This document shows, in pieces, positions 1 through 29,064 of a stretch of DNA of 29,064 bases. The notes below the pieces were generated by a model that made no database searches, was not told the DNA's origin, and saw only the letters and a list, made by a program, of their open reading frames with translations. Every line of letters begins with the position of its first letter. Position 1 is the first letter of the stretch. A program made the position numbers and the translations under genes. This DNA comes from a virus. Where the stretch lies: positions 1-29,064 of IMG/VR virus record IMGVR_UViG_3300010354_000435; one strand, given 5' to 3'.

Positions 1-1
1 A

Positions 2-76
2 CAAGAGATAATTAATGGAGCCATTAGACAAAAGGCCGCTAGTAAGGTATTGGGCCCTGTAGCCCCAGGACAATAA
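2..76 (+). CDS. 3' end of a truncated gene of unknown function
   Basis: An open frame enters from the left edge and stops at TAA 74-76. It encodes 24 residues ending in LGPVAPGQ. The stop lies two bases before the next ATG, which fits a tightly packed operon, and the AGGA at 67-70 inside it serves as ribosome binding site for that next gene. Too little is present to assign a family. It is called coding mainly because of its frame and spacing. Confidence 0.5.
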   Translation, partial: QEIINGAIRQKAASKVLGPVAPGQ

Positions 77-78
77 TT

Positions 79-510
79 ATGACAACACAAGCACATCTAG
101 AACAAGTATTTTGCGATAACTTTGTAGCATATTTTCGCAGCCATGTAGCACATGTTAATATCATGGGGCGTAATTTTGTCAGTGACCATGCACTATTAAA
201 AGGCATTTATGAAGACCTGCAGGATCAAATTGATATTATAGCAGAATTGTTACGCAGTATTGGTGCTTTCATGCCGGACAGTTTAGATGTTATCATTGAA
301 GCCAGCCATGTTAATCCTGGCGCCATGCTAGGCGACAGTGATGCCATGTTGGCAGATGTGCGTGATGATCTAGATCAACTCAAAACCTGTTATGAAGAAT
401 TAATGACAGCAGCCAATGAAGAAAATCATGAAGAAATCGGTAACTATGCACAGGATAGAATCCTTGCTTTGGCCAAACATATTTGGATGTTGGATTCTAC
501 TTTAGGTTAA
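79..510 (+). CDS. dps: Dps-like ferritin (DNA-protecting, iron-oxidising protein)
   Basis: The 143-residue protein has the Dps/ferritin-like helical pattern. The diagnostic first-helix signature is present: H25, H37, D52 and E56. These are spaced +12, +15 and +19 exactly as the intersubunit ferroxidase ligands H31, H43, D58 and E62 of Listeria Dps. Around them are the typical GxNF motif (G30-F33) and an IYEDLQDQID segment. Known Dps proteins form 12-subunit shells that oxidise Fe(II) with peroxide and store ferric iron, and some bind DNA; a role protecting DNA from Fenton damage during infection is inferred. There is no long Lys-rich N-terminal tail, so non-specific DNA binding is uncertain. 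The ribosome site AGGA lies 8 bases before the ATG. The gene converges on a minus-strand acetyltransferase. Confidence 0.85.
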   Translation: MTTQAHLEQVFCDNFVAYFRSHVAHVNIMGRNFVSDHALLKGIYEDLQDQIDIIAELLRSIGAFMPDSLDVIIEASHVNPGAMLGDSDAMLADVRDDLDQLKTCYEELMTAANEENHEEIGNYAQDRILALAKHIWMLDSTLG

Positions 511-533
511 GCCGCCAGAGCACTATGCGGAAT

Positions 534-560
534 CCAGGGCTTTTGCGGCTTTCTCCCTGG
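534..560. terminator. Inverted repeat between convergent genes, possible terminator
   Basis: CCAGGG at 534-539 and CCCTGG at 555-560 form a 6-bp stem with a 15-base loop in the 54-base gap between two convergent genes. There is no clear T-run on either strand, so efficient intrinsic termination is doubtful. Placement between converging stop codons is the main support. Confidence 0.25.
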
Positions 561-564
561 AGTA

Positions 565-1083
565 TCATGGAATAGGCAGACCAGCCGCTGTCGTGCTCAA
601 TTCAATACGCTTATAAGCAAAACTTCCACGCACACTATATCCAGATCGTTCATGCAATTTCAAAAATCCGTCTTGATCATGACGCATAGTGGTGCTACAG
701 ATAATAGGGCAACGACTATAATGCGCCATACGCTCCCAATGTTGCATCATGTCTTTGATCAATTGCACACGCAGTTTGGCACTTAATTGCATGTCAACAT
801 GAACCATACGCACACTAACCATAGCGTCATCGCTCCACCAGGCACGCTCATATGCTCGCGCCCAATTATAGGCTATAAGATCATGATCCGGCGTTCTAGC
901 CACTGTCAACAGTTCAGTTCCGGGATAATAACTTTGATTAAACACAGCATAAGCAAGATTTCTGCTATAAGCCATGGGTTCAGGCGTAAACACAGTATCA
1001 ATTTCGCGTTGAAAATGTTGTTCAGCCATGTTCACAATATCGCTGATGTCGGCCAAGGTAGCCGGTTGCCAAGTATAAGTCAT
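565..1083 (-). CDS. GNAT-family N-acetyltransferase
   Basis: This is the only clear gene on the minus strand. It starts with MTYTWQPATLADISDIVNMA, a typical GNAT N-terminus (beta1 followed by an 'a..D...i' helix). The fold continues with a middle strand around MVSVRMVHVD and a C-terminal FLKLHERSGYSVRGSFAYKR segment, the usual GNAT 'GF/GY' acceptor region. The ATG whose complement is at 1081-1083 is chosen because GAGG lies 7 bases before it; an upstream TTG at 1098 would add five residues but has no ribosome site. The protein is then 172 residues. GNAT enzymes transfer acetyl groups from acetyl-CoA to amines; the substrate cannot be told. Its orientation against every neighbour suggests a separately regulated accessory gene. 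Confidence 0.7.
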   Translation of the reverse strand: MTYTWQPATLADISDIVNMAEQHFQREIDTVFTPEPMAYSRNLAYAVFNQSYYPGTELLTVARTPDHDLIAYNWARAYERAWWSDDAMVSVRMVHVDMQLSAKLRVQLIKDMMQHWERMAHYSRCPIICSTTMRHDQDGFLKLHERSGYSVRGSFAYKRIELSTTAAGLPIP

Positions 1084-1111
1084 TTCAGTGCCTCGCAATA
1101 GGTTTTTTTAT

Positions 1112-1119
1112 AATAAATA
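1112..1119 (+). promoter_or_regulatory. T4-type late promoter motif, predicted leaderless start
   Basis: AATAAATA followed by C, with its last A six bases before the A of the ATG at 1125. In T4 the late -10 element TATAAATA covers -13 to -6, so the predicted RNA start is the ATG itself. There is no Shine-Dalgarno sequence upstream. Confidence 0.55.
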
Positions 1120-1124
1120 CTTAT

Positions 1125-1472
1125 ATGGAAAAGACAGAAACCTCAGCAAAGAAAAAGAAACATGGCGGAGCCAGATCTGGTGCCGGTAGACCCAAGGGCA
1201 GCAAAAATACTATCAGTGTGCATCAATTACTAGATCAAATTCACCAGCAGGCCAATGGCCAAGATTACGAAGAATTATTGATACGAGATTTTTTGGAGGT
1301 GCGTAATGGTCATAACAAAGAACTATTGTTAAAATATCATCATTTAATTTTAAACAAAGTCATGAATACTTTGGCCAAAGTTGAAGTTACAGACAGCGCA
1401 GACACAGTAGAAGCCAAAAAACAAGCCTTTGCAGAAGCACTGGCCAAACTGACTGGTGTCAAACAGGAATAA
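1125..1472 (+). CDS. Small basic AT-hook-like protein, candidate small terminase
   Basis: The 115-residue protein has a Lys-rich start, then GGARSGAGRPKGSKN at residues 14-28. This Gly-Arg-Pro motif resembles an AT-hook and is frequent at the N-terminus of phage small terminase subunits and related DNA-binding proteins. The rest is predicted helical, with an acidic/hydrophobic middle and an Ala/Lys-rich C-terminus. Small terminases recognise phage DNA and hand it to the large subunit. Here the large terminase lies 2.5 kb downstream with other genes between, which weakens the assignment. The gene at 3651, next to the large subunit, is a competing candidate. The ATG lies 5 bases after a late-promoter motif and has no Shine-Dalgarno. 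Confidence 0.6.
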   Translation: MEKTETSAKKKKHGGARSGAGRPKGSKNTISVHQLLDQIHQQANGQDYEELLIRDFLEVRNGHNKELLLKYHHLILNKVMNTLAKVEVTDSADTVEAKKQAFAEALAKLTGVKQE

Positions 1473-1475
1473 ATA
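1468..1475 (+). promoter_or_regulatory. T4-type late promoter motif overlapping a stop codon
   Basis: AATAAATA, whose TAA at 1470-1472 is also the stop codon of the preceding gene. The last A is six bases before the ATG at 1481, the same spacing as at 1112 and 10943. An AGGA at 1465-1468 could still serve translation on read-through transcripts. Confidence 0.55.
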
Positions 1476-1480
1476 CTACT

Positions 1481-1639
1481 ATGCCGTTAATTAAATCTAC
1501 TAGTAAACAAGCATTCGCTAAGAATGTTAAGAAAGAAATTGCTGCTGGTAAGCCGCAAAAGCAGGCCGTAGCCATCGCTTATGCAACCAAGCGAGCAGCG
1601 GCTAAAAAGACTAACAAGTCAAAAGGAAAAACAAAATGA
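1481..1639 (+). CDS. 52-residue basic phage protein (KPQKQAVAIAY type)
   Basis: This short gene is easy to miss. ATG 1481 opens a 52-codon frame ending with TGA 1637-1639, which overlaps the next ATG (1636) in the classic ATGA arrangement. The product begins MPLIKSTSKQAF and carries GKPQKQAVAIAYATKRA, a small conserved pattern seen in many marine phage proteins near packaging genes; this is from memory and I give no family name. It is extremely basic, with a Lys-rich tail, so nucleic-acid binding is plausible but not shown. Its predicted leaderless promoter and the coupled overlap support that it is translated. Confidence 0.75.
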   Translation: MPLIKSTSKQAFAKNVKKEIAAGKPQKQAVAIAYATKRAAAKKTNKSKGKTK

Positions 1640-2085
1640 AACATGAAAATGTAAATCCTGCTACTGGCGCGGCAGCACCTGGATTTAGTCGCGGCAGCAA
1701 CAAATACAGCCACAATCAGTGGAGTGGCCACAGCAATGATGGTCGCTTAGTAAACAAAGGTCGTGGTCCTACCAAAGGCAATCAAGATCACAAACCAATG
1801 TCTGTTGGCAAACCAGTAACCAAAGATGCTTATCGTCCAGTTCCTATGTGTCATGAACCCAGTGTTCAACAAGGTAAGGAAATGTTTACAGGTCGTCAAC
1901 AAGTTCGCACACCAGGTGGCACACGCAGTTGGGATCCACAAAAAGGTCAAAATTATAAAGGTAATCCGGATCGTATAAATGTCAGCGGATATGACATGGG
2001 TGATGGTAAGATGAGCAAAGGTAGTCGTCCAGTTGGACCAGGCAAAACCGATGGCATCAACTATGGTCCTAGCAAACAATATTAA
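1636..2085 (+). CDS. Gly/Lys/Asn-rich, probably disordered protein
   Basis: The 149-residue product is low in hydrophobic residues and rich in Gly, Lys, Pro, Asn and Ser, so most of it is probably disordered. It contains NKGRGPTKGN near residues 35-44, which is nearly repeated in the next gene product (NVGRGPTKGN), and ends in a lone aromatic (SKQY). Expression is probably coupled to the 52-codon gene through the ATGA overlap. No enzymatic motif is visible. Its place between a putative small terminase and the large terminase, and its charge, suggest a virion or DNA-associated accessory role, but this is inference. Confidence 0.65.
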   Translation: MKHENVNPATGAAAPGFSRGSNKYSHNQWSGHSNDGRLVNKGRGPTKGNQDHKPMSVGKPVTKDAYRPVPMCHEPSVQQGKEMFTGRQQVRTPGGTRSWDPQKGQNYKGNPDRINVSGYDMGDGKMSKGSRPVGPGKTDGINYGPSKQY

Positions 2086-2096
2086 TAGGTGACAAC

Positions 2097-2405
2097 ATGG
2101 ATAAAACATCTACAGGTAAAAAAATTAATCAGCCACAAGGTCCTAGAGTAGGTAATGCTGGTATGGGCTCAAAGCGCCGAGACTTTATGGCCGAAAAAGA
2201 CAAGCGCAGCAGTGAAAAAGCCGGTTTGGCTCGTATGGTAACTGATGCTCTAGAAATGCGTGGCCGTGATAATCGCAGCACACGCCGAGTTGGTGTAGAA
2301 AGTCTACATGATAAAACTAATGTAGGCCGCGGCCCAACAAAAGGCAACGCCGGTAAGAGTGCAGCCGGCCGTAAAGGTGCATTAGGCGCAACTAGCGGTT
2401 ATTGA
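2097..2405 (+). CDS. Basic Gly/Arg-rich protein sharing a motif with its neighbour
   Basis: The 102-residue product is very basic, with many Lys and Arg, a short amphipathic middle (EKAGLARMVTDALEMRG) and a C-terminal half containing NVGRGPTKGN followed by GKSAAGRKGALGATSGY. The GRGPTKGN motif is shared with the preceding gene product, so the two may be related or bind the same partner. AGGTGA at 2086-2091 is the likely ribosome site. No family is recognised. It could be a small nucleoid-like or packaged protein, but nothing shows this directly. Confidence 0.65.
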   Translation: MDKTSTGKKINQPQGPRVGNAGMGSKRRDFMAEKDKRSSEKAGLARMVTDALEMRGRDNRSTRRVGVESLHDKTNVGRGPTKGNAGKSAAGRKGALGATSGY

Positions 2406-2406
2406 T

Positions 2407-2799
2407 ATGAGTATGGGCTTTACATCCTATAGCCCTGTAATAGGCGAACCATCGTTTGGACTGTCACCGAGATCTAGCAATCGTGGTCAATTGGTAGGTG
2501 GTCCGGTAGATAAGCCTATTATAGGTAATCCCAGAGTTGGTATAGATCCAATGCCGGGTTATACACAGCCTATAGATGTTATGCCCGGTCAATCGGTTAG
2601 TGGTCCAATTACTCCTGCAGGATATCAACAGTATTTTCAACAAATGCGTGATAACATAGAAAATATGAATCAATCATTAAGTCAATTTGAAAGAATGTTG
2701 TCTCCTAATCAATCTATTACTACATCTAGTCCCGGTGGCAAAAGTGCAGGAAGTCTCGGTGGCACTAGTGCAGGACCTAATAGCACATTTTTATATTAA
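2407..2799 (+). CDS. Gly/Ser/Pro-rich protein with a short coiled segment
   Basis: The 130-residue product has a Gly/Pro/Ser-rich first half with repeated GNPRVG and PMPG-like turns. A helical stretch near residues 78-98 (QQYFQQMRDNIENMNQSLSQ) could oligomerise, and the tail GGKSAGSLGGTSAGPN ends in FLY. It follows the previous stop by one base and has no strong Shine-Dalgarno, so translation is probably coupled. It completes a run of three unusual, weakly hydrophobic proteins before the packaging genes. Function unknown. Confidence 0.6.
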   Translation: MSMGFTSYSPVIGEPSFGLSPRSSNRGQLVGGPVDKPIIGNPRVGIDPMPGYTQPIDVMPGQSVSGPITPAGYQQYFQQMRDNIENMNQSLSQFERMLSPNQSITTSSPGGKSAGSLGGTSAGPNSTFLY

Positions 2800-2802
2800 A
2801 TA
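2795..2802 (+). promoter_or_regulatory. T4-type late promoter motif at a stop codon
   Basis: ATTAAATAC, where the TAA at 2797-2799 is the stop of the preceding gene. The predicted start near 2808 gives a leader of about 37 bases before the ATG at 2845, with AAGGA for ribosome binding. Confidence 0.5.
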
Positions 2803-2804
2803 CT

Positions 2805-2822
2805 GAGTCGCTATAGCGGCTC
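2805..2822 (+). other. Hairpin at the 5' end of a predicted late mRNA
   Basis: GAGTCGC at 2805-2811 pairs with GCGGCTC at 2816-2822 around a TATA loop, with one T:G wobble. There is no T-run, so it is not a terminator. It sits directly on the predicted transcription start and could protect the 5' end of the mRNA. Confidence 0.4.
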
Positions 2823-2844
2823 ATTGCAATGAAAAGGAAATGAA

Positions 2845-3654
2845 ATGAAAAAAAATACATCTAAGAGTCCCACTGAAGAAAATATCTGGGACGATACTGC
2901 CGAAGAAACAGTAACACCAGAAGAAGTGCATGAAGTAGCAGAAGCAATTGCTGCTGCTATGCCACAAGCACCAAAAAGTATCAGTAACGCAGAATATGAT
3001 CTAGAAGGTCTAATGACTGACTTTCCTACTGCTAAAGATCTAGAGCGTTTTGTTTATGATGAAACTGGTGTAGTATTAAACCTAAAAGGTCGTGCTAACA
3101 AACTCAAATATCAAGTAGCCATGGATGTCTTGAATGGTGTTGAAGTTGACAGTAAATTTGTCGGCGGCAACAACCCTTATGTAGATAAAGCAGAAATGGT
3201 GCCGGAAGAACCATTAGCGCCTGTTCCGGCTAGAGATAATCGTTTGCCAGATCATAATCAAATTCAAAACACATTCTGGAGTCCCGTAGTTCCACATCCA
3301 GATACTAATGCTAGAGCCATGGATAAAAAATGTCATGTTATGTTTAGAAAATATAATAATGGTGTCATTAGTTATGAAATCATGGGTCCTTTAGAACAGT
3401 ATGCCGAAGGCACTAAGATTGACAAGTTTGGTCGTGAGCGTCCAGAAATTATCAAATGGTTGGATCCACGCACCGGTGAACAAATGGCTGTGCGCGAAGA
3501 TGGCACTCTAACACCTCAGGGCAAACGCCTTAGAGCAATGATGCAAAGCAGTAAATTTCGTGTTAACAATGGCACACAATGGGATACTTTCATTGATCGT
3601 GAATTTATCAGCGTTAATAGCACAGCAGCAGACAATCCATGGGATCTTAAATGA
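2845..3654 (+). CDS. Conserved-looking phage protein of unknown function
   Basis: The 269-residue protein has an acidic, probably flexible N-terminus (about residues 1-55). A compact helical segment follows around residues 60-95 (TAKDLERFVYDETGVVLNLK onward), then a Pro-rich linker near residues 115-150 and a more globular C-terminal half with RKYNNGVISYEIMGP and RERPEIIKWLDPRTGEQ. No catalytic motif is recognised. It heads the packaging operon after a late-promoter motif and overlaps the next gene by ATGA. A packaging, connector or internal virion role is suggested only by position. Confidence 0.7.
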   Translation: MKKNTSKSPTEENIWDDTAEETVTPEEVHEVAEAIAAAMPQAPKSISNAEYDLEGLMTDFPTAKDLERFVYDETGVVLNLKGRANKLKYQVAMDVLNGVEVDSKFVGGNNPYVDKAEMVPEEPLAPVPARDNRLPDHNQIQNTFWSPVVPHPDTNARAMDKKCHVMFRKYNNGVISYEIMGPLEQYAEGTKIDKFGRERPEIIKWLDPRTGEQMAVREDGTLTPQGKRLRAMMQSSKFRVNNGTQWDTFIDREFISVNSTAADNPWDLK

Positions 3655-3965
3655 CAGTTCAACCCGATATTCGCGATGGCTTAATTAATCAAGCGCAACA
3701 GCAGCGAATTACTCGTGATACTTTGATCTTGCAAAAAGTTAATCGTGCTCACAGAGAAGCATTTAAACAAAAGTTTCCTGGGCAATTAGAACATGTCATG
3801 AGATTGACTGCTGAAAGACTTCAGGCCATGTTAGTAAACAAGCCCGACAATCTTGCCGATCCCGAAACATGGGTCAGCACCGCAGCAGAAATTCGCGATC
3901 TCAGTGAAGCACTTTATTATTTGGCTTTGATCAGTAAGGATCATCCGGTTGCCAGTGAGGAATAA
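3651..3965 (+). CDS. Small helical protein before the terminase, alternative small-terminase candidate
   Basis: The 104-residue, mostly helical product has a polar N-terminus rich in Gln and Arg and a helical region with KVNRAHREAFKQKFPGQLEH and ETWVSTAAEIRDLSEALYYL. It overlaps the previous gene by four bases and ends two bases before the terminase ATG, so the three are probably translated together. Small terminases are often encoded in this spot and are small helical DNA-binding proteins, but no helix-turn-helix is evident by eye. The gene at 1125 is the other candidate. Confidence 0.65.
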   Translation: MTVQPDIRDGLINQAQQQRITRDTLILQKVNRAHREAFKQKFPGQLEHVMRLTAERLQAMLVNKPDNLADPETWVSTAAEIRDLSEALYYLALISKDHPVASEE

Positions 3966-3967
3966 AC

Positions 3968-5581
3968 ATGCTAGGGCAAGAAACCTTAATGGCTCGCGCT
4001 CTGCGATATGTTTTAGACGAACATAATCTCACAACAGCAGCACTGGTAACAATACCCGGGCCACTGGCCAGTCATCTAGAAGATTTAACTATTGCACTAG
4101 CAGATGACATGCGTTATAACAGTCTAAAATATTTTAGACCGTTTGATCATCAGCGCAGTTTCTTTAGAACAGGTGCAGCAGACCGTCGCGGTATATTGGC
4201 TGCTAACCGAGTTGGTAAAACTACATCAACATGTTATGAAACTGCTATGCACTTAACTGGTCTATATCCAGACTGGTGGGACGGTTACAGATTTGCTAGT
4301 CCTATTACCTGTATGGTTGCTGGTGAAGGTTGGAGTCAAGTAGCATTGGTATTACAAAATGAATTGTTAGGCACACAGGATGTTAAAATTACAGAAAATA
4401 TTGGAACTGGTGCAATACCTCGTGATTGCATTGTTGTTGATACCATGCGTAATGATGGTGCTAACTGTATCGGTGTTGAGATACGCCATAAATCAGGCTC
4501 TAACAGTTATTTGCTGTTTGCCAATTATACGCAAGAGGTCCGGCAACTCCAAGGTTTTAAACTTAATTTGGCTGTGTTTGACGAACAGCCACCGGATGAC
4601 TTTTTCAGTGAAGTGGTTACTAGAACGGCTACTACACAAGGTAAAGTTTTATGTTCGTTTACTCCGCTAAAAGGCCTTAACGGACTTGTCAGCAAATTCT
4701 GGAACAAAGAAGCGGGATACGAATACATTCGCGTGAGTTGGGATGATGTGCCTGAATATGATCCATGGGGACAACCATTTTTGTTGATGGAAACACGCCG
4801 ACAGTTAGAGCGTGATTACTTACCGCATGAGCGTGAGGCTCGTATTGCTGGTAAGCCTGTTATGGGTAAAGGTGCTGTATTTCAATTGGCAAATTGGCCT
4901 ACATATAAACCAGGAGAATATGTTTTTGCCACAATGCCTAATATACAGCGTGTAATTGCTCTAGACCTAGGACTTGTAAATGATAAAACGGTTATTAGTT
5001 TAATGTATTGGGATCCATATGAACGAACAGCATTCTTACACAAACAAATTGTTGTGCAGGGCGTGGAAGAGGCTGTGCCTATACAGTATATTAATCACTT
5101 ACTTCGTCCTGAAGTATTTGGTTGTCCTATTGTTTTGCCTAGCGATGCTAGCACTCCAGGCCGTTATACAATGAGTAGTAATAGTGTAAGAGAACTATTT
5201 GAACAATATGAATTGAATGTCTTACCTGATCCTATTATGAATCCGCCAGATCCTCAAGGACGCAAAACTAATCACAAAGCATACGGTATAAACCAAATGC
5301 GACAAATGTTAGAAGTTGGTAGTTTAATGATAAACGAAAACTGCACACATTTTTTAAATGAAGCACAAAATTATTTCGTAGATGAACAAGGAAGATTTAG
5401 TGATCCTGATGACTGCATTGATAGTGCTCGCTATGCACTATTGGCTTGCCTCCAAGGCCTATGCGAACCATGGGATAATAAAACTCCACGCGAACGAATG
5501 TTGGCACAAAGAGATAGATACATAACACGAGATTATACTAATAAACCAGCATGGAAACAAGCATATGACCCCAGCAATTAA
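3968..5581 (+). CDS. terL: Terminase large subunit (DNA packaging ATPase and nuclease)
   Basis: The 537-residue protein drives ATP-dependent packaging of DNA through the portal and cuts the concatemer. The N-terminal ATPase shows a Walker A-like segment AANRVGKT (residues 78-85), Walker B LAVFDE (201-206) with the catalytic Glu at 206, and a coupling motif CSFTPLKG (229-236). The C-terminal RNase H-like nuclease starts at IALDLGL with Asp 333, has a further conserved Asp in PSDAS, and ends with DCIDSARYA, where the last metal ligand is expected. Length and motif order match full-length terminases. It is followed with a 17-base overlap by a Cys/His mini-protein and then by the portal gene. Confidence 0.95.
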   Translation: MLGQETLMARALRYVLDEHNLTTAALVTIPGPLASHLEDLTIALADDMRYNSLKYFRPFDHQRSFFRTGAADRRGILAANRVGKTTSTCYETAMHLTGLYPDWWDGYRFASPITCMVAGEGWSQVALVLQNELLGTQDVKITENIGTGAIPRDCIVVDTMRNDGANCIGVEIRHKSGSNSYLLFANYTQEVRQLQGFKLNLAVFDEQPPDDFFSEVVTRTATTQGKVLCSFTPLKGLNGLVSKFWNKEAGYEYIRVSWDDVPEYDPWGQPFLLMETRRQLERDYLPHEREARIAGKPVMGKGAVFQLANWPTYKPGEYVFATMPNIQRVIALDLGLVNDKTVISLMYWDPYERTAFLHKQIVVQGVEEAVPIQYINHLLRPEVFGCPIVLPSDASTPGRYTMSSNSVRELFEQYELNVLPDPIMNPPDPQGRKTNHKAYGINQMRQMLEVGSLMINENCTHFLNEAQNYFVDEQGRFSDPDDCIDSARYALLACLQGLCEPWDNKTPRERMLAQRDRYITRDYTNKPAWKQAYDPSN

Positions 5582-5795
5582 TAACCCAGAAGAATCATTA
5601 TTTTTATGTTCTGTAGGAGACAAAGCCACAATATTGTGCGAACGACACGCTAAAGTGTTTGAACTTAGTATGACTATGGCGCAGGTGCCGCATACTATCT
5701 ATGAATTAGATGAAGAAGATCTAGAGGAAAAAACCTGTCAAGCATGTGATCTTCAAGATGAATTGACTCGTCCACGCTTTATCTTACCCAATTAA
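5565..5795 (+). CDS. Small Cys/His protein, probable zinc-binding
   Basis: The 76-residue product has a CERH (C25, H28) and a CQAC (C58, C61) pair separated by an acidic segment, consistent with one four-ligand zinc site; C15 is an extra Cys. It overlaps the end of the terminase gene by 17 bases and precedes the portal, so it belongs to the packaging operon. The family is not recognised. A structural or regulatory zinc knuckle is the most that can be said. Confidence 0.65.
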   Translation: MTPAINNPEESLFLCSVGDKATILCERHAKVFELSMTMAQVPHTIYELDEEDLEEKTCQACDLQDELTRPRFILPN

Positions 5796-5800
5796 AAATC

Positions 5801-5808
5801 GCTAAATA
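5801..5808 (+). promoter_or_regulatory. T4-type late promoter motif before the portal gene
   Basis: GCTAAATAC just after the stop of the small Cys/His gene. The predicted start near 5814 is an A and gives a 20-base leader with AAGGG before the portal ATG at 5834. Confidence 0.55.
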
Positions 5809-5833
5809 CAATGATAATAAGGGTTGAAACCAT

Positions 5834-8119
5834 ATGCTAGATATAAAAAATATACCAGTTCAGGATATCAATACAAACAATAAAGTAAACGCTACTTTTG
5901 TGCGTATGAAGAATCAAATGGATGTTAAAATGGCCAGTTACCTGCGCTATCTTGGCACAAAAAACGCTGTTAACAGAGCCAGCGACTATCATTATTTGTG
6001 TTTGGCAGTTACTGATTCTACTGCTCCTGTAAATGGTATTGATTACATACATCCCAGTGTAAAACCTATTGTAGATTATGCTACAGCGGTTATTGCCAAA
6101 GGACTTATGCCTAATGGCGAAATTAATTTTGAATTTGTGCCGGATGATGAATTAGACGAAGCAGCAGCACGACAGGCTACCAATATGGTCAGCAAAGTTG
6201 TAAATCAAATGAATGATCCACACTTCATTCTAGAGCGTTGGGTTATGGATGCTGCTATGCATAAAAATGGTATGATGATGATCAAACCAGTGCGTGAACA
6301 GATTACTCGTTATGTAGAAACAGAAGGCACATTAGAACAGTTAAAGGCATTTGAATTACAAGCAGCAGAATCAGGCCTGACTACACTACGCCAAAATCGT
6401 CGTCGTGTAAATGTTAACATGCAGGCCGCAGTAGCAGAAATTCAGCAATTGTTGAACCTACAACAACGCGATATGGCCAACAGTATTATTGATGAACAAA
6501 TTGAACGCCTACGCAGCACAGAAGCCATGGAAGAATCCATGGGTATGGAACAACAAGAAATAACCATGGAGGCAGCAGAAGGACAAGAAGAAATTGTAGC
6601 AGAAGCCATTCGTCGCAACACAATCTATCGTGCCAAATACAAAGTAACAGGTTATACTTTAAATGTTAAGTTTCATCCTATTGCACAGCATTATTGGATC
6701 TGTGATCCAACTGTGCCAGAAATGAAAGATCAACCTTTCTGCGGTTACTATGATCCAATGACCATTCAAGAAGCCACAGAACTATATCCAGACATTCAAA
6801 ACCATTTAGAAGAATTTGAACGATTTGCCGAATATAATATGAACGGCGCTTATCAAGCAGGTAGTGTATTAAACAACTTGGCGATTCATGCTCGTGATTC
6901 AGTGCCTGTTATGGGTATTCCTGTTAGCAGCGCGGCATCAGCAGATCCGGACAGTCGTCAAGTCAGTATCGTCACCGTATGGAACAAATATGACATTGAT
7001 GGTGATGGTGAGTTAGAACTTATTGAATTAATTTACAGTGGCAGTTATATTATCAGCGCCCGTGAAGTAGAGTTTATTCCAGTTGCTAACATGTGTCCAA
7101 AACCATTGCCTGGTAACTTCTACGGCATGAGTATCGCTGAATCGGTGATACCGATGCAGGAATACGCTACCAGTGCGGCTCGTGCCGAAATTCAGTTGGG
7201 TCTGTTAACTGCCACTCCCCGTATTGGTGTTAAGCCTGACAAGTTAGATTTTGAAATGTTACAAGATGGTGAAGCCGCTATCTTTATCTTGGACAGCAAA
7301 TTTGACCCGCAAAAAGACATTTACCAAATTCCTCCTCCAAGTGGTAATTTACAGTTCTTAGAGGTAGGTATGAACCGATTGCAACAAGACACCATGGCCA
7401 TGGTAGGCATGACTACACCACAAGATGTATTCAATCCAGAAGTTATGGCAGCAGGTAACAGCGGTGTTAAACTGCAATTAGCCCTAACACCTAATCAAAT
7501 TATTCAAGATAATACTGTGCGTAATGCCGCAGAAGGTCTGCGCGAAGCACTATATTTGATTTGGCGCACCTTGATCCAATACGGTGATGATTACGGTGTT
7601 AAAAAATTGGCTGGTAGTTGTCATCCAGATAAAAAACCTGTGTTCTTAGATTTTGAGCGTTGGGATAACCTAGACATTGCGGATCGCAAGAACATTCAGT
7701 TGGAATTGGCTCTAGGCATGATGAGCGAAGAAAACAGTTTGAACAGATTGCAGATTATTCAAAAGGCACAGACAGGCCTATATCAAACTGTGCAACAGAT
7801 GGTTGGTTCGGGCACACTAACACCTGAAATATATAAGAAGATCAAGAAGCCTTTTGCAGATACATTATATGTGCTGGGTGTCAAAGACTGCGACACATAT
7901 TTGCCTAGTGATGAAGAAGTTATGAAGATGATTCAGCAGTCACAACAGGCAGCAAAGAACAAAGAACCAAGTCCAGAAGATCAACAAAAGATGGCCAGCG
8001 CAGGATTAGATGCTGCCAAGACCAAACAGATTATGGCAGAGATTGAAGGCACTGATCCAGATACACAACTCAATTATATGAGTATTGCCATGGGCAAGGG
8101 TCAGGACTATGGTCATTAA
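5834..8119 (+). CDS. Portal protein, P22-type
   Basis: The 761-residue protein is the probable dodecameric portal, the DNA channel at one capsid vertex. The length fits P22-like, phiEco32-like and N4-like portals. The central region shows the P22-portal pattern: a strand-rich section with an acidic loop DIDGDGELE (residues 387-395), then NFYGMSIAESVIPMQEYATS, the long channel-helix region, and IQYGDDYG near residue 585. A Glu/Gln-rich helical stretch at about residues 170-260 is an internal insertion or wing. The C-terminus (about 700-761) is polar and helical and may project into the capsid as a barrel. The gene has its own late-promoter motif and AAGGG ribosome site. Confidence 0.9.
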   Translation: MLDIKNIPVQDINTNNKVNATFVRMKNQMDVKMASYLRYLGTKNAVNRASDYHYLCLAVTDSTAPVNGIDYIHPSVKPIVDYATAVIAKGLMPNGEINFEFVPDDELDEAAARQATNMVSKVVNQMNDPHFILERWVMDAAMHKNGMMMIKPVREQITRYVETEGTLEQLKAFELQAAESGLTTLRQNRRRVNVNMQAAVAEIQQLLNLQQRDMANSIIDEQIERLRSTEAMEESMGMEQQEITMEAAEGQEEIVAEAIRRNTIYRAKYKVTGYTLNVKFHPIAQHYWICDPTVPEMKDQPFCGYYDPMTIQEATELYPDIQNHLEEFERFAEYNMNGAYQAGSVLNNLAIHARDSVPVMGIPVSSAASADPDSRQVSIVTVWNKYDIDGDGELELIELIYSGSYIISAREVEFIPVANMCPKPLPGNFYGMSIAESVIPMQEYATSAARAEIQLGLLTATPRIGVKPDKLDFEMLQDGEAAIFILDSKFDPQKDIYQIPPPSGNLQFLEVGMNRLQQDTMAMVGMTTPQDVFNPEVMAAGNSGVKLQLALTPNQIIQDNTVRNAAEGLREALYLIWRTLIQYGDDYGVKKLAGSCHPDKKPVFLDFERWDNLDIADRKNIQLELALGMMSEENSLNRLQIIQKAQTGLYQTVQQMVGSGTLTPEIYKKIKKPFADTLYVLGVKDCDTYLPSDEEVMKMIQQSQQAAKNKEPSPEDQQKMASAGLDAAKTKQIMAEIEGTDPDTQLNYMSIAMGKGQDYGH

Positions 8120-8121
8120 TG

Positions 8122-8129
8122 AATAAATA
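8122..8129 (+). promoter_or_regulatory. T4-type late promoter motif before the scaffold block
   Basis: AATAAATACT three bases after the portal stop. The predicted start near 8135 gives a 14-base leader that contains AAGGA in front of the ATG at 8149. Confidence 0.55.
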
Positions 8130-8148
8130 CTAATAGTAAGGAATAGTA

Positions 8149-8487
8149 ATGATAGACGAAAACACAGTAGATTTTTATAACAGTAGATTGACAGTTGATC
8201 TCAGTCAACCTAGTAAGTTAACTGTAAGTCAACAGGATCGTGTCAAACATTATGGTAGTTTGGCCGAAGCACTACTAAAAAATAAAGATCTTGCTATGTT
8301 CGTTCATCATTTCAAATTCAGTCTTGCTGATGAACTTGCGTCCATTCGCAGTCATCAACCAGACGATAATGCTCGCAGGATTGCTCTAAGTAACGAACTT
8401 GCAGGCATTGACAATTTTGTAAACAGCCTAAAGAGGGCTGTTTATTATAAAAACCGCATTGGTAACGCTAACCCGCCCAATGTTTAA
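8149..8487 (+). CDS. Small protein of unknown function between portal and scaffold
   Basis: The 112-residue, mainly helical product has a central segment SLAEALLKNKDLAMFVHHFK and a C-terminal helix ELAGIDNFVNSLKRAVYYKN, and ends in a polar Asn/Pro tail. There is no signal peptide or membrane segment. Its strict position between portal and scaffold genes, downstream of its own late-promoter motif, points to a capsid-assembly or packaging accessory role. No family is recognised. Confidence 0.65.
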   Translation: MIDENTVDFYNSRLTVDLSQPSKLTVSQQDRVKHYGSLAEALLKNKDLAMFVHHFKFSLADELASIRSHQPDDNARRIALSNELAGIDNFVNSLKRAVYYKNRIGNANPPNV

Positions 8488-8498
8488 AGGAAAAATAA

Positions 8499-9671
8499 AT
8501 GGAAACAACGACAGTCAGTCCTAACCAGGCGCAAGCGCCGGCGGCCACCGACACAAGTGCAGTTCCAAGTTTGGATGCTCAAATCGCTGCTAAGATGACC
8601 GCAATGCGTGATCAAACCGTGCGTAATCAAATTAGACAGCAGGCCGAACAAACTGCAACAGGAGAGGATAATGCGGCAGCAGAATCTGCTTCTGTGGCTC
8701 CCAGTGATACTGGTGCCGAAGTTGCTGAAACCAGCGACACTGAATTTGCCAGCGACAATTTGGATGATGAAGCCCAGGAAACTGTAAGCAACAACAGCCC
8801 AGATTCTACAGCAGAAGAATTAATTGATTTTATTGAATTTGCAAATGATAATCCAAATGCTAAATTCAAATTCATGAAAAATGGAAAAGAAGTCGTTATT
8901 GATGCTAAGAAAGCCGCAGCAATTTTAGGTCAAGGATCCGCAATACACGAAGAAGCAAGACAGTTGAAAGTTGAGCGAGCAGAATTTGACGAATATGTCA
9001 AAGACACACGCCAGCGTCAAGATGGATTGTTATTGGCAATGGAATTTACGGTGCAGCCTAAACTGCAGAAAGCCTATGATGAAATTCTTAAAGTTCAAGG
9101 ATATCAAACTACCTTTCAGCAGCAATTGGCACGAACACAGGATCCAGCCGAACAGGCAAGGATTCAGGCTAGTATGGCACAAAACGAACAGTATATTCGC
9201 CAGCAGCAAAAGCAAATTAATCGCTTGAAGCCGCAGGTGGATCAATATAGACAAATTCGTGCTCAACAAGTTCAAGAGGCTCTTACATACAGTCGTAAGA
9301 ACTTTCAAGACAAAGAATTGAAGAACGAGTATGTTTATAATGAAGTTCGTGATAAACTTACAAAAGTTTGGCCACAAAGTCGTTTAGAAAGCATACCAGG
9401 AATTACTAATATAGATTTAGTTAGTGCAGATGAAACACTATTAAGTCTTGTGCGCGATGGGCTGCGTTATAGAGATAAACCGCAGACTAAATCAGCAGGT
9501 GCCAGTATAGCCACATTGACTCAGCGTAAAGGTTCAACTAACAGCCAGAGATCACAAAATGACAATCTTGACAAACTTCGTGAACAAGCCAAGAGCGGCG
9601 ATAAAAAAGCCGCAGACAATCTGCTAATGCAACGACTACAGAGTATTCGTGGTGGCAGAGGTTCAAGATAA
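8499..9671 (+). CDS. Capsid scaffolding protein
   Basis: The 390-residue protein lies immediately before the major capsid gene and has the composition of a scaffold. An acidic, disordered Ala/Ser/Thr/Asp-rich N-terminus (about residues 1-115) is followed by a small folded segment around FKFMKNGKEVVIDAKKAAAI. A long Gln/Glu/Arg-rich coiled coil spans roughly residues 145-270, and the C-terminus is strongly basic and flexible, the usual capsid-binding end. Scaffolds co-assemble with the capsid protein and leave before or during packaging. AAGGA lies just before the ATG. No protease gene is seen next to it, so whether it is cleaved is unknown. Confidence 0.8.
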   Translation: METTTVSPNQAQAPAATDTSAVPSLDAQIAAKMTAMRDQTVRNQIRQQAEQTATGEDNAAAESASVAPSDTGAEVAETSDTEFASDNLDDEAQETVSNNSPDSTAEELIDFIEFANDNPNAKFKFMKNGKEVVIDAKKAAAILGQGSAIHEEARQLKVERAEFDEYVKDTRQRQDGLLLAMEFTVQPKLQKAYDEILKVQGYQTTFQQQLARTQDPAEQARIQASMAQNEQYIRQQQKQINRLKPQVDQYRQIRAQQVQEALTYSRKNFQDKELKNEYVYNEVRDKLTKVWPQSRLESIPGITNIDLVSADETLLSLVRDGLRYRDKPQTKSAGASIATLTQRKGSTNSQRSQNDNLDKLREQAKSGDKKAADNLLMQRLQSIRGGRGSR

Positions 9672-9691
9672 ACCATTAAAGGAAATATAAA

Positions 9692-10864
9692 ATGGCAGAA
9701 ATTACAACCAGTCAAATTGGTAACGGCACAACCGCTTATGGTAGTGACATCGTTGTCAAAGACTTAGACCTAGATGTGTCTAACAGAGTTAAAGATGATA
9801 CACCTGTTCTAAACATGTGTATGAGCAAGAAGCGTAAAGTTAACAGCACTTTACCACTATGGACAGACGATATCTATCGTGCTCCTGCTGTGCAAGCACA
9901 ACTTGAAGGTGCTGCTGTTTCTACTGCTAATGCAGAAAGCAACAGTCGTTACAACTTAGGTAACTACACACAAATTTTCAGCACAACAATCGCTTCAAGC
10001 GGAACTGCTCGTGCTGTTATGCAGGCCGGTGGTGATCCTCAAGCATATCAAGAAGTCAAACAATTGATTGAATTGATGTTTGATGTGGAACTACAACTAG
10101 TTCGTAACGACCAAATCGGCACCAAATATGGCGGACAATCTGGTCTAGCAACACCTGCTCCTAACACAGGTCGTCGTATGGGTAGTTTGGCTGCTTTTGC
10201 AGGCACACAATCATTTAACGGCACAGCCGGTGTTGGTGACATCAACACATACTTAAACAACGAATCAACCGATGTGGCACCTGCTGTTGCTGTAGGTAAC
10301 TTAGTTGTTTATGCTAACGGTAGTGCATTCTACGGCGGAACATTTACTAACCAGTATTTTACTCCTGCTCTATACAAGCAGTTAGTAACAACTGCTGAAA
10401 AGCGTTACAATGCTAAGATTCGCACAATTGTTGCTCCTACTAGCCTAAGAACTAGTATCAGTGATAACATTCCTCAGTCAAGAAGTATCAACCGTGTTGA
10501 CTCAAGTCGTGGTGATACAATTCAAACTTATGAGGGCGATTTTAACTATTCATATGAAATATTTGATAGTTGGATCATGGATCAAGTTAACCCTAACAGC
10601 ATATTCTTCCTAAACGAAGATGTAGTTCAGTGGGGCTCCTTGCGTGACCTAGGTCCTAACAACGAAGTATTCAGCAATGCTGACGCTTCATTGGATCAAT
10701 TCTTGCTCGAAGGCACTTTGATAGTGCGTAATCCAGCAGGCGTTGCTGTATTGAACAACATTAAGGCCAACGATGGAAGCACACCAGTTCCATTAAGCAC
10801 CGCAACTCGCGATGCCAACGAAGTCCAGCGTGTAAACACTGGTCCTGGCGATGTTACTCCTTAA
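9692..10864 (+). CDS. Major capsid protein, SU10/DUF5309-like
   Basis: The 390-residue protein shows features of the SU10-type HK97-fold capsid family (DUF5309). An N-terminal segment VKDLDLDVSNRVKDDTPVLN has the 'DTP' motif at residues 36-38, followed by LPLWTDD around W57 and LEGA at 71-74. A conserved middle ELMFDVELQLVRNDQIGT probably corresponds to the spine helix. The fold and order (portal, small protein, scaffold, capsid) match podoviruses with elongated or isometric SU10-like heads. AAGGA precedes the ATG. A strong terminator 28 bases after the stop separates head from tail transcription. It is probably the most abundant virion protein. Confidence 0.88.
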   Translation: MAEITTSQIGNGTTAYGSDIVVKDLDLDVSNRVKDDTPVLNMCMSKKRKVNSTLPLWTDDIYRAPAVQAQLEGAAVSTANAESNSRYNLGNYTQIFSTTIASSGTARAVMQAGGDPQAYQEVKQLIELMFDVELQLVRNDQIGTKYGGQSGLATPAPNTGRRMGSLAAFAGTQSFNGTAGVGDINTYLNNESTDVAPAVAVGNLVVYANGSAFYGGTFTNQYFTPALYKQLVTTAEKRYNAKIRTIVAPTSLRTSISDNIPQSRSINRVDSSRGDTIQTYEGDFNYSYEIFDSWIMDQVNPNSIFFLNEDVVQWGSLRDLGPNNEVFSNADASLDQFLLEGTLIVRNPAGVAVLNNIKANDGSTPVPLSTATRDANEVQRVNTGPGDVTP

Positions 10865-10891
10865 TCTGTGAAGATTACACAGTAACTATAA

Positions 10892-10915
10892 AAGGCTCCT
10901 TAGGGAGCCTTTTTT
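10892..10915 (+). terminator. Intrinsic terminator after the capsid gene
   Basis: AAGGCTCC at 10892-10899 pairs with GGAGCCTT at 10904-10911 around a TTAG loop, followed by an uninterrupted T-run to 10915. It ends the head operon. A second short inverted repeat, CTGTG/CACAG at 10866-10882, lies between it and the capsid stop. Confidence 0.9.
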
Positions 10916-10942
10916 ATGCCAGCAGCGACCTGAATAAAATAC

Positions 10943-10950
10943 GCTAAATA
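10943..10950 (+). promoter_or_regulatory. T4-type late promoter motif, predicted leaderless start of the tail operon
   Basis: GCTAAATAC lies just after the capsid terminator. Its last A is exactly six bases before the A of the ATG at 10956 and no Shine-Dalgarno is present. Because a terminator precedes it, this motif is likely the real start of tail-gene transcription. Confidence 0.7.
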
Positions 10951-10955
10951 CTACT

Positions 10956-11540
10956 ATGACAGACTTCAACCAACCCGAATACCTAGATAACACGGATCCT
11001 GAAAAAAATTGGGATTATTATCGTCAAGACCATGGCGGCATGGTCACTAATCACAATGGCATAGCAGACAAATTGTTGCAGAATAATGAACTCTACAATA
11101 AAATGAAAGGCGATTGGTCTCGCAGCGAAACTAATAAAAGTGGTAATATCATAATTACCACAGGACGCGAAGATGGTAAATTTTATATTAAACGCGAACA
11201 ACGCAATGCCGAAGCAGTAGCAGAAAGATGCAGACTATATCGTCATGCAGCAGAACAGGGTATTCCTGATCCTATGGCACCACTTATGCCCGATGGCACA
11301 TTAGGTTGGAAATGGATGGATTTACCAAATGTTGTAAGTATAAGAATAAGTGATGATTATTTTGGCGGCACACCATGGAGCGCACTTAAACATGATAGGA
11401 CTCTCAAAGCACAGTTTTATCGTGTAGTAGAAACAGAATATCCACAGTATGTTTGTTATCCAGGTGGTAAATTACCTATACCAGTTGATGTGCCATATCC
11501 TACTAAGCGTGGGCAAAAAAGATTCTTTGAAGGAAGATAA
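10956..11540 (+). CDS. Unknown protein between capsid and adaptor genes
   Basis: The 194-residue soluble protein is rich in Asp, Tyr, Trp and Arg. Visible blocks are NWDYYRQDHGGMVTNHNGIA, a basic patch KFYIKREQRNAEAVAERCR, and a Pro-rich C-terminus with PKRG-like residues. It is the first gene of the tail operon, two bases before the adaptor gene. Its position suggests head completion or a small virion component. No family or catalytic motif is recognised. Confidence 0.65.
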   Translation: MTDFNQPEYLDNTDPEKNWDYYRQDHGGMVTNHNGIADKLLQNNELYNKMKGDWSRSETNKSGNIIITTGREDGKFYIKREQRNAEAVAERCRLYRHAAEQGIPDPMAPLMPDGTLGWKWMDLPNVVSIRISDDYFGGTPWSALKHDRTLKAQFYRVVETEYPQYVCYPGGKLPIPVDVPYPTKRGQKRFFEGR

Positions 11541-11542
11541 AA

Positions 11543-12754
11543 ATGTTCGTTATACCAACCGCGAATGCCTTAGTCCAATATATACAAGACTTTACTGGCA
11601 GCACCAACCAAGCGGAAATAAAACAATGTATATTTCTTGGTGAATTAAGTATGCGTAATGTGGAATTACCCGCGTTGCGTAGTGATCCATATGATCCTCA
11701 ATATATCGGTGTCGTTGACAGCGATGGTGGCATTCCTATTCCAGGTGATATGAACAAACCAATTTTGTTTTTCAAACAGGGTAGCCAATATATTGTTCAG
11801 CAGGCCGCTACAGGCACAGTAGGCTTAAACACAATTACTTTAACTGCTGCGCCTGATAGACCTATTACTGTTGGTATGTTAGTTACTGGCACAGGTATTG
11901 GCACAAATGCCACAGTTACATTGATTAATAACTTAGTAATAACACTAAGCGTAGTTAATAGCGGCACAGTAAGTGGCACCATAACATTTCAAACACCAAG
12001 TCCGGCAAGCCAACAAAGTCAAACAGGTCCATGGATTGTCTATGATCGCATTGGTGATAGAGATATTATTACACAGGGCATGATTGCACAATTATATCTA
12101 CAGCCTGTAAATGTGCCCGCAGTTATTCGCGGTAAGTTTAGTGAAGTTGGACAAAAATATAAATTTCTTCCCTATACAGCCGAAGGCGATTTAGTTAACA
12201 TGTATTACTACAAGGCTTGGCCCTTGTTGTTTGCTCCTGTAGCAGACATTTTAATTAGTGCAACTGGCACTTTAGGCGCAGTAACTGGTGCTGGCACAAC
12301 TGTATCTCCATGGACTTCTACTATTACTGGTATGGTTACTACAGATGGTATGAGCGCCGGCGATGAAATTATTGCTACCGCAGGCACTGGCACATTTGGT
12401 GCAGGTGGCACAGTCACAGTGGCTAGCGTTGTTAGTTCAACCAGCATTACAATCAGCAAAGTGGGCGGTTCTACACCAGTAGCAGGCACAGTTACAGATA
12501 TTACGCTGACCAATTTAACAACACAAACAAATCCTGTGCTGCAAACTTGGCCAGAAGGTTATGTATATTCTACGCTACGAGAATATTACATCAAGCGTCA
12601 CAATGAAGTAGATGCTGCTACATATGAAGCCAAATTTCGTGCTGCCTGGGATACTGTAACGGATCAAAATAACCTAGGCAAATGGAGTGGTGGCCACACT
12701 AGATTGACTTCTGTATGGCAACCACGACAGTATCGCCAATACAATATTAAGTAA
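11543..12754 (+). CDS. Head-tail adaptor with two inserted beta modules
   Basis: The 403-residue protein looks like an SU10-type adaptor, which rings the portal and links it to the nozzle. The N-terminus (about residues 1-85) starts MFVIPTANALVQYIQDF. The C-terminus (about 330-403) has WPEGYVYSTLREYYIKRHNE and an ALYxxKF-like helix (YEAKFRAAWDTVTDQNN), typical of adaptor helical bundles. Two Gly/Thr/Val-rich beta modules interrupt the core at about residues 87-149 and 237-323. Their pattern (xTITxxxxxxxGMxVTGTGI) also occurs in the nozzle and fibre proteins of this phage. The adaptor call rests on position and pattern. It could alternatively be a tail-tube protein. Confidence 0.6.
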   Translation: MFVIPTANALVQYIQDFTGSTNQAEIKQCIFLGELSMRNVELPALRSDPYDPQYIGVVDSDGGIPIPGDMNKPILFFKQGSQYIVQQAATGTVGLNTITLTAAPDRPITVGMLVTGTGIGTNATVTLINNLVITLSVVNSGTVSGTITFQTPSPASQQSQTGPWIVYDRIGDRDIITQGMIAQLYLQPVNVPAVIRGKFSEVGQKYKFLPYTAEGDLVNMYYYKAWPLLFAPVADILISATGTLGAVTGAGTTVSPWTSTITGMVTTDGMSAGDEIIATAGTGTFGAGGTVTVASVVSSTSITISKVGGSTPVAGTVTDITLTNLTTQTNPVLQTWPEGYVYSTLREYYIKRHNEVDAATYEAKFRAAWDTVTDQNNLGKWSGGHTRLTSVWQPRQYRQYNIK

Positions 12755-12764
12755 GGATAAAATA

Positions 12765-15700
12765 ATGCCAAGTTTATATGAAACAACTGCCGTAGTAGGC
12801 GATGTAGAAAGTGGTAACTTTACCACGCTTTATAACGCTAGCGGTCTAACTGTGCCCAACGCTGGCGCAGGAACGGTCAGCGGCAATTTAAATGTGGCAG
12901 GAAACTTAACAGTTCAAGGCAGTAGTTTGCTGCAAGGTGCTGTTACACTGGGCAGCACACTATGTTTGCCTAATTATTGTTTTCCATTGCCAGACGGCAC
13001 AACATATCAAGTGTTGGCTACAGATGGTGCCGGTAATTTGTATTGGACTGATGTTAGTTCCATTCCGGGTGCCAGTTATACTATTCAAGCAGACACTACT
13101 ACCGGCGGTGCCAATTTAACATTAGTTGACAGCGCCGGCGGCACAGACAGCGTTAAATTTGCTAACGGTAACAATATCACAGTTAGCAGAACAGACAACA
13201 GCACAATAACAATTGCCGGCGCTACTTATGCTATTCAAGCAGATACTGCCACAGGCGGTGCAAACCTAACACTATCTAATAGCCTAGGATCTCCTGACAG
13301 CGTTAAACTGGCTGAAGGAACAAATATTACCATTACACGCACTGATGCTAATACTATTACAATTGGCACAGTAGCAGATAATATTCCAGATGGCACAGCA
13401 CAAGGCCAGTTATTAGTATGGGATGGAACTGCATGGACTGCTGATTCAACTGTTACATATGACACAACTGGTGCTCGCACACAATTTAGAAGTGATATAG
13501 GTGTAGCAGGTCGTGTTAGTTCTGCTGTATTGTTGGTTAATGATACTGGTGCTACTGCATACGGACAAAATGATGGTAGCGGATTATTAATTGGTATAGA
13601 TAGTGACAGTCAAAGCACCGCAGTATTTGCCAGTGTAAATGCTGCTTATGATACTACAGGCAATCACGAAATTCGTATTAATACTAGCAATAACAATTTT
13701 GCCATAGATACTGCAACTAGCATTACTGGCGGTAATACATTAGTATTTGGTGCTGCACATGGATTTAGTGCCAACGACAGATTATTATATGTTAGTAATA
13801 CTACTAATGGTCTAGTAGAAGGCACATATTATTATGTATTGGCTACAGGTTTAACTACAACACAATGTCAAATTAGTTTAACAGAAAACGGTAGTGCTGT
13901 GGTATTAACTAATGGCACTGGTTTAGATTTAGTGTTTAACAAAACTGTAAGATTGTTAACAATGAATCAAGATGATGTAATATTTGCTGGCCAAAATATT
14001 ACATTAAATGCTATGAATCCGGGCGTGGCTGGAACAAATGCCACAATTAAAGTAGAGCGTGGAACCAGTGGCGTAGATGCCACAATTACTTGGGATGAAA
14101 CTGATGATCGTTGGGAATTAAACAATGATTTACTAGCCACTGGTTTACAAGGTGGTAATATACAGATTGCCATGGGAGGTTCTCCGGACAATCAAATTTA
14201 TATTGGCGGCAACAACTTATTAATTGATACAGATGGTAGCCATGTTGTTCAAAGCAATAGTCCAATTCAAACTACTGCTGAAAGCATGAGCATTAACAGC
14301 GATAATACTGCTGTTGACAGTTACCTATATATGAAAGGCACAGGCGAATATCTAAAATGGAATAACAGTGATACACGCTTTGAATTCAGCGATCAATTAT
14401 ACATCAGTGAACCTGAAATTCCTGCAATCCTAGAACGCCGTGTTACAACAGGCCAAGTAGATACAACTGAAAGTGCCAGTGCTATTCAATTAGTTGAGCG
14501 TGTTACAGATGCTGGTAGCAATGCCACAGATGATGCTGGTCCTAGTATCATGTTTTCCAGAACTTATGGCACTAGCGGTAATACTCCAATAAGATTTGCC
14601 AATATTGGTGCTAACTACTTCGGCACAACTAATACTGCTGAATTTAGATTTAACTGGAGCAACGACAATTATTTAGAAAGCCCAGTTGATGTCTATCCAG
14701 GCACATATTCATTATTGCGTTTAGGCAGCAACAATTCTTCGTTTTATAACAATAGTATTTTTGTAGATTATAGTGCTGCATCAACTACTACAAATACTGC
14801 TACCAGCATTACTGGTGGTAATACATTGGTATTTGCTAGTGCTCATGGCTATGCAGCCGGACAGCGTATTCAGTATACATCTACTACACAAAATGGACTG
14901 ACACAGAATACCTATTATTATGTTCTTTCAACTGGCTTAACTACAACTCAATGTCAACTTGGCTCATCACCAACTGGTAGTGCGATTTCATTGACTAATG
15001 GCACTGGTTTAACATTAGTATTTGCAAACTTAATCAATCAAATTGGCATCAATACCAATACACCTGCTTATACCTTAGATGTTAATGGTGACGCCAATGT
15101 CAGTGGAGATATCCATGTAAGCGGTGTGCATGTTAATTTGTCAACTCCTGTTCATCAAGGACAATTTTTATATGTCAGCAATGATGTAACACCAACCATT
15201 ACCAACAGCGCCAACATTATTTTTACTGATACAACATATAGACCTTTATTCGAGGCTAATACAGGTGTGTATGGTAGAGGTCAAAGTGCTGCTGGACTTA
15301 GAAATAATACATTAACCAACAACTTTACAACTGGTGATGGCACATCAATATTGTATAGTCTAGAAAGCAACGCCCAATCAGCGGTATTTTTTGGTTCAAC
15401 TAGTGCTATCTATGATCCTGCTGGTGATAGCACAATGAATCTCAGCACCAGCACTAATAACTTTAATTTTGATCTAGCCACAAGCATTACTGGTGGTAAT
15501 CTATTAAACTTTAGTGCGGCACATGGATTTGCCATTGGTGATAGATTATTTTATGCTAGTCCTTCAACCAATGGATTAGTTTATCAAACAATTTACTATG
15601 TCATCGCTGCTGGCTTTACTACCACAGCCTGCCAGATCAGCCTAACACAGGGCGGTAGTGCTGTGGCCTTAACTAATGGCACTGGCTTAAACTTATATTT

Positions 15701-17306
15701 CAGCAATAAGATTTTCCGTAATCTCAGCGTTTCTACGCAACAACTTCAACTTGAAGGCACCAATTTAATATTCAATGCTTTTGATACTGGTATAGCAGGT
15801 GTAGACGCAACTATCACAGTTGAGCGTGGAACCAGTGGTGGTAATGCACAACTTAAATGGAATGAAACTATTGATCGTTGGCAGTTTACTAATGATGGTT
15901 CAACATACTATCCAATGGTTATCAATCTAGATGATCTAAATGATGTTGTTATTACCACTCCTAATAAAGGACAGATTTTATACTATGATGGTTCTGGTTG
16001 GGTCAACACCAGCACTATTCAATTTGATAGTGCAGCCTATAGACCAAGATTCCAATCTAATATTGCTGCTGCCAGTGGCACAATTCAATCTGGCCTAATT
16101 GCTGTTAAAAATACAGGTGCTACAAATTACACAGATGGCGATGGATCCGGTGTTTTAATTGCTGTGGATGATGACAGCAATCCAATTAAGATATTTGCTG
16201 GCCTAAGTGCTGCCTATAGTTCTACTGGCAATCACGAAGCACGACTACGCAGTTCTACTGATGCATTTGTCACAGTAGATAAGAACTTATTGGCTGTCAA
16301 TGACGATGACCTAAAAGTTCGTGCTACAGAATTTATCTTAAATGCTGAAGGCACTGGCTCAGCAGCCGTAGACGCACAGATCACTGTAGAGCGTGGAACA
16401 ACTGGCACAGACAGTTATATTAAATGGAATGAAGACCCAACACCATCAAATAGCCGTTGGGAAATTAGCGATGATTTATACGCTCCTCGTGCAACAATCG
16501 GTTCAATTGACATTAACAGAACTGCTGGTCAAATTGATACCAACAGTGGCAGCAATTTAACATTAGATAGCGATGGTGGCACAGTATTTGTCAATGATAA
16601 CCTGAATGTTGATGCTGGAACATTGTATGTTGATGCTGCTAACAACCGTGTTGGTGTAATTAACACCAGCCCTCAAGTGGCCCTGCATGTCGGTGGTGAT
16701 ATCTGGGGCAGTAACATTGTTGCTTTAGGCACAGTATTAGCCACTAATGGCAACTTAATTCAGTTTAACAATGAGGCTGGCTCACCAGCAGGTGATTGTT
16801 TCTTGCGTGTAGTTGATGGCGTTAGTGCTGGAAACCCTAGCAATATCAAATGGGACGACACAGTAGGTATCAAGCGTTGGCAGTATACTGCACCCAACAG
16901 CACAAGTTATCTAAACTTACCAGATCAAAATTTAGATACTACTAGTGATGTTGATTTTGCCAGCGTTGAAATTGATGGTTTAAGCACATATAATACACAA
17001 ACAACCACAACTACCGGCACAGGAATACAGACAATCAGTGCTACTGTTAGAAAGAGTCAAAAAGTTGTTATTAATATAATTGACACGGTAACCAATGAGG
17101 TGCATATTCTAGAAGCCTTGGCAGTTCGTAAAGGCACTAGTGCTGCTTACCTAACAACCTATGCAGAAATGTATAGCAATACTCCATTAGCAACATTTAC
17201 AGCAGATGCTGTAACAATAACTGGTGACGATTATATTAGAATTAGAGCAACACCAGCAAGTGCTAACCAAACCATATTCACTGTGGCTCGTGTTAGCCTA
17301 GATTAA
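12765..17306 (+). CDS. Very long repeat-rich tail fibre or appendage protein
   Basis: The 1513-residue protein is nearly all short beta-strands rich in Thr, Asn, Gly and Ser, as in phage fibre shafts. The N-terminal GNLNVAGNLTVQGS pattern is common in cyanophage and marine phage fibres. Inside are duplicated IQADTxTGGANLTL blocks, three copies of a module starting ATSITGGN, and three copies of a VERGTSG...RW block near 14055, 15820 and 16385. The C-terminus (SQKVVINIIDTVTNEVHILE, then ATFTADAVTITGDDYIRIRA) resembles a terminal domain often seen in cyanophage structural proteins. A receptor-binding or decoration role is inferred. No chaperone or peptidase motif is seen. AAGGA precedes the ATG. 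Confidence 0.75.
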   Translation: MPSLYETTAVVGDVESGNFTTLYNASGLTVPNAGAGTVSGNLNVAGNLTVQGSSLLQGAVTLGSTLCLPNYCFPLPDGTTYQVLATDGAGNLYWTDVSSIPGASYTIQADTTTGGANLTLVDSAGGTDSVKFANGNNITVSRTDNSTITIAGATYAIQADTATGGANLTLSNSLGSPDSVKLAEGTNITITRTDANTITIGTVADNIPDGTAQGQLLVWDGTAWTADSTVTYDTTGARTQFRSDIGVAGRVSSAVLLVNDTGATAYGQNDGSGLLIGIDSDSQSTAVFASVNAAYDTTGNHEIRINTSNNNFAIDTATSITGGNTLVFGAAHGFSANDRLLYVSNTTNGLVEGTYYYVLATGLTTTQCQISLTENGSAVVLTNGTGLDLVFNKTVRLLTMNQDDVIFAGQNITLNAMNPGVAGTNATIKVERGTSGVDATITWDETDDRWELNNDLLATGLQGGNIQIAMGGSPDNQIYIGGNNLLIDTDGSHVVQSNSPIQTTAESMSINSDNTAVDSYLYMKGTGEYLKWNNSDTRFEFSDQLYISEPEIPAILERRVTTGQVDTTESASAIQLVERVTDAGSNATDDAGPSIMFSRTYGTSGNTPIRFANIGANYFGTTNTAEFRFNWSNDNYLESPVDVYPGTYSLLRLGSNNSSFYNNSIFVDYSAASTTTNTATSITGGNTLVFASAHGYAAGQRIQYTSTTQNGLTQNTYYYVLSTGLTTTQCQLGSSPTGSAISLTNGTGLTLVFANLINQIGINTNTPAYTLDVNGDANVSGDIHVSGVHVNLSTPVHQGQFLYVSNDVTPTITNSANIIFTDTTYRPLFEANTGVYGRGQSAAGLRNNTLTNNFTTGDGTSILYSLESNAQSAVFFGSTSAIYDPAGDSTMNLSTSTNNFNFDLATSITGGNLLNFSAAHGFAIGDRLFYASPSTNGLVYQTIYYVIAAGFTTTACQISLTQGGSAVALTNGTGLNLYFSNKIFRNLSVSTQQLQLEGTNLIFNAFDTGIAGVDATITVERGTSGGNAQLKWNETIDRWQFTNDGSTYYPMVINLDDLNDVVITTPNKGQILYYDGSGWVNTSTIQFDSAAYRPRFQSNIAAASGTIQSGLIAVKNTGATNYTDGDGSGVLIAVDDDSNPIKIFAGLSAAYSSTGNHEARLRSSTDAFVTVDKNLLAVNDDDLKVRATEFILNAEGTGSAAVDAQITVERGTTGTDSYIKWNEDPTPSNSRWEISDDLYAPRATIGSIDINRTAGQIDTNSGSNLTLDSDGGTVFVNDNLNVDAGTLYVDAANNRVGVINTSPQVALHVGGDIWGSNIVALGTVLATNGNLIQFNNEAGSPAGDCFLRVVDGVSAGNPSNIKWDDTVGIKRWQYTAPNSTSYLNLPDQNLDTTSDVDFASVEIDGLSTYNTQTTTTTGTGIQTISATVRKSQKVVINIIDTVTNEVHILEALAVRKGTSAAYLTTYAEMYSNTPLATFTADAVTITGDDYIRIRATPASANQTIFTVARVSLD
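13709..13938 (+). repeat. Fibre module, copy 1
   Basis: This encodes a module of about 76 residues beginning TATSITGGNTLVFGAAHGF and ending LTNGTGLDLVF. The DNA word ACTAATGGCACTGGTTTA is shared exactly with copy 2. Confidence 0.75.
14796..15026 (+). repeat. Fibre module, copy 2
   Basis: This encodes TATSITGGNTLVFASAHGY to LTNGTGLTLVF. It shares YYYVL.TGLTTTQCQ and several DNA words with copy 1. Confidence 0.75.
15474..15706 (+). repeat. Fibre module, copy 3
   Basis: This encodes LATSITGGNLLNFSAAHGF to LTNGTGLNLYF. It is more diverged (YYVIAAGFTTTACQ) but keeps the same register and length. Confidence 0.7.
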
Positions 17307-17325
17307 AATAGGGATTGTGTGAACT

Positions 17326-20300
17326 ATGACTGAAAAATTTAGAGTAAAATATGGTCTTCAAGTAGGAGACAATACTAATCCAGATGCCATGACTGTTGAT
17401 GGCCTCACAGGCAACATTGTAACAGATGGCGACCTAGCAGTTAATGGTGGTGACATTACAACTACCAGCACCACAGCCAATGTGGTTAATGCTACGGCCA
17501 CAACTGTAAACATTGCAGGTGCTGCAACCACTGTCAGCATTGGTGCTAATACAGGCACTACTACTGTAAACAACAGTTTGGTTGCTGATGATATCAGTAT
17601 TACTACTGTAGATACTACTAATCTAGAAGTAACCAATATTAAAGCCAAAGATGGCACAGCAGCCGCTACTATTGCAGACTCAACCGGTGTTATAACCGTC
17701 AGCAGCCAACTAAATGTTGATAACCTGCGTTTTGATACAAATACAATCAGCAGCACTAACACTAATGGTAATATTACACTAACACCTGATGGTATTGGTG
17801 ATGTTATTGTTAGTAAAGATTTAGAAGTGCAGGGTGTTTTACAAACAGATGATGTTACTAATGCCAGCGGTCCAATATCCATTACCAGTGGAGCCGCAGG
17901 TAATATTACTATACAACCAGATACTACCGGTGATGTTATTCTAAGCACTGACACAGTTATTGTTGGTGATGCTGGTAGCACAGGCACTATTACCACAAAC
18001 GGTAACGCTCAACTAACTCTTAGCAGCCAAGGTTCTAACAATATTCTAATTGATCCAGGTTCAGGCACAACCTTAAATGATGGCCACATGACCCTGGGCC
18101 AATTAAACACTAACGCTATTCTTACAACCAATGGCACAGGCAATTTAGATATTAGAACTGGCAGTCATCCAACTAGTGCCAATATTAATTTACAGGACGG
18201 ATCCAATGGCAATGTTACAGTAACACCACACGGCAATGGTGCATTGGTCAGTGCAAAAAATATTACAGCAAGTCAAGGCATTACCACAACTAAAACAGTC
18301 ACAGGTGGTGGTAAAGCAGTTGACAACAATGGTGATGTGCTAGTAGTTGCAAATACATCGTTAAATGCTTATGCTCCAGTGGCTGCTTTCTTTGACAATA
18401 CTACTACAAACAGATTTGCTCGTCTTGTAATGCGTGAATATGGTCAAAACACGCCAGGTGGCTCAGCCACCACTAACCCTACTTCTAACCTAATATTAGA
18501 AGGTAGTCGTGGCACAGCAGCCAGTCCAACAGTGGTGGCCACCGCCAATACCGCTGTTGCTGCCAATGCATTTGGCACTTATGATGGCGCTAGATGGAGC
18601 AGTGAAAACGGGTTTGGTCTTCCTATTGCCATGGCCTTTCAGGTCACGGAAACTTCTGCCAGTGAAACTGCGGTGTTTACCGGCAGCATCAGCGGCACAA
18701 CACTTACAGTTACAGCAGTTACATCAGGCACCATTTGGCCTGGCATGTTATTGACCGGAACTGGTGTTACAGTAGGAACAACAATCACAGCACTAGGCAA
18801 TAATACTAATGGCCTGACAGGAACTTATACTGTTAGTTTTGGTCAAACAGTCAGTAGCACCACAATTACCGGCGTTGGCACCAGTGCTGCTGGTATGCGT
18901 CAACTTTATCTACAACAACCCACTGGTATTAAATTTAATGTTACCAGTCGCCAAACACCATATGTAATTGCTAATACTGCGCCTTCAACTACTACAATTA
19001 ACACAGTTTCAGTGGCCAACGCTCCGGCAACAACTTGGTCATTGGGTAATAATGATACCGGCGAAATCACATTAATTAATACCGCAGGCACCACAGTATA
19101 CAAAGGTCGTGGTGCCAGCAACCTTGTTCAAATCGGCGGATCTATTACTCACATTGGTGTTCCCAACGCTGATTCTGCTAGTTTTAGCGGTTACATTGAC
19201 AATGGCGCAGGTGTAGCAGGTAATACACTAACTGTTACCAGCGTAACATCGGGCACTATATCTGTAGGTCAACTGGTCAATGCCACAGGCATTCAACCAG
19301 GAACATTCATTACTGCCCTGGGCACAGGCACAGGCGGTGCGGGAACTTACACAGTTGCTACTAACTTTGCCACAGCCGGCCAGTTATTAGGCAGCGGTGC
19401 AAGTCCGGTGGCCATGGTTACCACCCCGGATAACAATGCCATGAGAGGCACCAATGTGTTTAATGGCGCCGGGCATCGCAAGAGTCCAGTTAGCGGTCGT
19501 CGTGCTGCGTTAAAAAATGGCGATTCAGTATATCAATTTAACTTTTTAGGACAAAATGGATCGGGTGTAGCCAACACAGGAACAGGCGTTACAACAGCCA
19601 GCATGACCTTTAGTGCTGCTGGCGATTATTCGTCTACTAGTGCACCAAGTAGTTTTGCATTAAACTTAACACCCACAAACTCTATTACTAATAAATCATA
19701 CTTTACTATTAACAGTGAGGGTGCAGTTGCATTTATAGATCCTGCTAATTCAAATAATCTTCTTACATTACAAAATCCAACTAGTAATGTCAGTGATGAT
19801 AACATGACATTAACATTGCAATTGTTAAACAGTAACGGTGTGGGTGCTGCTGGTGAATATCCTGTATTCAATTTCAGTAACTTTAGATTCAGTGGTGGTA
19901 ACTACAGTCCTACACAAAACAATGACTTGATTGGTGGTTTTAAGTTTAACGGGCAATACAGTTCTACCAGTAACCAAAGCATTGGTAGTCCAAGTCAAGT
20001 TACTTGTAATGCTACAGAAAATTGGACTTCCACAGCACAGGGCACTAAGATTCGTTTTCAGGTCAACAAAAAAGGTGCAACAACCAGCGTAATTGCTATT
20101 GATACAGCCAGCGATAATACTGTATTCCAAACTGACAATATTGAATTCAAAGACAGCAGTGGCACATTATTAACCAGAGACAAACTGGATTATACTCGCA
20201 GTTATGGTGAGTTTGCCTATACCAATGCTGCTGGCTTTGGCTTTGCCGCACAGAACACTATCTATACAATGCCTTTGGATACTACCTTGATCAACAGCGG

Positions 20301-20670
20301 CAGTATCACAATCTCAGGAACAGGCACACTCAACTTGGATGTAGCAGGTCCTTATAAGATTATTATGAGCCTGCAGGCTGCTATGGTTACCAATAGTATT
20401 GGCACATTCCAATTCTGGTTGCGTAAGAATGGTGCGGATGTTGCTAACAGCAAAACAGAAGTTGACCTGTTAAAGGATCAAAAATCAGTGATTGCCATGG
20501 ATTGGTTAGTAGACAGCGATGGTAATGATGAATTTGAAATTGTCTATGCCAGCGGTAGTGCTAACTATGCCAACATTACATTCCCAACTATTGCTGCTAA
20601 TACTCCTGCAGGCTATACCAGTCCAGTAGCACCAGCATTAATAGTTAATGTTATTCCAGTAGGAGCATAA
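17326..20670 (+). CDS. Second long tail fibre protein with C1q/TNF-like tip
   Basis: The 1114-residue protein has an N-terminal beta-repeat shaft ([19 protein letters not shown], then [19 protein letters not shown]-type turns), a pattern common in cyanophage fibres. Two beta modules with SGTI..GM/QL..TGTGV patterns lie at about residues 451-516 and 618-691. The last 150 residues ([35 protein letters not shown], a final [12 protein letters not shown]) look like a C1q/TNF-type jelly roll, often the trimeric receptor-binding tip of phage fibres. The domain order (shaft, inserted modules, jelly-roll tip) supports a host-recognition role. It follows another fibre gene by 19 bases. Confidence 0.75.
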
Positions 20671-20672
20671 TC

Positions 20673-20945
20673 GTGGAATTCAAAGAAACCACTCTAGAAG
20701 GGCATGTGCAACTGTGCGAACTACGCTATAGAGCACTAGAGGAGAAGATTAATGAAGTGGAAGCACGACTCACTAAGGTGGAGGATCAAATCTCTGCTCT
20801 TAAAACGACAATGGCTACGGGGTTCGGTGAAATTAAACTTCTTATTGAAAAACAAAACAGCGCCAGATCCACGCAGATAATTGCCACAGTTGGCGCTGTT
20901 GTAGTAGCCATTATTGGTGCAGTAGGTTATATTATTACCCATTGA
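20673..20945 (+). CDS. Coiled-coil protein with C-terminal membrane anchor (lysis candidate)
   Basis: The 90-residue product starts at GTG 20673, 7 bases after AGGAG. Residues 10-60 form a charged heptad-like coiled coil (LCELRYRALEEKINEVEARL onward). Residues 67-88 form one hydrophobic helix (IIATVGAVVVAIIGAVGYII) with a two-residue tail. This architecture matches XhlA-type lysis accessory proteins and some small holins, and the gene sits right after the fibres, a common lysis position. No endolysin is visible nearby, so it could instead be a membrane tether of another kind. Confidence 0.6.
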   Translation: MEFKETTLEGHVQLCELRYRALEEKINEVEARLTKVEDQISALKTTMATGFGEIKLLIEKQNSARSTQIIATVGAVVVAIIGAVGYIITH

Positions 20946-20953
20946 TGTCAGTA

Positions 20954-20961
20954 GATAATTA
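20954..20961 (+). promoter_or_regulatory. Degenerate late promoter motif at the leaderless spacing
   Basis: GATAATTAC differs from the consensus at one core base (TAATTA). Its last A is again six bases before the ATG at 20967, and CT..T downstream is kept, as at 1112, 1468 and 10943. No Shine-Dalgarno is seen. Confidence 0.35.
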
Positions 20962-20966
20962 CTGAT

Positions 20967-21506
20967 ATGACAAGACCTAAAGGCTATATCACTTGGCAGG
21001 TGCGCGGCTCTATGCAGCCGCCTGCTTATAAAGATCCTAGAATACCAATTGCCAGACACATAGATTGGCACAAGACTTATGCTAAAGAAGTAGAATTTAC
21101 CAAACCTGAACCCGATAATTACAATAGAGCAGTATGCGCTGATCGTAGATTAGAATGCAATTTCATTGAAGATCATGTCTTTTATCATGATTTCTCGTTA
21201 GATCGCAGCGAGAAGTGGTGGACTGTGTATTATGTGCCTGATCACAAGATAAAACAATTTGATGACTGGATTAAACAGCAACAATTTGATTTATTATGGG
21301 TCAGTGCTAGAACTGCCAAAATAAGTGATCGCAAACCTTTGTTGTATGCTAGAAAAAACAGTGACATAACATTAAATGAAAGACTTTACACCATGGGTTA
21401 CTATAAGAAATTACACGATAAGTATTTTGGTCCTGACAACAAGATGTTGTTAGAACGATTGGGTCCGGCTAGAGCCGTGCTCAACGATCTTAGTAAGGGT
21501 TCTTAA
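20967..21506 (+). CDS. Unknown protein closing the tail operon
   Basis: The 179-residue basic, soluble protein is rich in aromatic residues. Its middle (EDHVFYHDFSLDRSEKWWTV, then YYVPDHKIKQFDDWIKQQQF) reads as a small alpha/beta domain. No catalytic motif is recognised. It lies between the lysis candidate and a strong terminator, so it is the last gene of the block. The degenerate late motif at fixed spacing suggests it can also be expressed alone. Confidence 0.65.
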   Translation: MTRPKGYITWQVRGSMQPPAYKDPRIPIARHIDWHKTYAKEVEFTKPEPDNYNRAVCADRRLECNFIEDHVFYHDFSLDRSEKWWTVYYVPDHKIKQFDDWIKQQQFDLLWVSARTAKISDRKPLLYARKNSDITLNERLYTMGYYKKLHDKYFGPDNKMLLERLGPARAVLNDLSKGS

Positions 21507-21553
21507 GCAAGTTACTTTACAAGATCATATTTTAAATATGTTAATATACCTAG

Positions 21554-21582
21554 CCCCGGATGGCAACATTCGGGGTTTTTTT
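21554..21582 (+). terminator. Intrinsic terminator of the tail operon
   Basis: CCCCGGAT at 21554-21561 pairs with ATTCGGGG at 21568-21575 (one G:T wobble) around a six-base loop and is followed by seven T. A new promoter motif begins two bases later. Confidence 0.9.
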
Positions 21583-21583
21583 G

Positions 21584-21591
21584 ACTAAATA
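21584..21591 (+). promoter_or_regulatory. Late promoter motif for a small RNA
   Basis: ACTAAATAT directly follows the tail terminator. No gene starts downstream before the next terminator, so the predicted product (start near 21597) is a short non-coding RNA. Confidence 0.55.
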
Positions 21592-21596
21592 TTTTT

Positions 21597-21672
21597 GCCC
21601 GATTGCTTGGCCGTTTTCGGGTATATCCTCATTGAAACTCCTCAGTGTCAAAAGCACTGAGGTTTTTCTTTT
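21597..21672 (+). ncRNA. Predicted small RNA 1, about 70-75 nt
   Basis: The interval is bounded by a late-promoter motif and an intrinsic terminator and has no start codon with a usable frame. CCCGA at 21598-21602 pairs with TCGGG at 21617-21621 to form a 5' hairpin. A single-stranded segment of about 18 bases (21622-21639) follows, then the terminator hairpin. Hairpin, open linker, Rho-independent terminator is the usual layout of a bacterial regulatory RNA. The open linker is the natural place for target pairing, but no target can be named. Confidence 0.5.
21640..21672 (+). terminator. Intrinsic terminator of small RNA 1
   Basis: CCTCAGTG at 21640-21647 pairs perfectly with CACTGAGG at 21655-21662, followed by TTTTT, C, TTTT. 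Confidence 0.9.
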
Positions 21673-21715
21673 GGTATTAATACGAAAATATTATCTAATA
21701 CCTTTAGAATTTTAT

Positions 21716-21723
21716 ACTAAATA
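21716..21723 (+). promoter_or_regulatory. Late promoter motif for small RNA 2
   Basis: ACTAAATAT upstream of a second structured non-coding interval. The predicted start is near 21729, inside the 5' arm of the closing stem. Confidence 0.55.
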
Positions 21724-21728
21724 TTAGT

Positions 21729-21859
21729 GTCGGTGGGCGTCGTTCTCCTGAGTTGCCAAAAGTGTATTGTATGACGCCATAAAAATCTTGTTCTAAGAAA
21801 TTCCTTTAACGCTAATAAACACCGACACTAAGAGCCCATGCAATGTGGGCTCTTTTTTT
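21729..21859 (+). ncRNA. Predicted structured small RNA 2, about 130 nt
   Basis: A 12-bp perfect inverted repeat, 21724-21735 with 21820-21831 (TTAGTGTCGGTG and its complement), encloses the interval. From the predicted start, at least 7 bp of it (GTCGGTG/CACCGAC) would be in the RNA. Directly stacked on it, GGCGTC at 21736-21741 pairs with GACGCC at 21773-21778. A smaller TCTT/AAGA hairpin lies at 21786-21798, giving a multi-branched fold. A strong terminator follows the closing stem. No open frame of useful length exists. It does not look like a tRNA or any RNA class I recognise. Confidence 0.6.
21831..21859 (+). terminator. Intrinsic terminator of small RNA 2
   Basis: AGAGCCCA at 21831-21838 pairs with TGGGCTCT at 21846-21853 around a seven-base loop, with seven T from 21853 to 21859. 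Its first base adjoins the closing stem of the RNA. Confidence 0.92.
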
Positions 21860-21871
21860 GGTTCTATTTCA

Positions 21872-21879
21872 CCTAAATA
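21872..21879 (+). promoter_or_regulatory. Late promoter motif before the 21.9-24.5 kb block, site 1
   Basis: CCTAAATAT, predicted start near 21885, giving a 45-base leader before the ATG at 21930 with AAGGAG at 21918-21923. Confidence 0.5.
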
Positions 21880-21892
21880 TTTGACTGTATGA

Positions 21893-21900
21893 CATAAATA
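21893..21900 (+). promoter_or_regulatory. Late promoter motif, site 2 (tandem)
   Basis: CATAAATAA lies 21 bases after site 1. Its predicted start near 21906 gives a 24-base leader. It is a weaker match than site 1 because the T after the core is an A. Confidence 0.35.
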
Positions 21901-21929
21901 ATATATAGTTAGCAACTAAGGAGAACAAG

Positions 21930-22358
21930 ATGACCAAACAGATCATTTATTATAGATCTAAAACTAATATCAATACACGCAATCCCTTGTGCGAAATATC
22001 GCCGGCAGATCATAATCATATAATGAAAGTTATGAAATGCTATATGGATTTGGCCCAAGCAGATCCACGCTGGCAGTTTGAAGATTGGTTTATGAAATCA
22101 CATGAACTATTGCCCAAGGAAAAATATAATAATTGGAAAAGAAACAGTCCCAAAAGTTATAGCCAGGGCATCATCAACAAACTCAATCAACGGGGCTGTG
22201 ATCTCAGCCCACAACAATGCCAGGGCATTGAACAACTCAGCAAGTTAATCAGCGAATGGTATAGCCCAGAACTTTGCCCCACTATTGAATTTAAAAACCG
22301 ACTAGAAGAACGCATAGACCGCAGTCGTCCTGCTGGCTATGACAGTTTGTTTAATTGA
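21930..22358 (+). CDS. Unknown 142-residue protein
   Basis: The first gene of the block after the non-coding island has a strong AAGGAG seven bases before its ATG. The soluble, helical product has WQFEDWFMKSHELLPKEKYN and a Cys pair in the C-terminal half (GCDLSPQQCQG). No motif is recognised. It ends 11 bases before the next chosen ATG, whose AAGGA site overlaps its stop. Confidence 0.65.
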   Translation: MTKQIIYYRSKTNINTRNPLCEISPADHNHIMKVMKCYMDLAQADPRWQFEDWFMKSHELLPKEKYNNWKRNSPKSYSQGIINKLNQRGCDLSPQQCQGIEQLSKLISEWYSPELCPTIEFKNRLEERIDRSRPAGYDSLFN

Positions 22359-22369
22359 AAGGATCAGCA

Positions 22370-23161
22370 ATGAACACTAATGAAATACTAGAATCTATTC
22401 GTGCCAGCCAGGCAGAAAGTAATATTAAATATTCTAATATTAAATATGAAAGAAGAAATAAGAAAGATGTAATACAGATCTCTGCTGGCACCCCGCCAGA
22501 CAGCCAGATAGTTTCGGTGTCTACGCCTTCGGCGCCTCTTGACACCTCAACCACTTCTACTTCGTCTTCTCCTCTTTCGCCTATCGGCGACATCGCTGCG
22601 CTCGTGCCCCTGCGGGGCGGCACCACCTCCAGTGCTGCTATCGCAGCCCAAGAGGTAGTAAAAGCAAGTTCCGGGCCCGATGTCCACTACGCCAAAGTAA
22701 CCACACGCAGGCCCACCAAAACCACAAATCGCAGAAAGATCAATTTTGATTTTAATGTGCGCGGCAGCAATAAAATGAATAAGTTGACATTTGCTACTAC
22801 TGACAAATATTGGGAATGGATTAGAGATATCAAAGAACAATATGAAGCCGGCCAACTGGCCGAGACCGATTGGATTTGGTATCAGCAAGTGGGTGAGATA
22901 TTCAAACAGGCCAAGCAGGAATATCCTAGAACTACAATTGGCAAAGGCTGTCGGCGTGGCAATAAAAAAGGAGGCCAACTCAAAACAGTTAAACTAACAG
23001 CAGCCATTTACACAGGCGAAGCAGTCAGCATTTATGTTGGTAATTGGCAAAATGTATTTGAACTAGAAGCCATCATGTCAGGCCCTGCCAGTGTGCATCA
23101 TGATTATGTCAGTGAATACAGAAATCAGCGCACAGACTATGTTGACTTGAGTTGGGAGTAA
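22370..23161 (+). CDS. Unknown protein with a GC-rich Ser/Thr/Pro linker
   Basis: The ATG at 22370 is chosen because AAAGGA lies 6 bases before it; the TTG at 22355 would add five residues without a ribosome site. The 263-residue product has a short helical N-terminus with a tandem NIKYS/NIKYE repeat. A low-complexity Ser/Thr/Pro/Ala linker (about residues 40-100) follows, then a basic patch TTRRPTKTTNRRKINFDFNV. The folded C-terminus has WEWIRDIKEQYEAGQLAETD, WIWYQQVGEIFKQAKQEY and a CRRGNKKGG turn. The linker DNA is much richer in G+C than its flanks and is full of short palindromes, which suggests insertion. The C-terminal domain is unrecognised. Confidence 0.65.
   Translation: MNTNEILESIRASQAESNIKYSNIKYERRNKKDVIQISAGTPPDSQIVSVSTPSAPLDTSTTSTSSSPLSPIGDIAALVPLRGGTTSSAAIAAQEVVKASSGPDVHYAKVTTRRPTKTTNRRKINFDFNVRGSNKMNKLTFATTDKYWEWIRDIKEQYEAGQLAETDWIWYQQVGEIFKQAKQEYPRTTIGKGCRRGNKKGGQLKTVKLTAAIYTGEAVSIYVGNWQNVFELEAIMSGPASVHHDYVSEYRNQRTDYVDLSWE
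22420..22447 (+). repeat. Tandem 13-bp direct repeat in coding sequence
   Basis: TAATATTAAATAT occurs at 22420-22432 and 22435-22447, giving a 15-base period and the peptide NIKYSNIKYE. It is in frame and probably arose by slippage. Confidence 0.9.
22485..22647 (+). repeat. Cluster of five short GC-rich palindromes inside a gene
   Basis: The hairpins are CTGGC/GCCAG (22485-22499), GGTGTC/GACACC enclosing CGCC/GGCG (22516-22546), TCGCC/GGCGA with loop TATC (22577-22590), GCCCC/GGGGC (22606-22618) and GCTGC/GCAGC with loop TATC (22634-22647). Flanking coding DNA lacks such density. The reading frame stays open throughout. Confidence 0.7.
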
Positions 23162-23164
23162 ACG

Positions 23165-23362
23165 ATGACACCTGAACAACAACGCCTTCAAACAAGAATG
23201 GCCAATTTAGCCAGAGAAAATCTACACCGAAACTGCGGTGTAGAAATAAAACCCCAAGGCCCTCATCTTGGCATCTACTGTGCGAATAGACTGTGCAGAA
23301 AGTCAGGCCATTGGATAAGTTGGATCAGTAAATCACAAGCAGCAATGATTTTACAAAGGTAA
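23165..23362 (+). CDS. Small basic protein with three cysteines
   Basis: The 65-residue product starts three bases after the previous stop. A polar helical N-terminus (MTPEQQRLQTRMANLARENL) is followed by three Cys (C24, C39, C44) and a WISWIS segment. The Cys and His spacing (CGVEIK...GIYCANRLCRKSGH) could hold one zinc ion. No strong Shine-Dalgarno is present, so coupled translation is likely. Its stop codon TAA is part of a possible late-promoter motif for the next gene. Confidence 0.55.
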   Translation: MTPEQQRLQTRMANLARENLHRNCGVEIKPQGPHLGIYCANRLCRKSGHWISWISKSQAAMILQR

Positions 23363-23365
23363 ATA
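23358..23365 (+). promoter_or_regulatory. Possible late promoter motif at a stop codon
   Basis: GGTAAATAA, with TAA 23360-23362 as the upstream stop. The predicted start near 23371 would give a 12-base leader beginning with AAGGAG before the ATG at 23383. The base after the core is not C or T, so it is a weaker match. Confidence 0.3.
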
Positions 23366-23382
23366 AAGTAAAGGAGAATTAT

Positions 23383-23712
23383 ATGGCACGAGCAATACCT
23401 ACTCAATTTCAGTTCATGAATCAAACATGGACTATCAAACCCGCACAATACCGACAACTAAAAGAAGATATGGGTCTATGTGATCCTATGACCAATACCA
23501 TTACTGTAGATCCCACACTACCACCTGATGTTTTACTACAGACAATATTTCATGAAATCATACACACATGGGAGTTGACACTACAGTTAGACATGCCTGA
23601 ACGCACAGTGGATCTATTGGCCCTGAGTCTAATACATTTTTTCAAAACAAATGCTGATTTTGCACAAGTATTCATAGAAAGAACAGATCATGACGCCGAC
23701 ACCACCGCTTAA
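23383..23712 (+). CDS. Small HExxH metalloprotein, probable zinc peptidase
   Basis: The 109-residue protein carries HEIIH at residues 57-61 within a helix (LLQTIFHEIIHTWELTL), the gluzincin/SprT-like zinc signature with E58 as catalytic base. A following ERTVDLLALSLIHFF helix has a Glu (E73) that may be the third ligand, a pattern frequent in tiny phage proteins of this kind. A short beta hairpin around NTITVDPTLP precedes the helix, as in such minimal peptidases. The substrate is unknown; prohead processing or host-protein attack are possible but unproven. AAGGAG precedes the ATG. The 3' end overlaps the next gene by 23 bases. Confidence 0.7.
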   Translation: MARAIPTQFQFMNQTWTIKPAQYRQLKEDMGLCDPMTNTITVDPTLPPDVLLQTIFHEIIHTWELTLQLDMPERTVDLLALSLIHFFKTNADFAQVFIERTDHDADTTA

Positions 23713-24265
23713 ACCGGGTCGCCGGCCTGGCCTAACTGACACACATCATGTGGGTGCATGGTCATGGAACTCACATCACCTACACAGTAAAATAATAAAA
23801 GGCCCTAAAGATCTTTGCTGGACTTGGCAAGGATCAAAAGGCCCACAGGGTAATTTATTTGGTGCAAGAAAAAATTTACGCCCCCAAATGATACAGGTTA
23901 ATCGTCTGTTGTTAATGGAACAGTTAAATCATCCCATAGACAACATAGCAGTTAAAATGCGCTGTGGAAATAGATACTGTTGTAATCCCAATCATTTTAA
24001 CTACAATCAACCCAATCAAAGGCGACCAGATTATCAGCCAATAGAACTGTTTAGATTGACCATCAGTGAACACCGATTTCAACATCTCAGTGCCGAACAA
24101 CACGCTGATATCAAGGCCATGGCCAAAGAATATGCACACAACAGCGGTATAGATTGGGAATGGGAAAATCGTTGGATGATTATTGCGGCCAGTGACCTAT
24201 TGCTGGCGCAGATCAAATATCCCGATATTATGCCTTTGTTTACAGCACAGACGATCAAGACCTAA
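23690..24265 (+). CDS. Degenerate HNH-like zinc protein
   Basis: The 191-residue protein resembles the phage HNH endonuclease layout 'CWxW...aHr...HxCxNxxCxNPxHL'. Present are CWTW (C43), VNRLLL where the first His is Asn (N71), and MRCGNRYCCNPNHF, where the usual His before the first Cys is Met-Arg. C92, C97 or C98, and H102 are kept. The zinc scaffold therefore looks intact while the catalytic His appears lost, suggesting a DNA-binding relic. The C-terminal half is helical with WEWENRWMIIAASDLLLAQI. The start overlaps the metalloprotein gene by 23 bases. Confidence 0.65.
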   Translation: MTPTPPLKPGRRPGLTDTHHVGAWSWNSHHLHSKIIKGPKDLCWTWQGSKGPQGNLFGARKNLRPQMIQVNRLLLMEQLNHPIDNIAVKMRCGNRYCCNPNHFNYNQPNQRRPDYQPIELFRLTISEHRFQHLSAEQHADIKAMAKEYAHNSGIDWEWENRWMIIAASDLLLAQIKYPDIMPLFTAQTIKT

Positions 24266-24296
24266 CTTGAATAACAATCATCATTTATTAATTACC

Positions 24297-24527
24297 ATGC
24301 AGACCTATATCACACCCGCGCCAGGCCGCAGTCCCGCACACAGCATGATTACAGATCGCGAAGATTACAAACTAGAAGTCATTGTCAAAGAATTTAAACC
24401 TAATCAGTTTCAATTGATCCTTAGACGCTATGTTATAGAAACAGGTTGGACTAAAACAGAATTATTCTTAACAGCAGATGAATTAGAACTTTTAAAGCAG
24501 AGTCTTCAGCCACATAAAACACGCTAA
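24297..24527 (+). CDS. Small unknown protein before the nozzle gene
   Basis: The frame is open from 24183, but the upstream part lies within the preceding gene and has an unlikely composition. The ATG at 24297 gives a 76-residue product, MQTYITPAPGRSPAHSMITD, followed by a clear strand-strand-helix domain (YKLEVIVKEF, QLILRRYVIE, LTADELELLKQSL). A TTG at 24267 is an alternative start; neither has a strong ribosome site. The stop TAA 24525-24527 is part of the next promoter motif. Function unknown. Confidence 0.55.
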   Translation: MQTYITPAPGRSPAHSMITDREDYKLEVIVKEFKPNQFQLILRRYVIETGWTKTELFLTADELELLKQSLQPHKTR

Positions 24528-24530
24528 ATA
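24523..24530 (+). promoter_or_regulatory. T4-type late promoter motif before the nozzle gene
   Basis: GCTAAATAT, where TAA is the stop of the preceding gene. The predicted start near 24536 (A) gives a 19-base leader with AGGA 9 bases before the ATG at 24555. Confidence 0.55.
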
Positions 24531-24554
24531 TTGTGATAAACAGGATCCTTGCCC

Positions 24555-26717
24555 ATGACTCAAATTAAAAAATCATATCAACAGGTTACAATACCATTTA
24601 GCAAAATGTCGTTTACGCCTGATGTGCCTTCAAGTGCCCTAGGCCCTAATGAATACAATCTAGGTGAAAATGTTGAAGCAGATGTTAGAGGCATACGCAG
24701 TAGCAACGGCGATCAAGTAATATTGCAGGGTGTGACAGGCACTCCTTTTTATATCACAGGCGGATTTAGACAAAGTCAGGTCACACCAGGTGACAATACA
24801 TTTTGGATGATTATTGCCACGCTGGAAGGTAAATGGTGGATGAGTAATGGCGGTTCGTGGCAAGATATTACACCCAGCAGCCCATTTGATGGCACTGGTT
24901 ACACGCCGGCCAGCAATATTACAGAAGCATGGAACGGCACAGTTCCAATATTCAATGACGGCATCAATGCTCCTTTCTTTTTACCTGACACAGCGGGTGC
25001 TACGCTGATCAATTACAGCAACAGCAAGGTGCCACAGAGTATTAGAAGCATTGCTTATGTTAATGCTTCAACGCAACGAATAACTTTTGACAATACATTT
25101 GCATCTACTGGCAGCAGCATTGCAGGCACCGTGCTGACGATTGGCACGCTGACTTCAGGCACGATTGCGGTAGGACAGTATATTTCCGGCACCGGTGTTA
25201 CTGCTGGCACCAAAATTACTGCTAACCTAAGCGGCAGTGGATCGGGCTCTACTTGGACAGTAACTCCCGGTCAAACAGTGGGCGCAACTGCTATCAATGG
25301 CGCACCGTATGCCACTGCACCGTTTGCTGCCGCAGATAGAATATTAATTACTGATATCAATAATTACTATAACGGTGTTTATGAAGTTGTGTCATCCACA
25401 GTATCTACTATTGATTATCTTGCTGTGCCAGGCGCTGCTTATCCTGCAGGCCCTTTAGGTAAAGTATCGGCCGCCTATACTTGGAACTATAATCCAAATT
25501 GGAAAAAAGTCACGGCAGGATTTTTGCGTATTTTCTCTACACCTAATGTAGGCAACATTTTAGTGGCCGGTAACTTAACAGTAACGGATCAATTTGATGT
25601 TATTACAAAGTTTCCTGTAACTGTGGCATGGAGTCAAAATTTCGGCCTAAATGATGCGCCTTTAAGTTGGGAACCAACGGTATTAAATGTAGCCAATCAA
25701 TTGGAAGTGCCTTTACGCGGCGAAGTGCTGGATGCTTTTCCCTCAAACGGTCAATTGTTTTTATGCAGTTATTGGGACACAGTTGTTTTTACTCCCATGA
25801 ACTATGCCACAACTTCAGCGCCTATTCTAGGTGTTAGACTGTATAATCAAGGCCGCGGTTTACTAAATGCCAACTGTTGGGCCAACACAGATGAAATGGT
25901 CTATGGTGTTGATGCTAGGGATATATGGGTATTTGATGGCAGAACATTTAAAGGGCTAGGTAATCAGCGTGTCAAGCATTGGTTCTTTGATCAATTAGAT
26001 GCTGAAAATTATGACATGGTTTATGTGGAAACAAACACAGAAAAGAATCAAGTTGAGATTTATTATCCAGACTCCAATGCCGATGAATACAATGGCAAAA
26101 AGATTCCTAACAAAATGCTGAGTTACAGATATGACATAGATTGTTGGAACGCTCCTCGCAATGTCACTGTGGCCACATTTGCCTGCGAAAGTCCGGTATG
26201 GTATTATGAAACCGGTGCTTGGAAATATAATACTGCTAGTAGAACTATTGTTTATGCACAGGGCGTTGAAGACAGCCAATTGGTGCAGAAAGATCAAGGC
26301 TACTATTTCCGTGATGTCAACGGCGATCCTTTACCAATCAACAGTCAATTTAGGCGAGACAATATCAAGTTAGTCAAAGACTACAGCAGCAAAACATTGG
26401 TGCACAGAATATTACCTGAAGTTGTTAACCTTAATGACAACAATGTAGAAATTGATCCTACAGTAGATACAGCATTAGTAGGCAATGTCAGTGCCACTGT
26501 GGAAGGTGCTAACAGCGTGGGTCAAACTCCACAACAAGTAACTGCCTTGACTATCAGCACAGACACAGATTATCCATGGATGCAGATCAATCAAAATGCA
26601 CATCGTGTTAATGCATTAGAAATAACCAGCAGCGCAGGCGCAGAAGCCACACCTGGCACTATATGGATGTGTAATGCTGTTACATGGCAATTTACCGAAG
26701 TGGAAGATGATAGATAA
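24555..26717 (+). CDS. Tail nozzle (tail tubular B-like) protein
   Basis: The start is placed at ATG 24555, 9 bases after AGGA; a TTG at 24549 would add two residues but sits too near the ribosome site. The 720-residue protein matches the pattern of podovirus nozzle proteins, which extend the tail below the adaptor. An N-terminal [15 protein letters not shown] is followed by the propeller-like motif [20 protein letters not shown]. Later come [37 protein letters not shown] and VEIYYPDSN with a DCWNAPRN turn, common in this family. One beta module (about residues 185-250, [15 protein letters not shown]) interrupts the N-terminal half and matches modules in the adaptor and fibre. Its distance from the adaptor gene is unusual. 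Confidence 0.78.
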
Positions 26718-27973
26718 TGGCACAGTTTCCAGTAACAGATGATCAAGGCATCATAGACGGCCTAAACTATGTGTTAAGCGGGCCAGTAGGCCTAGGCCAA
26801 ACGCTAGTGGGTTTCAGCAGCGACGATCCGGCTTATCAAACAGGTAATTTTAGACCACCTTTTACCAGCAATTCTACCGCTACACTCATGGGAACCTCGG
26901 TGGCTTTGGCATCAGCAACATGGCTAGATGGTAGAACATGGCGTTATGATTTTAGTGCTGCACAGCCCAGCGCACCATTTCAAGTAGGTAATGCCCTGTA
27001 TGTCACTGGCGTTACTCCTGCAGATTACAATGGATCTTATTTGGCAATAGGTGTTGTAGAATGCACCACTACTTATGTAATTGCTAGGACCAGTGAAAGT
27101 TATCCGGATCCGGGTCCTGGCACTGGTGGCACAGTTGAATTATATAATGAAACTTACAGCAATGCACTAAGTCCTTTAAGCACAGATTGTAATGGTAAAG
27201 TAGTGGTCAACGGTATCAAAGGCGCCGCCAGTCCAATTAATTTTACTGCCGCACCCAGTCCTGTTATCGTTAACGATCGTGTGGTATTGAATGCACAATT
27301 AAACAACACACTGACCTATTCTAGTGCTACACCGGCAACATTTGAATATCGTGTGCAGATCAATCGTTATACCGCCAGCCCAAATGATGATCCTATAAAT
27401 CCAGAATTTTATTTTAATGTGCCAGGCACTACAATCAGTGAACAGGTCTATACTTACACACTAGATGCTACTGCTGGAGGTATAATAGATGTTGCACCTG
27501 CAGGAGTTAAAGTGGCTTATGCAGCACCAGTAGATGGAGCATTTGATCCTGCTGTAGATGTTGTGGTAGTAGGAGTAAATGCTGCCACTGGCACAGGTAA
27601 TGCTGCTAATTTACGCATTCAAATTGCTTATGGTGCAGCAGGTGCTTATACTGCTGCCAATACCAGAGTAACCGTTAATGCTCCCGGCGATTCATGGACA
27701 GCAGGCAGCACAATTGTTATACCTGGAACAACCCTAGGTGGTGCTACACCCGTCAATGATCTAACATTAACAGTCAACACAGTTAGCGCAGGCACAGCAA
27801 CTATAGGGCCCGTTGAAACTATATTCACTGGTGTAGTAGATCAGCCGGAGCCTGGATATTATTGGTATATAGTAGATACAAATTATTATAGCATAGCCAG
27901 CACCGGTCCGGTGGTAATAGATACGGCTGAACTGGGATTTAGAAGTTTCACGGCACAGGTTGTAAAACCATAA
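26717..27973 (+). CDS. Beta-rich virion protein of unknown role
   Basis: The start ATG shares its A with the stop of the nozzle gene (TAATG), so the two are translationally coupled. The 418-residue product is almost entirely Gly/Ala/Thr/Val/Pro-rich strand, with an N-terminal block containing SNSTATLMGTSVALASATW and YVTGVTPADYNGSYLAIGVV, resembling the beta modules of the neighbouring structural proteins. The C-terminal half has Ig- or jelly-roll-like strands ending at GYYWYIVDTNYYSIAS. No helix-rich domain or enzyme motif appears. A nozzle-attached tip or appendage protein is inferred from coupling and composition. Confidence 0.6.
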   Translation: MAQFPVTDDQGIIDGLNYVLSGPVGLGQTLVGFSSDDPAYQTGNFRPPFTSNSTATLMGTSVALASATWLDGRTWRYDFSAAQPSAPFQVGNALYVTGVTPADYNGSYLAIGVVECTTTYVIARTSESYPDPGPGTGGTVELYNETYSNALSPLSTDCNGKVVVNGIKGAASPINFTAAPSPVIVNDRVVLNAQLNNTLTYSSATPATFEYRVQINRYTASPNDDPINPEFYFNVPGTTISEQVYTYTLDATAGGIIDVAPAGVKVAYAAPVDGAFDPAVDVVVVGVNAATGTGNAANLRIQIAYGAAGAYTAANTRVTVNAPGDSWTAGSTIVIPGTTLGGATPVNDLTLTVNTVSAGTATIGPVETIFTGVVDQPEPGYYWYIVDTNYYSIASTGPVVIDTAELGFRSFTAQVVKP

Positions 27974-27990
27974 TATATGAAAGCATAGCA

Positions 27991-29013
27991 ATGACACAGG
28001 TATTTCAAATAGCAAATATATTTCCAGAAAATTTATTAAACGATGTTCATAATGTAATCAAAACAGTTCCATGGCGCTATGGATGGGCATCAAATCGTAG
28101 TATAGAGTTTACGCATTGGAATCATGATTTTGCCAATGCTGGCGCAGATAATGGCTTGGATCGTGCAGACAGACTGACCGGTCCTATTAAAACCGCTTGG
28201 GAATATCTACAACAAAATTATCTAGGTCCGCAGGCACTACTACGCTGTTATACAAATAGTCATACCTATGGCGTAGAAGGTTATCCGCACACTGATTCAA
28301 AACGCTCAGCAGACCATACCATTGTTGTTTACATGACACCCGATTGGCAGCGTAATTGGGGCGGCGAAACAATGGTCTATGAAGGCGATAAAATTGTTCA
28401 TGCAGAATTACCTCATTTTAATAATGCCATAATATTTCCTGGCGCTGCGTGGCATTGTGCTCGTGCAGTGACTAGAATTTGCCCAGCGCAGAGAATAACA
28501 TTGATGTTTAAATTTGCTGCACACAACACAGATCCGCAGCGTGAACGCATACAATTGCTGTTGGAAAGCCTAGGCGCTGATAAAATTAAACACAAATATG
28601 GTAAATTAATTAATCATTTGCTGCGTGTCTATGACATGTTAAAACAAAATGGACACAATGATATTACAGCCGGCGCCGGAGGCCTACACAGCGTATTTGG
28701 CACTAATGTTTTTCAACATCAATGCCTAGGTGCCGAACAACGCAATTTAGTTGTAAATGCCATAGGGCCAGAAGCCACCGAATTAGTTGAGTTATTTAGA
28801 GATGTTAACAGGCCCGCAGCATTGGTTCATGCTGTTAAAAATAACACATTAGATCTAGCATTACGCACAGGATCAACTAGATCAGTGACCAAAAATCAGT
28901 TAAATAGTTTATGCGCCATAGAGGCCGCAAATCTCGCCGACCAAAAGGTATTGAAAAAATACCCAGATTTAGAAATGTTCCTGAGGAATCTTAATGAAAA
29001 ACAAACCAATTAA
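27991..29013 (+). CDS. 2OG-Fe(II) oxygenase fused to a DUF6817-like domain
   Basis: The 340-residue protein has two parts. Residues 1-180 form a prolyl-4-hydroxylase-type dioxygenase: H100 and D102 in PHTDSKR (HxD), H155 in FPGAAWHCARAV as the distal iron ligand, and R168 in QRITLMFKF as the likely 2-oxoglutarate-binding Arg. Such enzymes use Fe(II), O2 and 2-oxoglutarate to hydroxylate proteins or small molecules. Residues about 195-300 contain LINHLLRVYDMLKQNGH and GGLHSVFGTNVF, close to the 'GLFHSIYGT' signature of DUF6817, a His-containing helical domain that may bind metal. The target is unknown. It is encoded just after virion genes and overlaps the next gene by 20 bases. Confidence 0.8.
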   Translation: MTQVFQIANIFPENLLNDVHNVIKTVPWRYGWASNRSIEFTHWNHDFANAGADNGLDRADRLTGPIKTAWEYLQQNYLGPQALLRCYTNSHTYGVEGYPHTDSKRSADHTIVVYMTPDWQRNWGGETMVYEGDKIVHAELPHFNNAIIFPGAAWHCARAVTRICPAQRITLMFKFAAHNTDPQRERIQLLLESLGADKIKHKYGKLINHLLRVYDMLKQNGHNDITAGAGGLHSVFGTNVFQHQCLGAEQRNLVVNAIGPEATELVELFRDVNRPAALVHAVKNNTLDLALRTGSTRSVTKNQLNSLCAIEAANLADQKVLKKYPDLEMFLRNLNEKQTN

Positions 29014-29064
29014 ATCAACAAAACCTGACATTGTTGTATATGATAAAGATGGCCGCAAATTAAG
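28994..29064 (+). CDS. 5' end of an unknown gene, truncated by the window
   Basis: ATG 28994 lies 6 bases after GAGGA (28983-28987) and opens a frame that continues past the right edge: MKNKPIKSTKPDIVVYDKDG. It overlaps the end of the oxygenase gene by 20 bases in another frame, as in other tight pairs here. Too short to assign. Confidence 0.6.
   Translation, partial: MKNKPIKSTKPDIVVYDKDGRKL

Follow-up and report, generated by a model that had tools for sequence, protein, structure and literature searches.

A previously undescribed small-RNA gene family of freshwater bacterial viruses is conserved in shape and hardly in sequence

Introduction

Several phages encode small antisense RNAs, such as OOP of lambda and sar of P22, which repress a phage gene and are transcribed from the strand opposite their target. 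In bacteria, anti-Shine-Dalgarno (SD) small RNAs such as Listeria LhrC and RsaE/RoxS carry UCC-type single-stranded motifs beside hairpins, sometimes in multiple copies, that are aimed at ribosome-binding sites. The C4 RNA of phages P1 and P7 is encoded upstream of its target. The pairing of its loops a' and b' with the target extends from the ribosome-binding site, which one segment occludes, to a stretch upstream of it, where the other provides specificity (PMC5320573). Very few small RNAs have been described from virulent phages, and no function has been established for those of T4 and PAK_P3; in PAK_P3, two abundant late RNAs of about 100 nt, sRNA1 and sRNA2, are short and intergenic and have been proposed to act by base pairing (PMC4933390).

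Here we analyze cassette B, a locus of the viral contig IMGVR_UViG_3300010354_000435 (IMG/VR), whose 29,064 bases are referred to as the window, together with its relatives in other phages. As in C4 (RF01695), the phage RNAs of one lineage (lineage 1) lie ahead of their predicted target gene, on the strand of that gene, and have loop segments complementary to its ribosome-binding site. The RNAs are short and intergenic like those of PAK_P3, although they are known here from sequence alone; the PAK_P3 RNAs come from RNA-seq of an unrelated phage and have no described family or demonstrated target, whereas covariation and target evidence are available for the present family. Unlike OOP and sar, the RNA and its predicted target gene both lie on the + strand, and their complementarity is imperfect and presented by a loop. 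UCC motifs beside hairpins, sometimes in several copies, recall LhrC and RsaE/RoxS, but in lineage 1 the complementarity singles out the neighbouring gene, and we know of no structure common to those RNAs and the present family.

Results

Genome setting and structure of cassette B

The window carries genes for a terminase (3968–5581), a portal protein (5834–8119) and a major head protein (9692–10864); two long genes are fibre-like, and a second module is present. The only full-length portal relative in annotated phage genomes belongs to the metagenomic Podoviridae ctfne034 (44%), while terminase relatives at 81–92% identity are common in IMG/VR; among 84,980 genomes of bacteria and archaea, the terminase query found no relative. 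A 191-aa protein (23690–24265) resembles HNH endonucleases (PHROG 1872 and 6254) and is kept after the RNA module in several relatives. Taken jointly with the rest of the explanation developed below, cassette B is probably the small-RNA gene of a tailed freshwater phage.

Cassette B is a non-coding segment of the + strand (21717–21860) composed of a TAAATA promoter motif, a 12-bp inverted repeat, an inner stem and a terminator, much as the earlier note had described it. The late-promoter-like motif CTAAATATT (21717–21725) stands at a distance from the closing helix that is constant in relatives, and the transcript is predicted to start about 10 nt past the T of TAAATA, at this helix. The closing helix is folded from the arms TTAGTGTCGGTG (21724–21735) and CACCGACACTAA (21820–21831), a perfect 12-bp inverted repeat with a spacing of exactly 84 nt, and covaries in relatives. 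The inner helix, formed by GGCGUCGU (21736–21743) and AUGACGCC (21771–21778), had been described as stacked exactly inside the outer one; the two are indeed contiguous on the 5' side, but 41 nt separate the inner helix from the 3' arm. The antisense segment GUUCUCCUGAGUUGC (21742–21756), 14 of whose 15 letters are complementary to positions 21912–21926, lies mostly in the apical loop. It is followed by a small hairpin and AUUCCUUUAA (21785–21809), a UCC module that recurs in relatives, and by an intrinsic terminator (21830–21860) made up of positions 21830–21854 and a U-run. GCCA, the loop sequence looked for in the inner hairpin of family members, is present twice in cassette B, yet the hairpin ahead of UUCCUUU does not have it in its loop.

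The minimum free energy of cassette B is -45.2 kcal/mol versus -26.4 kcal/mol for shuffled sequences (z = -5.5, with none of 200 shuffles as good). The anti-SD core is largely single-stranded within the apical loop, with an unpaired probability of 0.93–0.99 at 21744 and 21746–21750 and of 0.55 at 21745. The locus had been said to match no recognized RNA class, and the region contains no tRNA (ARAGORN) and no Rfam family at gathering score; at E ≤ 10, a scan of 21500–21960 returned sub-threshold noise only. A tRNA or tRNA-like fragment, with no ARAGORN or Rfam tRNA match, and a phi29-type packaging RNA, with no Rfam match and the terminase gene 16 kb away, were both discarded. Among the functions guessed earlier, antisense action is supported by the target-specific complementarity described below, while RNA-polymerase binding and packaging receive no support from the data.

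In these phages, TAAATA occurs 3.14 times per kb in sense intergenic DNA, 0.49 in antisense intergenic DNA and 0.28 in sense coding DNA. It is thus a strand-specific intergenic motif, also found before structural genes such as that of the portal; its position and its resemblance to the T4 late motif suggest that it is a late promoter.

The RNA family in related phages

RNAs of the same design are found in about 40 podovirus contigs of IMG/VR, in most cases where the tail-fibre module ends. The family is defined by TAAATA about 10 nt ahead of a closing helix of at least 8 pairs, a hairpin followed by UCC, and a terminator thereafter; all members have the promoter motif at this place, and cassette B has all of these features. 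A search of 1.6 Mb of relatives for TAAATA plus a closing stem, with no other criterion, yielded a set with GCCA and UCCUUU inside the stem. Two lineages can be distinguished: lineage 1 comprises the window, L182, L187, L176, L189, L220, L223, L227–L230, L233 and others, and lineage 2 comprises L180, L193, L195, L196, L198, L201 and L234–L290. A scan with the lineage-2 small membrane protein, free of any RNA criterion, gave 61 loci, about 33 of them with the RNA 0–1000 nt downstream. This membrane protein, with a conserved GGTGY, lies directly upstream of lineage-2 RNAs (L196:3733–3924 and L201:5461–5679, alignment A8) and serves as a locus marker.

Almost every letter of the closing helix changes among relatives while its pairing is kept. 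In alignment A14 (11 members, window left out), double changes are seen in 13 of the 15 pairs, with a covariation score of 0.90 versus 0.27 for shuffles and at most 0.15 for slid partners. As A14 was fitted to the structure, an alignment-free arm-swap test was added: over 38 members, own closing arms score 27.6 versus 14.7 for swapped arms, and none of 20,000 permutations was as good. The arm positions were partly picked by best stem, so that the own score is somewhat inflated; the swapped control was scored identically. The compensatory changes that the earlier note had proposed to look for are therefore present on a massive scale, and together with the preserved layout and the strand-specific motif they bear out its idea of a structured RNA with its own promoter and terminator.

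MAFFT alone misaligned the helices, and a covariance-model alignment was used instead. Model R2, built with the window excluded and run on it (58 kb), gave its two best matches at cassette B (18.9 bits) and at a second element, cassette A (18.6 bits), with the next match at 13.1 bits; the E-values are weak singly (0.2 and 0.22, respectively). On 1.09 Mb of relatives, R2 recovered about 35 expected loci near the top, and nearly all best matches were expected loci. An exact stem-pair pattern had 76 matches in IMG/VR, none of which is a similar cassette, and BLASTN of the locus against phages found nothing. No description of the family was found in the literature, within an incomplete coverage, and no Rfam model matches.

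Cassette A (21585–21670, + strand) lies just upstream of cassette B and consists of CTAAATATT, a hairpin GCCCGA/UCGGGU with GGCC in its loop (21597–21622), UAUAUCCUC and a terminator (21640–21662). Counterparts are found in L167–L169, L172, L220, L222 and L223, and L220 has three cassettes. In L223, the 179-aa gene is followed by cassette A, AT-rich operator-like repeats, cassette B, a terminator, the promoter CTAAATATTTGACT and a homologue of the window's 142-aa downstream gene, in the same order as in the window; in L182, the cassette stands immediately ahead of a 39%-identical homologue. Synteny links the window to the RNA family independently of sequence. The AT-rich palindrome-like repeats, with a consensus of about ACTAAAGTATTAGA-N-TATTTTAGTATTA, are located at 21677–21716 of the window and at L170:2025–2075, similar ones follow the 179-aa gene in L001, L003, L005–L007, L167 and L169, and they are likely to be operators that lie between the late module and the one after it. 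Within the window, the cassette A RNA UAUAUCCUCAUUG (21596–21645) has its best start-region match at the terminase gene (3941–3972), with -25.1 kcal/mol versus -17.6 kcal/mol for the next.

Some relatives elaborate on the design. L180, L198, L201 and L246 show a duplicated design: 3' of the first closed domain lies a second one, which has a long helix, for example GCCCGGGUGCUA/UAGCAUCUGGGC, and contains UAUUCCU. The L254–L290 subfamily carries two hairpin-UCC modules in one closing helix (CUGA-UUGCAU-UCAG-UUAUCCUA and stem-CGCCA-stem-UCCUUUA).

The usual location after the last tail-module gene, and the overlap of the stop codon by TAAATA in some relatives, could also mean that the element merely ends the tail-module transcript, as a stabilizing 3' hairpin and terminator with no regulatory role. 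We hold this to be very improbable: several phages have other genes in between, and a terminator needs neither the GCCA loop, nor the UCC motif, nor the target complementarity.

Complementarity to the ribosome-binding site of the next gene

The gene directly downstream of cassette B (21930–22358, + strand) encodes a protein of 142 aa, and homologues follow the RNA in L182 and L223. Its ribosome-binding site GCAACUAAGGAGAAC (21912–21926) is the predicted target site, and it is preceded by a sigma-70-like promoter region, TTGACT-17-TATAGT (21881–21909), in an arrangement also seen in L223, with an ATAAATA motif inside (21894–21900). Neither Pfam nor PHROG has a match to the protein. The fold predicted for it (pLDDT 83) has counterparts only among uncharacterized proteins of uncultured phages, and a search of viral contigs with the gene as query found nothing. 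Neither this complementarity of the apical loop nor cassette A (21586–21670) had been part of the earlier note.

In a first comparison of the window's start regions, the gene directly downstream was the best partner (-22.6 versus -15.8 kcal/mol). The duplex between the window RNA and this ribosome-binding site reaches -24.8 kcal/mol and ranks first of 39 both by RNA and by target, and only 1 of 5000 dinucleotide shuffles pairs as well, although genome-wide the target ranks second, not first, by energy of 770 start regions. The antisense lead was obtained from the window itself, so that its test has to come from the remaining phages. In 14–15 lineage-1 phages, own RNA-target pairs are better than swapped ones in energy, matches and longest run (0 of 50,000 permutations each), the longest perfect run being 8.2 nt for own versus 6.05 for swapped pairs (14 phages). 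With the window left out and one phage per cluster, 2–6 of 50,000 permutations were as good. A scan from -45 to +165 around the start codon detected the excess at -15 and -5 (about -4.4 kcal/mol, 0 of 5000), weakly at -25 and at no other position. Perfect runs extend to 12 nt in L006, 11 in L275 and 10 in L176 and L223, and some lineage-1 members, L191 and L004, pair weakly. The targets of the window and of L223 are homologous genes whose sequences differ ahead of the SD; in both phages the RNA fits the target of its own genome. Nested co-folding is unable to represent this loop pairing.

The loop mirrors the ribosome-binding site of the neighbouring gene, so the RNA most likely keeps that gene untranslated: cassette B would be a same-strand antisense RNA that blocks translation of the next gene. 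The complementary element on the same strand, immediately upstream, and the target's own promoter after the RNA would also suit a leader acting in cis. In that case, RNA polymerase reading past the terminator would make one long transcript whose upstream loop covers and silences its own ribosome-binding site, and translation would be left to transcripts started from the 21881–21909 promoter. This reading is unlikely in our judgement, as a strong terminator separates the RNA from the target, each RNA has its own promoter motif, and another good match in L176 is a gene about 1.8 kb away, which can be reached in trans only.

In lineage 2, a neighbouring target was generally not found, with few exceptions such as L196/L280; the candidate targets in the DUF5906 gene family and in a family of about 310-aa genes were not significant, and a both-strand neighbour test over ±2.5 kb for all members gave p of about 0.02 only. 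The scaffold might have another role, as a protein decoy or sponge, or through hairpin-UCCUUU modules that pair as general anti-SD elements with numerous mRNAs of host and phage, the neighbour pairing being secondary in lineage 1. The hairpin-UCC module does recur, sometimes twice, second closed domains exist, lineage-2 members show no clear neighbour target, and the UCC motif pairs better with start regions than with internal coding sequence (mean -6.35 versus -5.06 kcal/mol). General anti-SD pairing nevertheless fails to explain the own-versus-swapped specificity of lineage 1, and the variants UCCGUU and UCCGAU break SD complementarity; we consider such a role quite unlikely. A pure anti-SD or SD-mimic function was rejected: with the short motif, own start regions are no better than those of other genomes, and target-specific antisense was put in its place for this reason. 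Resemblances of the UCC motif to boxA and to 16S helix 45 were dropped because the UCC variants break them.

Discussion

The family, its structure, its position, its promoter motif and terminator, and its target-specific complementarity are established here. The RNAs most likely work like the C4 RNA of P1 and P7 without being members of that family. Two segments may play the parts of those of C4, GUUCUCCU covering the SD and AGUUGC the part upstream. The C4 covariance model (RF01695) has no match at gathering score in the window, nor at E ≤ 10 in 21500–21960, nor at gathering score in L187, L173, L170, L006 and L001. Unlike C4, cassette B has one long hypervariable closing helix, and the phages of the present family are presumably lytic. 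C4 is processed by RNase P from a longer transcript, whereas cassette B has its own promoter motif and terminator, which suggests that it is not excised by RNase P.

In the mechanism that we propose, the RNA, about 130 nt long, would run from the closing helix, directly after a probably late phage promoter of the TAAATA type, to the terminator. Together, the closing helix and the inner one would act as a rigid frame that presents the antisense segment in the apical loop, and this loop would pair with the ribosome-binding site on the mRNA of the same-strand gene directly downstream. Ribosome entry would thus be barred, and an early or middle protein limited once the promoter is active. The frame would be kept as a structure, its letters and the antisense segment varying with the target. 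The target genes mostly have TAAATA upstream too, so that RNA and target may be made simultaneously and a late shut-off is one reading only; the RNA may act both as a late switch and as a dosage brake. We judge this proposal as a whole, a small-RNA gene whose loop is antisense to the downstream ribosome-binding site and represses it, to be likely, with transcription, timing, binding and repression inferred.

More tentatively, and somewhat short of an even chance, such RNAs could be widespread re-targetable riboregulators of freshwater phages, with one to three cassettes per phage, each combining a hypervariable paired frame, a dedicated promoter and an exchangeable loop that tracks the adjacent gene; cassette A would perhaps act against the terminase gene and the lineage-2 copies against replication or host genes.

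The present RNA family brings together about 40 relatives; its covariation is strong, its promoter motif and terminator are defined, and for no fewer than 14 phages a target is predicted that can be tested. As an antisense scaffold found in nature, it combines a frame conserved by shape only with a seed that co-evolves with the neighbouring ribosome-binding site.
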